Shown here: piece by piece, positions 1 to 64,000 of the stretch
How positions within the stretch are numbered: position 1 is the first letter of the stretch
How the letters are laid out: every line of letters starts with the position of its first letter
NCBI RefSeq assembly: GCF_000526395.1
Contig: NZ_JAFZ01000001.1
Location: forward strand, 992,001-1,056,000
Direction of reading: 5' to 3'
Source of the DNA: Aminobacterium mobile DSM 12262
Lineage (GTDB): Bacteria > Synergistota > Synergistia > Synergistales > Aminobacteriaceae
Length of the DNA stretch: 64,000 bases
Notes under the pieces: generated by a model
Database searches by the model: none
Seen by the model: only the letters and a program-made list of their open reading frames with translations
What the model was told of the DNA's origin: nothing
Program-made: the position numbers and the translations under genes

Positions 1-2
1 AT

Positions 3-356
3 TCACCTCGAGATGTACTTTCCCGTCTTGAAAGCATGGTCCTTATGGCTGGGATGGAACTGCCTATACGTGCCATTCGAGAGCAAATATCTTCTGGCAT
101 CGATCTTATTGTCCATCAGGAGCGTTTGAAAGATGGAACTCGCCGTGTCCTCACGATCTCGGAAATTACAGGTATGGAAGGCGACACAATTCAGATGCAA
201 GATCTATTTGTTTTTAATCATCAAGGGTTTGACGACGCCGGCAGAATTCGGGGTAACCTTGATCCAACAGGCATTCAGCCTCACCGCAGCTTTAAGTTCG
301 AAATGGCTGGTGTCTCATTGCCTAAAGATGTTTTGAGAGCTAAAAGGGGGAGCTAA
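3..356 (+). CDS. tadA: CpaF/TadA-type secretion ATPase, C-terminal end (partial)
   Basis: This is the last 117 codons of a type II/IV secretion ATPase of the CpaF/TadA family, the cytoplasmic motor of the Tad (Flp) pilus. The open frame runs in from the window edge, so the Walker boxes are missing. The visible part reads S-P-R-D-V-L-S-R-L-E, then a stretch with MAGMELP, IREQISSGIDLIVHQ and DGTRRV, which is the conserved end of the RecA-like core. A family-typical tail follows. It lies 2 bases upstream of tadB, and tadC comes next, which fixes the identity by context. The upstream boundary cannot be seen. Confidence 0.9.
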   Translation, partial: SPRDVLSRLESMVLMAGMELPIRAIREQISSGIDLIVHQERLKDGTRRVLTISEITGMEGDTIQMQDLFVFNHQGFDDAGRIRGNLDPTGIQPHRSFKFEMAGVSLPKDVLRAKRGS

Positions 357-358
357 GC

Positions 359-1285
359 ATGGGAGGAGTTCTTTTTGCTCTTGTTATAGGAGTGCTTCTC
401 TTTTTGATGGCATGGGGTTTTTCTAAAATAATATTGGGAGAAGAAACAGATCAGCTGACGAGAACGGAGTCATGGTTTACTGGCAACCGAGAAAAGCAGG
501 GGGAAGAAAAAAGGCAGTGGAATAAACGTTTTACTTCCGATTCTTTTCGGAAAAAGCTTGAAGTCGAGCTTGTAAAAGCGGACCTACCTCTTAAACTGCA
601 GGAAGCTTTTGTTCTGTGGCTCGCTCTTCTCATTGTCGTTCCATTCCTTCTTTTTATGTTTCGCGGCCCCTTCGGTCTTGCTGTAGGCCTTGTTGCTGTT
701 ATTGTTGTTCCAATTGTCATGATACGAGTTCGGAGGCAACATCGCCTTCAAAAGTTTGAGCGTCAGATTCCGCCCATGCTCGATATGCTTTCATCAGGGT
801 TACGAGCTGGATTCAGCTTTTTGCAATCTTTGCAGAATGCAGCTACGCAAATTGAATCTCCCTTGGGAGATACGTTACAGCAGGTCGTAGCTGAAATTTC
901 ATTGGGACTGGATCTAGAAGATGTTCTGAATCGCTGGGTTGAAAGGGTTGGAAGTATGGACCTTGAGCTTGTAGTAACATCAATTTTGATTCAGAAAGAA
1001 ATTGGTGGTAACTTGGCGAAAATTTTAGAAAATATAGCGAGAGTTATGCGAGACCGTCAAGATGTGGCAGCTCAGATGCGAGCACTAACATCTCAGGGAC
1101 GCCTTGAAGGCCTTATTATATCTGTGTTGCCAGTGGTTATGGCCGTTATTATTAATATAATGAATCCCGGGTATTTAACCCCCTTATTTCAGACAGCTTT
1201 TGGGCAAAAGATGCTGGGAACAGCCGTGTTCTTTGGGCTCGTTGGTATTTTCGTTATCCAACGTATCGTTAAGCCTCGATATTAA
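359..1285 (+). CDS. tadB: Tad pilus inner-membrane platform protein TadB
   Basis: This 308-residue protein belongs to the type II secretion F (GspF/TadB) family, the inner-membrane platform on which the Tad ATPase acts to assemble Flp pilins. It has an N-terminal membrane segment (about residues 3-22), a soluble part, a double hydrophobic stretch near 85-125, the GspF cytoplasmic domain with the hallmark MLDMLSSGLRAGFSF region, and two C-terminal membrane segments. A GGGGGAG-type ribosome site sits 6 bases before the ATG. It lies between tadA and tadC, and one transcript is expected. Confidence 0.92.
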   Translation: MGGVLFALVIGVLLFLMAWGFSKIILGEETDQLTRTESWFTGNREKQGEEKRQWNKRFTSDSFRKKLEVELVKADLPLKLQEAFVLWLALLIVVPFLLFMFRGPFGLAVGLVAVIVVPIVMIRVRRQHRLQKFERQIPPMLDMLSSGLRAGFSFLQSLQNAATQIESPLGDTLQQVVAEISLGLDLEDVLNRWVERVGSMDLELVVTSILIQKEIGGNLAKILENIARVMRDRQDVAAQMRALTSQGRLEGLIISVLPVVMAVIINIMNPGYLTPLFQTAFGQKMLGTAVFFGLVGIFVIQRIVKPRY

Positions 1286-1297
1286 GGGGGGAGAAAT

Positions 1298-2188
1298 ATG
1301 GAGATTTTAGTGATTGTTTTTTTGGTGCTTGTCGTAACATTATGTCTCTTCCTGATTTTAAATATCATCTCTCCTCAGAAAGAAGACTCTTTTGATAGGG
1401 CAGCTCGTTTTGCCGGTGACGAGGAAGAAGAGATCGCCTCTTTTAAGGAGCGGGTTGTTGAACCTTTGCAGGTTAAAATAAGTCGAGTCGGCCGTTTTCT
1501 GTTCCCTAAAGAAGCTATTGCACGTATGGACCGTTATTGTGTTATTGCTGGTCGTCCCTTGGGAGTGCGAGGAGAAGTTTTAGCTGGTATGAAGGTTTCC
1601 TTTGCCTTGATTACAGCTATAGTGTCTCTATTTATTCTTCCCATACCGTTGCGTATTTCAGGAGCTTTTATTCTCGGAGCCCTAGGGTATCTGATTCCTG
1701 GAATATGGATTACCAAAAAAGGAAAAGAGCGTCAGATGTTGGCTCGTAACCAGCTCCCAGATGTTATGGACCTTATGGTGGTGAGTGTAGAAGCAGGGCT
1801 TGGCCTTGATGCGGCTATGGCACGCGTAGCCGAGAGGCTTCGTGGCCCTATGGGAGAGAGTTTTGCTCGGGCTCTTCATGAAATCAGCTTGGGAGAAAAT
1901 CGCCAGACAGCTCTTCGGGGCATTGAAGAAAGATTGCCCATGGAGGAAGTTCGCCATTTTATTACAAGTCTTATCCAAGCCGAAGAGTTGGGGGTCTCTG
2001 TGAGCGATGTGCTTCGGAGCCAGGCTGGATCTTTAAAACGTTTCCGGAGGCTGAAAGCGGAAGAACATGCCCGGAAAGCGCCTATAAAAATTCTTTTCCC
2101 TATGATTCTCTTTATTTTCCCATCGTTGTTTGTGGTTATTCTAGGCCCGGCTTTTATATCGATCATGGAAACCTTTGCCAAGAGATGA
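1298..2188 (+). CDS. tadC: Tad pilus inner-membrane platform protein TadC
   Basis: This 296-residue second GspF-family platform protein pairs with TadB in Tad/Flp pilus export. Visible parts are an N-terminal membrane segment (about 3-24), a paired hydrophobic region around 100-145, the GspF domain with the DVMDLMVVSVEAGLGLDAAM signature, and a C-terminal hydrophobic hairpin (about 260-290). A strong ribosome site (GGGGGGAG) precedes the ATG. No pilin, prepilin peptidase or secretin gene follows, so those lie upstream of the window or elsewhere. Confidence 0.92.
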   Translation: MEILVIVFLVLVVTLCLFLILNIISPQKEDSFDRAARFAGDEEEEIASFKERVVEPLQVKISRVGRFLFPKEAIARMDRYCVIAGRPLGVRGEVLAGMKVSFALITAIVSLFILPIPLRISGAFILGALGYLIPGIWITKKGKERQMLARNQLPDVMDLMVVSVEAGLGLDAAMARVAERLRGPMGESFARALHEISLGENRQTALRGIEERLPMEEVRHFITSLIQAEELGVSVSDVLRSQAGSLKRFRRLKAEEHARKAPIKILFPMILFIFPSLFVVILGPAFISIMETFAKR

Positions 2189-2189
2189 T

Positions 2190-2558
2190 ATGTTGATGCA
2201 AAAACATCCGTTGAGTCTTTTAAACGCTCAGGGGGATTTTCTCTTCTCCCCCTTATTTTGTGCAGACTCCTTTATGAGTCGTTTCCGGGGTCTTATGTTA
2301 TGTCCTCCCGAAAAAAAGTGTGGCTTGATTTTGATTCCTTGTAATTCTATACATACATTTTGTATGCGTTTCCCTCTCGACATATTTTTCCTCAACGATG
2401 AATGTCGAATTCTATGTGTTCGTTGGAATTTGTCTCCATGGAGATGTTCCTGGTGCCCTGGGGCTTCTATGGTGGTAGAGTGTCCTGCCGGTGAAATTCC
2501 CCATAAAAGAATAGAGATTGGTTCAAAGATTATTTTTAAAAAGATATCTTCCAGTTAG
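2190..2558 (+). CDS. DUF192 family protein
   Basis: This is a protein of about 122 residues resembling the DUF192 family. The features are a region reading FMSRFRGLM, then ILIPCNSIHTFCMRFPLD and a later PAGEIPHKRIEIGSKI segment; the CNSIHTFxMxFPLD block is the family hallmark. The function of DUF192 is not firmly known. In other genomes such genes often sit at the end of Tad clusters, and here the start abuts the tadC stop. An in-frame TTG at 2175 inside tadC is less likely than the ATG codons at 2190 or 2196. It is unusually Cys-rich (nine Cys) for a putatively secreted family, and I see no clear signal peptide. Confidence 0.75.
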   Translation: MLMQKHPLSLLNAQGDFLFSPLFCADSFMSRFRGLMLCPPEKKCGLILIPCNSIHTFCMRFPLDIFFLNDECRILCVRWNLSPWRCSWCPGASMVVECPAGEIPHKRIEIGSKIIFKKISSS

Positions 2559-2608
2559 CGTATATTCTCATCTGATATTTTTTTCTCAACATTCTATCTT
2601 TAGCCCCC

Positions 2609-2636
2609 TTTTCAAAAGAGAAAAGTAGTTTATAAT
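2609..2636 (+). promoter_or_regulatory. Promoter for the unrecognised gene at 2675
   Basis: A perfect -10 (TATAAT, 2631-2636) has a weak -35 (TTTTCA, 2609-2614) 16 bases upstream. The predicted transcript start near 2643 rules out the ATG at 2648 as a sensible start and supports 2675. Confidence 0.6.
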
Positions 2637-2674
2637 GTCCGCACAGAATGTTATACCAGAGGATGGTGAGTCGC

Positions 2675-3529
2675 ATGACGACCCGAACGAGAGAAACATT
2701 GAAAGAGATTTCTCTGGACAAAGTGCGGAAGTATTTGGAAGAAAACGGTGAAGACGTTCAATTGCTTGCAGGATCTACCATCGTACACAACATCTACGGA
2801 GAAGGTGAAATTTCCCGCCTCGAAACATCGCCTCAAGGAATCACATATCTTTATATCGAGTTTCAGGATCCATCGCGGGGAGTTGCTCTCGTGAAGAAGT
2901 TCCCCTTGAAAAATGTTGTAGAAACCTTTTTTTCCAGGCTCTGTCTTGTGTCTGACTTGTATAGTAAGGTTTGTTCTAGCGTTGAGTGTTCTAAGGAGGA
3001 GAGATCCCCTCTAGAGGACCGTTCCATTCACTCAAGGGTGATGGATACTGTAGCTAAGAACGAAAATGGACGGTCCCGCCAAGAAATTTTGAAAGAGTGC
3101 CGAGTTGGCGATATCGTTTTGTTATCTATGAATCCTGATAATGACCAAATAGCGGTTTCGACTGAGCAAAGAGAGGTTATAGGCTATTTGCCTGGAGAAG
3201 TGACGGAACTTATTGTCCCTGCCATAGAGAAAAATCTTCCAGTGGAGGGAATGATAACCAGTATCCCTAAAGAAGGGACAGCTCACAAGCGCGGTTGCCG
3301 TCTGGAAATTTATCTTAACGTGCCGGGCAGAGAGAACCCTCGTCTCAAAAACCTGTCGAACAAAAGACAATTGGAAAAAAACCTGTCTGCAGAAGAAAGT
3401 GATGTAGCTTCTCCCGAAGAGAGACCATGGGATGTGTTGGGGGAAGAAGATATGGACGATATGGTGGATCAGGATATGGAGTTGGATATGGATCAGTGGG
3501 ATTTGTCTTTTGGAGACGGGATGGAATAA
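2675..3529 (+). CDS. Unrecognised protein with Tudor-like head and HIRAN-like middle
   Basis: I do not recognise this 284-residue protein as a named family. The start at 2675 has GAGGATGG 8 bases upstream. Residues about 30-85 contain GSTIVHNIYGEGEI followed by beta-strand-like segments, resembling the Tudor-like tail of PcrA/UvrD helicases and similar RNA-polymerase-binding domains. Residues about 140-200 (VGDIVLLSMNPDND, then EVIGYLPGEV) resemble a HIRAN-like or small beta-barrel fold. The C-terminus is very acidic, with many D/E/M residues. It has its own promoter and terminator, so it is monocistronic. A role in DNA or RNA transactions is inference from the domain resemblance. Confidence 0.7.
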   Translation: MTTRTRETLKEISLDKVRKYLEENGEDVQLLAGSTIVHNIYGEGEISRLETSPQGITYLYIEFQDPSRGVALVKKFPLKNVVETFFSRLCLVSDLYSKVCSSVECSKEERSPLEDRSIHSRVMDTVAKNENGRSRQEILKECRVGDIVLLSMNPDNDQIAVSTEQREVIGYLPGEVTELIVPAIEKNLPVEGMITSIPKEGTAHKRGCRLEIYLNVPGRENPRLKNLSNKRQLEKNLSAEESDVASPEERPWDVLGEEDMDDMVDQDMELDMDQWDLSFGDGME

Positions 3530-3558
3530 AATGGATTTGTAAACAATATTTTTATTAA

Positions 3559-3592
3559 AAGGCTGCCTTTCAAAAGGCAGCCTTTTTTATGA
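3559..3592 (+). terminator. Rho-independent terminator after the gene at 2675
   Basis: A 12-bp near-perfect stem (AAGGCTGCCTTT / AAAGGCAGCCTT) with a short loop is followed by six T, 30 bases after the stop codon. Confidence 0.9.
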
Positions 3593-3990
3593 GTTTTATA
3601 CGGAGCCCGAGACAAAACTAACATTGGCTTCGATGCTGCTATATGTATTTTTATTGATCTTATAAGGGAGTCGAGAGCAATGTCGTTTTTGAACCTCAAA
3701 TTCGATAAGAAAAAGGAGGGCATAAAAAATATTTTATGCTAGAATAAGATATATGCAAAAAAGTTATATCATACACGCCAAAAAGATCTCCCCCCCTTTT
3801 ACAGATCGTTTTGGTTTTTCTGAGGACCTGTTATAAATGCAGGTCCTCTTTTTGTTCCTTAGCAGTTTTATTACGGATCACCCTACTTCGCATGTTATAA
3901 ATGTAGACTTTCTTTTTTGGGGTGCATAATAATATAGAAATTGTTCTAAGAATATACTCTATGAAATAAAAGGTAAAAATTTTTTGGCTA
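3593..3990. other. Gene-poor interval with candidate regulatory RNA
   Basis: No convincing coding frame lies between the terminator at 3592 and the start of the peptide operon at 4156. The interval is AT-rich. It holds an extended -10 at 3737-3745, a hairpin with a C-rich loop (about 3785-3807), a strong terminator hairpin at 3822-3853, and the operon promoter at 3991. The 11-base string TGTTATAAATG occurs twice (3829-3839, in the terminator loop, and 3893-3903). Confidence 0.6.
3752..3853 (+). ncRNA. Candidate small RNA with C-rich loop and terminator
   Basis: An extended -10 (TGC-TAGAAT, 3737-3745) is followed about 75 bases later by a strong Rho-independent terminator: GAGGACCTG (3822-3830), 9-base loop, CAGGTCCTC (3840-3848), then Ts. 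No coding frame with a ribosome site lies between. The predicted RNA of about 100 nt contains a small hairpin, GATCT/AGATC, presenting a loop of seven C then four T. C-rich exposed loops in Firmicute small RNAs pair with Shine-Dalgarno sequences, so a trans-acting role is possible. There is no convincing -35, so this rests on layout only. Confidence 0.4.
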
Positions 3991-4019
3991 TTGACTTCAG
4001 TTCAACGACCTTGTATAAG
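3991..4019 (+). promoter_or_regulatory. Promoter of the first peptide-import operon
   Basis: TTGACT (3991-3996), a 17-base spacer and TATAAG (4014-4019) form a strong sigma70-type promoter. Transcription should begin near 4026, giving a leader of about 130 nt before the binding-protein gene. The leader carries the 15-mer ATGAATGCAAAGATG at 4084-4098, which recurs after the promoter at 10726. Confidence 0.8.
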
Positions 4020-4155
4020 TGGTTACTACAAAAACCCTTCCATCGAACTAGTAAATCCAGTTTTGAACAGAGATATTAAAAAAATGAATGCAAAGATGTT
4101 ATTTGCAATTACAAATATGTGCAATTCCTATTATCAAATCAAAGGAGATGAAAGA

Positions 4156-5676
4156 ATGAACAGAGGTAGGAAACGTTTCTTTGTAGTGGCAGGGTTGTTG
4201 TTAGTTATGCTGTTTGTTGCTTCAGCAGGGTTTGCCGAGAGTAAGAAAGATACTCTTATTGTGGCGAATATTTATGATGCAAAGACTATGGATCCTCATG
4301 CAACCAACGATGTAGCTTCTTCTGGCGCGATGATGCAGATGTATGAGACGCTTATTGCTCTTGACGATGCGAATAATGTGGTTCCCCAGCTTGCAGAGAA
4401 ATGGGAAAAGCTTGACGATGTCACATATCGCTTCTATCTTCTCAAAGGTGTCAGGTTTCATAATGGAGAAGAACTGAAAGCTAGCGACGTGAAATACTCC
4501 ATTGAGCGGGCAATGTCCCCTAAAGGAGCTGCTATTCAGAACTATTCCAGTGAAGTAGAGTCAGTCTCTGTTGTTGATGATTACACTGTAGAAATTAAGA
4601 CAAAACGTTCCTCCACTCCTTTCCTTGCCTCTTTAAGTCATACGTGGGGGAGCATAATGAATGCCAAAGCCGTAGAGGCTGCAGGAGATAACTACGGTAT
4701 GCAGCCTATAGGAACGGGCCCTTTCAAGTTTGCCGAATGGGCGAGAGGTGATCGAATTGTTCTTGAGAGATTCGATGATTTTCACGGGAATAAACCTGCG
4801 TATAAGACCCTTGTCATCCGGGCTATTACTGAGCCCACAAGTCGTACCATTGAGCTTGAAAGCGGTGCAGTGGATATTGCCTATCAAATTACTACCAATG
4901 ATATTAAACGGGTGGAAGAAAATCCGAACCTGAAACTTATGAGGGTTATGGATAACTCCACAACGTATCTTGGCTTTAACTGTTCTAAGAAGCCTTTCGA
5001 CGATGTGCGGGTCCGCCAAGCTATAAATATGGCCCTTGACACAGTCGGTATTAACCAAGCTGTTTATCGTGGAGTAGGGCAGGCTCCTGCCGGACCTTTT
5101 GCTCCCAATGTGAAGTATTACGATAAGTCTCTTTCTATTCCCGAACCCAATATTGAGACGGCACAGAAGCTTCTTGAAGAGGCTGGATATAAAGATGGTT
5201 TTAAAGCTGAAATATGGACAAACGATAAAAAAGAGCGCGTGGACATGGCCACGATTATTCAAAGCCAGCTTCAGGAACTTGGCATTACTGTAGAAATTAA
5301 AGTTCTGGAGTGGGGCGCGTATCTTGATGGCCTTAAAGAAGCTAAACACGACATGTTTATTGTTGGTTGGACTGCATCTGTTCCAGATCCAGACTTTGCT
5401 GTGGCTGGTGTCTTCCATTCCTCTATGAAGGGGAAAATGAACTTCGCCTTTTTTGGCGATCCCGAAGTAGATGCCCTTATAGAGCAGGGAAAAACTCTTC
5501 CCGATGGCTCTGAAAGAGAGGCTCTTTATAAGGAGTTACAGCTCCAGTTGAATGAAAAACGCCCGTGGGTTTATCTGTTGAATGATGAACAGATCTGCGG
5601 ACTTCAGAAAAATGTGAAAGGGTTCCGCCCCAGCCCTCGAGGATATCACGAACTGTATAACGTTTATTTCGAATAA
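4156..5676 (+). CDS. Peptide ABC transporter substrate-binding protein (copy 1)
   Basis: This 506-residue extracytoplasmic solute-binding protein is of family 5 (DppA/OppA-like) and captures short peptides for the permease encoded next. The ATG at 4156 has AAAGGAGATG just upstream. An upstream in-frame TTG at 3991 falls on the promoter and is rejected. Residues 1-26 form a Sec signal peptide ending GFA, without a lipobox, so the protein is probably periplasmic and soluble. Family motifs include LAEKWEKLDDVTYRFYL, a VRFHNGEEL block and GTGPFKF. Substrate class is inferred from the dppBCDF genes and the adjacent peptidase. The paralogue at 13352 is close along its whole length. Confidence 0.93.
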   Translation: MNRGRKRFFVVAGLLLVMLFVASAGFAESKKDTLIVANIYDAKTMDPHATNDVASSGAMMQMYETLIALDDANNVVPQLAEKWEKLDDVTYRFYLLKGVRFHNGEELKASDVKYSIERAMSPKGAAIQNYSSEVESVSVVDDYTVEIKTKRSSTPFLASLSHTWGSIMNAKAVEAAGDNYGMQPIGTGPFKFAEWARGDRIVLERFDDFHGNKPAYKTLVIRAITEPTSRTIELESGAVDIAYQITTNDIKRVEENPNLKLMRVMDNSTTYLGFNCSKKPFDDVRVRQAINMALDTVGINQAVYRGVGQAPAGPFAPNVKYYDKSLSIPEPNIETAQKLLEEAGYKDGFKAEIWTNDKKERVDMATIIQSQLQELGITVEIKVLEWGAYLDGLKEAKHDMFIVGWTASVPDPDFAVAGVFHSSMKGKMNFAFFGDPEVDALIEQGKTLPDGSEREALYKELQLQLNEKRPWVYLLNDEQICGLQKNVKGFRPSPRGYHELYNVYFE

Positions 5677-5738
5677 TAAATAATTATATTTATTGTTTGT
5701 GATGTGCTCCTTTCTATTTAGGTAAGTTTATGTAGATG

Positions 5739-5769
5739 ATTGCAGGGGCAGATCTATTGTCCCTGCAAT
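5739..5769 (+). promoter_or_regulatory. Intra-operon stem-loop between binding protein and permease genes
   Basis: A 12-bp stem (ATTGCAGGGGCA / TGTCCCTGCAAT, one G-U pair) with a 7-base loop lies 63 bases after the binding-protein stop and 26 bases before the permease start. No T-run follows, so it is more likely an mRNA-stabilising or partial-termination element that keeps the binding protein in excess. A different hairpin sits at the same place in the second operon (14907). Confidence 0.65.
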
Positions 5770-5794
5770 TGTTATGTTTCAGGAGGAAGAAAGA

Positions 5795-6724
5795 ATGCTC
5801 AAGTATGTTGTTAAAAGAATTCTATCTCTTGTCCCCGTCCTGATCGGGGTTGCTTTTATTGTCTTTTCCCTCCTTTACTTCACTCCCGGGGATCCGGCTC
5901 GGATGGTTTTAGGGGATATGGCGACCGAAGAGGCCATAGAAGCATTTCGCGAAACAGAAGGGTTAAATGATCCTTTTATCGTACAGTTTGGTCGTTACCT
6001 GTACAAGGCGGTAACGAATGCTGATATAGGCCGTTCCTATATGACAAAGCGGCCTGTTACCAGCGAGATTATGACCGTTTTCCCAGCTACATTGAAGTTG
6101 GCGGCCTTTTCTATGTTCATAGCCATCATCCTTGGAATCCCTTTTGGGATTATCTCGGCAATAAAGCAATATTCGTGGTTCGACTCCATTACTATGATCT
6201 TCGCCATGGTAGGTATCTCCATGCCAGTTTTCTGGTTGGGAGTGCTTTTGATTCTATTTTTCTCGGTGCGCCTCAGTTGGCTTCCTTCTTCAGGTTTTGA
6301 CACCTTTGGCGCCATGGTCCTTCCTTCCATAACTCTTGCAGCTCAGGGAGTGGCCATTATTACGCGAATGACTCGCTCCACTATGCTGGAAGTAATTCGT
6401 CAAGACTATATTCGAACTGTTCGAGCTAAAGGTCAGAAGGAATCTTTGGTTATTTGGCGTCATGCTTTGCCTAATGCCCTTATCCCTGTCATTACCATTG
6501 CAGGTATTCAGTTTGGGCAGCTTTTGGGAGGGGCTGTGTTGACAGAGTCCATTTTCTCCATCCCTGGCGTTGGCCGTTTGATGGTAGAAGCCATTAAAAT
6601 GCGAGATTTCCCAGTTGTTCAAGGCGGTGTTCTTTATATTGCTGTGGCCTTTAGTTTAGTGAACCTCCTCGTGGACCTGATCTATGCATGGATCGATCCT
6701 CGTATCAAGGCACAGTACAGGTAA
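5795..6724 (+). CDS. dppB: Peptide ABC transporter permease DppB (copy 1)
   Basis: This 309-residue inner-membrane permease of the DppB/OppB family forms the translocation channel with DppC. The ATG at 5795 follows AGGAGG at an ideal distance; the ATG at 5774 does not. The N-terminus (MLKYVVKRIL, then a membrane segment and YFTPGDPARM) is the family opening. Five or six membrane segments follow. The cytoplasmic coupling EAA-like loop reads IRTVRAKGQKESLVIWRHAL. The C-terminal AWIDPRIKAQYR tail is typical. It is about 95 percent similar in plan to the copy at 14977. Confidence 0.93.
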   Translation: MLKYVVKRILSLVPVLIGVAFIVFSLLYFTPGDPARMVLGDMATEEAIEAFRETEGLNDPFIVQFGRYLYKAVTNADIGRSYMTKRPVTSEIMTVFPATLKLAAFSMFIAIILGIPFGIISAIKQYSWFDSITMIFAMVGISMPVFWLGVLLILFFSVRLSWLPSSGFDTFGAMVLPSITLAAQGVAIITRMTRSTMLEVIRQDYIRTVRAKGQKESLVIWRHALPNALIPVITIAGIQFGQLLGGAVLTESIFSIPGVGRLMVEAIKMRDFPVVQGGVLYIAVAFSLVNLLVDLIYAWIDPRIKAQYR

Positions 6725-6740
6725 TGAGGAGGAGATGGAG

Positions 6741-7604
6741 ATGAACGTAACCAAGAAAAAGAAACGAGGAAATTTGAGCGAAATTTTCCGTCGCCTTAAG
6801 AAAAATCGTCTTGCTATGTTCGGATTAGCTATTGTGGTTGTTCTCCTTATAACTGCAATTTTTGCTGATGTGATCGCGCCTTATGGCTATGCGAAACAGC
6901 ACCTGAGAGATGCCTTCCAAGCTCCGAACGGAAAATATGTTTTCGGCACAGATGAGTTTGGCCGAGACATTTTTAGTCGCATTGTATATGGTTCCAGAAT
7001 CTCTCTTCAGGTAGGGTTCATTGCCGTAGGTATTGCCGTTGTAATAGGCGGGTTCTTGGGCGCTGTCTCCGGCTTTTACGGAGGGCGGGTTGATAACGCG
7101 ATTATGAGATCTATGGATATTCTTCTTTCTATTCCACAAATTTTGCTGGCTATCGCTATTGCAGCTTCTCTTGGTCCCGGACTTTTTAATCTCATGATAG
7201 CCGTGGGCATATCGTCGATTCCAAGCTATGCACGTATAGTGAGAGGTTCCGTGCTCTCTATAAGAAACCAGGAATATGTAGAAGCAGCTAAAGCGATGGG
7301 TTCTGGCGATATTAGAATTATTATGAAGCACATATTGCCAAACTGCATGGCGCCTATCATCGTACAAGCCACATTAGGCGTCGCCTTTGCTATCCTAACA
7401 GCTGCAGGCCTGAGCTTTATCGGACTCGGCATTCAACCTCCCGTCCCGGAATGGGGTGCTATGCTTTCTGGCGGACGAGGCTATATTCGGGATTATCCCT
7501 ATATGACGCTCTTCCCTGGCTTGGCCATCATGATTACCATATTGGCTTTGAATTTTCTAGGCGATGGGCTTCGGGATGCTCTCGACCCTAAACTGAAGCG
7601 TTAA
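6741..7604 (+). CDS. dppC: Peptide ABC transporter permease DppC (copy 1)
   Basis: This 287-residue second permease subunit is of the DppC/OppC family. The start at 6741 is 8 bases after AGGAGG; the frame is open upstream into dppB, but those codons belong to the dppB tail. The N-terminal basic segment with FRRLKKNRLAMFGL and the [14 protein letters not shown] block are family hallmarks. The EAA-type coupling loop reads EAAKAMGSGDIRIIMKHILP. It ends [14 protein letters not shown]. It sits between dppB and dppD, spaced for one transcript. Confidence 0.93.
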   Translation: MNVTKKKKRGNLSEIFRRLKKNRLAMFGLAIVVVLLITAIFADVIAPYGYAKQHLRDAFQAPNGKYVFGTDEFGRDIFSRIVYGSRISLQVGFIAVGIAVVIGGFLGAVSGFYGGRVDNAIMRSMDILLSIPQILLAIAIAASLGPGLFNLMIAVGISSIPSYARIVRGSVLSIRNQEYVEAAKAMGSGDIRIIMKHILPNCMAPIIVQATLGVAFAILTAAGLSFIGLGIQPPVPEWGAMLSGGRGYIRDYPYMTLFPGLAIMITILALNFLGDGLRDALDPKLKR

Positions 7605-7623
7605 GGATAAGAGAGGGAGTTTC

Positions 7624-8613
7624 ATGACAGAAAAGAAAGAATACCTACTCAATATTCAAGACCTGACGGTGCACTATGAAACAGATAGTGGCGTTGTTTG
7701 TGCTGTTGAGCACTTAAATTTACATCTTGGACGTGGAGAGTCTTTGGGGTTTGTAGGAGAGACTGGAGCTGGCAAAACAACAACGGCTCTTTCCATAATG
7801 CAGCTGATCCCCAATCCTCCTGGACGGATTTTAAGCGGGAAGATTTTGTTTGAAGGCGAAGACCTTATCGCTAAAAACGAGGAAGAGAAACGTCATATTC
7901 GGGGTGGAAAGATTGCTATGATTTTTCAGGATCCCATGACATCTTTGAACCCTGTTATCCCAGTAGGAGAGCAAATAGCTGAAATGATAGAGCTTCACCA
8001 GAAGGTGACGAAAAACGAAGCTCTGGAAAAAGCGGTTAAAATGCTTGAGTTAGTGGGAATACGACCGGAACGAGCTCGAGATTATCCCCATCAATTTAGC
8101 GGAGGAATGAGGCAAAGGGTTGTTATCGCCATTGCTCTTGCATGTGATCCCACGCTCCTCATCGCTGACGAACCTACCACGGCGTTGGATGTTACGATTC
8201 AAGCTCAGGTGCTTGAGTTGATGAAAGACTTGAAGAAAGAATTTAATACCTCTTTAATCATGATTACGCACGATCTTGGTGTAGTGGCAGAAATTTGCGA
8301 TAAGGTAGCTATTATGTATGCAGGAAGCGTAGTGGAATACGCTGATACACACTCTCTATACACGAATCCCCTACACCCTTATACAAACGGGCTTTTCAAT
8401 TCCATACCGGATCTTGATGCCGATCAGGAAGAACTAAAGGTCATCCATGGTTTAATGCCAGATCCTACGAATTTGCCCTCAGGGTGTACGTTCCATCCCA
8501 GATGTCCTATGGCTCAGCCTGAATGTTCCCAAAAAAGGCCGGAGATGCTTGAGATAGAGCCGGGACATTTTGTGGCCTGCCCCGTTTGTTGTAACGGACT
8601 GAAGAAAGGGTAG
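7624..8613 (+). CDS. dppD: Peptide ABC transporter ATPase DppD (copy 1)
   Basis: This 329-residue ATP-binding subunit powers peptide import as one half of the D/F heterodimer. Walker A is GETGAGKTT, the ABC signature is FSGGMRQR, Walker B is [12 protein letters not shown] and the H-loop is MITHDLG. The C-terminal oligopeptide/dipeptide extension carries the Cys-rich region with CTFHPRCPMA, seen in D/F subunits. All catalytic motifs are intact, in contrast to the partner DppF, whose signature motif is altered. Confidence 0.94.
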   Translation: MTEKKEYLLNIQDLTVHYETDSGVVCAVEHLNLHLGRGESLGFVGETGAGKTTTALSIMQLIPNPPGRILSGKILFEGEDLIAKNEEEKRHIRGGKIAMIFQDPMTSLNPVIPVGEQIAEMIELHQKVTKNEALEKAVKMLELVGIRPERARDYPHQFSGGMRQRVVIAIALACDPTLLIADEPTTALDVTIQAQVLELMKDLKKEFNTSLIMITHDLGVVAEICDKVAIMYAGSVVEYADTHSLYTNPLHPYTNGLFNSIPDLDADQEELKVIHGLMPDPTNLPSGCTFHPRCPMAQPECSQKRPEMLEIEPGHFVACPVCCNGLKKG

Positions 8614-8624
8614 GAGGAGAAACT

Positions 8625-9605
8625 ATGGCTGAGACGCGAAAAAAACTTATAGAAGTAAATCATCTAAAAAAATATTTTCAGACTAAAAAAGGAATGCTTC
8701 ACGCGGTAGATGATGTCTCTTTCTTCGTGTACGAGGGAGAAACGTTAGGGCTAGTGGGAGAGTCAGGTTGCGGTAAATCCACATTAGGCAGAGTAATGAT
8801 TCGTCTTCTTGACGCTACTGACGGAGAGGTCATTTATCGTGGCGATAACATACTGAAGTACAATAAACGCCAAATGAAGGAGTTGCGAAAAAACGTTCAG
8901 ATAGTCTTTCAGGATCCATACTCGTCACTCAACCCCCGTCTCTCTGTTGCAGAGCTTATAGCAGAGCCTCTCATCGTCAATGGAGTCTATCGTTCCAAAG
9001 CGGAGCGAGATAAGCGAGTTTTGGACCTTATGGATACGGTGGGTTTGGCCCAACGTTTGGTAGATGTCTATCCCCATGAGCTGGATGGGGGACGGCGGCA
9101 ACGAATAGGTATTGCGAGGTCCTTGGCTCTCAACCCGGAGTTTATTGTATTGGATGAGCCTGTATCGGCACTCGATGTTTGTATTCAAGCCCAGATTCTG
9201 AACCTCCTCAATACGTTGAAAAAGGAACGGGGCTATACATACATATTTATTGCTCATAATCTAAGCGTGGTTAAACATGTTTCTGATCGCATAGCGGTAA
9301 TGTATCTTGGCAAGATAGTGGAGCTTTCAGACTACAGAACTATTTTTGCTGACCCTCTTCATCCGTACACGCAGGCTCTTTTGTCTGCTATCCCCATTCC
9401 CAAAGTAGACCAGAAGCGAGATCGGATCATTCTAGAGGGAGATGTTCCCAGCCCTGTAGAACCTCCAGAGGGGTGCCGTTTTGCTGGTCGATGCCGTTAC
9501 AGACAAGATATTTGTGAGCAGCGGACTCCCGAATTGCGAGAGATTGATAACGGGCATTTTGTTGCATGTCATTTCGCCAGAAATTTATTAGAGACAGGAT
9601 GTTAA
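8625..9605 (+). CDS. dppF: Peptide ABC transporter ATPase DppF (copy 1)
   Basis: This 326-residue second ATP-binding subunit has Walker [10 protein letters not shown], Walker [13 protein letters not shown], an H-loop FIAHNLS and the Cys-rich C-terminal extension ([15 protein letters not shown]). The signature motif reads LDGGRRQR instead of the usual LSGGQ, so the Ser that contacts the nucleotide of the partner subunit is Asp. The same change is in the paralogue at 17774, which argues against a sequencing error. The spacing of 11 bases from dppD and an AGGAGG site fit one operon. Confidence 0.93.
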
Positions 9606-9623
9606 AAGGAGATGCTCTTTGAA

Positions 9624-10661
9624 ATGTTTTGCATTGATATGGATTATGTAAATTCATTGATGCTTGAATTGCTCGCTATCCCATCTGTGGGAGGAGATTG
9701 TGAAGAAGCGCTGTCGAGGGTGGCAAAAGAGTTTCAGCGCTTCAATATCCCTACAGTAAGAACCAATAAAGGAGCTCTTATTGGAACGTTGCAGGGGGCT
9801 GACGATGAAAGGCATGTTTTGGTTTCAGCTCATGTGGATACTCTTGGTGCTGTGGTAAGAGAAATTAAAGGGAATGGCCGTTTGAAGCTTCTCCAGATCG
9901 GTGGTTTTGCTTGGGGGTCTGTAGAAGGGGAAAATCTTCTTGTACGAACTTCCGAAGGGAAAGAATATTCAGGCTCTCTTCTTCCATGTAAAGCCTCTAT
10001 TCACGGATATTCAGATGAAGTCCGCGATATGAAGAGGGATGACGATACTATGGAGGTTCGCCTCGATGAATTAGTAACCAGTAAAGAGGATGTTTTGGCG
10101 TTGGGAATCAGGGTGGGAGATTTTGTTTTTTTCCAGCCACGGGCTGTTATCACTGAGTCCGGCTTTATTAAATCTCGTCATTTAGATGATAAGGCCTGTG
10201 TGGCCCTTATGTTTGGGGCCATTAAAGCTCTATATGATAATGGAGTAACGCCAGCTCATACTACACACTTCTACATTACTAACTATGAAGAGATAGGCCA
10301 TGGTATTTCTGTCATTCCCGATAAGGTGGCGGAGTTTGCCGCCCTTGATATTGGTATTGTTACAGATACGTCGGCTTCTTCAGAAACATGTGTAACCATA
10401 TTGGCACGTGATAGTCGTACTCCTTATGATCTGTCTTTCCGAAAACGTCTTGCAGCTTTGGCTGAAAAACATAATATTGACTATTGTGTAGATGTTCATT
10501 ATCGCTATGGTAGTGATGCCAGTTTAGCCGCAGTTGCCGGGTTCAACGTAAATTTTGCCTGTTTCGGACCAGGCGTTGATGCCACTCATCACTACGAACG
10601 GACCCACGTGCGGGCCATTGAGGAGACTGCGAAACTTCTCATAGCTTATGTATGTGAGTAA
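9624..10661 (+). CDS. M42-family aminopeptidase/glutamyl aminopeptidase-like
   Basis: This is a cytoplasmic metallo-aminopeptidase of family M42 (about 345 residues, usual length), which removes N-terminal residues from short peptides. Metal ligands and catalytic residues are visible in order: AHVDTLG (His, Asp), RHLDDKA (Asp), NYEEIGHG (Glu, Glu), ALDIGIV (Asp) and ATHHYERTH (His). AAAGGAG at 9605-9611 is 12 bases before the ATG at 9624; the ATG at 9612 directly abuts it and is less likely. It closes the first importer operon and would process the imported peptides. A strong terminator follows. Confidence 0.88.
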   Translation: MFCIDMDYVNSLMLELLAIPSVGGDCEEALSRVAKEFQRFNIPTVRTNKGALIGTLQGADDERHVLVSAHVDTLGAVVREIKGNGRLKLLQIGGFAWGSVEGENLLVRTSEGKEYSGSLLPCKASIHGYSDEVRDMKRDDDTMEVRLDELVTSKEDVLALGIRVGDFVFFQPRAVITESGFIKSRHLDDKACVALMFGAIKALYDNGVTPAHTTHFYITNYEEIGHGISVIPDKVAEFAALDIGIVTDTSASSETCVTILARDSRTPYDLSFRKRLAALAEKHNIDYCVDVHYRYGSDASLAAVAGFNVNFACFGPGVDATHHYERTHVRAIEETAKLLIAYVCE

Positions 10662-10689
10662 CCGATTTTCATAACGAAGCGCTTCTTAA

Positions 10690-10720
10690 AGGCCGCTCTG
10701 ACGCAGAGTGGCCTTTTTCT
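10690..10720 (+). terminator. Terminator of the first peptide operon
   Basis: A 10-bp stem GGCCGCTCTG / CAGAGTGGCC with a 3-base loop (ACG) is followed by a T-rich run. It ends just before the next promoter. Confidence 0.9.
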
Positions 10721-10725
10721 TTTTG

Positions 10726-10754
10726 TTGCAGAGAGGAGTGCATGGGTATATAAT
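10726..10754 (+). promoter_or_regulatory. Promoter of the second peptide operon
   Basis: TTGCAG (10726-10731), 17 bases, then TATAAT (10749-10754). The start should be near 10761. The 15-mer ATGAATGCAAAGATG follows at 10765-10779, shared with the leader of the first operon. The next gene begins at 10842. Confidence 0.82.
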
Positions 10755-10841
10755 TACAAAAACTATGAATGCAAAGATGGATTCAAAAATTTCTATATCG
10801 ATTTCCTAAAGAGAAGTTGGTAATGAAAGGAGTTCTTCTTT

Positions 10842-11609
10842 ATGTATTTAGCATCTTTGACATGGAAAAAGGCTGAAAAGAATTTTACTCCTAACACTGT
10901 AGCAATTGTTCCTCTCGGAAGTGTGGAGGAACATGGTCCCCTCGGTCCCCTCGGAACAGATTATCTTATCCCTGAAGAGTTTGCACGGCGCATAGAGGCT
11001 GATTATCCTCAAGATGTAGTAGTGTTTCCTGCTATGCCTTATGGGGCTTGTGACACGTTACTTTCTTTCCCTGGAACAGTAGACATTGGTATAGAGACGT
11101 TAACGGCTGTAATGCGGGGTATTGCTCGCAGCTTGCTTCATTGGGGACTGAAAAAAGTTATATTCATCAATGGACATGGTGGTAATAATCCTGCCCTTAA
11201 TGCGGCAGCTTTAGATATTTATAAAGCGGGTGGATTGGCAGCGATTGTAGATTGGTGGATATTGGCTGGCCAAATGAACCCAAAGTGGGTTGGTGGGCAT
11301 GGAGCAGGTCAGGAAACAGCAATGATGATGGCTCTCAGGCCAGGTTGGGTCAACAAAGAAGAAAATTTCGAGGAGCCGGTGAACCATCTAAGTGATAACT
11401 TAATAAATGTTCATCTTCACCAAATCCAATTCAAAAATGGTTTCGTACGGATAGTCCGAGATGTTCGGGACTCTGTTCCCACGGGAGGATTTGGCGGACC
11501 TGATGATCCGTCTATGGCTACTGAGGAGTGGGGACATGAAATGTTCGATGCAGTAACAGAGTATATGAAGGATTTTGTAGCTGAGTTTTTAAAGTTAAAC
11601 CTCAAGTAG
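10842..11609 (+). CDS. Creatininase-family amidohydrolase
   Basis: This 255-residue protein is of the creatininase fold, metal-dependent hydrolases that open cyclic or linear amide bonds. Metal ligand motifs are visible: GSVEEHGPLG with a following GTD (Glu, His, Asp), NGHGGNN (His) and GGHGAGQETAMM (Glu). The family includes creatinine amidohydrolase and other amidases, so the substrate cannot be read off. Being the first gene of a peptide-import operon suggests an amidase for peptide or amino-acid derivatives. A ribosome site AAAGGAG precedes the ATG with a slightly long spacer. Confidence 0.85.
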   Translation: MYLASLTWKKAEKNFTPNTVAIVPLGSVEEHGPLGPLGTDYLIPEEFARRIEADYPQDVVVFPAMPYGACDTLLSFPGTVDIGIETLTAVMRGIARSLLHWGLKKVIFINGHGGNNPALNAAALDIYKAGGLAAIVDWWILAGQMNPKWVGGHGAGQETAMMMALRPGWVNKEENFEEPVNHLSDNLINVHLHQIQFKNGFVRIVRDVRDSVPTGGFGGPDDPSMATEEWGHEMFDAVTEYMKDFVAEFLKLNLK

Positions 11610-11618
11610 AGAAATATT

Positions 11619-13316
11619 ATGCTTTCTTCCCTTGAGCGAGACGTTCTCGCAAATATTCATGAGGATTGTCTGGAAAGGGACGTTGCTGCTCTGTCGGCCC
11701 TTTATCGCCGGCAGAGCAGTTCAGGGTTAAAAGAGTCCCTTGATTGGATACGTTGTCATCTTGATAGTTACGGTATAAAGACACAAACACATCAATGGGT
11801 TGGAGAACTGACAACCCCTATATCAGCTTCTCTTCGCATAAAAAAAGAATTATCTTCTTTTCTCGTCCCCTGCAAAGTGTGGGGATTTTCCGGACGAAGC
11901 AGAAAAAAAGCTTCTGGCCCTCTTGTATGTGTAGACCCTAGAACTCTTCCTGCCCCTGAGGCAGTTCCTTATTTTGCCATTCGAAAAGAAGTGGAGCGCG
12001 ATCTGGAAGGGAAGATAGTTCTGACTAAAAAATTCCATGGCACGGCTATTTTAGCCTTACAGGATCGCGGAGCTGCCGCAGTGATAGTAACATGGCCGGG
12101 AGGTGACGAAGAGGAGATCCATGAGAGTGGGACTGGGCTTATTTGGGGCAATCCAGAACCCTTAGAAGAGACTCTCGATATTCAGATTCCTCTTATAGCT
12201 GTGAATTATATGTGGGGCTGTAAACTCCTTGAGGTGGCTTCCGGCAATGGCAAAGCAGAAGGGGAAATAGAAGTGGAGATACAAACAGATTTTCAGCCCT
12301 TCCCGGTACTGGAAGCCCGTTTGCCTGGAGAGGAAGATAATAGCCCCTTTCTGCTTGTTGGGGCTCATATAGATGCCAAACACTGGGGAGCCACTGATAA
12401 TGCTTCTGGTGCCGCACTTGCCCTTCATCTGGCTCGAATTGCATCTACGTTGCGGGAAAGGCGCTACGGTCTTCGCATATGCTGGTGGACTGGCCATGAA
12501 TTTGGTCACTATGCAGGTTCATCAGCCTACTGTCTGAATTACTATGCTGATTTAGAGGAACGAGGCTTAGCCTACCTTAATATTGATATGCCCGGAGTGC
12601 GAGGGGCCTCTCATTGGCAACAGGTGGCCTGTAGCCCGGACCTTACCCCTACTGTAGAAAATATCCTTCATGACGTTGTAGGGAGATCGAGCGGTGTCAT
12701 TTCTGACCCGGTGAGAGCCTGGGATCAATCGTTCCAAAATCTTGGCCTCTCTTCCCTTCTTGTCTGGGCTTCTTCACTTCCCGAGGGATCTCCTTATAGG
12801 TCAGGAAGTTTTTCTATGCCTCGATGGTGGCACACGGAATCTGATGTTTTGGACTGTTTGGATCGCCATGTTTATCTTACAGACGCACATATCTATACGC
12901 TGGCCCTTATACGCTCCGTTTGCAGAGAGGGGCTTCAATATGATGTTCATAACCTGTGGATGTTTTTTTTAAATAGGCTGGAAGCCCTTTGCTCTGCTTT
13001 GAAGGGGCGGATAAATTTAGAAGATATTTTAAGTCGGGCTCAATCGCTACATCAGCGGTCGGAAGCTTTTACAGGTACATGCCCATGGAGCAGGGATGTG
13101 GTGTGGAAAGTTCGTCGGTTAAATAGACTTCTTTTTGCGCAGAAAGCTCCATGGTCTCAGGACTGGTGTGCTCCTCAGGAGGCTATTCCTGGCCTATCTG
13201 CTGGAATAAGCATGTGCAGGGAAGGGAGAGGAGGTGTTGTTCTCGATCATTGGTTGATGTGCCAGCGCAATCGCATTTATTCGTTGCTGGGAGAAATTGA
13301 AGAAGGTATACGCTAA
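11619..13316 (+). CDS. M28-type zinc peptidase with PA-like insert
   Basis: This 565-residue protein has a C-terminal half matching M28 aminopeptidases. It shows GAHIDAKHWG (His-x-Asp), ATDNASGAAL (bridging Asp), a GHEFGHYAGSS block (catalytic and ligand Glu), NIDMPG (Asp) and RWWHTESDVLD (His), giving a complete H-D-E-D-H set near residues 245-410. The N-terminal half contains a stretch (about 90-200) resembling a protease-associated domain. No signal peptide is visible, so it probably acts in the cytoplasm. It starts 10 bases after the creatininase-fold gene. Substrate is unknown; peptides are likely from context. Confidence 0.82.
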   Translation: MLSSLERDVLANIHEDCLERDVAALSALYRRQSSSGLKESLDWIRCHLDSYGIKTQTHQWVGELTTPISASLRIKKELSSFLVPCKVWGFSGRSRKKASGPLVCVDPRTLPAPEAVPYFAIRKEVERDLEGKIVLTKKFHGTAILALQDRGAAAVIVTWPGGDEEEIHESGTGLIWGNPEPLEETLDIQIPLIAVNYMWGCKLLEVASGNGKAEGEIEVEIQTDFQPFPVLEARLPGEEDNSPFLLVGAHIDAKHWGATDNASGAALALHLARIASTLRERRYGLRICWWTGHEFGHYAGSSAYCLNYYADLEERGLAYLNIDMPGVRGASHWQQVACSPDLTPTVENILHDVVGRSSGVISDPVRAWDQSFQNLGLSSLLVWASSLPEGSPYRSGSFSMPRWWHTESDVLDCLDRHVYLTDAHIYTLALIRSVCREGLQYDVHNLWMFFLNRLEALCSALKGRINLEDILSRAQSLHQRSEAFTGTCPWSRDVVWKVRRLNRLLFAQKAPWSQDWCAPQEAIPGLSAGISMCREGRGGVVLDHWLMCQRNRIYSLLGEIEEGIR

Positions 13317-13351
13317 TCGCCAGAACGCTGAAAAGTAAGGGGGAATAACAT

Positions 13352-14878
13352 ATGAGCATAAGCTGGTTAAAAAAATTTGGATTGGTAGCTATGTGTTTTG
13401 CCCTAGTGTTGGGGATGAGTTCCGGAGCTTTGGCTGCAAAGGATACCTTAGTAGTAGCCAATATGTATGATGCCAAGAGTTTAGATCCTCACGTAACCCC
13501 TGATGTGGGGTCGGCCCACATTATGGTGCAGATATATGAAACCTTGCTAAAGACTGATGATAAAGGCGAAATAGTTCCATCTCTTGCTGAAAGCTACGAG
13601 AAAATTGATGATCGTACATACCGTTTCCATCTGAGGGAAGGCGTAAAGTTCCATAATGGAGAAGAGCTGAAGGCTTCTGACGTTGCTTTTACATTCCATA
13701 GAGCCATTGAAATAGGCAAAACCATTGGCTTTATTGTAGGGAATATCGACCCAGCGTCTATAAAAGTTGAAGACGATTACACCATCGTTATGGGAACTAA
13801 AACTCCAGATACGAGCTTTTTGGCTTGTTTAACTCACTTTGGTGGTGGTTGTATTCTCAACGAAAAGGCAGTAAACGAGGCTGGCGATGATTACGGAACC
13901 CACCCAGTGGGAACTGGCCCCTACAAGTTTGTAGATTGGCAGAAAGGTGATCGAATCACCTTAACGCGCTTTGATGAATATTGGGGAACGAAGCCCGCTA
14001 TTAAAGACGTAGTTGTGCGGGCTATTACAGAGCAGACAAATCGTACAATTGAGCTGGAGTCAGGTGGAGTAGATATAGCCTATGCTATTCCTCCTCTTGA
14101 TATTCGTCGTATAGAGGAAAACTCTAAATTAAAGCTTATCAGAGTTCCAGATGTCTCTGTTCAGTATATGGGGTTCAACTGCTCAAAGAAACCCTTTAGC
14201 GATGTTCGTGTACGTCAGGCTATTACCATGGCCCTCGACCTCGAAAAGCTCAATAAGGCTGTATATCGTGGTATAGGCGGCCCGGCTTATGGACCGATCC
14301 CTCCCAGACTTCGTTATTTCAATACAAATTTGTCCATTCTCAAGTACGACCCGGAACGAGCTAAGGAACTTCTGGCTGAGGCTGGATATCCTGAAGGCTT
14401 CAAAGCCTCTATTTGGACAAACGACCGGAAAGAGCGTATCGACATTGCAACTATCGCACAGAGCATGTTGGCAAAAGTAGGAATTACCGTGGACATCCAG
14501 GTTATGGAGTGGGGCGCATATCTTGATAAGTTAAGCGAGAAACAGCATGATATGTACCTCATGGGATGGTCTACGCCTATCCCTGATCCGGATTACGCAG
14601 TATACGGCATTTTCCATAGCTCTCAGATTAAGGGAATGAACAAATCTGTGTATAGCAACCCTAAGGCTGATGAGTTGATGGATCGTGGACGTACTCTTCC
14701 AGATGGAGATGAGCGTCGCGCTATTTATGAAGAGCTTCAGACACTATTGGTACAAGAAGCCCCATGGGTTTTTGTCCATAACGGTGAAGAAGTTGTAGGA
14801 ACCTCCAAAAATGTTAAGGGTTTTGTAGCAGACCCTGCTGGCTACCATAAGCTCTATACCGTTTCTTTTGAGGAGTAG
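13352..14878 (+). CDS. Peptide ABC transporter substrate-binding protein (copy 2)
   Basis: This 508-residue family 5 solute-binding protein is a paralogue of the one at 4156. Residues 1-28 form a signal peptide ending GALAA. Shared blocks with copy 1 include LVVANMYDAKSLDPH, YRFHLREGVKFHNGEEL and GTGPYKF. The gene lies 35 bases after the M28 gene with AAGGGGGAAT before the ATG. The two copies probably differ in peptide preference, which cannot be judged here. The order (hydrolases, binding protein, permeases, ATPases, peptidase) supports a single operon. Confidence 0.93.
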   Translation: MSISWLKKFGLVAMCFALVLGMSSGALAAKDTLVVANMYDAKSLDPHVTPDVGSAHIMVQIYETLLKTDDKGEIVPSLAESYEKIDDRTYRFHLREGVKFHNGEELKASDVAFTFHRAIEIGKTIGFIVGNIDPASIKVEDDYTIVMGTKTPDTSFLACLTHFGGGCILNEKAVNEAGDDYGTHPVGTGPYKFVDWQKGDRITLTRFDEYWGTKPAIKDVVVRAITEQTNRTIELESGGVDIAYAIPPLDIRRIEENSKLKLIRVPDVSVQYMGFNCSKKPFSDVRVRQAITMALDLEKLNKAVYRGIGGPAYGPIPPRLRYFNTNLSILKYDPERAKELLAEAGYPEGFKASIWTNDRKERIDIATIAQSMLAKVGITVDIQVMEWGAYLDKLSEKQHDMYLMGWSTPIPDPDYAVYGIFHSSQIKGMNKSVYSNPKADELMDRGRTLPDGDERRAIYEELQTLLVQEAPWVFVHNGEEVVGTSKNVKGFVADPAGYHKLYTVSFEE

Positions 14879-14906
14879 TGGATACGGAAAGACGTTTTAT
14901 ATTGTG

Positions 14907-14933
14907 GGGGCGGGCGGCTTATGCCGCCTCCCC
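14907..14933 (+). promoter_or_regulatory. Intra-operon GC-rich stem-loop after binding protein gene
   Basis: GGGGC-GGGCGGC and GCCGCCTCCCC pair with a 4-base loop and one bulged C. No T-run follows. Its position between the binding-protein gene and dppB mirrors the hairpin at 5739 although the sequence differs, consistent with a role in setting transcript ratios. Confidence 0.65.
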
Positions 14934-14976
14934 TAGCTGATTTTGCTTTTGGTTTAAAGGGAGGTAGTGACTCACT

Positions 14977-15906
14977 ATGTGGAAATATGTCTTTCGTAGA
15001 CTGCTCTATTTGATTCCCACAGTTATTGGAGTTACGTTCATTGTTTTTCTTCTTCTTTTTATAACCCCTGGTGATCCTGCTCGAATGATTTTGGGAGACC
15101 AGGCCACAGAAGAGGCGGTTGCAGACCTCAGGGAGGAAATGGGGCTTAACGATCCGTTTTTGGCGCAGTATGGACGTTACTTATATAATGCTGTCTTTCA
15201 TTTCGACATTGGACGTTCCTACGTAACCCATGCTCCAGTTACACAGGAAATAAAGGCGGCTTTCCCTGCTACCTTGAAATTAGCTACATTGGCAGTTGTC
15301 TTGGCTGTTGTGCTGGGTATTCCAGTGGGAATATTTTCAGCGATCAAGCAATATTCTATCTTGGATAACTTGGCCATGGTTTTCGCCCTTGTTGGCATTT
15401 CCATGCCAGTGTTCTGGTTGGGACTTCTGCTTATACTGCTTTTTTCAGTTCATCTCGGGTGGTTGCCCGCTTCCGGCTTTGATAGCTTTAAATACATGAT
15501 AATGCCTGCTGTCACCCTTTGTACTGCTTCTCTTGCCGTTATTTCAAGAATGACGCGGTCGAGCATGTTGGAAGTGGTGCGACAAGACTATATTCGTACA
15601 GCCCGTGCCAAAGGGCAAAAAGAAAGGGTCGTTGTTTGGCATCATGCCCTTGGCAATGCGCTTATTCCCATTGTAACCATTATTGGCATACAGTTCGGTT
15701 CTCTCCTGGGCGGAGCTGTTTTAACAGAATCTATCTTTTCAGTACCTGGGGTCGGTCGTCTTATGGTTGAGGCTATAAAAATGCGAGATTATCCCGTAGT
15801 TCAGGGTGGAGTTCTGTATATCGCCATTCTTTGCTCCTTGGTGAACCTTTTAGTCGACATTCTTTACGCCTATATCGATCCGCGTATTAAGAGCCAATAT
15901 TCTTAG
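14977..15906 (+). CDS. dppB: Peptide ABC transporter permease DppB (copy 2)
   Basis: This 309-residue DppB/OppB-family permease has the same length as copy 1 at 5795. It carries the LFITPGDPARM opening, several membrane segments, the cytoplasmic loop IRTARAKGQKERVVVWHHAL, and the YAYIDPRIKSQYS tail. It starts 98 bases after the binding-protein gene, with the stem-loop between, and a GGGAGG ribosome site. It partners with the DppC at 15920. Confidence 0.93.
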   Translation: MWKYVFRRLLYLIPTVIGVTFIVFLLLFITPGDPARMILGDQATEEAVADLREEMGLNDPFLAQYGRYLYNAVFHFDIGRSYVTHAPVTQEIKAAFPATLKLATLAVVLAVVLGIPVGIFSAIKQYSILDNLAMVFALVGISMPVFWLGLLLILLFSVHLGWLPASGFDSFKYMIMPAVTLCTASLAVISRMTRSSMLEVVRQDYIRTARAKGQKERVVVWHHALGNALIPIVTIIGIQFGSLLGGAVLTESIFSVPGVGRLMVEAIKMRDYPVVQGGVLYIAILCSLVNLLVDILYAYIDPRIKSQYS

Positions 15907-15919
15907 GAGGGAAAGATTT

Positions 15920-16774
15920 ATGTCCGCCAAATCCAACGAAAATTTGCGGGGGGTTGTTCTCCGTTTTTCTAAAAATCGTTTTGCAGTGCTGGGGCTTATC
16001 TTGATAATCCTCTTCTGCTTGGTGGCTGTTTTTGCCTCCCATATCGCTCCATATTCTTACGAGGAACAAGATTTGCTCAATACATTGATGCCACCTTCTT
16101 CCGAACATTGGTTCGGGACCGACGAGTTTGGGCGAGATATCTTTAGCCGCATTATTTATGCTTCTCGTGTTTCCCTTAAAGTCGGGATTATTGCAGTAGG
16201 GATAGGAATGATTGTAGGTGGAATTTTAGGAGCTGTATCGGGATATTATGGTGGCTGGTTAGATAATCTTATTATGCGCGCCATGGATATTCTTCTCTCT
16301 ATTCCATCTATTCTACTCTCTATAGCTATAGCAGCTTCACTTGGGCCTGGTGTTGTGAACATTATGATCGCCATAGGTATATCTAGTGTTCCACAGTATG
16401 CAAGAATTGTGAGGGGGTCAGTTCTTTCAATTCGGAGCCAACAATTTGTTATAGCCGCTCGTGCTGTGGGAGGAAGAGATTTTCACATTATATTTAAGCA
16501 TATTCTACCCAACTGTATGGCGCCAATCATTGTTCAGGCTACGTTGGGAGTTGCTTGGGCCATCCTTAATACAGCAGGGTTAAGTTTCATTGGGCTCGGC
16601 ATTCAACCACCGATTCCTGAGTGGGGAGCCATGCTTTCCAGCGGTCGAAACTATATTCGTGACTTTTCTTATATGACGCTTTTCCCTGGATTGGCCATTA
16701 TGATCACTATTTTGGCTTTAAACTTCGTTGGGGACGGTCTTCGGGATGCTTTAGATCCGAAGATGAAGCGATAG
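15920..16774 (+). CDS. dppC: Peptide ABC transporter permease DppC (copy 2)
   Basis: This 284-residue DppC/OppC-family permease shows the [11 protein letters not shown] opening, [14 protein letters not shown] block, EAA-like loop [20 protein letters not shown] and [14 protein letters not shown] end. It starts 13 bases after dppB with AGGAGGG. It is closely similar to copy 1 at 6741 throughout, so the two systems arose by duplication of the whole importer. Confidence 0.93.
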
Positions 16775-16787
16775 GAGGACTTCTGAA

Positions 16788-17777
16788 ATGTCTGATTCTA
16801 ACAAGACTCTTCTCGACATTCGGGATCTCTCCGTTGACTACGAAACAGATAGCGGGACGGTGTATGCCGTACGAAACCTGAATCTTTCGCTGGGATATGG
16901 AGAATCTCTCGGTTTAGTGGGAGAAACTGGCGCTGGTAAAACAACTACAGCCTTAAGTATTATGCAACTTATCACTGATCCTGGGAAATACAAATCTGGA
17001 GAGATCTATTTTGAGGGCCGAGATATGATGACTCTGCCTGAAATGGAGAAGCGGATTATTCGCGGTGGAGAAATCTCTATGATTTTCCAAGACCCTATGA
17101 CAAGCCTTAACCCAGTCATTACTGTAGTTCGACAGATAGCAGAAGTCATAAGTCTCCATGAGAATATAACTCCCGATGATGCCAGAAAAAAGGCAATAGA
17201 GATGCTTGAAGTGGTAGGTATTCGTCCAGATCGGGCAGATGACTACCCCCATCAATTTTCTGGGGGCATGTGTCAGCGAGTGGTTATAGCTATTGCTCTT
17301 GCCTGTAACCCTCAACTTCTTATTGCTGATGAGCCTACTACAGCGTTAGATGTCACTATTCAGGCTCAGGTTCTTGAGCTCATGAAAGAATTAAAAGAAA
17401 GGCTTAATACATCACTGATCATGATTACTCATGATTTGGGCATTGTTGCTGAAACGTGTGATCGTGTCGCTATTATGTATGCTGGAAATGTAGTGGAGAC
17501 GGCTGATACTGAAAGTCTTTTCACCCGTCCCATGCACCCCTACACGACCGGTCTTTTCGATTCTATTCCTGATCTAGATTCTAAAGAAAAAAGATTAAAG
17601 GTCATTCCTGGACTCATGCCAGATCCTACCTTGCTTCCAGTTGGTTGTTCTTTTGCCCCCCGCTGTACGTTTGCTTGTGAGTCGTGCGAACGGAATAAAC
17701 CAACTATGGTGGAGGTTCACCCTGGACATTGGGTTGCGTGCCCAGTTGTTGTAGAAAAAGGAGGGGTAAGCCGATGA
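16788..17777 (+). CDS. dppD: Peptide ABC transporter ATPase DppD (copy 2)
   Basis: This 329-residue ATPase has the same length as copy 1. Walker A is GETGAGKTT, the signature is FSGGMCQR, Walker B is [12 protein letters not shown] and the H-loop is MITHDLG. The C-terminal Cys-rich extension ([15 protein letters not shown]) has one extra Cys compared with copy 1. Its stop overlaps the dppF start in an ATGA arrangement, implying translational coupling. Confidence 0.94.
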
Positions 17778-18751
17778 ATTCCACGGAGCGCCTGCTTGAA
17801 GTTCGTGGTTTGAAGAAATTTTTTAAAACGAAGAAAGGCATTCTTCACGCTGTGGATAACGTCTCTTTTGATGTTCACCGTGGCGAAACCCTTGGGCTTG
17901 TTGGAGAGTCTGGATGTGGGAAATCTACTTTGGGCAGAGTGGTTATCCGTCTCCTTGATGCTACAGGAGGCCAGGTCTTTTACAACGGAGAAGATATTTT
18001 GAAATACAGGGGGCAGAAACTTTGGGATTTGAGACGAGTGGCCCAGATCGTTTTTCAGGACCCTTATTCGAGTTTAAACCCACGGATGTCTGTTTCCAGC
18101 CTCATCGCTGAGCCCCTGGAAGTTAATAATATATGCAAAGGGGCGGAAAAAGAGGCAAGAATTCGCAAGCTTATGGATACTGTGGGGTTGGCGCAACGGC
18201 TTTATAATGCATATCCTCACGAACTGGATGGGGGACGGCGACAGCGCATTGGCATAGCCCGGGCTCTGGCTCTTGAACCGGAGTTTATTGTCCTTGATGA
18301 GCCAGTCTCAGCTCTCGATGTTTGTATTCAGGCTCAGATATTGAACTTGCTCATTGACTTGCAAGAAGACATGGGATATACGTATATCTTTATCTCCCAT
18401 GACCTGAGCGTGGTAAAACATATATCTGATCGCATTGCTGTTATGTATTTGGGATGTATTGTGGAGATGGCAGGGTATCAAGAGATATTTGATGCTACCA
18501 TGCACCCCTATACAAAGGCTTTGCTGTCGGCTATCCCCATACCGAAGTTTGGAGTGAAACGAGAACGTATTCTTCTGGAAGGGGATGTCCCAAGCCCTAT
18601 TAATCCACCTGAAGGATGTCGTTTCGCAGGGCGTTGTCACTATAAAAAAGATCTATGTATGCGCAAGACGCCAGAGCTTCGAGAGATGGCTTCCGGCCAT
18701 TTTGTGGCATGTCATTTTGCTGAGGAACTTTTTGAGGGGAGAAAGAATTAA
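17774..18751 (+). CDS. dppF: Peptide ABC transporter ATPase DppF (copy 2)
   Basis: This 325-residue ATPase partners with DppD copy 2. The ATG at 17774 overlaps the dppD stop and has AAAGGAGGGG upstream; an earlier ATG at 17729 lies inside dppD and is rejected. Walker A is GESGCGKST, Walker B is [12 protein letters not shown], and the H-loop reads FISHDLS. The signature motif is again LDGGRRQR rather than LSGGQ. The stop overlaps the next start as TAATG. Confidence 0.93.
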
Positions 18752-19971
18752 TGAAGCCAGTAGTAGAGAGGTTTCTTCGTTATGTAGCAGTAGCTACAGA
18801 TGCTGATCCTCAGTCAGCGAAAGTTCCGAGCTCTTCTGGTCAGCTTGTCTTGGCCAAAATGCTGGCAGAAGAGATGAAATCCATGGGACTTTCAGATGTG
18901 GAAGTAAGCGATCATGGGTATGTAATGGGATCCTTACCAGCAGCTGCAGAGGAATATCCCGTAATAGGGCTTATAGCCCATCTTGATACATCGGATGCTG
19001 TGTCTGGGAAAAATGTGCGGCCACGTATTGTTGAAAACTATGACGGTAAGGATATTTTGTTGAATCCCCAGGAGAAAATCTTTCTTTCTACAAAGGATTT
19101 TCCTGAAATATTAGACCATGTAGGGGAAGACATTATCGTCACAGATGGAACAACCCTCCTTGGTGCTGACGATAAGGCTGGCATTGCTTCTATACTTACA
19201 GCGCTGGAGTACCTCATAGATCATCCGGATATTCCTCATGGTACGGTTCGGGTAGCTTTTACTCCAGATGAAGAGGTGGGGCATGGAGCAGCGTTGCTTG
19301 ATCTAGAGCGTTTTGGAGCAGATTTTGCCTATACTATTGATGCTGGTCCTATTGGAGAACTTTGTTACGAGAACTTTAATGCGGCAAGCGCTACGATTGA
19401 GATAAAGGGAAGAAGCGTTCATCCTGGCCGAGCGAAGGGGAAAATGATAAATGCTATTTTGATAGCCCAGGACTTTTTGGCCGCATTGCCTCCCAAAGAA
19501 ATCCCAGCCTGTACAGAAGGGTATGAGGGTTTTTTTCACGTATGTTCCAATGTGGGAACCGTTGAGAATGCAACGATAGAGTTGATCGTCCGAGATCACG
19601 ATTCAGAGCATTTTGAAGGGCGCAAGGTCTTGTTGCAAAAAATAGTGGCAGAGCTTAACTCCCGATGGGGGGAAGGGGCTGTTTCTCTGGCGATGCGTGA
19701 CGAGTATCGCAACATGGCTGAAGTGTTGCAGTATTCTATGCATATAGTTGAAAGAGCCTATAAAGCAATGGAAATGGCTGGAGTTACACCGTGTGTCAAG
19801 CCTGTTCGGGGTGGTACAGATGGAGCTCGCCTTTCTTTTCGTGGACTGCCGACGCCTAATATTTTTGCTGGCGGGCATAATTGCCATGGCCGATTCGAAT
19901 TCTTGCCAGTTCAATCTCTGGAAAAGTCCATGGAGGTTGTAGTTGGTATTTTAACTGGGACAACGGTTTAA
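18751..19971 (+). CDS. pepT: PepT-like M20 tripeptidase (copy 1)
   Basis: This 406-residue zinc aminopeptidase is of the M20B/PepT group, cutting N-terminal residues from tripeptides in the cytoplasm. Visible motifs are LIAHLDTSDAV (His, Asp), GTTLLGADDKAG (bridging Asp), FTPDEEVGHG (catalytic and ligand Glu), TIDAGPIGE (Asp) and GGHNCHGRFE (His). The length matches the family. It is translationally coupled to dppF (TAATG), so imported peptides and their hydrolase are made together. A close paralogue is at 20788. Confidence 0.92.
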   Translation: MKPVVERFLRYVAVATDADPQSAKVPSSSGQLVLAKMLAEEMKSMGLSDVEVSDHGYVMGSLPAAAEEYPVIGLIAHLDTSDAVSGKNVRPRIVENYDGKDILLNPQEKIFLSTKDFPEILDHVGEDIIVTDGTTLLGADDKAGIASILTALEYLIDHPDIPHGTVRVAFTPDEEVGHGAALLDLERFGADFAYTIDAGPIGELCYENFNAASATIEIKGRSVHPGRAKGKMINAILIAQDFLAALPPKEIPACTEGYEGFFHVCSNVGTVENATIELIVRDHDSEHFEGRKVLLQKIVAELNSRWGEGAVSLAMRDEYRNMAEVLQYSMHIVERAYKAMEMAGVTPCVKPVRGGTDGARLSFRGLPTPNIFAGGHNCHGRFEFLPVQSLEKSMEVVVGILTGTTV

Positions 19972-19996
19972 GAACAATATCTGAAGGAGGGTCTAG

Positions 19997-20683
19997 ATGG
20001 AAGCTTTTTTACCTGCGGAAGAACAAGCTTTCCAATATGTGATTGGCTTAATAGTTGCCCATGAATTACAACCAGGAGATCGTATATACGAGCCTGAGCT
20101 TGTTCAAAAAATGGGTATGAGCAGAACGCCCATCCGTACGGCTCTCAGTCGTTTGGTGGCAGACGGAGTGTTGGAGAAAGTCCATGGTCAGAGAGGCTAC
20201 CAGGTTCCTAAACTTTCTTTAGAGGATATGGAGAAAGTTTTTACGGCCAGGCAGGCTTTAGAGGGAATGATAGCTCGAGAAGCGGCCATTCACCGTACAG
20301 AACTTGAAGTGGAGGAGCTGTGGAAAGTCAACGAACGAGAGATGAATATTGTTTTAAGCAGGAAGGAAGCTACGCAGCTTAACGAACTTTTCCATCGAAA
20401 GCTAGTGCGAATGGCTCGAAATGAATATCTTGAGCGGTCTTTTGAGGCTCTCTATTTACGTTCATCTCTTTATATCTTTTACTTTGGAAGGTTTTTCCTA
20501 GACGGGCAAAGCCGGGAGCTATCTTCGCATCGGGAAGGGAACAATTATACATATGAAGAGCACCGGGCCATTATTCAGGCAGTGAGTGACCAAAATGGTG
20601 AATTAGCTCGTCAGCTTATGGAGCAGCACGTCTATAATACGTGGCGAATCCGAGTGATCAATTCTCCTTTCTTTGATGGATAA
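19997..20683 (+). CDS. GntR-family (FadR-type) transcription regulator
   Basis: This 228-residue regulator has an N-terminal winged helix (about residues 10-75, with PELVQKMGMSRTPIRTALSR as recognition region) and a C-terminal all-helical FCD-type ligand domain (about 80-215). The FadR subgroup usually responds to small organic acids or amino acids. It starts 25 bases after the peptidase gene with AAGGAGGG, as the last gene of the second peptide operon, so it probably regulates that operon. I see no certain operator. The shared 15-mer downstream of both peptide promoters is one candidate target. Confidence 0.9.
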   Translation: MEAFLPAEEQAFQYVIGLIVAHELQPGDRIYEPELVQKMGMSRTPIRTALSRLVADGVLEKVHGQRGYQVPKLSLEDMEKVFTARQALEGMIAREAAIHRTELEVEELWKVNEREMNIVLSRKEATQLNELFHRKLVRMARNEYLERSFEALYLRSSLYIFYFGRFFLDGQSRELSSHREGNNYTYEEHRAIIQAVSDQNGELARQLMEQHVYNTWRIRVINSPFFDG

Positions 20684-20716
20684 TTTGTTTTATCATAAAT
20701 AGCCAAGATAAAAATG

Positions 20717-20764
20717 AGAACGGAGCATAGAGGTACCCAAGTGTTGATGCTCCGTTCTTTTTTA
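20717..20764 (+). terminator. Terminator/attenuator before the second pepT
   Basis: A 12-bp perfect stem AGAACGGAGCAT / ATGCTCCGTTCT with an 18-base loop is followed by T(6). It ends the second peptide operon. Only 23 bases separate it from the next gene, leaving no room for a promoter after it. Confidence 0.85.
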
Positions 20765-20787
20765 GGCCAGAAGGAGGAACGAGAGTA

Positions 20788-22020
20788 ATGTCTTCAGTGG
20801 TAGAGCGCTTCCTGAAATATGTTTCTTTTGATACTCGTGCAGTAGAAGATTCTTCAAGTGTTCCCAGTTCGAGTGGACAGATGGAGTTGGCCCGAGAGGT
20901 GGCGAAGGAGATGGAGGCACTTGGCATGGTGGATATTTCAGTAGATGATCATGCCTATGTTATGGGGACTTTCCCTGGCAACGTGAAAAAAGAAAGAGTT
21001 CTTGCAGTCGGTTTTATCGCTCATCTCGATACCTCCTATGAAGTAACCGGCACGAACGCAAAACCCAGAATTGTTTCCTACGAAGGCGGAGATATTGTGT
21101 TGAACGAAGAACAAAATATTCTCCTTTCTCCTCAAGATTTTCCTGAGCTGGAACATTATAAGGGGCACGATTTAATTGTTACCGATGGTACCACTCTTCT
21201 TGGTGTGGATGATAAGGGTGGTATGGCTCAAATTATGGCTGCTGTGGAATATTTAAAAGATCACCCTCACATTCAGCATGGTCCTGTAAAGGTTTGTTTT
21301 ACTCCTGACGAAGAGATTGGTCATCAGGCGAAACTTTTAGACCTGAAGAAATTTGGGGCGAATTTTGCTTACACAGTAGATGGAGGGCCTTTGGGAGAGT
21401 TGAATTTTGAGACCTTTAATGCAGCGAAAGCGGTCATTACTATATATGGAAGAAGCGTTCATCCTGGCACGGCGAAGGACAAAATGATCAATGCCGCCCT
21501 TATAGGTACGGAATTCGCAGGGATGTTCCCTTTTGACGAGACTCCAGCAAAAACAGAAAAATACGAAGGGTTTTATCACTTGGTCTCTTTTCAGGGGAAT
21601 GTGGAAAAAACGGTATTGCAGTATATTATCCGAGATCATGATTGGCAGAGGTTTCAGGACCGTAAGCAGAGAGTTGCTGACGTGGCTCAAAGTTTCCAAG
21701 AGAAGTACGGTACTCACGTACTGGAGTGTAAGATTGAAGATCAGTACTTTAATATGGCCGAGAAAATCAAGGATGCCATGCATATAGTGGAGACAGCAAA
21801 ACAAGCGATGAAAGACGCAGGGATTGAACCCCGTATAGTGCCTGTCCGTGGTGGTACAGATGGATCCAGTCTCTCTTTCAGAGGGCTTTTGACGCCCAAT
21901 CTCTTCACAGGGGGACATAACTATCATGGTCGTTTTGAATATGTGCCCATTTTTGCTTTAGAGAAAGGCGTAGAGGTTATTGTCAACATTATCAAACTCT
22001 ACGGAACTCGTTCGGCCTAG
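20788..22020 (+). CDS. pepT: PepT-like M20 tripeptidase (copy 2)
   Basis: This 410-residue zinc tripeptidase is paralogous to the protein at 18751. Motifs are IAHLDTSYEV (His, Asp), GTTLLGVDDKGG (Asp), FTPDEEIGHQ (Glu), TVDGGPLGE (Asp) and GGHNYHGRFE (His). AGAAGGAGG precedes the ATG. The gene is preceded by a strong hairpin, so expression needs read-through or a promoter overlapping that hairpin. A weak candidate is TTGTTT (20685) with GATAAA (20707). It is followed by its own terminator. Confidence 0.92.
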   Translation: MSSVVERFLKYVSFDTRAVEDSSSVPSSSGQMELAREVAKEMEALGMVDISVDDHAYVMGTFPGNVKKERVLAVGFIAHLDTSYEVTGTNAKPRIVSYEGGDIVLNEEQNILLSPQDFPELEHYKGHDLIVTDGTTLLGVDDKGGMAQIMAAVEYLKDHPHIQHGPVKVCFTPDEEIGHQAKLLDLKKFGANFAYTVDGGPLGELNFETFNAAKAVITIYGRSVHPGTAKDKMINAALIGTEFAGMFPFDETPAKTEKYEGFYHLVSFQGNVEKTVLQYIIRDHDWQRFQDRKQRVADVAQSFQEKYGTHVLECKIEDQYFNMAEKIKDAMHIVETAKQAMKDAGIEPRIVPVRGGTDGSSLSFRGLLTPNLFTGGHNYHGRFEYVPIFALEKGVEVIVNIIKLYGTRSA

Positions 22021-22064
22021 CGATACATACAGTGATTGGGTATGTAAAAAGCACAGAATACAAA

Positions 22065-22101
22065 CGGAGCGGATTTTTATAATAGGTCCGCTCCGCTTTT
22101 T
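22065..22101 (+). terminator. Terminator after pepT copy 2
   Basis: A 9-bp stem CGGAGCGGA / TCCGCTCCG with a 13-base loop and a CTTTTT tail, between convergent genes. Confidence 0.82.
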
Positions 22102-22106
22102 ATCGT

Positions 22107-22832
22107 TTATTGAGAGGATTTTTCTACAAAGTGTTGAAACAGAGGAAGCATAAGATCCGATAGAGAGAGCATCATTTCCGGATGCCACTGTACCCCCATT
22201 ACGAAAGGATCTCCATCTTTTTCCACAGCTTCTATTACTCCGTCGGCAGCTTGTGCTGTTACCTTGAGACCCTTCCCACAATTTTTGATACTCTGATGGT
22301 GATAGCTGTTCACAGCTATTTCATGTGGAAATAGAGATGCGAGAATAGAGCCTGTTGCTATCTTTATAGAGTGGGTGGCTTCACCTCGTGGAGCATCTTG
22401 TGAATGTTTTACAAAAAAATTGTCTTTACAGCTAATATCTTGGTAGAGAGATCCTTCCAACGCAACATTAAGAAGCTGCGCTCCTTTACAGATCCCCAGG
22501 TAGGGTTTTCGTGCCTCTAGAGCAGCTTGGATTATGGCAAGTTGAGAACGATCGACAGACGCGGACACAAATCCTAATTTTCTCTCGGGCTCTTCTCCGT
22601 ACAGGAGGGGATTTATGTCGTAACCTCCAGAAACAAGAACGCCATCCACTCTCTCTATCAGGAAAGGAGCCAAACTCAAGTTTTCTACTACAGGTAAAAT
22701 GACAGGTACCCCCCCTGCTTTTTCTATGGCTTTTGTATAGTCTCTGTTGACATAATTTCGTTCGAGACCTGGCATATCTTCGCTTTTTTCAAAAAGAATA
22801 TTGCCAATAATGCCGATAACAGGTTTTTTCAC
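22107..22832 (-). CDS. Class I glutamine amidotransferase-like hydrolase (peptidase C26)
   Basis: This 241-residue protein is of the gamma-glutamyl-GABA hydrolase/peptidase C26 group. The nucleophile elbow is YLGICKGAQL (Cys), and the His-Glu pair is in VQWHPEMM. The DGVLVSGGYDINPLLY block is typical of PuuD-like hydrolases, which release glutamate from gamma-glutamyl amides. GTG start with AAGGAGATGG upstream. It lies downstream of two M20 hydrolases on the same strand but has its own extended -10. The exact substrate is unknown. Confidence 0.88.
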   Translation of the reverse strand: MKKPVIGIIGNILFEKSEDMPGLERNYVNRDYTKAIEKAGGVPVILPVVENLSLAPFLIERVDGVLVSGGYDINPLLYGEEPERKLGFVSASVDRSQLAIIQAALEARKPYLGICKGAQLLNVALEGSLYQDISCKDNFFVKHSQDAPRGEATHSIKIATGSILASLFPHEIAVNSYHHQSIKNCGKGLKVTAQAADGVIEAVEKDGDPFVMGVQWHPEMMLSLSDLMLPLFQHFVEKSSQ

Positions 22833-22859
22833 AAACGACCATCTCCTTTTCTAGCCCTG

Positions 22860-22868
22860 TTTATAACA
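22860..22868 (-). promoter_or_regulatory. Extended -10 for the C26 hydrolase gene
   Basis: On the minus strand TGTTATAAA (22868 to 22860) is an extended -10 about 28 bases before the GTG start. No good -35 is seen. Confidence 0.45.
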
Positions 22869-22932
22869 GACATAAAATTTTTCGGAAGGAGGATATCTCC
22901 AGGAAATTTTAAATGTTACTCTATGTCGAGTC

Positions 22933-24216
22933 CTATTGTTTTTTGCTTAAGGTCCTCAAAACGGTGTAAAGAAGATCAACACCCATGGGAAGAACGGTTT
23001 CATCGAAATCAAAGCATTCGTTATGATGACCGGCCTTGAGGGTGGATCCAAGAATTATGTATGTTGCTTTCCCACCACGTTCCTGTACCCGTTTCATCAT
23101 CCATGTGGCATCGTCACTCCCGCCTGGGGCTGCATCTCTCTCTATCTTTGCAAAGGTTCCCATAGAGCGGGCCGCGTCGACAATAATATCCACAATTTCA
23201 CCATCACTTTGTGTTGTAGTGGCGGAGCCAGTTTCTTGAAGGGTCTTTTCTGTTCCGTACATAATTGCAGCCCCTTCTATAATATCTTTTGCCCGAGAGT
23301 AAACATAAGCTGCAATTTCCTCCGTTTCTCCACGAGTTTCCACTTTCATAAGAGCTTTGGGCGGAATAACGTTGCGACCTTCACCTGCCTGTAGGACCCC
23401 TACGTTGATTCGTGTCATTCCTCGGGAATGGGGAGCTATGGCATGAAGATTCAGTGCGGCGCTGCATGCCGCCAGGAGAGCGTTTTTCCCGTCTTGCGGA
23501 GCGGCTCCGGCGTGGGATGCTTTCCCTATAAAATTCACGTCAAACTTAGTAGTGCATAAGAATCCATGTGTGCCGGCAGTCAGCTTTCCTGTAGGATTTG
23601 ACATGCCCAAATGAAGGGCAATGAAGTAACTACAATCATCAAGAATGCCTCTATCTGCCATTGCTTTTGCGCCACGTACTCCTTCCTCGGCAGGTTGGAA
23701 AATAAGTTTGATTGTCCCTTTGAGGGTACTCTCTTCTCTTTTTAGTATTTCAGCAAGCACGAGGCCCATGGCCGTATGACCATCATGACCACAGGCATGC
23801 ATAGCACCTGGATTAACAGAGGCAAAACCTTCCTGTACAGGAATATGAGATGAATTTGTCGTTTCTGAAACATCTACAGCATCCATGTCAAAACGCAGAG
23901 CTACTACTGGGCCGGGACGCCCTGTTTCCAATATTGCTACAACGCCAGGATATCCTTCCATCTTATTTATCCACTCTCGAAGGCCTCCCTGGTCAAGAGC
24001 CCTCTTTGCATGGCGATCTATTATGTCTTTTGAAGGACGTCCCATGATAGAAGGGATGTAAAAAATTTGACGGCCCAATAGGAGTTTTGTGTAGCCTAAT
24101 CGAAAAAGGCGTTCTGCTACCAATGAAGCAGTGCGAAATTCTGTCCACGCCGTTTCCGGGTATTTATGAAAATCTCTTCTATAAAAAATAAGTTTTTCTG
24201 TCAACGCTTTGTCCAT
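22933..24216 (-). CDS. M20 amidohydrolase, AbgA-like
   Basis: This 427-residue M20D metallo-amidohydrolase resembles aminobenzoyl-glutamate hydrolase subunit A. The N-terminal region has an insertion (about 40-90, with FYIPSIMGRPSKDI) characteristic of AbgA-type proteins. Metal motifs: RFDMDAVDV, MHACGHDGHTAMG, FQPAEEGVRG, IALHLGMSN and GHHNECFDFDE. Its start overlaps the stop of the upstream M20 gene by one base. It may hydrolyse amide-linked amino acids. No AbgB partner of usual size is present; the neighbour is a shorter relative. Confidence 0.87.
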   Translation of the reverse strand: MDKALTEKLIFYRRDFHKYPETAWTEFRTASLVAERLFRLGYTKLLLGRQIFYIPSIMGRPSKDIIDRHAKRALDQGGLREWINKMEGYPGVVAILETGRPGPVVALRFDMDAVDVSETTNSSHIPVQEGFASVNPGAMHACGHDGHTAMGLVLAEILKREESTLKGTIKLIFQPAEEGVRGAKAMADRGILDDCSYFIALHLGMSNPTGKLTAGTHGFLCTTKFDVNFIGKASHAGAAPQDGKNALLAACSAALNLHAIAPHSRGMTRINVGVLQAGEGRNVIPPKALMKVETRGETEEIAAYVYSRAKDIIEGAAIMYGTEKTLQETGSATTTQSDGEIVDIIVDAARSMGTFAKIERDAAPGGSDDATWMMKRVQERGGKATYIILGSTLKAGHHNECFDFDETVLPMGVDLLYTVLRTLSKKQ

Positions 24217-25418
24217 TATCTTTTCTCCATTTCCGTCAGTTTTAAAGTGGATAAAACCAAATATTTTACCCCATAGGGGAGAGCGGATTCATCAGGGATA
24301 AAACGATTATTATGAAGCATAGGATACTTTTCACATGCTTCTTCCCGAGGGCAACAACCGATCCATGCAAAAACTGCAGGTACTTTTTCGCTGAAAAAAG
24401 CGAAATCTTCTCCGCCAAGGTCGGGCATTTTAATGTCGATGAGTCCCCTTTTTCCAACAATTTCTCGAATAACTTCTTTGGCTTTGTTCACTAATTCGAC
24501 GTTATTCATGAGAGAAGGGTAGCCAAATTTATAATCTACAATTGCTTCTGCGCCAAGGGCCTCTGCCGTCCCCTTTGCCGCACGAGTAATCCATTCAGGC
24601 ATTTTCCCTCGTGTGCCGGGATCGAAAGTTCTCACCGTTCCATCGAGAAAAACTTCCTCAGGGATAATATTGTAACGGCTTCCACCCTGTATAGTTCCTA
24701 TAGTAATAACAGCTTGATCGAGAGGGCTCACATTCCTGGAAATTATTGATTGAAGGGCATTGATCACTTGTGCTGAAGCGACAATGGCATCAATGCCTCT
24801 TTGAGGAGTGGAGGCGTGAGCCGATCTCCCCTTTATAGTTATATGAAGACGATCTGAAGCGGCAGACATAGCCCCTTCTCGCACTCCAATTGTTCCTGTC
24901 TTTAACGTAGGCCATACGTGAATTCCAATCATATAATCTATTGCTGGGTTTTCCAATACCCCGTCTCGAATCATGCCCGGAGCACCGCCTGTAGGGCTGT
25001 TTTCCTCTGCCGGTTGGAATATAAATTTAATAACTCCTTTTATGGATCCTTTCAGTTCCGAAAGAATATGAGCGGCTCCTAAAAGCATAGCAGTGTGAGA
25101 GTCATGACCGCAGGCATGCATAATTCCGGGATTTTTCGAAGCGAAAGGAACTCCGGTCTTTTCTTCTATGGAGAGAGCGTCCATATCAGCTCGAAGACCG
25201 ATGGTGGGGCCATTTTGAGAGCCTCGTAACAAACCTACAACTCCTGTGGTTCCTACTCCTGTCCGTACTTCAAGTCCAAGAGAGCGCAATACAGTAGCTA
25301 CTTTTTCTGCTGTTCGAATTTCCTGGTCGCTGAGTTCGGGATAGGTGTGTATGTCTTTCCAATATGAGAGGTATGTTGAGCGAAAACGTTCTTCCAGAGA
25401 CAATACTTGCTCGATCAT
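24216..25418 (-). CDS. M20 amidohydrolase, N-acyl-amino-acid hydrolase-like
   Basis: This 400-residue M20D amidohydrolase is related to hippurate/IAA-amino-acid hydrolases. It shows RADMDALSIEE, IMHACGHDSHTAM, FQPAEENSPTGGA, IGIHVWP and MLHNNRFIPDE, so the metal ligands are intact. It is the first gene of a two-gene minus-strand operon with the AbgA-like gene. Substrates are probably N-acylated amino acids or small peptides. Confidence 0.9.
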   Translation of the reverse strand: MIEQVLSLEERFRSTYLSYWKDIHTYPELSDQEIRTAEKVATVLRSLGLEVRTGVGTTGVVGLLRGSQNGPTIGLRADMDALSIEEKTGVPFASKNPGIMHACGHDSHTAMLLGAAHILSELKGSIKGVIKFIFQPAEENSPTGGAPGMIRDGVLENPAIDYMIGIHVWPTLKTGTIGVREGAMSAASDRLHITIKGRSAHASTPQRGIDAIVASAQVINALQSIISRNVSPLDQAVITIGTIQGGSRYNIIPEEVFLDGTVRTFDPGTRGKMPEWITRAAKGTAEALGAEAIVDYKFGYPSLMNNVELVNKAKEVIREIVGKRGLIDIKMPDLGGEDFAFFSEKVPAVFAWIGCCPREEACEKYPMLHNNRFIPDESALPYGVKYLVLSTLKLTEMEKR

Positions 25419-25459
25419 TTTAATAACCCCCTTATGGAGAGATAAAGAGGAACTTTTTT

Positions 25460-25468
25460 ATTTTATCA
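25460..25468 (-). promoter_or_regulatory. Extended -10 for the M20 operon
   Basis: Minus-strand TGATAAAAT (25468 to 25460), an extended -10 about 42 bases before the start codon; AT-rich surroundings and no clear -35. Confidence 0.45.
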
Positions 25469-25535
25469 TACAATTTAACTTTAATTTTTTTATGGGAAAA
25501 TAAAGCATGTTCGAACAAGTACGGGCTTCTCATTG

Positions 25536-25562
25536 TTGACACATCTTTTTATAATATAAAAT
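25536..25562 (+). promoter_or_regulatory. Promoter for the PEBP gene
   Basis: TTGACA at 25536-25541 is a perfect -35. The -10 is uncertain: TAAAAT (25557-25562) gives a 15-base spacer. Confidence 0.5.
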
Positions 25563-25594
25563 ATAGTCAATATAGAGAGTGAGGGGGGAACGTC

Positions 25595-26047
25595 ATGAAG
25601 TTGGTGTGTAATAGTTTTGAAAACGGAGCAGCTATTCCCCATCATCATGGGCGTCTCTTTGGGAACATCCCGCCTTCTTTGGTGTGGGAAGATGTGCCTG
25701 ATAATGCTGTGAGTTTGGTGCTTTTCTGCCTTGATCCTGATGCTCTTGCCGGCATATGGACCCATTGGGTAGTCTATAATATTCCGAAAAACAATAATGG
25801 GTTGCCACCAGACATGGGGAGGGCCGACGAAACGTCTGATGGGATACGACAGGGTCTCAACAGTTGGGGAGAGATTGGGTATGATGGACCGCAACCTCCT
25901 TTCGGTGTTCATCGCTATATCTTCACCCTTTATGCTTTGGATATAGAACTTGGTGTGAAGGGAGGAGCCTCAATTCACTCGGTGGAAAAGGCAATGAAGG
26001 GACACATTGTTGGGACGGCAGAACTCATGGGAAAATTTGGAAAGTGA
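25595..26047 (+). CDS. YbhB/YbcL-type phosphatidylethanolamine-binding-like protein
   Basis: This 150-residue PEBP-family protein has the two family blocks: DPDALAGIWTHWVVYNIP (ligand pocket Asp and His) and GPQPPFGVHRYIF. No signal peptide is seen, so it is cytoplasmic. The bacterial function is not settled; relatives are described as kinase or protease modulators. GAGGGGGG precedes the ATG. It is single-gene, followed by the SRP RNA promoter. Confidence 0.92.
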   Translation: MKLVCNSFENGAAIPHHHGRLFGNIPPSLVWEDVPDNAVSLVLFCLDPDALAGIWTHWVVYNIPKNNNGLPPDMGRADETSDGIRQGLNSWGEIGYDGPQPPFGVHRYIFTLYALDIELGVKGGASIHSVEKAMKGHIVGTAELMGKFGK

Positions 26048-26069
26048 CAATAGATAATCAGAAAAGATC

Positions 26070-26098
26070 TTGCTTCTAAAAGAAAAGACTGTTAGAAT
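26070..26098 (+). promoter_or_regulatory. Promoter of the SRP RNA gene
   Basis: TTGCTT (26070-26075), 17 bases, then TAGAAT (26093-26098), 8 bases before the predicted RNA 5' end. Confidence 0.78.
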
Positions 26099-26106
26099 AC
26101 CCGTCG

Positions 26107-26240
26107 GCGGTCTTCTCCGGGGGGTTCAGCCCTGTGCGGCAGATCCCCGTGAATTCTGTCAGGCCCGGGAGGGAGCAGCAGTAAGCGGAGTGTTCTGGGT
26201 GCCACAGGTAGCTGGATCTCCCGGAGAGGGCCGCTCTTTT
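26107..26240 (+). ncRNA. ffs: Signal recognition particle RNA (small bacterial type)
   Basis: The conserved domain IV is directly visible at 26157-26200: TGTCAGGCCCGGGAGGGAGC followed by AGCAGTAAGC and a matching GTGTTCTGGGTGCC. These are the symmetric and asymmetric loops bound by Ffh, closed by a GGAGG tetraloop-type turn. The ends pair: GCGGTCTTCTCCGGGG near 26107 with CCCGGAGAGGGCCGC ending near 26235, giving a long rod without Alu domain. The T-run 26236-26240 ends the transcript. It runs convergently into the stop of the CsoR-family gene. Confidence 0.95.
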
Positions 26241-26587
26241 TATGCTTTTTTTTCGTTCTTCTCTTCATCTTCGTCGTTCTTGAAAACCATCCCTGCGGGA
26301 GCGATGTCAATAAGTGCTTCTATGAGTTTTTCAAGGTTGTCCAAGTCAGGGTCTTGGGCTTCGTGAACACATTTGTTGATGTAGTTTTTCAATATTTCAA
26401 TACAGGCTTTTTGCATGGCTTTTCTCGCTGCAGAAAGCTGAAGGAGCACGTCGTAGCAGGGTTTGTCTTCAAGAATCATTCTTTGAATGCCGCGAAGTTG
26501 CCCTTCAACTCTTCGTAACCGGTTAAACATTGCTTTTGCTGCTGGTGACATATCGTCGAGCTTATTAACGAGGGAATTTTTACCCAT
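26240..26587 (-). CDS. CsoR/FrmR-family (DUF156) transcription repressor
   Basis: This 115-residue all-helical repressor of the CsoR/RcnR/FrmR/CstR family has the family core RLRRVEGQLRGIQRMI and PCYDVLLQLSAARKAM. The copper-sensor ligand set is Cys-His-Cys. Here Cys44 and Cys73 are present but the His position holds Tyr69, and there is an extra Cys62. That fits a non-copper sensor, perhaps a thiol/persulfide or aldehyde sensor like CstR or FrmR, and is inference. The tail is acidic/Lys-rich. No transporter or sulfur gene is adjacent, so the target is unclear. Confidence 0.88.
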   Translation of the reverse strand: MGKNSLVNKLDDMSPAAKAMFNRLRRVEGQLRGIQRMILEDKPCYDVLLQLSAARKAMQKACIEILKNYINKCVHEAQDPDLDNLEKLIEALIDIAPAGMVFKNDEDEEKNEKKA

Positions 26588-26666
26588 TGTTGATCCTCCT
26601 TAAGAGCGATGTTTTTCACATCTTTATCTGTCTAACAATACAGGGTATATGTTGTTTCTGCAATAG

Positions 26667-26696
26667 TTGAAGGGGTATCTTCATTTGTGATATACT
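26667..26696 (+). promoter_or_regulatory. Promoter of rpsB-tsf
   Basis: TTGAAG (26667-26672), 18 bases, TATACT (26691-26696). The leader of about 113 nt before rpsB is G-rich in part (26728-26741) and may carry a translational control element, which I cannot assign. Confidence 0.65.
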
Positions 26697-26815
26697 GTCC
26701 GGTGGCCCATATCACACACATGAACTGATGGGGGTGGGGGTGTCTTTGTTTAGCAAGGATCCTGCTTCCAGGCGATGTTTGTGGAGGGAAAACCAAATAT
26801 CAGGAGGAATATGCT

Positions 26816-27616
26816 ATGTCTGTAGTAAGTATGAAACAGCTTCTTGAATGTGGCGTCCACTTTGGACACCAGACGAGACGGTGGAATCCTAAGATGAAGC
26901 CGTATATTTTTACTGAAAGAAACGGAGTCTATATTATTGACCTTCAGAAGACAGTGAGAGGGTTGGAGAAGGCGTATAGTTTCGTACGTGAAATTTCTGA
27001 AAATGGTGGTTCGGTTCTTTTCGTGGGAACCAAACGGCAGGCTCAGGATACAATTCGAGAAGAAGCTATGCGCTGTGGGCAATATTATATAAACCAGCGC
27101 TGGCTGGGTGGACTTCTTACTAACTTCTCCACCATTCGGAAACGGGTCAACAGAATGATTGAGCTTCGTCGTTTGACAGAGAACGATACATGGGAGGATC
27201 TTCCTAAAAAAGAAGTAGTTCTTCTCAAAAAAGAGTTAGCCAAACTTGAAAAATATTTGAGTGGTATCGCTGGGATGAAGGCTCTTCCAGATGCCCTCTT
27301 CCTTATCGATCCGCGAAGAGAAGAAATAGCTGTTCTTGAGGCTAAGAAACTTATGATTCCTGTGATTGCCATCGTCGATACAAATTGTGACCCTGAAATG
27401 ATCGATTATCCTATCCCGGGCAATGATGATGCTATTCGGGCTATAAAGTTGATTTCTGGCCTCATGGCAGATGCTGTAATTGAAGGGAAACAGGGAGTGG
27501 ATGCCGCAGTTGAAGGGCATGAGGCAGCTGAGGGACAGGAAGAAGTTGGCGAAAAAGACATTATCGAGGTTCGAGAGCGTCTTCTTGAGACTTATGACGA
27601 TAGCGAAGAAGAATAA
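26816..27616 (+). CDS. rpsB: 30S ribosomal protein S2
   Basis: This 266-residue S2 begins [19 protein letters not shown], with [12 protein letters not shown] and [12 protein letters not shown] blocks, then [12 protein letters not shown] and [13 protein letters not shown]. The last 40 residues are an acidic extension rich in Glu. AGGAGG lies 8 bases before the ATG. It heads the common rpsB-tsf-pyrH-frr cluster. Confidence 0.97.
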
Positions 27617-27639
27617 TAATTAAGGAGGACGTATTAAGC

Positions 27640-28236
27640 ATGGCGGATATTAGTGCATCTGCAGTAAGAGAACTCAGAGAACGTACCGGGGCAGGCATGA
27701 TGGATTGTAAACATGCCCTTGTAGAGACAAATGGCGATATGGAAAAGGCTATTGATTTCCTTCGTGAAAAGGGAATTGCGAAGGCCGCAAAGAAAGCGGC
27801 TCGTACAGCTGCAGATGGTAGGGTTTTCTGCTATTTGCACACCAACGCCAAAATTGCCTCCATGGTTGAGTTGAATTGTGAGACTGACTTCGTGGCGAAG
27901 ACCGATGAGTTCCAGGAGCTTGGACATGAATTGGCTATGCAGGTGGCAGCTACTGCACCTTTATATATAGATCCTGAAGAGATTCCTACCGAGGTTCTGG
28001 ATAGAGAGAAAGATATCTATCGTCAGCAAGCTCTTGACGAGGGGAAACCTGAGAAGATCGTAGATAAGATAGCGGAAGGGAAGGTTCAGAAGTATTACGA
28101 AACAGTCTGTCTTCTTGAACAGCCCTACATCCGTGATGGAGATAAGAAAGTTAAAGATTTGGTTATAGCAAACATAGCCAAACTGGGCGAAAATATAAAG
28201 GTTGGAAAAATCGCCCGATTTGCTATTGGCGAATAA
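27640..28236 (+). CDS. tsf: Elongation factor Ts (short form)
   Basis: This 198-residue nucleotide exchange factor for EF-Tu has the N-terminal UBA-like domain with RERTGAGMMDCKHAL, then the NCETDFVAKTDEF signature. At 198 residues it is the short form lacking the second core repeat present in E. coli (283 residues). It follows rpsB by 23 bases with AAGGAGGA. Confidence 0.96.
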   Translation: MADISASAVRELRERTGAGMMDCKHALVETNGDMEKAIDFLREKGIAKAAKKAARTAADGRVFCYLHTNAKIASMVELNCETDFVAKTDEFQELGHELAMQVAATAPLYIDPEEIPTEVLDREKDIYRQQALDEGKPEKIVDKIAEGKVQKYYETVCLLEQPYIRDGDKKVKDLVIANIAKLGENIKVGKIARFAIGE

Positions 28237-28245
28237 AAAAACAGG

Positions 28246-28278
28246 GGCGAGGTCGATATTCAGGACCTCGCCTTTTTT
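28246..28278 (+). terminator. Terminator between tsf and pyrH
   Basis: A 9-bp stem GGCGAGGTC / GACCTCGCC with a 9-base loop and T(6). pyrH begins only 41 bases later, so it may be partial. Confidence 0.88.
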
Positions 28279-28319
28279 GTGTTTGTTGATTGTTAGGGAA
28301 TAGATGGAGGATTTAGAGC

Positions 28320-29051
28320 ATGTTCAAACGGGTGTTACTGAAGCTATCAGGAGAGGTTTTAGCTGGAACGAAGGCTTTTGGGCTTGATTTTGAAGCGATA
28401 CGCTCTATATGTGAAGAAATAGCGGAGGTAGCGAATTCTGGCATAGAGATAGCCATGGTTGTTGGTGGCGGTAATATGCTTCGCGGCAGAGATGTGGAGA
28501 CAATGGGTATAGAGAGAGCTCAAGCTGATTATATGGGGATGCTAGCTACTGTTATTAATGCTCTTGCCCTTCAGGATACATTAGAAAAACTAGGTGTTCC
28601 TACTCGGGTTCAGACTGCTGTAGAAATGCGTCAGATAGCAGAGCCCTATATTCGGAGACGAGCTATCCGCCATCTTGAAAAAGAGAGAATCGTTATTTTC
28701 GCTGGTGGAACTGGGTCGCCTTACTTTTCAACCGATACTGCGGCGGCTCTTCGCGCTGCTGAGGTAGGGGCCGATTGTTTGTTGAAAGCTACAAAGGTAA
28801 ATGGTATATATAATGAAGATCCGGAGAAAAACCCAAACGCAATTCTTTTACATAGAATAACCTACATGGATGCATTGCAGAAGCAATTAGAAATAATGGA
28901 CGCGGCGGCTTTTTCTTTATGTATGGAAAATAAGATTCCAATAGTGGTTTTAAATGTTTTGAAAAAAGGTAATTTGAGCGACTTCTTGCTTCATGGGAAA
29001 AAAGTTGGCACCATAGTCTCGACGGGGAAGGAGGAGTTTTATAGTGCCTAA
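28320..29051 (+). CDS. pyrH: UMP kinase
   Basis: This 243-residue bacterial UMP kinase of the amino acid kinase fold converts UMP to UDP. Motifs: VLLKLSGEVLAG, MVVGGGNMLRG and FAGGTGSPYFSTDTAAALRA. GGAGGATTTAGAGC precedes the ATG. Its stop overlaps the frr GTG start, implying coupling. No promoter is evident after the terminator ahead of it. Confidence 0.96.
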   Translation: MFKRVLLKLSGEVLAGTKAFGLDFEAIRSICEEIAEVANSGIEIAMVVGGGNMLRGRDVETMGIERAQADYMGMLATVINALALQDTLEKLGVPTRVQTAVEMRQIAEPYIRRRAIRHLEKERIVIFAGGTGSPYFSTDTAAALRAAEVGADCLLKATKVNGIYNEDPEKNPNAILLHRITYMDALQKQLEIMDAAAFSLCMENKIPIVVLNVLKKGNLSDFLLHGKKVGTIVSTGKEEFYSA

Positions 29052-29604
29052 ACAAGAAATTTCAACAATGAAAGAAAAGATGGAGAAAGCTGTTGAACAC
29101 CTAAAGGAAGAATATATCGGTATTCGAACAGGTCGTGCCCACCCAGGGCTTGTGAACGATATTAAGGTCGATTATTACGGGACCCAGACCCCTATTAAGC
29201 AACTTGCCACAGTTTCTGTGCCCGAAGCCAGGCAGATTGTAATAGCTCCCTTCGATAAGTCGATATTGAAAGGGATAGAGAAGGCCATTCAGGCCTCTTC
29301 TCTTGGCATTAATCCTCAAAATGATGGAGAGATCATTCGGTTAACCCTTCCTGAACTCACGAAGGAGCGGCGTATGGAGCTTTCGAAAGTAGTGGCTAAA
29401 TATGCTGAGGAAGCTAAAATAGCGATTCGTAATCTTCGTCGTGATACGAACGATACTCTGAAAAAGATGGAAAAAGATTCACTGATTAGTGAGGATGATC
29501 AGCGGAAATATACTAAAGACGTACAAGATGTTACAGACGAGTATATTCGTAAAATTGATGAGATTTTGAAAAACAAAGATAAGGAAATTTTAGAAGGAGA
29601 TTAA
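29044..29604 (+). CDS. frr: Ribosome recycling factor
   Basis: This 186-residue factor splits post-termination ribosomes with EF-G. The GTG start at 29044 overlaps the pyrH end by 8 bases and has AAGGAGGAG upstream. Family motifs: IRTGRAHPGLV, YYGTQTPIKQLA and RREL-like segment KERRMELSKVV. Length is usual. A terminator follows. Confidence 0.96.
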   Translation: MPKQEISTMKEKMEKAVEHLKEEYIGIRTGRAHPGLVNDIKVDYYGTQTPIKQLATVSVPEARQIVIAPFDKSILKGIEKAIQASSLGINPQNDGEIIRLTLPELTKERRMELSKVVAKYAEEAKIAIRNLRRDTNDTLKKMEKDSLISEDDQRKYTKDVQDVTDEYIRKIDEILKNKDKEILEGD

Positions 29605-29632
29605 TGTATTTGGGTTTTCTCTTTTAATTTTA

Positions 29633-29668
29633 AAGGGCCTCGCGTAACGAAGCGAGGCCCTTCTTTTT
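29633..29668 (+). terminator. Terminator after frr
   Basis: An 11-bp stem AAGGGCCTCGC / GCGAGGCCCTT with an 8-base loop and a TTCTTTTT tail. The reverse strand also has an A/T tail, so it may serve the convergent permease gene. Confidence 0.9.
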
Positions 29669-29693
29669 ATTGTACGTGCGGTGTCCTGATAGT

Positions 29694-30995
29694 TTAGAAG
29701 AATACTTCCTTTAAGATAAAAACAAGGAAGAGGAGGAACATCATGGGGCTAATCTCTTTTTTCCGTCCTGTACAGATTTTTATAATTACAAAACTAATGA
29801 CACCAAACTCAATTCCAGCAGCGATGCTATAGCTGAAAGGCATCGTGAAAATAGCGATGCATGCAGGAACGATATCTGTCCATTCGCCGAAATCGAAGCC
29901 CTTGAGACTCATCATCATAAAGATACCCACCATTATCAAGGCTGGGGCTGTAGCACATGGTGGCACAACAGCTACGATGGGGCTGAAGAAAAGAGCGAGC
30001 AAAAAGAGAATAGCCGTAACGAGAGATGTGAGCCCAGTTCGCCCTCCCTGTTCTACACCGCTAGCGCTCTCAACAAAAGAAGTGACAGTAGAGGTTCCAA
30101 GAATGGCTCCGGCCACAGTCCCTACCGCGTCTGCGAGCAGAGCTTCTTTTGCTCGTGGTAAATTCCCCTCTTTGTCAAGCATGCCTGCTCTGTTTGTAAC
30201 TCCTACCAGAGTTCCCACAGTGTCAAAGAAATCTACGAAGAAAAAGGTAAAGACAATAATCCAGAAATCAGCATTCCAGAAAGCAGAAAAATCGAGCTTG
30301 CCTACTATAGGAGCAATGGAAGGAGGCATAGAAATAATCCCTGAAGGCATGGATGTTACGCCGAAGGGAATGCTTAGAGCGGTGATAATCAAAATCCCCC
30401 AAAGAATAGACCCACGAACTTTACGAGCTTCCAAGATTACCATGAGAAAAAATCCGGCAATAGCGAGGAGAGCGGAAGGGCTTTTTAAATTCCCCATCCC
30501 TACAAGTACTGCATCATTTTTCACTATAATGCCGGCACTTTGGAGGCCTATGAAAGTTATGAAAAAGCCGATGCCTGTGGATATACCGATCTTAAGAGAG
30601 GTGGGGATAGCATTTACTACTTCTTCGCGGATGCGGGTGAGAGTTAATGCTACAAAAATAACTCCTTCAGTAAAGATAGCAGCTAAGGCTGTTTGCCAGC
30701 TTATGCCCATGTTGAGGACTACGCCAAAAGCAAAAAAAGCATTGAGCCCCATACCCACAGAGAGGGCGATAGGGTAATTAGCCAGAAAAGCCATAAGTAA
30801 TGTGGCAAAAGCACTGGCCAGACACGTAGCCGACATAACAGGGCCAAAAGGCATTCCCGCTTTTGACATAATGTCAGGATTGACGAAAATAATGTACGCC
30901 ATCGTCATAAAGGTGGTTACTCCAGCTAATATTTCTGTACGAGCGTTACTACCAGCTTCTCGTACCTTAAAAAAACTTTCGAGCCATGAAGCCAT
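29694..30995 (-). CDS. NCS2/AzgA-family purine permease
   Basis: This permease of about 433 residues, of the hypoxanthine/guanine AzgA group, imports purine bases. Multiple membrane segments are visible. Family motifs include AYIIFVNPDIM, GLNAFFAFGVV, DFFDTVGTLVG and the EQGGRTGLTS block. The start at 30995 has GGGAGG 10 bases upstream; the ATG at 31013 has none. It lies near no purine gene, but a full purine operon lies 20 kb away. Confidence 0.92.
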   Translation of the reverse strand: MASWLESFFKVREAGSNARTEILAGVTTFMTMAYIIFVNPDIMSKAGMPFGPVMSATCLASAFATLLMAFLANYPIALSVGMGLNAFFAFGVVLNMGISWQTALAAIFTEGVIFVALTLTRIREEVVNAIPTSLKIGISTGIGFFITFIGLQSAGIIVKNDAVLVGMGNLKSPSALLAIAGFFLMVILEARKVRGSILWGILIITALSIPFGVTSMPSGIISMPPSIAPIVGKLDFSAFWNADFWIIVFTFFFVDFFDTVGTLVGVTNRAGMLDKEGNLPRAKEALLADAVGTVAGAILGTSTVTSFVESASGVEQGGRTGLTSLVTAILFLLALFFSPIVAVVPPCATAPALIMVGIFMMMSLKGFDFGEWTDIVPACIAIFTMPFSYSIAAGIEFGVISFVIIKICTGRKKEISPMMFLLFLVFILKEVFF

Positions 30996-31042
30996 ATCAA
31001 AGAAACCTCCCATTTAAATAAGGTTGTAAAGGTTAAAATAGA

Positions 31043-31130
31043 GACAGTGGGAAGTATAATCCAAACTTTTATAAAATACAACAATCTAAAGTAAAGAGTT
31101 CCAGAGAATATGTGAGTTTTATCCACTGTC
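31043..31130. repeat. Inverted repeat flanking the purine permease promoter
   Basis: GACAGTGG at 31043-31050 and its exact reverse complement CCACTGTC at 31123-31130, separated by 72 bases. One half overlaps the predicted start of the permease transcript, the other is upstream of its -35. Confidence 0.5.
31053..31081 (-). promoter_or_regulatory. Promoter of the purine permease gene
   Basis: On the minus strand TTGTAT (31081-31076), 17 bases, TATACT (31058-31053). Start expected near 31046, giving a leader of about 50 nt. I found no purine riboswitch core in the leader. Confidence 0.65.
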
Positions 31131-31197
31131 CCAGTATGAAAATTAAAGTAGAAAACTATTTATATACCTTTCGTTGTATCTGTTAGTTGTAAAATCC

Positions 31198-31206
31198 TGT
31201 TACAAT
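31198..31206 (+). promoter_or_regulatory. Extended -10 for the dehydrogenase gene
   Basis: TGTTACAAT, the same extended -10 as at 44992. A TTGTAT lies 21 bases upstream of the hexamer, too far for a good -35. Confidence 0.5.
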
Positions 31207-31241
31207 AAAAGTCGAATGAAGTATCAATGGAGGTGACCCTT

Positions 31242-32222
31242 TTGGCTTTACCGAAAGTGTATGTAAGTCAGCGTATATTGAAAGAGGGCAGAGACATTTT
31301 AGAGGGGCAGGTCTCTTATCGTATGTGGGAAGGAGAAGGTGCCCCAGACAGAGACATTTTATTACGAGAGGTTCAATTTATAGATGGACTTCTTTCCATG
31401 CCGGCTGACAAAATTGACGAAGAGTTTTTTCAACAAGCTCCTCATCTTAAGGTGGTAAGTCAGCATGCTGTTGGATTCGATAATATAGATATTGAAGCGG
31501 CAACTCGTCATGGAGTTCTTATTTGCAATACTCCAGACGTCTTGACTGATGCTACAGCGGATTTGGCTTTTACGCTTCTTCTAGCTGTAGCTCGACGTCT
31601 TGTAGAGTGCAGTGGATATTTGAGAAGAGGGGAATGGAGAACGTGGTATCCTGATATGTGGCTTGGTATGGATACTGCTCGAAAAACCCTTGGTATTATT
31701 GGGTTTGGAAAAATCGGACAAGCTATGGCACGGCGAGGCCGGGGTTTTGGCATGTCTATTGTATATTTTAACCCGTCTCCTAAACCAGAGGCAGAGAAAG
31801 AGTTAGGGGCGAGACGTGTTTCTCTAGATGAATTATTACGCATATCAGATTATGTTTCTATCCATTGTCCTTTAACGTCAGAGACGCGAGGACTTATAGG
31901 AGAAGCAGAGCTTAAAAAGATGAAATCAACGGCTATTCTTATTAATACAGCGAGGGGATTGGTTGTGGATCAACGAGCTTTGTATAAAGCTTTATCGGAG
32001 AAGTGGTTATGGGGTGCGGGGCTTGATGTTTTTGAAGTCGAGCCCGTTCCCGCAGATGAACCATTGCTTTCCTTGTCTAACGTTACGGTTATGCCTCACA
32101 TGGGAAGTGCCACTTTAGATTCTCGTGGAGGCATGAGTCGGCTGGCAGCTCAAAATCTTATTGACGCATTGCAAGGGCGACGTCCAGCTTATGTAGTTAA
32201 TCCTGAAGTTTTGGATAGGTAA
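31242..32222 (+). CDS. 2-hydroxyacid dehydrogenase (D-isomer specific)
   Basis: This protein of about 326 residues is of the D-2-hydroxyacid dehydrogenase family (glyoxylate/hydroxypyruvate reductase or phosphoglycerate dehydrogenase-like). GGAGGTGA (31229-31236) is 5 bases before TTG 31242, so that start is preferred over ATG 31227, which would overlap the ribosome site. NAD-binding motif GFGKIGQAMA; catalytic Arg in NTARGLVVD, Glu in LDVFEVEP and His in MPHMGSAT. The exact substrate cannot be told from sequence. Short length without an ACT domain argues against a classical SerA. Confidence 0.88.
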   Translation: MALPKVYVSQRILKEGRDILEGQVSYRMWEGEGAPDRDILLREVQFIDGLLSMPADKIDEEFFQQAPHLKVVSQHAVGFDNIDIEAATRHGVLICNTPDVLTDATADLAFTLLLAVARRLVECSGYLRRGEWRTWYPDMWLGMDTARKTLGIIGFGKIGQAMARRGRGFGMSIVYFNPSPKPEAEKELGARRVSLDELLRISDYVSIHCPLTSETRGLIGEAELKKMKSTAILINTARGLVVDQRALYKALSEKWLWGAGLDVFEVEPVPADEPLLSLSNVTVMPHMGSATLDSRGGMSRLAAQNLIDALQGRRPAYVVNPEVLDR

Positions 32223-32229
32223 AAAATAA

Positions 32230-32262
32230 AAGAGAGAGGCAGCACAAAACCGTCTCTCTCTT
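32230..32262 (-). terminator. Terminator of the aminotransferase gene
   Basis: The minus strand reads AAGAGAGAGAC / GCCTCTCTCTT with one G-U pair and is followed by TTATTTTTT. It may also serve the convergent dehydrogenase gene. Confidence 0.6.
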
Positions 32263-32281
32263 CCTCAAAAACTGTAAGGTT

Positions 32282-33481
32282 TTATTTGAGTTCTTCTAGG
32301 AACTCTTTTAATCGCTTCATTCCATCCCGAATCTCTTCGCTAGAGTTGGAATAGGAAACCCTCATATTTCCAGGTACCATGAAAGCTGCTCCAGGCACTC
32401 CAGCCACTCCAGCCACATATTTACTTTCCAAAAGCGCCGTGCAAAATGAACCATCATCTGTAATAGTACGGTTGTCATGCTTTTTCCCTAAGGTGTTTTT
32501 CACGTCGATCCAAACATAGAAAGCACCGCGGGGTTCTTGGAAGGAGATGAGGGGCATATCTTTCAAAAGACTGATAATAAGATCCCGCCGCTTGCTAAAC
32601 TCTCCATGCATGGCTTGTACGTCCTTTTCTGCCCCTCTAAGAGCGCCGAGGGCGGCCCACTGGGCTATAGAGCATGCATTGGAAGTAAGATGCCCCTGGA
32701 AAGAACCCATCTTGGCAATAATCTCTGCAGGGCCGAGAGCGTAACCAATACGCCACCCTGTCATGGCAAAAGCTTTGCTTACTCCATTTATGATGATTGT
32801 CAAATCTTTAGCTTCTGGGCAGAGATTCAAAATTTGGTGATGCTTCGCCTCTCCATAGACCAGTCGTTCATAGATTTCATCATAAATAATAACAATATTA
32901 TGTTTTATAGCTAAATCGGCAAGTCCCTTAAGAGTTTTTTCGTCGTAAACGGCTCCGGTGGGATTGTTGGGAGAATTAATCATCATGCAGCGTGTTTTTG
33001 AGGTTATAGCCTTTCGTACCCTTTCCAAATCCGGAACGAATCCTGTATCAGATGTATCGATTAGCACAGCCTTGCCTTCAAAAAGGCGAATTTGCTCCAC
33101 GTAACTGACCCATGCAGGTGTAAATACCAGTACCTCATCACCAGGGTCCACTGTACAGCCCAAAGCTTCGTAAAGAAGGGGTTTTGCTCCTGCTCCGATG
33201 AGAACCTGATTGCTTTCGTAGCTAAGATTAAAGTGGCTCTTGTAATAGTTGCAGACTTCTTCCTTCAGTTCAGGGATCCCAGAGGCCGGAGTGTAGTGTG
33301 TCTGCCCTTTTTCCATAGCGGTATGGGCGTATTCCAGTGCTGAAGCAGGGGATTGAAAATCAGGCTCTCCTGCACCAAAAGAAATAACAGGTTTCCCCTC
33401 TCTTTTGAGGGCTTTGGCTTTGGCTACTACTGCGAGAGTGGCCGATGGTTCCATTCTGCGTGCCCGCTCTGAAATGTGCAT
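32282..33481 (-). CDS. Class I aminotransferase (aspartate aminotransferase-like)
   Basis: This 399-residue PLP-dependent enzyme is of the Ib subgroup. PLP lysine lies in GVSKAFAMTGWRIGY. Other motifs: NSPNNPTGAVY, YDEIYERLVY and MRVSYSNS (substrate Arg). The likely reaction is transfer from aspartate or another amino acid to 2-oxoglutarate, linking amino-acid fermentation to the keto-acid pool. Single gene with TATAAT-like -10 on the minus strand near 33533-33528. Confidence 0.92.
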   Translation of the reverse strand: MHISERARRMEPSATLAVVAKAKALKREGKPVISFGAGEPDFQSPASALEYAHTAMEKGQTHYTPASGIPELKEEVCNYYKSHFNLSYESNQVLIGAGAKPLLYEALGCTVDPGDEVLVFTPAWVSYVEQIRLFEGKAVLIDTSDTGFVPDLERVRKAITSKTRCMMINSPNNPTGAVYDEKTLKGLADLAIKHNIVIIYDEIYERLVYGEAKHHQILNLCPEAKDLTIIINGVSKAFAMTGWRIGYALGPAEIIAKMGSFQGHLTSNACSIAQWAALGALRGAEKDVQAMHGEFSKRRDLIISLLKDMPLISFQEPRGAFYVWIDVKNTLGKKHDNRTITDDGSFCTALLESKYVAGVAGVPGAAFMVPGNMRVSYSNSSEEIRDGMKRLKEFLEELK

Positions 33482-33568
33482 TATCTATCAACTCCTGATT
33501 ATGATGGTGATGATATAGCTACAATAGATATTATACCGATGAGAGGGAGGGGATACCAGCCCTCTTTA

Positions 33569-33597
33569 TTGCCCATATGTTGTGACAATGTTAGAAT
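33569..33597 (+). promoter_or_regulatory. Promoter of hpf
   Basis: TTGCCC (33569-33574), 17 bases, TAGAAT (33592-33597) with an upstream TG making an extended -10. Confidence 0.65.
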
Positions 33598-33633
33598 ATT
33601 TGTGATCAGAGCTAGTAGATTGGAGGGATGTTT

Positions 33634-34173
33634 ATGGACGTACGCTTTGTAGCGCGAAATGCTGTTATTGACGACGAGCTCCGAGATTATATGAGGGGAA
33701 AGATGTCAAAGCTAGATAAGTTTTTTAGCCGCATCCTTGATAATCAGGTTTTGGTGAGCTTCGGTCGGGGGATGTACAATGTGGAAGTTACCTCCAACGC
33801 CAACGGAGTCATTATGAGGAGCGAGGAGAATTCTCCTGATATGAGGAAAGCTTTCGATAAGGCCATGAAAAATATCGAACGTCAAATTAAGCGCCATAAC
33901 GACTACCTCAAAGACAGAGCACAGCTCAAGACACACGATGTTTCTTTTAATCTAGAGGGATTCCCGGAAGTTGAAACTGTTCCCCTCGTAGAAGAAGAAA
34001 TAGTCAAAGTAAAAAGATTTCCTCTACGGCCCATGACAGCTAAAGAGGCTACGATGCAAATGGATCTTCTCGGACATGAGTTTTTCCTCTTTAAGAATGT
34101 GGAGACAGGTGCGGTAAATGTGGTGTATAGAAGGAAAAACGGAGGGTTTGGTCTTCTCGAGCCTATCGATTGA
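33634..34173 (+). CDS. hpf: Ribosome hibernation-promoting factor, long form
   Basis: This protein of about 179 residues is of the long HPF/YvyD type. N-terminal S30AE/YfiA-like domain (about 1-95) binds the 30S decoding site; the C-terminal domain (about 125-179, with KRFPLRPMTAKEA and HEFFLFKN) drives 100S dimer formation. The ATG at 33634 is 6 bases after GGAGGG. Usual length for the long form. Confidence 0.94.
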   Translation: MDVRFVARNAVIDDELRDYMRGKMSKLDKFFSRILDNQVLVSFGRGMYNVEVTSNANGVIMRSEENSPDMRKAFDKAMKNIERQIKRHNDYLKDRAQLKTHDVSFNLEGFPEVETVPLVEEEIVKVKRFPLRPMTAKEATMQMDLLGHEFFLFKNVETGAVNVVYRRKNGGFGLLEPID

Positions 34174-34196
34174 TCGGGCGACTTTTAGAAAGGTAT

Positions 34197-34224
34197 GAAA
34201 GGCCCCTTGCGGGGGCCTTTTTTT
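34197..34224 (+). terminator. Terminator after hpf
   Basis: A GC-rich stem AAAGGCCCC / GGGGCCTTT with a short loop, T(7) tail. hypA begins 28 bases later. Confidence 0.9.
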
Positions 34225-34252
34225 CTGATACATCCCGACTGGGGGCGATCCT

Positions 34253-34606
34253 ATGCACGAGATGTCTCTGGTTGAAGCTGTTATAGAGACTCTTTTAGAG
34301 TTACAAAAATCTCATGAATGGAATCATATTAGTAAGGTTACTCTTCACGTTGGAGCTATGAGGCAAGTGATCCCTGATGTCATGTCTTTTGCGTTTCTTA
34401 TAGCCACAAAAGATACGCCTCTTGCAGGGGCTAAAATGGAGATCATAGAGATTCCCATGAGTTTTAAGTGTAAAAAATGTGACAGAAAATGGGGAGAAGA
34501 TCAAATGGATTTCGTCTGTCCTCATTGTGGTTCTTTGGATGTTGACGTTTTGTCGGGTATGGAGTTGGATATAGAGTCAGTGGAGGTGGAAGAAGAACAT
34601 GGCTAA
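34253..34606 (+). CDS. hypA: Hydrogenase nickel incorporation protein HypA
   Basis: This 117-residue nickel chaperone has the MHEMSL start (His2 and Glu3 bind Ni) and a zinc site formed by CKKC (about residue 73-76) and CPHC (about 90-93). It helps insert Ni into [NiFe] hydrogenase. It overlaps hypB by 8 bases. No hydrogenase or hypCDEF genes are in the window. Confidence 0.92.
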   Translation: MHEMSLVEAVIETLLELQKSHEWNHISKVTLHVGAMRQVIPDVMSFAFLIATKDTPLAGAKMEIIEIPMSFKCKKCDRKWGEDQMDFVCPHCGSLDVDVLSGMELDIESVEVEEEHG

Positions 34607-35264
34607 AATCTATAAGATTCAACAGTCCGTCATGGCAGCTGATGAAGAGTATGCCCAGCAGATTCGAAAAGAGATGTCTCGTCGAGGTCTTTTGGTTATT
34701 AATATTATAGGGTCCCCAGGGGCCGGGAAAACTACGCTACTTGAAGCGACAAAAGATAAAGCTCCCTTCTCTTTTGCTGTTATTGAAGGTGATATAGCCA
34801 CTTCTCGAGATGCGGAACGTCTTTCAAAGTTGGGAGTTCCTTCAATTCAGATTAACACTCATGGGGGATGCCATCTTGAGGCGAATTTAGTGAAAAAAGC
34901 TCTCGAAGAGTTGCCTCTCGAAGATATCGATGTGATCTTTATAGAAAATGTGGGGAATTTAGTCTGTCCCGCAGAATTTGATATAGGTGAGGACTGGAAA
35001 GTAGCAGTGAGCAGTATTCCAGAAGGTGCCGACAAACCTTTGAAGTACCCGCATCTGTTTTCCGAAGCCAAAGCTGTTCTTCTTACAAAGGTAGATCTCG
35101 TTCCTTACGTTCCCTTTGATATGGATTTATATAAGAATGATCTTTTTCACTTAAATCCCAATGTAGAATGTATTGAGATAGAAGCGTTGACAGGCAAGGG
35201 TATTCAGAAGTGGGTATCCTTGGTGGAGAAATTATTAAAGGAGAAGCGTTCTGAATGTCTGTAA
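34599..35264 (+). CDS. hypB: Hydrogenase maturation GTPase HypB
   Basis: This 221-residue SIMIBI-class GTPase delivers nickel. P-loop GSPGAGKTTLL; metal site in THGGCHLEAN (Cys, His); further motifs NVGNLVCPAEFD and LLTKVDLV (base specificity, NKxD variant). It lacks the N-terminal His-rich region seen in some species. It overlaps hypA and uvrD, so all are probably co-transcribed. Confidence 0.95.
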   Translation: MAKIYKIQQSVMAADEEYAQQIRKEMSRRGLLVINIIGSPGAGKTTLLEATKDKAPFSFAVIEGDIATSRDAERLSKLGVPSIQINTHGGCHLEANLVKKALEELPLEDIDVIFIENVGNLVCPAEFDIGEDWKVAVSSIPEGADKPLKYPHLFSEAKAVLLTKVDLVPYVPFDMDLYKNDLFHLNPNVECIEIEALTGKGIQKWVSLVEKLLKEKRSECL

Positions 35265-37237
35265 ATGACCCTATTTTAGAGAAGTTGAATCCGCGGCAAC
35301 AGGAGGCTGTTTCTTATTGCGACGGTCCATTACTCGTTCTTGCTGGAGCAGGAAGTGGCAAAACAAGAGTTTTAACTCATAAAGTAGCCTACCTTATTAA
35401 TAAGGGATATGCCTCCCCGCGGGGGATACTTGCTGTAACGTTCACGAATAAAGCAGCCCGGGAAATGAAAGAGCGTGTAATATCCCTAATCGGAGATTCT
35501 GCGGCTATAATGCAAGTGAGTACTTTCCATTCTTATGGCCTTCATTTTCTTTTTCGAAATAGCGACCAGCTAGAATTTCTTGGCCTCAAAAAAGGTTTTG
35601 CTATTTTTGATCGTAACGATAGCCGATCTCTCGTGAAGAAAGTAATGGAGGAATTGCGCCTCGATCCGAAACAAATTGATCCATCCCATGTTCTTGATAG
35701 AATTTCGAAGGCAAAAACAGAAGGAAATCCTAAAACTTTAGAGCCTTTAGGATTGGAGGGCATAGAACATCAAGTTTATAGCCTATACAATGAAGAGTTG
35801 AGGAAGCAGAATGCTATAGATTTTGATGATCTCCTGATCCTCCCCCTCCATCTTTTAACTGTTGATAGCGACCTTCGAAAGAGGGAGCAGGAACGGCTTG
35901 ATTGGATTTTGGTCGATGAATATCAGGACGTAAATAAGCCTCAATATCTTCTTTTACGCCGTCTTATAGGTACTTCAGGTCGAATTATGGTTGTAGGAGA
36001 TCCAGACCAATCTATTTATGGATGGCGAGGGGCTGATATGACCATGATCCTTAACTTCGAGAAAGATTTCCCTGCTGCGAAAGTGGTGGTCTTGGATCAG
36101 AATTATCGATCCACAGGAAATATTCTGAAAGCTGCAAACTCAGTGATTATGAGCAACGAGCGGCGCAGGAAGAAGAATCTGTGGACAGCCCGAGATATGG
36201 GAGATAAAATACGCGTCCTTCTTTCACCTAACGAATATAAAGAAGCTGAATTTATTATGTCGGAAATAAAAAAACTTCATGATTTTCAAGGATATAAATA
36301 TGGCGATATGGCAATTCTTTATCGCATTAATGCTATGAGCCGAATTTACGAGCAGAAATGCATAGAGCGGGGCGTTCCCTATCGTGTTGTGAGGGGTACG
36401 GCGTTTTATGACAGAAAAGAAATAAAAGAAATGCTTTCTTATATGCGTCTTGCTGTGAATCCGGCAGACTTGGCTTCTTTGTCAAGGGTAGCCAATGTTC
36501 CGGCGCGAGGGCTTGGAAAGAAAAGCCTGGAAAAGCTGGGTGAAACTCTCGGTTCTCTTTCTGCAATGGAAGCCCATCAAATTTGGGCGGTCATAGAGGA
36601 GGGGAAAGAACTTACCCTTTCGGGGAAAGCACGTGCAGGGGCTATGGAACTAGCTCTTCATATGTCGGCTATTTTAAAGAAATCCCAAAACTTCCAGGAT
36701 GTGTTGCTTTATATCCTTGACGGCATTGGTTATCAGGAGCAACTGAAAAAAGATGATCCTGAAGGATGGGAAGAGCGAGTGGAAAACATCCGCGAGCTGG
36801 GGTCTCTTGTTTCTTCAGGGGGGGATCTTGCTGAAGTGTTGGCGGAGGTGGCTCTCTTTACAGATTTGGAAACTACGGATTTGGGAGATTTAGGTGCAGT
36901 AAACTTTTTGACACTTCATGCGGCTAAAGGATTGGAATTCCCAGTAGTGTTCCTTGTGGGGCTGGAAGAAGCTATCTTCCCTCATTTTAAGTGTATGGAA
37001 GACCAAGAAAGCCTTGAAGAAGAGCGTCGTCTCTGCTATGTGGGCATGACACGTGCGGAAGAAAAACTTTATATGACAGGAGCACGGAGTCGCCGGCTCT
37101 TTGGTTCTGTTTTCAGAAACGGCTTGTCTCGTTTCCTTTGGGAGATTCCCGACGGGAATAAAGAAGTTGAAGACCAAGGCGAGGAGGAGATGTCCTATGC
37201 TGGTTTTGGGCGTGACAGGAGACGTAGGGGCTGGTAA
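35255..37237 (+). CDS. uvrD: UvrD/PcrA-family DNA helicase
   Basis: This 660-residue superfamily 1A helicase has all motifs: AGAGSGKTRVLT (I), TFTNKAAREM (Ia), VDEYQDVNK (II), GDPDQSIYGWRGAD (III), NYRST (IV), LHAAKGLEF (V) and RRLCYVGMTRA (VI). It is shorter than PcrA/UvrD (about 720-740) because the C-terminal Tudor-like domain that binds RNA polymerase is missing; it ends about 30 residues after motif VI's region. It overlaps hypB and coaE. Confidence 0.95.
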   Translation: MSVNDPILEKLNPRQQEAVSYCDGPLLVLAGAGSGKTRVLTHKVAYLINKGYASPRGILAVTFTNKAAREMKERVISLIGDSAAIMQVSTFHSYGLHFLFRNSDQLEFLGLKKGFAIFDRNDSRSLVKKVMEELRLDPKQIDPSHVLDRISKAKTEGNPKTLEPLGLEGIEHQVYSLYNEELRKQNAIDFDDLLILPLHLLTVDSDLRKREQERLDWILVDEYQDVNKPQYLLLRRLIGTSGRIMVVGDPDQSIYGWRGADMTMILNFEKDFPAAKVVVLDQNYRSTGNILKAANSVIMSNERRRKKNLWTARDMGDKIRVLLSPNEYKEAEFIMSEIKKLHDFQGYKYGDMAILYRINAMSRIYEQKCIERGVPYRVVRGTAFYDRKEIKEMLSYMRLAVNPADLASLSRVANVPARGLGKKSLEKLGETLGSLSAMEAHQIWAVIEEGKELTLSGKARAGAMELALHMSAILKKSQNFQDVLLYILDGIGYQEQLKKDDPEGWEERVENIRELGSLVSSGGDLAEVLAEVALFTDLETTDLGDLGAVNFLTLHAAKGLEFPVVFLVGLEEAIFPHFKCMEDQESLEEERRLCYVGMTRAEEKLYMTGARSRRLFGSVFRNGLSRFLWEIPDGNKEVEDQGEEEMSYAGFGRDRRRRGW

Positions 37238-38078
37238 ATCTACTGTCGCTGGTCTTTGGAAAAATCACGGGGCTTCTATTATTGACGCAGATTGTATAAT
37301 CCATGAAATATGGAAAGAACCCAGAGTCCTAAAAAGAGTGGAAGAGCGATGGGGAAGTTGCGTTTTTTATCATAATGGCAGCATCAATCCATCAGAGATC
37401 GCTTCTCGTATTTTTGCTGACCCCAAAGAATACGAGTGGCTTTGTTCTATTCTCCATCCTATGGTTCGTAAAGAGATGGAACGTCGGATGTTTGCTCTTC
37501 GAGGATGGATTGTAGCAGAGATTCCGCTCCTTTTTGAGAATAGTGTGCCGTGGTGGGTAGATTATACAGTGTATGTGACGGCATCTACGTCAACGAGACT
37601 TTCTCGGAACGTTTCGCGTGGATGGAATGAGGAAGAGATAGAACGTCGAGAGCGTTTCCTTATGAATACTGAAGAAAAACAGGCTATGGCTGATCTTGTG
37701 ATACAGAATGAGGGGTCTTTAGAGAGTCTTGAAGAGTCTTTGTTGCGATATGCCGTTGCGTTTAAAAAAATGGCGGCTCTTTGTGTTATTCAGGCGTATA
37801 GCTCTGATGAAAAGAGTCTTCGCCGTGCGGCTGTTCGCCTGGGAGCCTCTGGCTGGGCTTCGAGGGTGGAGGTGCAGCCTTTAGTCAATGCTCTTATGCA
37901 AAATGGTCGATTATCTATGGGAAAGCGCTATTTGTTGCGAGCTTATTCTTGTGAATTTTACTGGAGATTTGTAGAGGAACTACTGAAAAACGAGGGCGTG
38001 AATGAAGTGGAGCTCCTTCATGTTCCGCGTCTATCAGCGGCCCTTCGAAATGATTTAGTGGAGGAAATGAACGGTTGA
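37197..38078 (+). CDS. coaE: Dephospho-CoA kinase fused to a CutA-like domain
   Basis: This 293-residue protein has an N-terminal dephospho-CoA kinase (about 1-190) that performs the last CoA step. P-loop GVTGDVGAGKST, IIDADCI, and the LID-like region ERRERFLMN are visible. Residues about 193-290 resemble CutA1: VIQAYSSDEKSLRRAA, SRVEVQPLV, then RYLLRAYSCEFYWRFVEELL; CutA1 is a small trimeric protein of uncertain role linked to divalent metal tolerance. The start at 37197 lies inside uvrD with GAGGAGGAG upstream; a longer frame reaching 37101 is rejected. The CutA assignment is by pattern and moderate. Confidence 0.82.
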   Translation: MLVLGVTGDVGAGKSTVAGLWKNHGASIIDADCIIHEIWKEPRVLKRVEERWGSCVFYHNGSINPSEIASRIFADPKEYEWLCSILHPMVRKEMERRMFALRGWIVAEIPLLFENSVPWWVDYTVYVTASTSTRLSRNVSRGWNEEEIERRERFLMNTEEKQAMADLVIQNEGSLESLEESLLRYAVAFKKMAALCVIQAYSSDEKSLRRAAVRLGASGWASRVEVQPLVNALMQNGRLSMGKRYLLRAYSCEFYWRFVEELLKNEGVNEVELLHVPRLSAALRNDLVEEMNG

Positions 38079-40690
38079 AAGTTATAACGAGCCATATGGG
38101 GAACGATTTTGATTCCATAGCAAGTATGGTTGCCGCTTCGAAACTTTATCCCGACGCCATACTCTCTCTTTCTGGCTCTACAAGCCGGACGGTTCGGGAT
38201 TTTTTGCGAAAATTTCCTCGTCGCTGGCCTATTGTGACTCCCCGAAAAATTAGGAAAGATGAGATTACTCAGCTCATTGTAGTTGATACCCGTTCCCGGT
38301 CGCGCATCGGTCCTTTCGCAACTCTTTTGGGGAAAAAAGATGTTATTGTTCATGTTTATGATCATCATCCTCCCTCCGCCGATGATATTGACGGAGAGCT
38401 GATAGTTATAGATCCTATAGGTGCCACTACTACCTTGTTGGTTGAAATTCTTTTTGAACGGCAAATCCCCATTACGCCTCAAGAAGCGACGCTTTTCGCT
38501 ATGGGAATATATGAAGATACAGGCGGACTGACTTTCGGGGGAACGACTGAAAGAGATTTTGCTGCTATATCTCGGCTTAAAGAGATAGGGGCCGATTTGA
38601 CTATTATTCCTTCCCATATTGAAATGAGCTTTTCTGCTTCGGAGCGGCGAATTCTCGACTTATTAATTGAAAATGCATGGGTTCGCTATATTAACGGGGC
38701 CAGGGTTGTACTTTCTTTTACCTCTTCCCCAATATATATAGATGGGTTATCCCTTTTCGTTCATCGGCTTCGAGACTATTTCGATGCGGATGTAGCCTTG
38801 GCTGCTGTTAAGATGGAGAAGAGGACATATGTAGTGGCGAGAAGTCACGAGAAGGTGCTTGATGTTTCTCAGTTTTTAGCTCATCTGGGAGGAGGGGGGC
38901 ATCCTCAGGCCTCGTCTGTAACGCTTCATAATGTTCGTCCGCTCTCTATTCTAGAGAGCCTTGAGAAAAAACTAGAGGAATCCATTCAACCTCGCTTAAC
39001 CGTTGAAGACATTATGACAAGTCCTGTCATGGCGGTAGAACCTGATTCTTCAGTGAATGATGCATATAGAATCATGATTCGTTATGGACATTCAGCCCTT
39101 CCGGTTGTACGAGGAGACACTCTAATAGGTATTATTACCCGAAAGGACCTTGATAAGGCTCAACTTCACGGTTTTGGCCTGGCTCTTGTAAAAGAATTTA
39201 TGACAGAGGGTGTTATCTCTATTTCAAAAGAGGCATCTATAGCGGAAGCTCACCGTATCCTGGTTTTTCACAATATAGGAAGATTGCCTGTTTTGGATGG
39301 GAAGATTCTTGTTGGTATTGTAACTCGCACTGATCTTGTTCGCGCACTTTATCCAGAATCCCTTCCGCCGGAAGAGCGAAAAATAGCTTCAGAGCTTCCA
39401 TGGTCGGCCGATCTTTCCGACCTGTTGATGGTTCGACTGGCACCCCCACAACAGGCTATATTGCAGAAACTGGGAGAACGTGCGCAGACCCTTGGTATGA
39501 AAGCATATATTGTGGGCGGAATTGTACGGGATCTTATGTTGGGCCGAGAGGGTCTCGATTTAGATGTGGTGGTGGAAGGCAGCGCGGTGGATTTTTTGAA
39601 AAGTCTGGATTGGGAGGGATGTCGAGTTTCTGTTCATGAACGTTATAAAACAGGAACGCTTATTTTCCCTGATGGAATGAAGGTTGATGTGGCAACAGCG
39701 AGACGGGAGTTTTATGAATATCCCCTCGCCCAACCCAAAGTGGCAAGTGATTCATTGAAACACGACCTGTATCGCCGCGATTTTACTATTAATGCCATGG
39801 CTATTTCCATTACCCCTGATACATGGGGAACTCTGATAGATTATTTTGGTGGCCGCCGAGACCTGAAGAAAAAGGTACTGAAGGTTTTGCATAACTTAAG
39901 TTTCGTAGAGGATCCAACTCGCGTTATTCGTGGAATTCGCTTAGAACAACGGCTTGGTTTCCGCATGGAGGATAATACGTTGCGCCTTCTGAAAAGTTGC
40001 TTGAGGGGGGGGCTCCTTTCGAGGTTGTCCGGGTTTCGTCTGCGAAGCGAGCTGGAACTTTTATTTCAGGAAAAAGCTCCTTATCCGGGAATGAAACGAA
40101 TGGCCGAGTTAGGAGCTTGGGATATTTTATTTCCAGGAATACGGATTGGAAATGTAGTTATTCGTACATTCCGTCGCCTTTCGGCTTTTCTCATCCGCAT
40201 TTCCAGAGATTTCCCAGATTTTAAGGGAGCAGAGTGGCTTGCTTTCCTCGCAGCTCTTGTTATGGAGTCGTCTGAGAGTCTTCAATTTTCTGTCTTAGAT
40301 CGCTTGAACCTGTCTCCTAAAGAGCGGGAAATTATGGAGGAGTCTCTTCAGGGGCTTCGTACAGCTGATCAAGAGCTCGGAGGAAGAGCCGCTAGAAAAA
40401 ACTCAGAAATTTATCACTATTTAAAGGAAGTTTCTCCAGTAGCAGCCCTTTTCTGGAGTGCAGCGACAGAGAGATGGAGAGTGCGTCGGCGAATACTTTT
40501 GTATCTCTCTCGACTGCACAGTACGCATAGCAGCCTCACTGGACATGATTTGATCCGGATGGGATATAAAGGAGGCCCTAGCCTGGGGCGTATCCTTTCT
40601 AAACTGAAGGATAGTTGCCTTGATGAGGAGCTACCATCTCGAGAAGAAGAGCTGATATGGCTTGAAACCCATTTCCCTAAAGGAGAGTGA
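38075..40690 (+). CDS. DHH-CBS-CBS-nucleotidyltransferase fusion (CCA/A-adding tRNA enzyme-like)
   Basis: This 871-residue multidomain protein starts at TTG 38075 with GAGGAAA upstream. Domain order: DHH phosphoesterase (HMGNDFDS, VYDHHPPS), DHHA1 (GGGHPQAS, about 290), two CBS motifs (about 309 and 372), then a class II tRNA nucleotidyltransferase/poly(A) polymerase head (YIVGGIVRDL and LDLDVVVEG, about 477; RRDFTINAM; DPTRVIRGI). Similar triple fusions are known in some thermophilic lineages. Whether it adds CC, A or CCA is not decidable. The DHH part suggests an exonuclease or nano-RNase role. Confidence 0.9.
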   Translation: MKVITSHMGNDFDSIASMVAASKLYPDAILSLSGSTSRTVRDFLRKFPRRWPIVTPRKIRKDEITQLIVVDTRSRSRIGPFATLLGKKDVIVHVYDHHPPSADDIDGELIVIDPIGATTTLLVEILFERQIPITPQEATLFAMGIYEDTGGLTFGGTTERDFAAISRLKEIGADLTIIPSHIEMSFSASERRILDLLIENAWVRYINGARVVLSFTSSPIYIDGLSLFVHRLRDYFDADVALAAVKMEKRTYVVARSHEKVLDVSQFLAHLGGGGHPQASSVTLHNVRPLSILESLEKKLEESIQPRLTVEDIMTSPVMAVEPDSSVNDAYRIMIRYGHSALPVVRGDTLIGIITRKDLDKAQLHGFGLALVKEFMTEGVISISKEASIAEAHRILVFHNIGRLPVLDGKILVGIVTRTDLVRALYPESLPPEERKIASELPWSADLSDLLMVRLAPPQQAILQKLGERAQTLGMKAYIVGGIVRDLMLGREGLDLDVVVEGSAVDFLKSLDWEGCRVSVHERYKTGTLIFPDGMKVDVATARREFYEYPLAQPKVASDSLKHDLYRRDFTINAMAISITPDTWGTLIDYFGGRRDLKKKVLKVLHNLSFVEDPTRVIRGIRLEQRLGFRMEDNTLRLLKSCLRGGLLSRLSGFRLRSELELLFQEKAPYPGMKRMAELGAWDILFPGIRIGNVVIRTFRRLSAFLIRISRDFPDFKGAEWLAFLAALVMESSESLQFSVLDRLNLSPKEREIMEESLQGLRTADQELGGRAARKNSEIYHYLKEVSPVAALFWSAATERWRVRRRILLYLSRLHSTHSSLTGHDLIRMGYKGGPSLGRILSKLKDSCLDEELPSREEELIWLETHFPKGE

Positions 40691-40695
40691 GAGGG

Positions 40696-41301
40696 ATGTT
40701 CCGTTTTCCACCTATTGCTGAATTATTGTTGAGTTTGCCTGCTATATTGTGGGCTATAACCTTTCATGAATTTTGTCATGGTTATGTAGCGTACCTTCTT
40801 GGAGATCCTACAGCAGAGAGAGCTGGGAGGTTATCTCTTAATCCCTTAGCGCACTTAGACCCTATTGGAGCTCTTATGCTCCTTTTCTTCAGATTTGGAT
40901 GGGCGAAACCTGTTCCTATTGACCCAAGATATTTTAAAAACCCTCGACGGGATATAGTTCTTGTTTCCCTTGCTGGAGCAGCTGGTAACTTGGCAAGCGC
41001 CATGTTTTGCGGTCTTTTAGTACGGCTTTTTCCTTATTTCTTTCTTGGGAATCCAGCTTTACGCCTTTTCATGTTCCTCATGGTAGCTATAAATGTGGGA
41101 CTCGCGGTGTTTAATCTTATCCCTATTCCTCCTCTCGATGGTTCAAAAATACTCTATTACTTCTTACCGCCCCGTTGGATTGAAAAATATTTTTGGCTTG
41201 AACGCTATGGTTTTATTATTCTCATGGTCCTTTTGGGGTTAGGTATTATCCCGGCTATTATGAGCCCCATTTCTTATGCCATCATACGATGGATTCTTTA
41301 A
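40696..41301 (+). CDS. Site-2 protease family (M50) membrane metalloprotease
   Basis: This protein of about 201 residues is a compact M50 protease. The zinc motif HEFCH is in the first membrane segment (about 26-30), and the third ligand Asp is in IPPLDGSKI. Three to five membrane segments. Substrate unknown. The ATG at 40696 has AAAGGAG 10 bases upstream; a GTG at 40687 is too close to that site. Confidence 0.88.
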   Translation: MFRFPPIAELLLSLPAILWAITFHEFCHGYVAYLLGDPTAERAGRLSLNPLAHLDPIGALMLLFFRFGWAKPVPIDPRYFKNPRRDIVLVSLAGAAGNLASAMFCGLLVRLFPYFFLGNPALRLFMFLMVAINVGLAVFNLIPIPPLDGSKILYYFLPPRWIEKYFWLERYGFIILMVLLGLGIIPAIMSPISYAIIRWIL

Positions 41302-41328
41302 GTGTATTGATGAGAGGAGAAGAAGTAT

Positions 41329-42111
41329 TTGAATATCCTATTGACTAATGACGATGGAATCTATGCCCCAGGCCTTATGGCTTTGGCCAAACATTTAGCA
41401 TCGAAAGGTTTCTTATGGTCTGTAGTAGCGCCAGATAGAGAGAGAAGCAGTGTCGGTCATGCCATTACTTTAACGAGACCTCTTCGTTTGTGGAATATTG
41501 ATCAGAGTCCATATATTCCGGGGCAAAAGGTTTATGCTTGTGACGGTACTCCTTCCGATTGCGTTGTATTGGGAGTTGAGGAGGTTCAAAGTGAGACTGA
41601 TATGGTTATTTCAGGCATTAACAATGGGCCTAACGTAGGAGATGATCTTACCTATTCTGGCACAGTCTCTGCGGCTATGGAAGGTGTTATCCTGGGTCGT
41701 CGTGCTATCGCCGTATCCCTGAATTGCAGTAGTCGAGATAGCGAATGTCATTATGAAACAGCGGCTATTGTAGTGGAGAAAGTGCTGGCAGTTTTAGAGG
41801 AAGAGCCTCTTCCCGAAGGGGTGTTACTCAATATTAATGTTCCTAATCTTCCGATCGCCATGTTAAAAGGAATCAAAGTAACAAGAAAAGGAGTCCGGCT
41901 TTATGAGGGGAAAGTGACGAAACTGGAAGATCCTAAGGGGCATGTTTATTTTTGGATTTCAGGTCAGCCGGAGGATCAGCTGGTAGAAGGCTGCGATGTC
42001 TGGGCTCTTGCCAACGGCTATGTCTCTATTACACCTGTTCATATGGACATGACCCATTACCCATCTCTTGAGCGGTATTCAGGGAATGGCCTTGAAAAAA
42101 TAAACTTTTAG
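41329..42111 (+). CDS. surE: 5'/3'-nucleotidase SurE
   Basis: This 260-residue stationary-phase survival nucleotidase starts at TTG 41329 (residues LNILLTNDDGIYAPG). Metal ligands D-D in TNDDGI, a Ser and Asn in the RSSVGH and SGINNGPNVGDD regions. Usual length. Preceded by GAGAGGAG. It ends the hyp-to-surE cluster, followed by the arginine T-box promoter. Confidence 0.95.
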   Translation: MNILLTNDDGIYAPGLMALAKHLASKGFLWSVVAPDRERSSVGHAITLTRPLRLWNIDQSPYIPGQKVYACDGTPSDCVVLGVEEVQSETDMVISGINNGPNVGDDLTYSGTVSAAMEGVILGRRAIAVSLNCSSRDSECHYETAAIVVEKVLAVLEEEPLPEGVLLNINVPNLPIAMLKGIKVTRKGVRLYEGKVTKLEDPKGHVYFWISGQPEDQLVEGCDVWALANGYVSITPVHMDMTHYPSLERYSGNGLEKINF

Positions 42112-42130
42112 GTACTTTTTAAAAAAATAG

Positions 42131-42158
42131 TTGACAGAAGTTCATTGTCGTGTATAAT
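42131..42158 (+). promoter_or_regulatory. Promoter of the T-box/argG operon
   Basis: Perfect TTGACA (42131-42136) and TATAAT (42153-42158) with a 16-base spacer. Start near 42165. Confidence 0.9.
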
Positions 42159-42184
42159 GCTTCTCATACAAAAAAGCATGATAC

Positions 42185-42432
42185 GGCAATGAAAGGGAAG
42201 AGTATTCTCCAAACACACCTACAGAGAGAGAAGGCCGGAGGCTGAGAGTCTTCTTGGAATGTGAAGGAGAAGAATAGAACCCTAGAGCTGATCTCGAAGA
42301 AAGATCCCCATGGGGAATCAAGTAGAGATGTTAAGGAGAGGACAAAAGGATTTTCCCCTTTTGTCAACGTGGGTGGCACCGCGGGTTACAAGCCCGTCCC
42401 TCTTAAAAAGAGGGACGGGCTTGTTTGTTTTT
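42185..42432 (+). promoter_or_regulatory. T-box leader, arginine-type (AGA specifier)
   Basis: The T-box motif GGGTGGCACCGCGGG is at 42371-42385. Stem I shows AGTA (42201-42204) and TTCTCC (42205-42210) pairing with GGAGAA (42266-42271), then GAAT and the codon AGA (42276-42278). The base closes by AGGG with CCCT. By position the specifier is AGA, so uncharged tRNA-Arg(UCU) is the likely effector. The terminator is AAGCCCGTCCCTCTT / AAGAGGGACGGGCTT (42390-42422) plus TTGTTTGTTTTT. It precedes argG by 27 bases. Confidence 0.95.
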
Positions 42433-42458
42433 GAGACATTAAGGGAGGAGAACAGAAT

Positions 42459-43676
42459 ATGGGAGAGAAGAAGGTTGTTTTAGCATACAGTGGAGGATTA
42501 GATACTTCTGTTGCTGCTATGTGGCTGACAGAACAGGGATATGAGGTCATTACCATGACAGCTGACGTGGGGCAATCTGTAGATCTGGAGAAAGCCAAAA
42601 ATAAGGCTTTACATAGTGGTGCCTCTAAAGCCTACGTTATGGATCTTAAGAAGGAGTTTGTAAAGGAATTTGTGTGGCCAGCGTTGAAGGCAAATGCTCT
42701 ATATCAGGGAACCTATCCTCTTAATTCGGCTCTCTCGCGCCCTCTTATAGCAAAGGCTATGGCGGCGGTGGCAAAAAAAGAGAATGCAGGCGCTGTTGCT
42801 CATGGATGTACAGGTAAAGGACAGGATCAGGTGCGAATGGAGGTATGTACTAATGCATTAAACCCTGAACTTGTCGTGTTGGCTCCTGTTCGAGATTGGC
42901 ACTTTAGTCGAGAAGCTGAAATGGAGTATGCACAGGCCCACGGAATTCCTGTCTTGGCTACTACTGCATCTCCATACAGTATTGATGAAAACCTATGGGG
43001 ACGTTCCATTGAGTGCGGCATTTTAGAGGATCCCTGGAATGAACCCCCTTCTGATGCCTATATCCTCACAGTGGATCCGTGGAATGCTCCAGATCATCAA
43101 GAGTTTGTGGAGATATCATTTGAAAAGGGAATTCCAGTAGCATTGAATGGAGAAAAAATGGATGGGATTGCGTTGATTCAGTCTTTAAACAATCTTGCAG
43201 GGAAACACGGTGTAGGACGTATCGATATGATCGAAGATCGTCTCGTAGGATTTAAGAGCCGAGAGGTTTACGAGTGTCCTGCCGCCATAACTTTAATTAC
43301 AGCCCATAAAGCTCTTGAAACGTTAACTTTAGATAAGAAAGTGCTTGCGGCTAAAAAGGAAATGGAGACAAAGTTTGCGGAACTCACATACGAGGGCTAT
43401 TGGTATTCCCCTCTGAAAGAATCTATTGATTCTTTTATAAACACGACGCAAGAATATGTAAATGGAGTTGTGAAAGTTCGACTTTACAAAGGGCAAGCAG
43501 TTGTTCGAGGCATGAAGTCTCCCAGTTCGATCTATCAAATGAATATAGCTACTTACTCAGAGGGAGATGTTTTTGATCATCAGGCAGCGGTTGGGTTCAT
43601 TAAAATATGGGGATTACCGCTGAAGACGTGGAAACAGGTTCATAAAGATAAAATGCCCATAGAGATTTTTCAGTAA
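42459..43676 (+). CDS. argG: Argininosuccinate synthase
   Basis: This 405-residue enzyme joins citrulline and aspartate in arginine synthesis. N-terminal ATP pyrophosphatase motif AYSGGLDTSVAA; conserved AHGCTGKGQDQVR block and later SIYQMNIATYSEG. Length is usual. GGGAGGAG lies just upstream. It is under an arginine T-box, and no terminator separates it from the binding-protein gene 46 bases on. No argF or argH lies in the window. Confidence 0.97.
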   Translation: MGEKKVVLAYSGGLDTSVAAMWLTEQGYEVITMTADVGQSVDLEKAKNKALHSGASKAYVMDLKKEFVKEFVWPALKANALYQGTYPLNSALSRPLIAKAMAAVAKKENAGAVAHGCTGKGQDQVRMEVCTNALNPELVVLAPVRDWHFSREAEMEYAQAHGIPVLATTASPYSIDENLWGRSIECGILEDPWNEPPSDAYILTVDPWNAPDHQEFVEISFEKGIPVALNGEKMDGIALIQSLNNLAGKHGVGRIDMIEDRLVGFKSREVYECPAAITLITAHKALETLTLDKKVLAAKKEMETKFAELTYEGYWYSPLKESIDSFINTTQEYVNGVVKVRLYKGQAVVRGMKSPSSIYQMNIATYSEGDVFDHQAAVGFIKIWGLPLKTWKQVHKDKMPIEIFQ

Positions 43677-43722
43677 TTATGTAGTAAAGATTTTTTTCAT
43701 AAATAGAGAGGAGTGACGATAG

Positions 43723-44490
43723 ATGAAAAAAAACAGTTGGGTATTTGTTCTGTTGGTGACAGTGGTTGTTTTATGGGGTGGATTTGCACAGGCTGCATCA
43801 GTTATGGAGAAAGATACTATTGTTGCGGGTACGTCAGGTTCCTATCCGCCTTTTGAGTTTCATGATAAGACGGGAGCTCTTGTAGGGTTCGATATTGATT
43901 TGGCCAACGAAGTAGGGAAAAGGCTGGGTAAGAAAGTTGAATGGGTAGATATGGCCTTTGATGGTGTTATCCCATCTCTTTTAACAGGAAAAATTGATAT
44001 GATAGCCGCTGCTCTCAGCATTACGGAGGAACGAAGCAAAAAGGTGGCTTTCTCTCAACCCTATATGGTAAGTCTCAGTGCTTTTGTACTGCCTACAAAT
44101 AGCCCTGATGTAAATGGCATGGAGGATTTAAAGGGGAAAAGCGTAGCAGTACAGCTAGCTACGACACAGGATGTGTTTATCTCCGAGGTTGCGGATGTAA
44201 CGGTGAAGCGCTTCCCTAAACTTAACGATGCTGTGCGAGAAGTAGCCCTAAAACGGGCTGACGCCTCTCTCATGGATGAAACGGTGGCAGAAACCTATAT
44301 AAATAGTGAAGAATTTAAAGGACAACTTAAAAAATCTTTTACAGTTGAGCTGAAAGGGGCAAAACAGGCTTTGGCTGTAAGCCAAGAAGAGCCTCTTTTC
44401 CTTGAAGCTATAAATGAAGTCCTGACAAAACTTGATGAGGAAGGGTTTATTGCAGAACTTCATAAGAAATGGAATACGAAAAAAGAGTAG
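43723..44490 (+). CDS. Amino acid ABC transporter substrate-binding protein
   Basis: This 255-residue family 3 solute-binding protein has a signal peptide (about 1-24, ending AQA). Motifs: YPPFEFHDKTGALVGFDIDL and AALSITEERSKKVAFSQPY. Binding of arginine or another cationic amino acid is inferred from co-transcription with argG under the Arg T-box. No permease or ATPase gene follows; they must be elsewhere. Followed by a strong terminator. Confidence 0.93.
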   Translation: MKKNSWVFVLLVTVVVLWGGFAQAASVMEKDTIVAGTSGSYPPFEFHDKTGALVGFDIDLANEVGKRLGKKVEWVDMAFDGVIPSLLTGKIDMIAAALSITEERSKKVAFSQPYMVSLSAFVLPTNSPDVNGMEDLKGKSVAVQLATTQDVFISEVADVTVKRFPKLNDAVREVALKRADASLMDETVAETYINSEEFKGQLKKSFTVELKGAKQALAVSQEEPLFLEAINEVLTKLDEEGFIAELHKKWNTKKE

Positions 44491-44532
44491 ATTTTGGAAG
44501 GTAAAACAATAGAGTAGAGAGTGTGAAATATG

Positions 44533-44567
44533 GCCTGCTAATTTTTTAGTTAGCAGGCTTTTGCTTT
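44533..44567 (+). terminator. Terminator of the argG operon
   Basis: A 9-bp stem GCCTGCTAA / TTAGCAGGC, 8-base loop and TTTTGCTTTTT tail. Confidence 0.9.
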
Positions 44568-44596
44568 TTGGCAAAGAGCTTTATACGGTGTACAAT
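44568..44596 (+). promoter_or_regulatory. Promoter of the small membrane protein gene
   Basis: TTGGCA (44568-44573), 17 bases, TACAAT (44591-44596). Confidence 0.72.
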
Positions 44597-44647
44597 TATT
44601 GTTAATATTTAAAAAATAGTCGCCTAAGAAGGGAGACAGATTTTAGA

Positions 44648-44848
44648 ATGCCAGAACGAAAACCGCTTACTACAAGGGGCAAGGTATTAGCCGTACTTAC
44701 TGTATTTGTCATGGTGGTGTTTAGTTTTACAGCCCTCGTTGGACGAGAAAAAGTAGGGCTCTTCTTTCAAGGTCGCCTGCGCTATTTTTGGATTGCAGTT
44801 ATTCTGGGTATTGGCTATTTTGCTACTCATGATAGGGGGAGAAGGTAA
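44648..44848 (+). CDS. Small unrecognised two-helix membrane protein
   Basis: This 66-residue protein is not recognised. It has two hydrophobic helices (about 13-29 and 45-60) separated by a basic stretch, and basic ends. AAGGGAG precedes the ATG with a somewhat long spacer, and a good promoter is present. It lies between the argG terminator and the exopolysaccharide-like operon. A role there is possible but only by location. Confidence 0.6.
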   Translation: MPERKPLTTRGKVLAVLTVFVMVVFSFTALVGREKVGLFFQGRLRYFWIAVILGIGYFATHDRGRR

Positions 44849-44971
44849 ACTCAGGGAACGAAGCATCCATTGAGAGGTCGTTTTTTGTTCACCATAGAGT
44901 TCGTTTCAGGGATATGAATACCCTTAAGTTTGAACATTAACATATGATTTCCTATCTACCATGTTCCGCCG

Positions 44972-45000
44972 TTTTAGCTTTATATGAAATATGTTACAAT
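44972..45000 (+). promoter_or_regulatory. Promoter of the exopolysaccharide-like operon
   Basis: Extended -10 TGTTACAAT (44992-45000) with TTTTAG (44972-44977) at 17 bases. Leader of about 100 nt contains a perfect palindrome AACTTGCAAGTT (45065-45076). Confidence 0.55.
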
Positions 45001-45104
45001 TTTGAGCGCATGGGTACGTTCTCAATTTTTATATAAGTGACTCTGCCTCTGCAGTGTCAGTATCAACTTGCAAGTTCCGATTTTTACATGGAGGTTCTAT
45101 CAGT

Positions 45105-47273
45105 ATGTTTTTGCTCAGAATAGCCTGTTTGGCGTGGGCTCTTTTATCGATAGCGACTTCTACTTTATATGGAAGCCAAAGTCTTTCCCTCCCTTCTCTG
45201 GCAGAGTTGGAAAACATGGTCGAACAAGGGCCAGAAGTTCTGTCTTCTATGGCGGCTTTGGCGCGGGATGAACATATAGAACACCTTGTACGTCAGAGAA
45301 GTGGCCCTAAGTTTTTTGCTGGAATATCTTATGGTTATAGCGATGAACCAGAGTCTGAAACCGCCGAAGAACGAATTTCCTATAATAAAGTTACTGCTCG
45401 AGCAGGCGTTTCCTTCCCCATTTTAGGTACATGGACCAAAGAGAAAATAGAGATCCTTCAAAGTGAGCTTCGAACTTTAGAGGGACGAATTTTGGCAGAG
45501 CGAACCAGAGAGATGAATCTGATTTCTCTTAGAAAGGCTTATATGGTCTTGTGGGGGGAGGGGCAGAAACGCCGTCTCTTATCTGATTTCTTGAAGAGTC
45601 GAGAAGCGACAGAGGCCCTCTTGTCGAAGAGGGTAAGAGAAGGGTTTCTTTTAGAGGCGGATCGACTGGAGTTTTTGTCTGTCTATGATGTAGCTCTTCG
45701 AGACGTGGCCGCTTCCTCTCGGATGGAAACACAGGCCCTTCAGGTTATTCGATTGGCTACAGGGCAGTCTTGGCAGGTGACCGAAGAAGTTCCATTCCCA
45801 ACTCTCCCGGGGTGGGATTATAAGAAGAGGCGCCCTTTAGGAGTGGCCCATCTCACTAATGTGAGATACAACAATAGAGTTTTGGATATTTATGGTCGCA
45901 TTCTCGAGATCACAAAAAAAATTGATCGGGATGGAACTGTAGAATTTGGTGCTACCGCTGGTCGAGATTTCCCTGGGACTTCCGGGGCAGGAGTTTCCAT
46001 CCGACTTACAGTAGAAGAACCCTTCGCTTCTTTAAGGGCAAAAAAGGATGAGGCTAGATTAGCTGCTCAAGCAGATTTAGAGCGACATAGAGCCGAAGAG
46101 CTGAAGGAACGCCTTCGCCTTGAAGGGGAGTTGGAAGACGCCTTATCTTTGCTGGAGTACGGTTCTCGATCTGTTCAGGCCGGAATAGCAAAAGTGCAAG
46201 CTTCCACAGAGGCCGTAAGAGTGCATCACCTCCGCTATGATCGTATTGGTGGAGATGCTTTTGAGAAACTTGAAGAGAGTCGCTATGCCCATCTCCGTGC
46301 TGCTCTGGAATTAGTGGATGCCCAAATACTGGTTCTTCAGGCTGCTTCTGAGCTGGTTCGTTTTTTCCCTGAAGGAGAGGTCCAGAGAGGATGTCCTTTA
46401 TCTATGCTAGGCCTTGATAAGCCTCTTGCGAGTTTGCCGAAGTCGCCAGTCGCAATGATTTCCTCTCCAGAGCAAGATGTTCAGACATCTACAATTCTGA
46501 CACCATCAAGGAAGAATACTTCAGTTTATGTGTGGAATGCGGCTCCCTTCCTCAAGAGCGAGACGAGGCATAGAGAACTGAAAAAACTTCAACAAGCGGG
46601 ATTCTGTCGAATATTGCTCTCTTTTGATGGACAGGAGATCCGCTCTTTTAGCACGAATAATTCCCGGTTATCTCTCATGGCCTTTTTAGAACAGGCAACG
46701 TACATGGGAATTCAAGTTGATCTTTTGCTTGGCGATCCTACCTGGATTTTGCCAGAGCATCGAATGGAGCTTGTTCAACTAATCCGTTTCTTTGCCCCCT
46801 TCCCTTTTAAGGGGGTTCACGTAGATTTAGAGCCAGATTCTCTTCCTGGTGCTGCGTCTAAGAGGTCTGAGCTTGCTCTGGAATTGCTCCAAACGTTGAA
46901 GGTTGTTCGAGATAATACAGATCTTCCTCTATCTCTTTCTGTCCATCCTCGTTATTTGGAGGGGGAGTTAGGAGAAATTATGGGGCGAGGGTTAGTGGCG
47001 TTGTCTATGGAGGACGTAGCAGTGATGTTTTATTCCACCAACGTGGATATGGTGACAGATCGATTTGGAGCCCTTCTTAAAAAATACCCGGATCTTCCAT
47101 TACTTTTAGCACAAAGTGTGGAGTCTATTTTATCTCCCCGCGAAAGCTATGCCACCTTAGGACGGGATATTCTATGGAGTCGAATTGCCTATTACAACGG
47201 AGTGTTCCAAGAAGAGAACTACCGGGGTGTGGTTGTTCAGGCTTGGAAAGATTATGAGGAGATGGTCCGATGA
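45105..47273 (+). CDS. TolC-like outer-membrane protein fused to a TIM-barrel glycosidase-like domain
   Basis: This 722-residue protein starts at ATG 45105 with GGAGG 10 bases upstream; residues 1-22 are a signal peptide. Residues about 30-420 have long helical heptads and short beta-like segments with internal duplication, as in TolC/outer-membrane efflux proteins. Residues about 470-715 look like a TIM barrel: SVYVWNA at the start, FKGVHVDLEPDS (Asp574, Glu576 as candidate acids), LSLSVHPRYLE and VVVQAWKDYEEM. This resembles glycosidase-like domains of secreted polysaccharide enzymes. The fusion is unusual. The stop overlaps the adaptor gene start (ATGA). Confidence 0.78.
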   Translation: MFLLRIACLAWALLSIATSTLYGSQSLSLPSLAELENMVEQGPEVLSSMAALARDEHIEHLVRQRSGPKFFAGISYGYSDEPESETAEERISYNKVTARAGVSFPILGTWTKEKIEILQSELRTLEGRILAERTREMNLISLRKAYMVLWGEGQKRRLLSDFLKSREATEALLSKRVREGFLLEADRLEFLSVYDVALRDVAASSRMETQALQVIRLATGQSWQVTEEVPFPTLPGWDYKKRRPLGVAHLTNVRYNNRVLDIYGRILEITKKIDRDGTVEFGATAGRDFPGTSGAGVSIRLTVEEPFASLRAKKDEARLAAQADLERHRAEELKERLRLEGELEDALSLLEYGSRSVQAGIAKVQASTEAVRVHHLRYDRIGGDAFEKLEESRYAHLRAALELVDAQILVLQAASELVRFFPEGEVQRGCPLSMLGLDKPLASLPKSPVAMISSPEQDVQTSTILTPSRKNTSVYVWNAAPFLKSETRHRELKKLQQAGFCRILLSFDGQEIRSFSTNNSRLSLMAFLEQATYMGIQVDLLLGDPTWILPEHRMELVQLIRFFAPFPFKGVHVDLEPDSLPGAASKRSELALELLQTLKVVRDNTDLPLSLSVHPRYLEGELGEIMGRGLVALSMEDVAVMFYSTNVDMVTDRFGALLKKYPDLPLLLAQSVESILSPRESYATLGRDILWSRIAYYNGVFQEENYRGVVVQAWKDYEEMVR

Positions 47274-48319
47274 AAGTGCGGTTTACTTCTGGGAAGAGTC
47301 GAGATCCCTTTCAGGAAAAAGGGGTACGAATTCCTTATGCTCCAGCTAGAAGAACTTTTCCGCGGTGGCGATGGTATTTTGTTGTGTTGCTGGTCTCTAG
47401 CCCCTTGCTGTTTTTTATAGCCAAGGTAAGTGTAGGGGTGTTTTGGGCTACATCTCCTGGGGTGATCTTTATGGAGAAAACCCCGATTAACAGCCCAACA
47501 TCTGGAGTTTTAATGGAGGTTCATCTTCGAGAAGGCCAGCATATAGCATTGGGAGACGTGATGGCTAAAGTAGCGGATCCTACGCTGGAGATGAAAAGAG
47601 CCCCTCTGACAGCAGAAAGAAAAGTCTTGATGGATTATGCGAGCCGTCACATTTCTACTGAACCCTTCAGGGATGCTTTGGTTTTAGCGGAGAGAGTTTT
47701 GAAAGAAGAAAAAGCTTATCGATCTAAGATTCAGGAACTTGTTAATGCTGGAGCAGCTACAAAGGCTGACCTCAACGAGGCTCAGAAGAGGGTACTTCGA
47801 GCTGAATCTGATGTGATTAAGGCAAAAATAGATCTGAATTTAGCATTGGCTCCCTCTGGAGAGTATAAATCTCAACAGGTTAGATTGGCGCAAATTGATG
47901 GAGAACTTGCTGCTATGGCAGATATTATGGGTGGGGTAGCTTTAGCGTCTCCCGTGTCAGGAGTTGTCTTGGCTGTTTTTGCTGTTGTGAACCAAGCCTT
48001 GGCTCAGGGGGCTCCTTTAGCGGTAGTGGCTGACCCTCAAACTGCATCTATAGTTACCTTCCTGAACCCTAAAGATCTCGGATTCGTAGAGAAGGGTAAG
48101 AAAGTCCGAATACGTTTCCCTGAAGGAACGATGGTGGAGGCTTTCCCTGTGGGGAGACCTACTCTAGCCGAGCCTGCGCCATTGTCTCTTTCAAAACCTC
48201 TGACAGAGATTCGTCAGACAGTACGGGTTACCCTCAGTACACGTTCTCCCATTCCGGAGGCCTTTTTGGTGGAGGGGCTTCCTGTAACTGTTCATTGGGG
48301 AGGGAGATGGCCGTGGTAG
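47270..48319 (+). CDS. HlyD-type membrane fusion (adaptor) protein
   Basis: This 349-residue periplasmic adaptor has a basic cytoplasmic N-terminus, one membrane segment (about 34-58), a split lipoyl-like domain (PTSGVLMEVHLREGQHI near 75-100 and SPVSGVVLAVFAVVNQAL near 225-250) with a coiled-coil hairpin between (about 115-200), and a C-terminal beta-barrel-like domain. It would bridge the inner-membrane synthase and the TolC-like protein. It resembles Alg44-type adaptors but lacks a PilZ domain. Overlaps both neighbours. Confidence 0.88.
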   Translation: MKVRFTSGKSRDPFQEKGVRIPYAPARRTFPRWRWYFVVLLVSSPLLFFIAKVSVGVFWATSPGVIFMEKTPINSPTSGVLMEVHLREGQHIALGDVMAKVADPTLEMKRAPLTAERKVLMDYASRHISTEPFRDALVLAERVLKEEKAYRSKIQELVNAGAATKADLNEAQKRVLRAESDVIKAKIDLNLALAPSGEYKSQQVRLAQIDGELAAMADIMGGVALASPVSGVVLAVFAVVNQALAQGAPLAVVADPQTASIVTFLNPKDLGFVEKGKKVRIRFPEGTMVEAFPVGRPTLAEPAPLSLSKPLTEIRQTVRVTLSTRSPIPEAFLVEGLPVTVHWGGRWPW

Positions 48320-49734
48320 TTGCTTTTACCAGTGAGGAAGGTGTCATATCTATGGAAGAGATCCGGCTTCTTCGGTTTGTCAACTGCGGCAATATTTCTT
48401 TTGCGCCTCAAGATGGGGTTATAGATGTAGATACGCTGGAAGATCTGGTTGCTAAAATACGATCTGTTCATGGAGTTATTCTAGATGGGGACTTTTCTAA
48501 AGAGACTGTTTTAATGGCGGTCAAGGAGATCAGAAAGATCCCAGAAACCTGTTATTTGCCTGTGTTTTGCTCTCCATCTCTGGATTCCGATTCTGCGCTC
48601 TTTACCGATGGGGCTATAAAGTCTTTAGATCAAGCTTGGGAAAAGACGGCAGATATGTGGGGGAAATTGAATGAAGTGGACCGGGGAAGCTTGGAGCTGA
48701 GCAGAGATTTTCGTCTTTTGGCCTATTTGGCTCTTCGACAAGAGGGACTGAATCCCTTGCTACAGCCTTTTACCTGCGACGCATATAGGTATCCCATTGC
48801 AGAGTTCTTGGGTGGTGAGAGCGAGACGAGGCAATGGCTTCGAAATTTGAGGGATAGAGGTTTGTTGTCACAAGGACCTTTGATTGACCGCATACGCTCG
48901 TGCCCCAAGTGCCAATGTACTCATCTCAATTATATCGACGTTTGCCCCAATTGTGGGAGTATCGATATTGTTCCCAAAGAGTTTATTCACTGTTTTACTT
49001 GTGGCAGGGTGGGGCCGGTAGATGATTTTCTCCAGGAGAATGGTTATCGTTGTCCTTTCTGTGGTACTCACCTTCGTCATTTAGGTTCGGATTACGATCA
49101 TCCTTTAGAGAGTTTTTTGTGCAACGATTGCGGACATAAATTCATAGAGGCCCATGTTGTTGTGGATTGCCTCAGTTGCCAAACGAGGTCAGATCCAGAG
49201 GAACTTCTCGTAAATACAATTCATGGTTACCGAATATCAGAGAAAGGGCGAGCTGCAGCTAGGGTTGGGTCCATTGATGATGTATATGCTCTTCTAGATC
49301 GGCTGAACTACGTTATTCCCGCGTATTTTAACCAACTTTTAGATTGGATGATTTTGTTGAACCGTCGCTACCCGGATCAAACTTTCTCTGTGATAGGTGT
49401 TCGGTTTGTAAATTTAATTCAGGTTTCCGAAAAACTAGGCCGTCATAGAGCTTCTCAAATTGTGGACGCATTAGCGGAGCGGCTTAGGCAGCTTATTCGA
49501 AATACTGATGTTACGACCAGGACAGCTACTGGTATATTATTGCTTCTTTTGCCTATGACAGATGAAGCAGGGGCATCTGTAGTGGGTGGCCGGATATTAG
49601 AGTTAGTCAATTTAGCAGAAACGTCACCTAAGCCCCAATTCCAACTGGTAGCATTCTCTTCATCTCAGAATATGAGAGAGGGGGAGAGCGCTTCATCTTT
49701 ACTTGCCAGAATTTTAGGGGAACTTGAGTCCTGA
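48307..49734 (+). CDS. Receiver-like, zinc-ribbon (TackOD1-like) and degenerate GGDEF protein
   Basis: This 475-residue cytoplasmic protein has a receiver-like N-terminus (about 15-110, with GVILDGDFSKETVL), then a region of six CxxC pairs (CPKC, CPNC, CFTC, CPFC, CNDC, CLSC; about 199-290) forming three likely zinc ribbons, as in TackOD1 output domains. The C-terminus (about 320-470) matches the GGDEF fold (RLRQLIRNTDVTTR, ILLLLLP) but where GGDEF should be it reads TATGI, so it cannot make c-di-GMP. It probably regulates or scaffolds the synthase. Start 48307 or ATG 48352; both have a plausible ribosome site. Confidence 0.78.
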   Translation: MAVVVAFTSEEGVISMEEIRLLRFVNCGNISFAPQDGVIDVDTLEDLVAKIRSVHGVILDGDFSKETVLMAVKEIRKIPETCYLPVFCSPSLDSDSALFTDGAIKSLDQAWEKTADMWGKLNEVDRGSLELSRDFRLLAYLALRQEGLNPLLQPFTCDAYRYPIAEFLGGESETRQWLRNLRDRGLLSQGPLIDRIRSCPKCQCTHLNYIDVCPNCGSIDIVPKEFIHCFTCGRVGPVDDFLQENGYRCPFCGTHLRHLGSDYDHPLESFLCNDCGHKFIEAHVVVDCLSCQTRSDPEELLVNTIHGYRISEKGRAAARVGSIDDVYALLDRLNYVIPAYFNQLLDWMILLNRRYPDQTFSVIGVRFVNLIQVSEKLGRHRASQIVDALAERLRQLIRNTDVTTRTATGILLLLLPMTDEAGASVVGGRILELVNLAETSPKPQFQLVAFSSSQNMREGESASSLLARILGELES

Positions 49735-51068
49735 TGCTAATACCTGAGCCGTTTTTCCAAATTATTGCTCTGGTTTTAGAAGCTCCTTTGGTCTCTGAGA
49801 CGTGGGAAATAATTCTCAGATTCATTCCTTTTGTCCTTTTTCTGGAAATGCCTGTCTATCTGCTAATTTTGATGGGAGTACTTCGTTACGGTTTACTTCG
49901 GATGAACGAAGTTCCTTGGAGAAGCAGTTACTATCCTTCTGTCTCCTGTCTAATAACGTGTTACAGTGAGGGAGAGGCGGTGCAACAGACTATTCGTTCT
50001 CTGTCCAGACAGTTATATCCTGGTCGGATCCAGATTGTGCCTATTATAGACGGTGCTGCGGCTAATAAAGAGACTTACAGTGCGGCTTTGTCTATGAAAG
50101 GCGAAGTGGATCGGCTTCCCAACCGAGTTTTAAAGGTGGTACCAAAGTGGCAAAGAGGTGGCAGAGTGTCGGCTCTCAATACGGGAATGAACTTTGCTGA
50201 TGGTGAAATAATCATGGCTTTGGATGGCGACACATCTTTCGACAATGACATGGTAGAACGTGCCACCAGACATTTTGAGAATCCCACGGTCGGATGTGTA
50301 GCTGGGTGTCTTCGGGTACGAAATGTGAGGGCCAGCTTAGTTACCAGACTTCAAGCGATAGAATATTTTTTCTCTATTCAGGCTGCCAAAACAGGACTTA
50401 GCGCTTTTGGGCTGGTCAACAATATCTCGGGGGCTTTTGGAGTTTTTCGCCGTTCCGTTTTAGAGCTGATTGGCGGGTGGGATGCCGGAACTGCTGAGGA
50501 TCTGGATATTACACTGCGAGTGAAGAATTATTTGGGTCGATATCATTGTTTTCGCATTGTTTTTGATCCTGAAGCCATGGGTTTTACCCATGTCCCAGAT
50601 ACATTTAGGGACTTTTTCAAACAGAGGCTTCGTTGGGATGGAGATCTGTCGTTTATGTACTTCCGAAAGCATTGGCGAACCTTTTCACCACGATTAGTGG
50701 GGTGGAAAAATTTTATAGCCTTGCTCTGGACAGGACTCTTGTTTCAAGTGGTGATGCCCGTGGTCGTTGTCATTTATACTGCGTATCTCTTTATAGCTTA
50801 TCCCTTGGGCGTTGTAGCTGGAACTATGGCTTTAGTGTATTTGTTTTACCTCGCGGCAATGGTGATTCTCTTCCTCGTTTTTGTCCTCCTACTCTCAGAA
50901 AGGCCGAGGCAGGACCTGTTACTGGTATTTTGGCTTCCTCTGGTTCCTATTTTTGCCTTTGCCAATCGAATTCATGGTGCTTTTTCAGCGTTGTGGGAGA
51001 TATTTGGCCTTGGACATCAAGATACAAATATGGCTCCATGGTGGGTTACCAAAAAGAGTAAATTTTAA
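49734..51068 (+). CDS. Processive family-2 glycosyltransferase (polysaccharide synthase)
   Basis: This 444-residue inner-membrane synthase is of the BcsA/PgaC/Alg8 type. N-terminal hydrophobic segment(s) (about 5-55), then a GT-A core: SCLITCYSEGE, VPIIDGAA (Asp), ALDGDTSFDND (DxD, about 164-166), TAEDLDITLR (catalytic Asp) and KQRLRWDGD (QxxRW). Four or so C-terminal membrane segments form the channel. All four motifs for processive synthesis are intact. Sugar specificity cannot be read. The start overlaps the previous stop (ATGA). Confidence 0.92.
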   Translation: MLIPEPFFQIIALVLEAPLVSETWEIILRFIPFVLFLEMPVYLLILMGVLRYGLLRMNEVPWRSSYYPSVSCLITCYSEGEAVQQTIRSLSRQLYPGRIQIVPIIDGAAANKETYSAALSMKGEVDRLPNRVLKVVPKWQRGGRVSALNTGMNFADGEIIMALDGDTSFDNDMVERATRHFENPTVGCVAGCLRVRNVRASLVTRLQAIEYFFSIQAAKTGLSAFGLVNNISGAFGVFRRSVLELIGGWDAGTAEDLDITLRVKNYLGRYHCFRIVFDPEAMGFTHVPDTFRDFFKQRLRWDGDLSFMYFRKHWRTFSPRLVGWKNFIALLWTGLLFQVVMPVVVVIYTAYLFIAYPLGVVAGTMALVYLFYLAAMVILFLVFVLLLSERPRQDLLLVFWLPLVPIFAFANRIHGAFSALWEIFGLGHQDTNMAPWWVTKKSKF

Positions 51069-51100
51069 GATTTGAGATGCCTGTGCTTTTGTATAGATGC

Positions 51101-51153
51101 AATAAAAGACAGGACAGCTCCGGAACGTAAAGATATTTTCTCGAAACTGTCCT
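51101..51153 (-). terminator. Terminator of the purine operon
   Basis: On the minus strand AGGACAGTT and AGCTGTCCT pair (one G-U) over a 25-base loop, followed by GTCTTTTATT. It lies 13 bases past purE, between convergent operons. Confidence 0.5.
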
Positions 51154-51165
51154 ATATTGTTTGCA

Positions 51166-51702
51166 TTATTGTTCTTGGAAAGCTTCTGAAGGGGCTACTG
51201 GCAGGTCGACTATTGTTTGTCGAGCATTGCGTACTTTTTCGGCTTCTGAGGCAGTGTATTGAGCCAGATTTTCACGAAGCTCTTTATTATTGATGGCAAG
51301 AATTCTCAATGCGAGAAGAGCTGCGTTTTTTGCGCTGTCTATGCCTCCGGCAGCTACAGGAACGCCAGGAGGCATTTGTGCAATAGAAAGAAGGGCATCC
51401 AAGCCGCCTAAGGATCCCGCAGAAATAGGAACGCCGATAACGGGAAGTAATGTGTGAGCAGCCAAGACTCCCGGGAGGGCTGCAGATAGGCCTGCCAAGG
51501 CTATAATAACGCACAATCCTCGTTTTTCGGCGTTTTGCCCATATAGCGCCGCATCTTCAGGGGTTCTATGAGCTGAAGCTATGGTTATTTCAAAGGGAAC
51601 GTGAAATTGTTCTAATATCTCTGCTGCTTTATGCGCGGCAGGCAAGTCTGATTTAGAACCTAAGACCAGACCTACAACTGGTGTCTGTTTGTTTGTGTCC
51701 AT
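51166..51702 (-). CDS. purE: 5-(carboxyamino)imidazole ribonucleotide mutase PurE
   Basis: This 178-residue PurE is last in the purine operon. Motifs GSKSDLPAAHKAAE and SAHRTPEDA; PVIGVPISAGSLGGLDALLS. The usual class I loop reads GAGGAAHLPG; here it is LAGLSAALPG. The rest (SAHRTP, MPPGVPVA) is class I-like, which needs N5-CAIR from PurK. No purK is in the window. Confidence 0.93.
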   Translation of the reverse strand: MDTNKQTPVVGLVLGSKSDLPAAHKAAEILEQFHVPFEITIASAHRTPEDAALYGQNAEKRGLCVIIALAGLSAALPGVLAAHTLLPVIGVPISAGSLGGLDALLSIAQMPPGVPVAAGGIDSAKNAALLALRILAINNKELRENLAQYTASEAEKVRNARQTIVDLPVAPSEAFQEQ

Positions 51703-51720
51703 AAGCTTTTCTCTTCCTCC

Positions 51721-52995
51721 TTATATTCGGGCTTTTGCGGCAATATCCCGCCGATAGTGTGCACCTTCAAAGTGGATATATTTTACTCCCTCATAAGATC
51801 GTGCCAAAGCATCCTCTAATGAAAGGCCAAGTCCTACTATATTCAAAACTCTTCCGCCATTCGTAACTGTTTCTCCTCCTTGATTTAAAGATGTACCGCT
51901 ATGGAAAAGAAGGACATTCCTTAACGCGGCTGCTTCATGAAGCCCTGAGATGGGAAGCCCTTTTTTGTAAGGGCCAGGGTATCCTTCAGACGATATAACT
52001 ACGTCTACGGCCCATCCATTTGCTACTATAGGGGGAAGAGTAGAAAGTGCGCCTGTACTGGCAGACATAGCTAATTGAGCGAAGTCTACGTTAAGGACCG
52101 GGAGAATAACCTGGGCTTCAGGGTCTCCGAAACGCACATTATATTCTACGACGCGGGGCTTATAGTGAGAGTCGATCATGAGCCCAAAATAAAGGACGCC
52201 ACAATATGGTATCCCTTCCTTCTTGAGTCCTTCAAATGTTGGAGAAATAACCTCCTTCTCAATTCGTTCCATTAGGGAGGATCCAGCCCAGGGAACAGGA
52301 CAATATGCCCCCATTCCTCCAGTATTGGGCCCCTTGTCATTATCATAGACCCTTTTATGATCCTGGCTTGGAGGCAAGATGCGATACTCTTTCCCATCAC
52401 TGACACAAAGGACAGTGAGCTCAAGGCCAGGCATATAGTCTTCCACTATTATCTTTTCTCCAGCAGCACCTAATGTCTTTTTTACGAGGAGATCTGAAAT
52501 TATGCTTTGAGCGTCTTCTAAATTGTCGACTACAAAAGCTCCTTTTCCTGCAGCGAGGCCGTCGGCTTTTATAACGTACGGTGCGTGACGCTTTTTCAGG
52601 GCCTCCATCCCTTCTTCCAAAGTTGTACACAAGTGAAAAGGAGCGGTGGGAATGTTCCATCGGCTCATAAACTGTTTAGCAAAAGCCTTGCTTCCCTCCA
52701 GGGCTGCTCCGGTTTTCCCGGGGCCAAACACTGTAAATCCATTGTTTCGCAGAGAATCGGCGGCTCCTTTTACAAGGGGGGCCTCTGGACCAATAATGAT
52801 AAGGTCAGGGTCTATTTGTGTAGCGAGATCGAGAATTTCTTCTGTTCCCTCACTATGGACAGAGTGAAGAAATGCAACTCCTCGCATACCAGCGTTGCCT
52901 GGAGCCACATGAATTTCCTCTACGAGTTTAGATTTTGAGAGGGCCCATACCAGAGCATGTTCTCGCCCACCTCCGCCTATAACAAGGACTTTCAT
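51721..52995 (-). CDS. purD: Phosphoribosylamine-glycine ligase
   Basis: This 424-residue ATP-grasp ligase performs step two of purine synthesis. N-terminal VIGGGGREHALVWAL, then GPEAPLVKGAAD, YVIKADGLAAGKGAFV (ATP-grasp) and EYNVRFGDPEAQV. Usual length. AGGAGGGA precedes the ATG. 15 bases after purH. Confidence 0.97.
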   Translation of the reverse strand: MKVLVIGGGGREHALVWALSKSKLVEEIHVAPGNAGMRGVAFLHSVHSEGTEEILDLATQIDPDLIIIGPEAPLVKGAADSLRNNGFTVFGPGKTGAALEGSKAFAKQFMSRWNIPTAPFHLCTTLEEGMEALKKRHAPYVIKADGLAAGKGAFVVDNLEDAQSIISDLLVKKTLGAAGEKIIVEDYMPGLELTVLCVSDGKEYRILPPSQDHKRVYDNDKGPNTGGMGAYCPVPWAGSSLMERIEKEVISPTFEGLKKEGIPYCGVLYFGLMIDSHYKPRVVEYNVRFGDPEAQVILPVLNVDFAQLAMSASTGALSTLPPIVANGWAVDVVISSEGYPGPYKKGLPISGLHEAAALRNVLLFHSGTSLNQGGETVTNGGRVLNIVGLGLSLEDALARSYEGVKYIHFEGAHYRRDIAAKARI

Positions 52996-53010
52996 GGGCT
53001 ATTCCCTCCT

Positions 53011-54540
53011 TTAATGACGAAATGTTCGCCAGCCACTAATGAACATGGAGATTCCAAGTTCTTGGGCTTTCGCGAAAACCTCATCGTCTCGAACAGATCC
53101 GCCAGGCTGTATAATGGCCGTTATTCCAGCCTTTGCTGCAGATTCTACTCCGTCAGGGAAGGGAAAGAATGCGTCACTGGCCATTACAGCTTCTTTAGCT
53201 CTCTCTTGGGCCTGATGGGTCGCGAAGTCTACTGCAAAAACGCGACTACAGAATCCCATGCCTATTCCTACGGCTTCGCCGTCTTTTACTATAGCCACTG
53301 CGTTGCTTTTTGACAGATATGCTACTTTCCAGGCGAGAAGGAGATCATCCCAAAGGTCTTCGCGTTTCGGTCCAATCCATGTGCCTTTATCAGGATTCGG
53401 AATAGGTGGAAGCATGTCTTTTTGTACAAGGAATCCACTCCAAGTGCTGGTTACTTGCCAGGGGAACACACGGCCTCCTTGCCATTTCAAGATGCGAAGA
53501 GAAGGTTTCTCTTGTTTTAAGAAAGCGAGGGCCTCTTGAGAAATATCTGGAGTAAGAATTACTTCCGTAAAGTGTTGAGCGATAGAGCGCGCCGTATTCA
53601 TATCAAGAGGGCGTGAAAATCCTACAACACCGCCAAATGCCGAAAGAGGGTCGCAGCGGAAGGCTTTTTCGTAGGCTTCTTTCGATGTTTTCCCGTAAGC
53701 CATGCCACAGGGGGTGGTGTGTTTGATAACTAAGGCTCCAGGAGCGTCCTGGAGAAGGGCGGCTCCTCTCATGGCACAATCAAGATCGAGAATGTTGTTA
53801 TACGAGAGAGGCTTTCCTGCAAGCTGTTCCCATGGCAGCTCTTCCAGGCGGGGAAGATAAAGAGCCGCTTCTTGATGGGGATTTTCCCCGTAACGTAAGG
53901 TCTGTACTTCTTTTAAGGGTATGGATAGTTCTTTGCGAAATTCTGTGGTAGCTCCCAGTTCTTGGGAGAGACCATCGAAAATAGCACCATCATAGGCAGC
54001 AGTGTGAGCAAAAGCCTTCAATGCCAGATTTTGCCGGGTAGGAAGAGTTACGTCACTTTCAGCGTCCAGTTCTTCCAGCACACGAGAGTAGTCTTCCGGG
54101 TCTGTGAGTATAATAACGTGAGGATAATTTTTAGCCCCGGCTCGAATAAGAGTTACTCCGCCTATGTCTATGTTCTCTAAAAGTTCATCTATATGGGCCC
54201 TTTTTTTAGCGACTTCTTCGAAGGGATACAGGTTGCAAACGACCATGGAAATAAGGGGGATGTTGTATTGTTCAACATCTTTTATGTCTTCTTGAAGCTG
54301 GCGGCGTGCAAGAATGCCTCCGGAAATGAGGGGATGTAGAGTCTTAACTCGCCCTCCAAGAATATGGGGGAAACCAGTGAGGTCTGAAACCTCCAGAACC
54401 TCAACTCCTGCTTCCCGGAGCTTTGTGGCTGTACCAGAACTTGATACTATTTGCCATCCCCGCTCTATAAGATTTTTTGCAAAATCCACAATGCCCTTTT
54501 TATCAAAAACCGAAATGAGGGCTCTTTTAGTAGCTGTCAT
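53011..54540 (-). CDS. purH: AICAR formyltransferase/IMP cyclohydrolase
   Basis: This 509-residue bifunctional enzyme performs the last two steps to IMP. N-terminal MGS-like cyclohydrolase domain (about 1-190, SSSGTATKLREAG, FPHILGGRVKTLHP), then the formyltransferase domain with RYGENPHQEAALY and KHTTPCGMAYG. Start 54540 has GGGAGGAG upstream; the longer frame to 54561 is inside purN. It overlaps purN by 14 bases. Confidence 0.97.
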   Translation of the reverse strand: MTATKRALISVFDKKGIVDFAKNLIERGWQIVSSSGTATKLREAGVEVLEVSDLTGFPHILGGRVKTLHPLISGGILARRQLQEDIKDVEQYNIPLISMVVCNLYPFEEVAKKRAHIDELLENIDIGGVTLIRAGAKNYPHVIILTDPEDYSRVLEELDAESDVTLPTRQNLALKAFAHTAAYDGAIFDGLSQELGATTEFRKELSIPLKEVQTLRYGENPHQEAALYLPRLEELPWEQLAGKPLSYNNILDLDCAMRGAALLQDAPGALVIKHTTPCGMAYGKTSKEAYEKAFRCDPLSAFGGVVGFSRPLDMNTARSIAQHFTEVILTPDISQEALAFLKQEKPSLRILKWQGGRVFPWQVTSTWSGFLVQKDMLPPIPNPDKGTWIGPKREDLWDDLLLAWKVAYLSKSNAVAIVKDGEAVGIGMGFCSRVFAVDFATHQAQERAKEAVMASDAFFPFPDGVESAAKAGITAIIQPGGSVRDDEVFAKAQELGISMFISGWRTFRH

Positions 54541-55135
54541 TAATGGCTCTCCTCCCGTCAAAAGAATATTGACCTTCTATTGCCTTTTTGAGGGTCTTCC
54601 AATAAAGATCATGTTCAGTCTCATGAATCTTCGTTGTGAGGCTGTCTAGCGTGTCCTCCTCTTTGATGACTATGGCTTTCTGGGCAAGAATAATGCCGGA
54701 ATCCATGCCTCGATCTACAAGATGAATTGTTATCCCTGTTACTTTAACGCCGTATTCCCATGCATCCAAAATAGCTCTGTTCCCAGGGAAAGAGGGGAGA
54801 AGAGCAGGGTGGATATTAAGTATCTTTCCTTCCCATCTGTTTACAAACCATGGAGAGAGAATTCTCATAAAACCTGCCAGAACAATCCATTGGACATGAT
54901 GAGAACGACACATTTCGTCAAGCACCCTTTCAGCTTCTTCCTTCCCCTTCTCTTTGTAAGGAAGAATTTCTGTCTTTATTCCCATGGCTTGTGCCAGGAG
55001 CAGCCCTTCCGCTTTTGATGTATCGCTGGCAATGAAGGGGATTTCACAGGAGAGGTCTCCTGACTCCTTCCGGTCTAACAGGGCTTTCATATTTGTCCCT
55101 TTGCCGGAAATTAAAATGGCAACTGATGCCGTCAT
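54527..55135 (-). CDS. purN: Phosphoribosylglycinamide formyltransferase PurN
   Basis: This 202-residue folate-dependent GAR transformylase has ISGKGTNMKALLD, LAGFMRILSP and NIHPALLPSFPG (catalytic Asn/His), then HLVDRGMDSGIILAQ (catalytic Asp). Its start overlaps the purM stop (ATGA). Usual length. Confidence 0.96.
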   Translation of the reverse strand: MTASVAILISGKGTNMKALLDRKESGDLSCEIPFIASDTSKAEGLLLAQAMGIKTEILPYKEKGKEEAERVLDEMCRSHHVQWIVLAGFMRILSPWFVNRWEGKILNIHPALLPSFPGNRAILDAWEYGVKVTGITIHLVDRGMDSGIILAQKAIVIKEEDTLDSLTTKIHETEHDLYWKTLKKAIEGQYSFDGRRAINDSY

Positions 55136-56130
55136 GCCGAGACTACCTCTCCAAATACAATGGGAGATTCCCCTTCTTTTTTGAGAAAGGTGACAAGAGA
55201 ATCTTTATCTTGAGGTGAAACAATAAAACAAAAACCGATGCCGAGGTTGAATACATGCCGCATTTCTTTCTCTTCTACGCCGGCATTGGCTATAAGGTTA
55301 AAAATAGCCGGCCTTTCCCATGCAGAAAAATCTAGGCGTAAAGTCAGTCCTGAAGGAAGAGCCCTCTGGATATTCTCTTCTAACCCACCGCCTGTAATGT
55401 GAGCCATTCCCCGTATCTCATGGTTTTCGAGTGCTTTCATGACAATACGAGGATAGAGGCGAGTTGGGCGTAGTAGGTTTTTTGCCAAAGATTCTTCGAG
55501 TTCTGGAAGGACTTCGTGGAGAGGCAGAGCTTTTGGCCCCTCTAGCAACGCTTTTCGTACAAGGGAAAAACCGTTGCTGTGAACTCCGGAGCTCGGTAGC
55601 CCCACAAGTATATCTCCTTTGGTAATATGACTTCCATTTATAACTGATCGAGAAGAGACCATGCCCACGGCAAAGCCAGCTACATCGAAGCCTGTTTTTG
55701 GATAGACGCCTGGCATTTCTGCTGTTTCTCCTCCAAGGAGTGCACAGCCGCTTTCTGTGCATGCTTCGGCCACACCCTGAACAATAGGTTCCAGTACGTG
55801 TTGATCAAGATAGCCACAGGCAATATAGTCGAGGAAAAATAGAGGGCGAGCGCCGCATGTAATGAGGTCGTTTACGTTCATGGCTACGAGGTCTTGTCCA
55901 AGTCCCTTGTAGTCGGAAGCAGCCTTGGCTACTTCAAGCTTCGTCCCCACCCCGTCACAGCATCCAGCTAAGAGGAGGTCTTCTGTAATGCGGTAGAGTC
56001 CGCTGAATCCCCCAATTCCCCCCACAACGTTAGGGTCTCGAGGTTGGGAATTGACAATGCGTCCAATTGTCTTTACCCATGCATTCCCGCTATTAATATC
56101 TACTCCAGCTTCTTTATAACTCCAAATCAT
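55132..56130 (-). CDS. purM: Phosphoribosylformylglycinamidine cyclo-ligase
   Basis: This AIR synthetase of about 332 residues starts at 56130, with AAGGAG 9 bases upstream, inside the purF end. Motifs: YKEAGVDINSGNAWV, ATKL-like CDGVGTKLEVAK, DLVAMNVNDLITCGA and HITGGGLEENI. The upstream extension to 56199 is not needed. Usual length. Confidence 0.96.
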   Translation of the reverse strand: MIWSYKEAGVDINSGNAWVKTIGRIVNSQPRDPNVVGGIGGFSGLYRITEDLLLAGCCDGVGTKLEVAKAASDYKGLGQDLVAMNVNDLITCGARPLFFLDYIACGYLDQHVLEPIVQGVAEACTESGCALLGGETAEMPGVYPKTGFDVAGFAVGMVSSRSVINGSHITKGDILVGLPSSGVHSNGFSLVRKALLEGPKALPLHEVLPELEESLAKNLLRPTRLYPRIVMKALENHEIRGMAHITGGGLEENIQRALPSGLTLRLDFSAWERPAIFNLIANAGVEEKEMRHVFNLGIGFCFIVSPQDKDSLVTFLKKEGESPIVFGEVVSA

Positions 56131-57487
56131 CCGGCTCTTCTCCTTCCATATATTCCCCAGTAAAGCAGGCGGTACATAGTTCGCTCTTAGGAAGCCCAAT
56201 GGCGGTTATAAGATCTTCTTCAGTAATATATTGCAATGAATCGGCTCCGATTTTCTTTTGCAATTCCTTTATATCCATTCGAGCCGCAGCCAGCTCGACT
56301 CGGCTTGGTGTATCGATTCCGTAGTAACAAGGGAAGCATACAGGAGGCGACGATATTCGCACGTGAATCTCTTGGGCGCCACAAGATCTGATCATCGCTA
56401 TAATTCTCTGACTGGTAGTACCTCGAACAATAGAATCGTCGATAACGACTATTTTTCGGTCCTTAGTAAGTTCCGTAATGGGATTTAGTTTTATCCTGAC
56501 CCCTAATTCGCGAACTCGTTGGGTAGGATCAATGAATGTTCGTCCTACATAACGATTTCTGACAATGGCTTTTTCGTAGGGGAGGCCGCTGCCTTCCGCA
56601 AAGCCCATAGAGGCTATAGTTCCGCTGTCTGGCATTCCCGTAACCATATGAGCACCTGGACACGGTGCGCGATGGGCAAGACAGTGCCCCAGAGCTTTTC
56701 GTACAGCATAAACAGATTTCCCTGCTAAAACGCTATCAGGCCTGGCAAAATAAACATACTCAAAAGAACACTGATAGTGTCGTTTTACCTGGACTGGTAT
56801 TTTTATAGAGTGAAGTCCTTCTTTGTCTATAACCACTACTTCACCGGGAGAAACTTCTCGAATAACTTGAGCTCCCACCAGATCAAGGGCGCAGGTCTCT
56901 GACGAGATGTACGTAATATCCTCTCGCTGACCGAGAACGAGAGGTCGGAACCCCCAAGGGTCTCTTGCCGCTACGAGTGTGCCGTTAAGGATGATGGCGA
57001 GAGAATAAGCCCCTCTCAGTCGTCGCAACGAATCTATGAGAGCGTCGATAAAGGGTTTATGAGGTTGATGGGCCATAAGATGCAGCAAGACCTCTGTGTC
57101 AGTTTGAGAATGGAAAATAGCCCCTCTATTCTCAAGATACTGTTTTAGGGCTTCAGCATTGGTGATATTCCCATTATGGGCTACTGCCACAGATCCCTTC
57201 GAATTACTGGCAGTAAGAGGCTGGGCATTATTAATGTCCGAGCCTCCTGCAGTAGAGTAACGAACGTGGCCAATAGCGCAGTTCGTATTGATCTTTGCCA
57301 ATTCGCTTTGATCGAGCGCAAGGTGTACGAGACCGTTCCCACGTTGGGAATGCATGGTATTATCACTGTTGATCCATGTAATGCCAGCCGATTCCTGCCC
57401 CCGATGTTGCAAGGCATAGAGGCCGAGATAGACGTCTTCTAGAACGGAGTGCCCATTATGAGAAAAAGCCCCAAAGACACCGCACAT
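56114..57487 (-). CDS. purF: Amidophosphoribosyltransferase
   Basis: This 457-residue enzyme makes phosphoribosylamine, the committed step. Cys2 (MCGVFGAFSH) is the nucleophile after Met removal, with no propeptide. PRPP loop VVIDDSIVRGTTS. Cys residues in SSPPVCFPCYYG and LCTACFTGEY plus HYQCSFEYVYFARPDS suggest a [4Fe-4S] cluster of the B. subtilis type. Start adjoins the purL stop. Confidence 0.97.
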   Translation of the reverse strand: MCGVFGAFSHNGHSVLEDVYLGLYALQHRGQESAGITWINSDNTMHSQRGNGLVHLALDQSELAKINTNCAIGHVRYSTAGGSDINNAQPLTASNSKGSVAVAHNGNITNAEALKQYLENRGAIFHSQTDTEVLLHLMAHQPHKPFIDALIDSLRRLRGAYSLAIILNGTLVAARDPWGFRPLVLGQREDITYISSETCALDLVGAQVIREVSPGEVVVIDKEGLHSIKIPVQVKRHYQCSFEYVYFARPDSVLAGKSVYAVRKALGHCLAHRAPCPGAHMVTGMPDSGTIASMGFAEGSGLPYEKAIVRNRYVGRTFIDPTQRVRELGVRIKLNPITELTKDRKIVVIDDSIVRGTTSQRIIAMIRSCGAQEIHVRISSPPVCFPCYYGIDTPSRVELAAARMDIKELQKKIGADSLQYITEEDLITAIGLPKSELCTACFTGEYMEGEEPDDLEL

Positions 57488-59641
57488 TTATTTCCCCTCC
57501 CACCTTTGGCGAAGAGCAGAAACAGAGATATGGAAAAGATTTTTGCATGTCAAGTCTTTCCCTCCCACAGCCCCTAGTTCCATTAGAGGGAATCCTTTCC
57601 ACGTGGAAAGGAACTGGTCTACTTTTGATGAGGGCACGGCATAAATAGCTCGTGGTGATCCTTCCCCAAACAAAAACACATCGCCTCGTGTTGGGTATGA
57701 ACAGGCAATGGTTGCTCCTATCCCTGATTCAATCGCCTCTTTGGCCAAGGCTATAGCCAGACCTCCACCGGCAATGGCTCGTCCACTTCGCGCAAGTCCC
57801 TCTCTAGCTGTTTGTAAAGCTCTGTCGCAAAAATCTTTTTCAGCTTCTGGTACAAATGGAAGAGGACGTCCAGATACTTTACCAGTGGTTTGAAGTACAT
57901 ATTGGCTCCCTGAAAGAGGAGGGTTCATTGCACCTACAAGGAAGAGTATGTCCCCTTCCTGCCATTGTCCGCTTGGAAGATATGAGGAATAAGAATCTAT
58001 GACTCCTACTGTCCCTATTACTGGCGTCGGATAAATCCGCTGAGAAGAACTCTCATTGTAAAGGCTTACATTTCCAGACACTACAGGACATTCCAACTCC
58101 CGACAGCAGTCTGCCATCCCTTTTATAACTTGTTCGAGCTCCCAGTACTGTTCAGGTACTTCGGGGGACGGGAAATTGAGGCAATCTGTAAGTCCTAGAG
58201 GCAAGGCTCCTGCCACTGTCAAGGCTCGGATTGTTTTGGCCACACTCTCAGCACCCCCGCGATAGGGGTCGAGATAGCATTTCCACGGATCTGAATCCAT
58301 AGCCATGGCTACAAGACGTTCCGTCCCTTTTACTCGTATTACGCTCACTGGGGCTCCTGGCCCTTGGACTGTGTTGGTTTGAACCATCTGATCATATTGT
58401 TGATAGATCCATTTTTTATCCCCTAAAGATGGAGTGCCTAAAAGATCAAGGATGGCTGTATTGAAGTTATTCGGCAGGGGAAGCTCTTCTATATGGAACT
58501 CCCATCTATTCTCCAGATTTTCAGGGCGTCGGGAAGGCCAGGATATTGAAGGGCAACGCTCTCCTATAAGAGAGGCTGGCATTTCTGCAACGATCTCTGA
58601 GCCCCACATAATCGTATATTGATCTCCCAGTACCGTTTCTCCAATATCAGTGCAGTCGAGTTCCCACTTCTTAGCAATAACTTCTACTTCTTCCTTATCC
58701 TTAGGTTCAACGATGAGGAGCATCCGTTCCTGAGACTCTGAAAGGGCTATTTCCCACGGAGTCATACCTTCTTCTCGAAGGAGAACTTTATCAAAGTGTA
58801 GAATCATTCCGACACCGCTTTTTGCAGCGATTTCGCTTGATGAAGACGTGATGCCAGCAGCTCCCATATCCTGCATGCTTACAATAAGTCCTTTGTCTCG
58901 AAGCTCAAGACAAGCTTCGATCAGCAGCTTCTCGGCGAAAGGGTCACCTATTTGGATGGATGGACGACTAGATTTCGTATCGTCAGATAGTTCTGCAGAG
59001 GCGAAAGCTGCGCCCGCTATACCATCTCGTCCCGTTTTAGAGCCGAGGATGAGAACCCGAAGACCAGGTTTGGCTGTTTGAGAGCTTACGAGGCTGTCTA
59101 GGCGTACAAGTCCGAGGTTAAATGCATTGACGAGGGGGTTGTCAGTGTAACAGGAATCATAAAGGGTCTTCCCGCCTACAGTTGGAACTCCTACTGCATT
59201 TCCATACCCCCCGATCCCTTCCACAATTCCATTGGCTAAAGTCCGCGTTCTGGGATTGTCGGGAGCACCAAAGAAGAGCCCGTCCATAGAAGCTACCGGT
59301 CTTGCTCCAAGAGCCAGAATATCGCGAATAATTCCGCCGACGCCAGTAGCTGCTCCTTGGTAGGGAGCAACGGCAGATGGGTGATTATGACTTTCTGCTT
59401 TAAATGCAACGCCCCATCCCTCGCCAATATTTACGACCCCGGCATTCTCGCCAGGTCCTAGTACTACAAACTCTCCTTTTATAGGGAAATTGCGAAGCAG
59501 ATGTTTTGTAGATTTATAGCTGCAATGTTCTGACCACATGACCCCCATAATTCTCAATTCTGTTTCATTGGGCTCACGGCCAAGAACCTTCTTGAGTTCT
59601 TCGTATTCTTCTCGTCTAAGACCAGCTGCGCGATAATCCAT
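57488..59641 (-). CDS. purL: Phosphoribosylformylglycinamidine synthase large subunit PurL
   Basis: This 717-residue small-type PurL works with PurS and PurQ. Start 59641 ([17 protein letters not shown]) follows AAGGAAGGTG; the frame to 59710 lies inside purQ. Motifs [28 protein letters not shown] and [15 protein letters not shown]. Length suits the three-subunit enzyme. Confidence 0.97.
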
Positions 59642-59642
59642 A

Positions 59643-60347
59643 TCAGACACCTTCCTTTGCAATCCAGGCTTCGATAGATTGCCATGTAAGAATTCCATCT
59701 GTACCACCAAGTATTTCTTCGCTGGCCCGTTCCGGGTGGGGCATTAAACCAAGAACATTTCCTTTTAAGTTTGTAATACCCGCAATGTCATGAAGAGAGC
59801 CGTTCGGATTGTATTCTTCCCCGCATTTCCCCTCAGGAGAAACGTAACGAAAAACAACTTGATTATTTTTTTCAAGCTCTTCTAACTCTTTGCTGGGAAG
59901 ATAATAAAGGCCTTCATGATGAGCTATGGGAAATTGGACCACCTGTGCTTGCTTATAAAGGTTGGTAAAGGGGAGATCTGTACGTTCTACTTTGAGATAA
60001 CATGGTTTGCAAATAAATCTCAAGTTTTTATTTGCGAGTAAGGTCCCGGGGAGAAGCCCCGCTTCTGTCAGAATTTGGAACCCGTTACAAATTCCGAGTA
60101 CGAGCCCTCCATCTTCTGCAAATTCTTTTATTGACCCCATAATAGGGGAACGAGCTGCCATAGCACCAGTTCGTAAATAGTCTCCGTAAGAAAAACCACC
60201 AGGTAATACAACGAGATCCGTTTTTTCCGGAAGATTTTTTTCTCTATGCCACACTTTTTGAACATGGGCTTTAATCACGTGCTCCAAGGCATAAATGACG
60301 TCATGATCACAGTTGCTTCCAGGGAAAATAACCACACTTGCTTTCAC
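59643..60347 (-). CDS. purQ: Phosphoribosylformylglycinamidine synthase glutaminase subunit PurQ
   Basis: This 234-residue class I glutaminase starts at GTG 60347. Motifs: [31 protein letters not shown] (nucleophile Cys) and GLMPHPERA (His, Glu). Two bases after purS, two bases before purL. Confidence 0.97.
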
Positions 60348-60349
60348 GA

Positions 60350-60598
60350 CTATTCCTCCACTGTAATTGAAAAATCTTCAATGAGTGAGTTGACTAAAAG
60401 ATCGTCGCACATGGATTCTGCTTGCTTTCGGGCCTCTTCTACACTCTGAGCATTGATGGAAAGTTGAATATAACGTCCTATGCGAACATCCCTCAGATTT
60501 TTATACCCCATAGAAGCCAGGGAGCCAGCTACGGCTTTACCCTGACTGTCCAACACTCCATCTTTTAGATAAATTAGAATTTTTACATGAAATATCAT
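60350..60598 (-). CDS. purS: Phosphoribosylformylglycinamidine synthase subunit PurS
   Basis: This 82-residue small subunit is of usual length: KDGVLDSQGKAV, GYKNLRDVRIGRYI and EARKQAESMCDDLLVN. It bridges PurL and PurQ. Its ATG overlaps the purC stop by one base. Confidence 0.95.
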   Translation of the reverse strand: MIFHVKILIYLKDGVLDSQGKAVAGSLASMGYKNLRDVRIGRYIQLSINAQSVEEARKQAESMCDDLLVNSLIEDFSITVEE

Positions 60599-61317
60599 TA
60601 GTGCCCCTCCTTTTCAGAAATTCGTCGCCATATTTCCTGATATGCCCCAAGAACATCGCCAAGATCTTTGCGGAATCTATCTTTGTCTAGTTTCTGCATG
60701 GTTGTTTTGTCCCAGAATCGGCAGGTATCTGGAGACATTTCATCAGCGAGGAACAAAATGCCATTGGAATCCACTCCAAACTCAAGCTTAAAATCTACAA
60801 GAATAATGCCTATGGCATCAAAATAAGCGCTCATGAGAGCGTTTACTTTGATGCTGGTCTCTTTCATGAATGTAATTTGTTCCTTAGAGGCCCATCCAAA
60901 AAGTTCAGCATGATCTTCTGTGATGAGGGGGTCGCCAAGCTGATCGCTTTTATAATAAAACTCCACTAGAGGACGGGGGAGCTTTACATTTTCAGGTACA
61001 CCGAGTCTTTTACAGAGTGTTCCAGTTGTTATATTTCGGACGACAACTTCCACGGGAAGGATTCGTACTTTTTTTACGAGCTGATGCACATCGTCTATTT
61101 TTTTTATAAAATGGTTGGGAATGCCATTTTTATTCATATATTCAAAGAGAGCGGCACTGATGGAATTATTGAGAGACCCTTTCCCTTCAATAGAGCCCCT
61201 TTTTTGAGCGTTAAAAGCTGTGAGATCATTCTTATACTCGATTATAAGCGTGTCAGAATCGGATGTGGTAAACATTTTTTTTGCTTTACCTTCATATAAT
61301 AGCTCTCTTTTTTCCAT
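60598..61317 (-). CDS. purC: SAICAR synthetase
   Basis: This 239-residue enzyme joins CAIR with aspartate. Start 61317 follows GGAGGTG; the longer frame to 61335 begins inside that ribosome site. Motifs LLYEGKAKKMF, NDLTAFNAQKRGSIEGKG, VVRNITTGTLCKRLG and DEMSPDTCRFWD. First gene of the pur operon. Confidence 0.97.
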   Translation of the reverse strand: MEKRELLYEGKAKKMFTTSDSDTLIIEYKNDLTAFNAQKRGSIEGKGSLNNSISAALFEYMNKNGIPNHFIKKIDDVHQLVKKVRILPVEVVVRNITTGTLCKRLGVPENVKLPRPLVEFYYKSDQLGDPLITEDHAELFGWASKEQITFMKETSIKVNALMSAYFDAIGIILVDFKLEFGVDSNGILFLADEMSPDTCRFWDKTTMQKLDKDRFRKDLGDVLGAYQEIWRRISEKEGH

Positions 61318-61350
61318 AGAAAGCACCTCCGGCAAAATTGTTATGCTTAC

Positions 61351-61379
61351 ATTATCGTGATAGTTTGTTTAAATGTCAA
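61351..61379 (-). promoter_or_regulatory. Promoter of the pur operon
   Basis: On the minus strand TTGACA (61379-61374), 17 bases, GATAAT (61356-61351). Leader of about 27 nt; no riboswitch fits in it. Confidence 0.85.
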
Positions 61380-61441
61380 TATAAAATTTCCCCCGGAATG
61401 AAGAAGGGAATGATACTATGTTAAAAGAGATGGAGGAATAT

Positions 61442-61708
61442 ATGCTATCCACTGCGCTCATTTTTGAGGGTAGGGCTGGCGTTCGTATGGGGATAGCAAA
61501 GTTTTGCCTCTATGTATGTGCCACCTTATTGACAAGGAGTATTGTTCGCCTTGGTTCGGGTTTTCAACCCGCAGTAGTTGTATTTTCGTCAAAACGATAT
61601 GAATATGTGTGTTTCGCCTTTTCAGGTATAATTTCTCAGTATGAAGCTGTAGTTATAGCTGACGTACTTCTTAGGTTGGGTCCATTGGGTGGATTGGTTA
61701 CTGGATAA
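61442..61708 (+). CDS. Small unrecognised protein, possibly a degenerate HPr-fold protein
   Basis: This 88-residue protein has GGAGG 5 bases before ATG 61442. Its spacing of hydrophobic and small residues follows HPr: GVRMGIAKFCLYV in place of GLHARPA, a central beta-rich region, and a C-terminal helix EAVVIADVLLRLG. The active-site His is replaced (Arg), so it could not be a phosphocarrier. The identification is by pattern only. It is divergent from purC, and lepA follows at some distance. It may not be a real gene. Confidence 0.45.
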   Translation: MLSTALIFEGRAGVRMGIAKFCLYVCATLLTRSIVRLGSGFQPAVVVFSSKRYEYVCFAFSGIISQYEAVVIADVLLRLGPLGGLVTG

Positions 61709-61870
61709 ATCTATATTGATGAGGGATGTTTTTTCGAGGTGTGACATGCCTGAGATCAATTATCCTGAGCTGTAAGTGATCTTTTTTCAATAGATGGCCC
61801 GTTGGATTGAGTTTTTTTATAGAGAATCTTGAGTCTTCGAAAAAGAAGAAGCGGAGGGAATTTTCCTAAT

Positions 61871-63682
61871 ATGGATCTTTCAAAAATTCGAAACTTTTGT
61901 ATTATCGCCCACATCGATCATGGTAAGTCTACATTGGCCGATAGGCTCCTTGAATATACGGGAACAGTCGAAGGGCGTAAAATGCGGTCGCAGCTTCTCG
62001 ACTCCCTTGATCTGGAGCGAGAACGCGGCATTACTATAAAACTGGTCCCGGTACGTATGAACTATCGCGCGTTAGATGGCCAGGAGTATGTTTTAAATCT
62101 CATTGATACTCCCGGACATGTAGACTTTACATATGAAGTTTCTCGTTCAATTGCTTCCTGTGAGGGAGCTCTTTTGGTTGTAGATGCCTCTCAAGGTGTG
62201 GAAGCACAGACGGTGGCTAATGCCTACATGGCTGTAGATCATAATCTCGAGATCATTCCTGTAATAAACAAGATAGATCTTCCATCGGCTCATCCAGAAA
62301 CAGTGAAAGGCGAAATAGAAGAGGTAGTGGGCATTGATGCTGAAGATGCTATCCTGGCCAGTGCGAAAGAAGGAATTGGCATTCAGGATATTCTTGAACG
62401 GATAGTAGCATTAGTTCCAGCTCCCACTGGGGATGTAGATGGGGTTCTTCAAGCCCTGATTTTCGACTCTGTTTACGATAACTATCGTGGGGTCATTTGT
62501 TACGTTCGAGTGATGAACGGTACGCTGGAAGCCGGGCAGATGGTGAAGTTTATGGCTACGGGGTCTATGTATCAAATAGAGGAAGTTGGGGTATTCAAAC
62601 CACTTCTTGAGCCTGTAGAGAGTCTTTCTGCTGGAGAGGTAGGTTACGTAGTTGCTAATATAAAAACAGTAGCAGAAGCCCATGTAGGAGATACAATTAC
62701 AGATGGGAATAATCCATGTGCAATGGCTCTCCCAGGGTATAAAAAAGTTAAACCTGTTGTTTTTTGCGGTTTCTATCCGGTAGAGCGAGACGATTATCCT
62801 CAGCTTCGAGATGCGCTGGAAAAATTAACCCTCAACGATTCTTCAATTACCTTCGATCCAGAAACCTCTGTCGCATTGGGGTTCGGGTTTCGGTGCGGAT
62901 TCCTGGGCCTTTTGCATATGGATGTAGCCAAGGAACGGCTGCGCAGAGAATTTGGAGTGGAACTCGTCGCTACAGCTCCCAACGTTGTCTATGAGATTAC
63001 GCCCCAAAAAGGAGAGCCAATAGAAGCCCATCGTCCCTCGGATTTCCCGGATGTTTCTGAGATAGAAGAGGTGAGAGAGCCTATCATTCGCTTAACGAGC
63101 TTTCTTCCTTCAGAATATGTTGGGAAAGTTATGCAGCTCTGCCAAGATAAGCGAGGTACCTTTATCTCTATGGACTATCTCTCTCCAGAGCGGGTACGGT
63201 TAGTGTACGATCTGCCTCTGGCTGAATTTATTCTTGATTTTCATGACAAGCTCAAATCTCAGACTCGTGGGTTCGCCTCGCTGGATTATGAATATCGTGG
63301 TTTTAAAGCAGCTGACTTGGTGAGGGTAGATGTGTTGATCAACAACGAAGCGGCAGATGCCTTCTCTTTTATATGTCATAAGGATGCAGCCTATCATCGA
63401 GGGCAGGCAGTGGTTCGAAAGCTTAAGGAGCTCATTCCACGTCAACTTTTTGAGATCCCCATCCAGGCGTCCATAGGCAGGAGAGTCATTGTTCGTCAAA
63501 ACGTAAAAGCCCTTCGTAAAGACGTGTTGGCCAAGTGCTACGGAGGAGATATTTCCCGAAAGAGGAAATTACTTGAGAAGCAGAAGGAAGGAAAAAAGAA
63601 GATGAAGCAGATAGGAAGAGTATCCATTCCTCAAGAGGCATTTCTAGCCTTCCTTAAAGTGGATGAGGAGGATGAACAATAA
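61871..63682 (+). CDS. lepA: Elongation factor 4 (LepA)
   Basis: This 603-residue translational GTPase has G1 [26 protein letters not shown] (G2), [12 protein letters not shown] (G3) and NKIDLPSA (G4), then EF-G-like domains II-III-V and the LepA C-terminal domain ([26 protein letters not shown]). Start 61871 is preferred, with GGAGGG upstream; an upstream in-frame TTG (61829) has no ribosome site. The hemW-like gene overlaps its end. Confidence 0.97.
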
Positions 63683-64000
63683 CATCTTTATCTGTGTATG
63701 TGCACGTGCCTTTCTGTGTACGGAAGTGCCCTTATTGCGCATTTTATAGTATATGGGGCAACGAAGGAGAGAAAGAAGATTTTATAAGTGCTCTTGACGT
63801 AGAGTTACGAGGGTGGCAAGAGAAGCTGGGGGGCCCCCTGAACGTATCGACACTTTATATTGGTGGTGGAACCCCTACGCTTTTATCTTCGAAGCAGTGG
63901 GAGCGTCTTATTGAGATATTGAAGAAACATATCGTTTTCTCCCCAGATGTGGAAATTTCCGTGGAAGGGAACCCAGATTCTTTAACGGGAGAACATTGCT
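63679..64000 (+). CDS. hemW: HemW-like radical SAM protein (partial)
   Basis: This is the first 107 codons or so of a radical SAM protein of the HemW/HemN group; the window ends inside it. After a TGA at 63673, the frame reads [21 protein letters not shown], with the CxxxCxxC cluster motif, then [10 protein letters not shown] and a VEGNPDSLT motif as in the family. The only in-frame GTG (63694) falls within the first conserved strand and 22 bases from AGGAGG (63666-63671). An AUA at 63679 is 7 bases from that site and gives the usual length of N-terminus. HemW is described as a heme chaperone. Confidence 0.85.

Follow-up and report, generated by a model that had tools for sequence, protein, structure and literature searches.

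For the cellulose of Thermosynechococcus, a tripartite export route through XcsA, XcsB and TolC has been proposed but not validated; the model includes an endoglucanase, XcsC, and the genes do not lie in one operon (PMC12430437). This XcsA-XcsB-TolC model is the nearest precedent for the operon described here, which comprises four genes, denoted A to D, in the window (the whole stretch of DNA analysed, 64,000 nucleotides). Both bring together a membrane GT2 synthase, a HlyD-like adaptor, a TolC-type channel and a hydrolase, the last being predicted in our operon. They differ in that the Xcs synthase carries a PilZ domain, TolC and the hydrolase are separate Xcs proteins, and Xcs has no TackOD1/GGDEF receptor. 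Since the operon encodes no PilZ domain and protein D scores far under the cellulose synthase cut-off (32 against 699 with the CelA profile), it falls outside the Xcs type.

Pel, which uses the GT4 enzyme PelF, PelG and the TPR/beta-barrel protein PelB, likewise has a hydrolase in its operon and a degenerate GGDEF protein with an intact RxxD I-site, PelD; unlike protein C, however, PelD is a membrane-bound GAF-GGDEF protein. In Bcs, a GT2 synthase is served by BcsE, in which a degenerate receiver is combined with a degenerate GGDEF domain bearing an RxxD I-site. BcsE lacks TackOD1, and the Bcs system includes BcsB, the TPR-porin BcsC and a PilZ domain on BcsA, whereas neither PilZ nor TPR was found in our four proteins; this, together with the CelA score, places the operon outside Bcs. 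Pga/Ica shares with it a GT2 enzyme without PilZ (PgaC, the best named profile for D) and a hydrolase-like periplasmic barrel (PgaB), but PgaA, the PgaB deacetylase and PgaD were not found beside D among the recurrent neighbours and D scores below the PgaC cut-off, so the operon is not a Pga system either. Finally, the mixed-linkage beta-glucan system BgsBA of Rhizobiales also has a c-di-GMP-activated GT2 with a partner gene, bgsB, whose product is a membrane fusion protein; we know of no fused TolC-hydrolase or TackOD1 protein in BgsBA. In that system c-di-GMP binds BgsA itself (PMC5567048).

The initial annotation had recognised no named system in these genes. We found none either, although the combination of parts does have a precedent in the Xcs model. 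The literature searched, with subscription journals mostly outside it, yielded no published description of the gene set; a review of cyanobacterial cellulose came closest.

Layout and boundaries of the operon

ORF reading of the window gave four overlapping genes at 45105-51068, all on the plus strand, with the coordinates originally assigned to them. The features are as follows.

44849..51165, no strand: accessory segment holding the operon, missing from a same-genus genome
45105..47273, plus: gene A, 722 aa; signal peptide, TolC/OEP channel, disordered linker, GH18-like TIM barrel
45192..46394, plus: residues 30-430 of A, the TolC/outer-membrane-factor half, built in the AlphaFold model from four beta strands and four long helices
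46506..47270, plus: GH18-like (beta/alpha)8 barrel of A, residues about 468-722 (AlphaFold model, structure comparison, conserved residues)
47270..48319, plus: gene B, HlyD-family periplasmic adaptor; one N-terminal TM segment, conserved cytosolic N-tail
48307..49734, plus: gene C; degenerate receiver, TackOD1 zinc ribbon, degenerate GGDEF; alternative upstream start TTG 48295 possible
48358..48672, plus: degenerate receiver-like alpha/beta domain of C, residues about 18-122 (model; PleD/DgcR full-length alignments)
48700..49236, plus: TackOD1 (PF18551) of C; invariant CxxC/HCxxC zinc-ribbon motifs (Pfam)
49282..49731, plus: degenerate GGDEF domain of C, ATGIL in place of GGDEF
49498..49509, plus: I-site RNTD of C (R398, D401), with R429 at +31
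49734..51068, plus: gene D, membrane GT2 synthase; 2 + 3 TM segments, DGD/ED/QRLRW motifs; best named profile PgaC, below cut-off

Direct reading of the sequence showed that A and B share an ATGA (47270-47273). The ATG start of C at 48307 is preceded by GGGGAGGG, and with this start B and C overlap by 13 nt; C and D meet in TGATG, a 1-nt overlap. The ATGA-type junctions initially ascribed to the operon thus occur at A/B and not at B/C or C/D.

The operon segment is a discrete unit. Its neighbours in the window are a 66-aa ORF and purE; in an operon-free genome of the same genus (G030), only about 40 bp separate these two, forming an empty site, with argG and a transporter gene in place. The 66-aa membrane ORF itself (44648-44848, upstream of A) was not accepted as a candidate fifth gene, being present in operon-free congeners and in no other operon locus. 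An Rfam search of the whole window returned only a T-box and the SRP RNA, and so no riboswitch, of the c-di-GMP class or any other, ahead of the operon; promoter and terminator scans performed no better than on shuffled sequences.

Domain composition of the four proteins

Protein A was analysed with alignments of 23-42 homologues. With Pfam, the window's own copy scored 17.1 bits against OEP, under the cut-off of 22, but 41 of 42 homologues matched this family (best E 5e-19). The AlphaFold model (pLDDT 90) superimposes in its N-terminal half on OprN, MtrE, TolC and CusC with Z scores of 22-25 over ~386 residues. Because OEP is matched by nearly all homologues and the model has the TolC fold, we regard A as TolC-like despite the score of the window copy. 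A disordered linker (pLDDT below 50 at residues 442-466) separates this half from an eight-stranded barrel, a domain of its own that is matched best by Cwp19 at Z 19, by GH18 chitinases at Z 16-18 and by PslG at Z 17.

The conserved positions of the barrel lie where GH18 enzymes keep their DxE, MxY and Trp. Just past strand 4, D574 and E576 of a DxE motif are invariant (42/42); M641 in strand 6 is likewise found in 42/42 sequences, Y643 just beyond it in 41/42, and W714 just past strand 8 in 39/42. Compared with the GH18 strand-4 signature DxxDxDxE, the DxE is retained and the first Asp residues are substituted, and in weak profile alignments with Lactococcus chitinase and with chitinase A it is again this DxE that is paired. 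The GH18 assignment is carried by the fold and these short motifs, the Pfam GH18 matches of A barrels being marginal (best E 0.011) and the isolated barrel of the window's A giving no Pfam match. From model and motifs, we read the barrel as a predicted GH18-like hydrolase.

Protein B exceeded the cut-offs of both HlyD_3 (50.5 bits against 22.2; 4e-13) and HlyD_D23 (38.1 against 30). Its cytosolic N-tail is kept across phyla as MK[IV]RF..K.....G..V.Y...KR...RWYLIL (also written MKVRFxS..K.....G..V.Y...KR...RWYxIL), and could plausibly be a docking piece for C or D.

In D, the motifs DGD (164), ED (255-256) and QRLRW (297-301) are accompanied by two plus three hydrophobic segments. Among named profiles, PgaC (TIGR03937) gave 157.7 bits (cut-off 422.3), the XrtG-associated profile 95.8 and NodC 90.4. 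By sequence, D is a PgaC/NodC-like processive GT2, near the PNAG synthases and outside them. As D lies near PgaC and A bears a GH18-like barrel, our guess for the product would be a HexNAc-type (N-acetylhexosamine) polymer.

TackOD1 has been described as an archaeal output domain that also occurs in some bacteria and whose function was called obscure (PMC5847659). It was detected in C by Pfam with 220.5 bits (cut-off 32; 1.8e-65) and invariant Cys columns, and the GGDEF domain was also over its cut-off (26.5 bits, 6e-6). Pfam found no receiver in C, whereas the structural model (pLDDT 89) shows a PleD/DgcR-like alpha/beta domain at the N-terminus, followed by the zinc ribbon and a GGDEF fold; in the alignment, the phospho-acceptor position of the receiver-like domain is not conserved. 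The top structural match of the GGDEF domain is PleD with c-di-GMP. The GG(D/E)EF motif is gone in 43 of 43 aligned C sequences, as would not be expected of an active diguanylate cyclase, while the RxxD of the I-site is present in all 43 and the third arginine (R429, at +31 as in PleD) in 40, the other three having Lys. In the profile alignment, active cyclases have their RxTD at the position of this RxxD and their GGEEF where C has lost the motif.

The same three I-site residues are required for c-di-GMP binding in PelD (PMC7112168), and BcsE, a tandem of degenerate receiver and degenerate GGDEF domains, binds c-di-GMP through RxxD (PMC7439463). By analogy with these two proteins, the loss of GGDEF together with retention of the I-site marks C as probably a c-di-GMP receptor. 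Further GGDEF genes are present in the window's own genome (nine) and in all 28 other host genomes scanned; a suspicion that Legionellales hosts had no other cyclases was ruled out by a PF00990 search.

These results bear out the receiver/zinc-ribbon/degenerate-GGDEF composition initially proposed for C, with TackOD1 and GGDEF from Pfam and the receiver-like domain from the model, and the reading of D as a processive GT2, of whose intact DxD, ED and QxxRW motifs all three were seen. That no PilZ or active cyclase is encoded also holds for the four proteins; a lack of c-di-GMP control does not follow, because C keeps an intact I-site and the hosts have GGDEF genes.

Conservation and spread

TackOD1 was found over cut-off in 32 of 188 Synergistota genomes, and the order A-B-C-D holds in 32/32 of those with C, contig ends and frame breaks aside. 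Full-length A occurs in 31 Synergistota genomes, all of them within these 32, two copies being interrupted where the frame or the contig breaks. A scan of GTDB gave 212 relatives of C, from which 80 loci were kept. All four genes are adjacent in 70 of the 80, in several phyla and in the order A-B-C-D (Synergistota and related copies) or C-D-A-B (Desulfobacterota, Nitrosomonas, Pseudomonas and others). Whichever order is found, the A-B pair and the C-D pair remain attached to each other. The other ten consist of five loci at contig ends, two from Legionellales without A, and three with the barrel of A alone (L116, L144 and L150, the only such cases). Many Pseudomonas copies were labelled 'CD(gh)B' as an effect of the 60-bit threshold, but have a full-length A protein. 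No extra neighbour gene recurs across the GTDB locus set.

Co-occurrence of the four genes exceeds chance, given their co-conservation in all C-bearing Synergistota genomes and across phyla. The operon is not a speciality of Synergistota and is widespread in Pseudomonadota and Desulfobacterota. In Pseudomonas (the genus of locus L142), 18 of 199 sampled genomes have a TackOD1 gene, and a 29-kb mobilizable plasmid of Aeromonas caviae carries a complete C-D-A-B set, whose genes bear the annotations diguanylate cyclase, glycosyltransferase, TolC and HlyD.

C-D-B without A was seen in five lineages (Legionellales L106 and L147, and replicons of Plesiomonas, Photobacterium and Rhodobacteraceae). 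These three genes thus seem to form the core, to which A has been added in most lineages. With the three barrel-only loci, these cases mean either that the system can at times do without the fused TolC or that a TolC is provided in trans; another TolC may serve in this way where A is absent. In the Rhodobacteraceae copy, galE adjoins the genes.

Proposed mechanism and alternative readings

We propose that the four genes encode a c-di-GMP-gated, synthase-dependent exopolysaccharide system with a TolC and HlyD route and a channel-tethered hydrolase, a reading to which we assign a probability of about 0.74. D would polymerise a sugar nucleotide at the cytosolic side and thread the chain across the inner membrane; B, anchored in that membrane, would span the periplasm to the predicted TolC-type trimer formed by A, which would be the exit for the polymer. 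The GH18-like barrel, held on a periplasmic linker of ~40 residues, may trim or clear polymer at the channel, the job done in other systems by AlgL, BcsZ, PelA, PslG or the C-terminal domain of PgaB. In the cytosol, the degenerate GGDEF domain of C would bind c-di-GMP at its I-site and activate D through direct contact, with the TackOD1 zinc ribbon and receiver-like domain serving for docking or input. The initial annotation had likewise seen a single synthase and export unit in which TolC and an adaptor replace the porin. The fold of A and the co-conservation of the genes support this: its N-terminal half is TolC-like, the genes are kept together elsewhere, in the same order across the Synergistota, and no TPR protein, beta-barrel porin or PilZ domain is encoded in the operon.

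The same machine might be controlled through the zinc ribbon or receiver of C (by redox state, a metal or a protein partner), RxxD then being a structural relic and C no c-di-GMP switch. TackOD1 is the best-conserved part of C, and in Rhodobacteraceae the genes persist although C has lost its I-site. We nevertheless consider this unlikely: R398 and D401 are invariant in the 43 aligned sequences, across phyla, next to an unconserved GGDEF motif, the third I-site arginine is retained at the PleD spacing, and further GGDEF genes are present in all the host genomes scanned. The product might also be a short, NodC-like oligosaccharide or glycoconjugate, a signal or coat precursor in place of a long exopolysaccharide, since D scores to NodC besides PgaC, a channel-borne GH18-like hydrolase could set product length, and small molecules are a common cargo of TolC-HlyD systems. 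The processive QRLRW motif and 2 + 3 TM topology of D argue otherwise, as does the combination of GT2, hydrolase and c-di-GMP receptor, which is the parts list of a biofilm polysaccharide; moreover, no acyltransferase or other tailoring gene recurs nearby, and we hold a short product to be quite improbable.

It is harder still to see the TolC and HlyD proteins as an efflux or type I-like path separate from D and clustered with it for co-regulation only. B is similar to drug and type I adaptors and the C-D-B lineages lack the fused TolC, but B always stays with C-D, even where A is lost, the A-B and C-D blocks are joined in either order, and the copies have no recurrent ABC, MFS or RND pump as a neighbour; we regard such a separate path as very improbable.

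Building on the c-di-GMP-gated export system, we lean towards regarding the operon as a separate class of synthase-dependent exopolysaccharide machinery that has spread horizontally, a portable unit of four genes found in several phyla and uniting a TackOD1 c-di-GMP receptor with the full envelope path of synthase, adaptor and TolC channel with its built-in hydrolase. Proteins annotated as diguanylate cyclases in these loci are, judged by their motifs, probably c-di-GMP receptors. If the operon does form such a class, bacterial TackOD1 proteins would gain their first function, and the TolC route, until now a proposal for cyanobacterial cellulose, would have a form encoded in one operon. With synthase, adaptor and channel encoded together, the operon makes it testable whether a polysaccharide synthase can export its product through TolC, and it occurs in culturable Pseudomonas, Stutzerimonas and Nitrosomonas.

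Plasmid-borne and reduced forms of the operon

The complete module, comprising the degenerate receiver-TackOD1-GGDEF protein (C), the GT2 synthase (D), the TolC channel with its GH18-like barrel (A) and the HlyD-family adaptor (B), resides on a mobilizable, 29-kb Aeromonas caviae plasmid:

L164, 7857-13679: full C-D-A-B module, plasmid pKAM329_3

This location of all four genes indicates that the putative polysaccharide system is able to move between strains.

Loci L165, L166, L167, L106 and L147 have three genes, C-D-B, without the TolC-barrel gene A. In the Rhodobacteraceae version of this form, galE comes directly after the three genes, and the I-site of C has been lost. In L144 and L150 (Pseudomonas) and L116 (a Synechococcus MAG), A consists of a signal peptide and barrel only; its TolC half is absent, and C, D and B are retained.

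Copies of doubtful host assignment

One contig carrying the operon (L093) is assigned to the archaeon Methanomethylovorans; its genes are near those of Synergistota, and the label is probably a binning error. Three MAGs labelled 'Bacillota' (L114, L121 and L137) also carry the operon. Because they encode the TolC channel, they probably represent diderm lineages or are wrongly assigned.

Adaptor tail and other features of the window

The adaptor B contains a cytosolic tail conserved across phyla:

47270-47375: cytosolic N-terminal tail of B

Such a conserved tail is uncommon among adaptors, and it may be a docking element.

The left boundary of the accessory segment is marked by a membrane ORF that two congeners and one further genome share and that is not related to the operon:

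44648-44848: 66-aa membrane ORF

Two RNA elements lie elsewhere in the window, the first immediately upstream of argG (argininosuccinate synthase):

42180-42404: T-box leader (RF00230, 100 bits)
26123-26221: bacterial small SRP RNA
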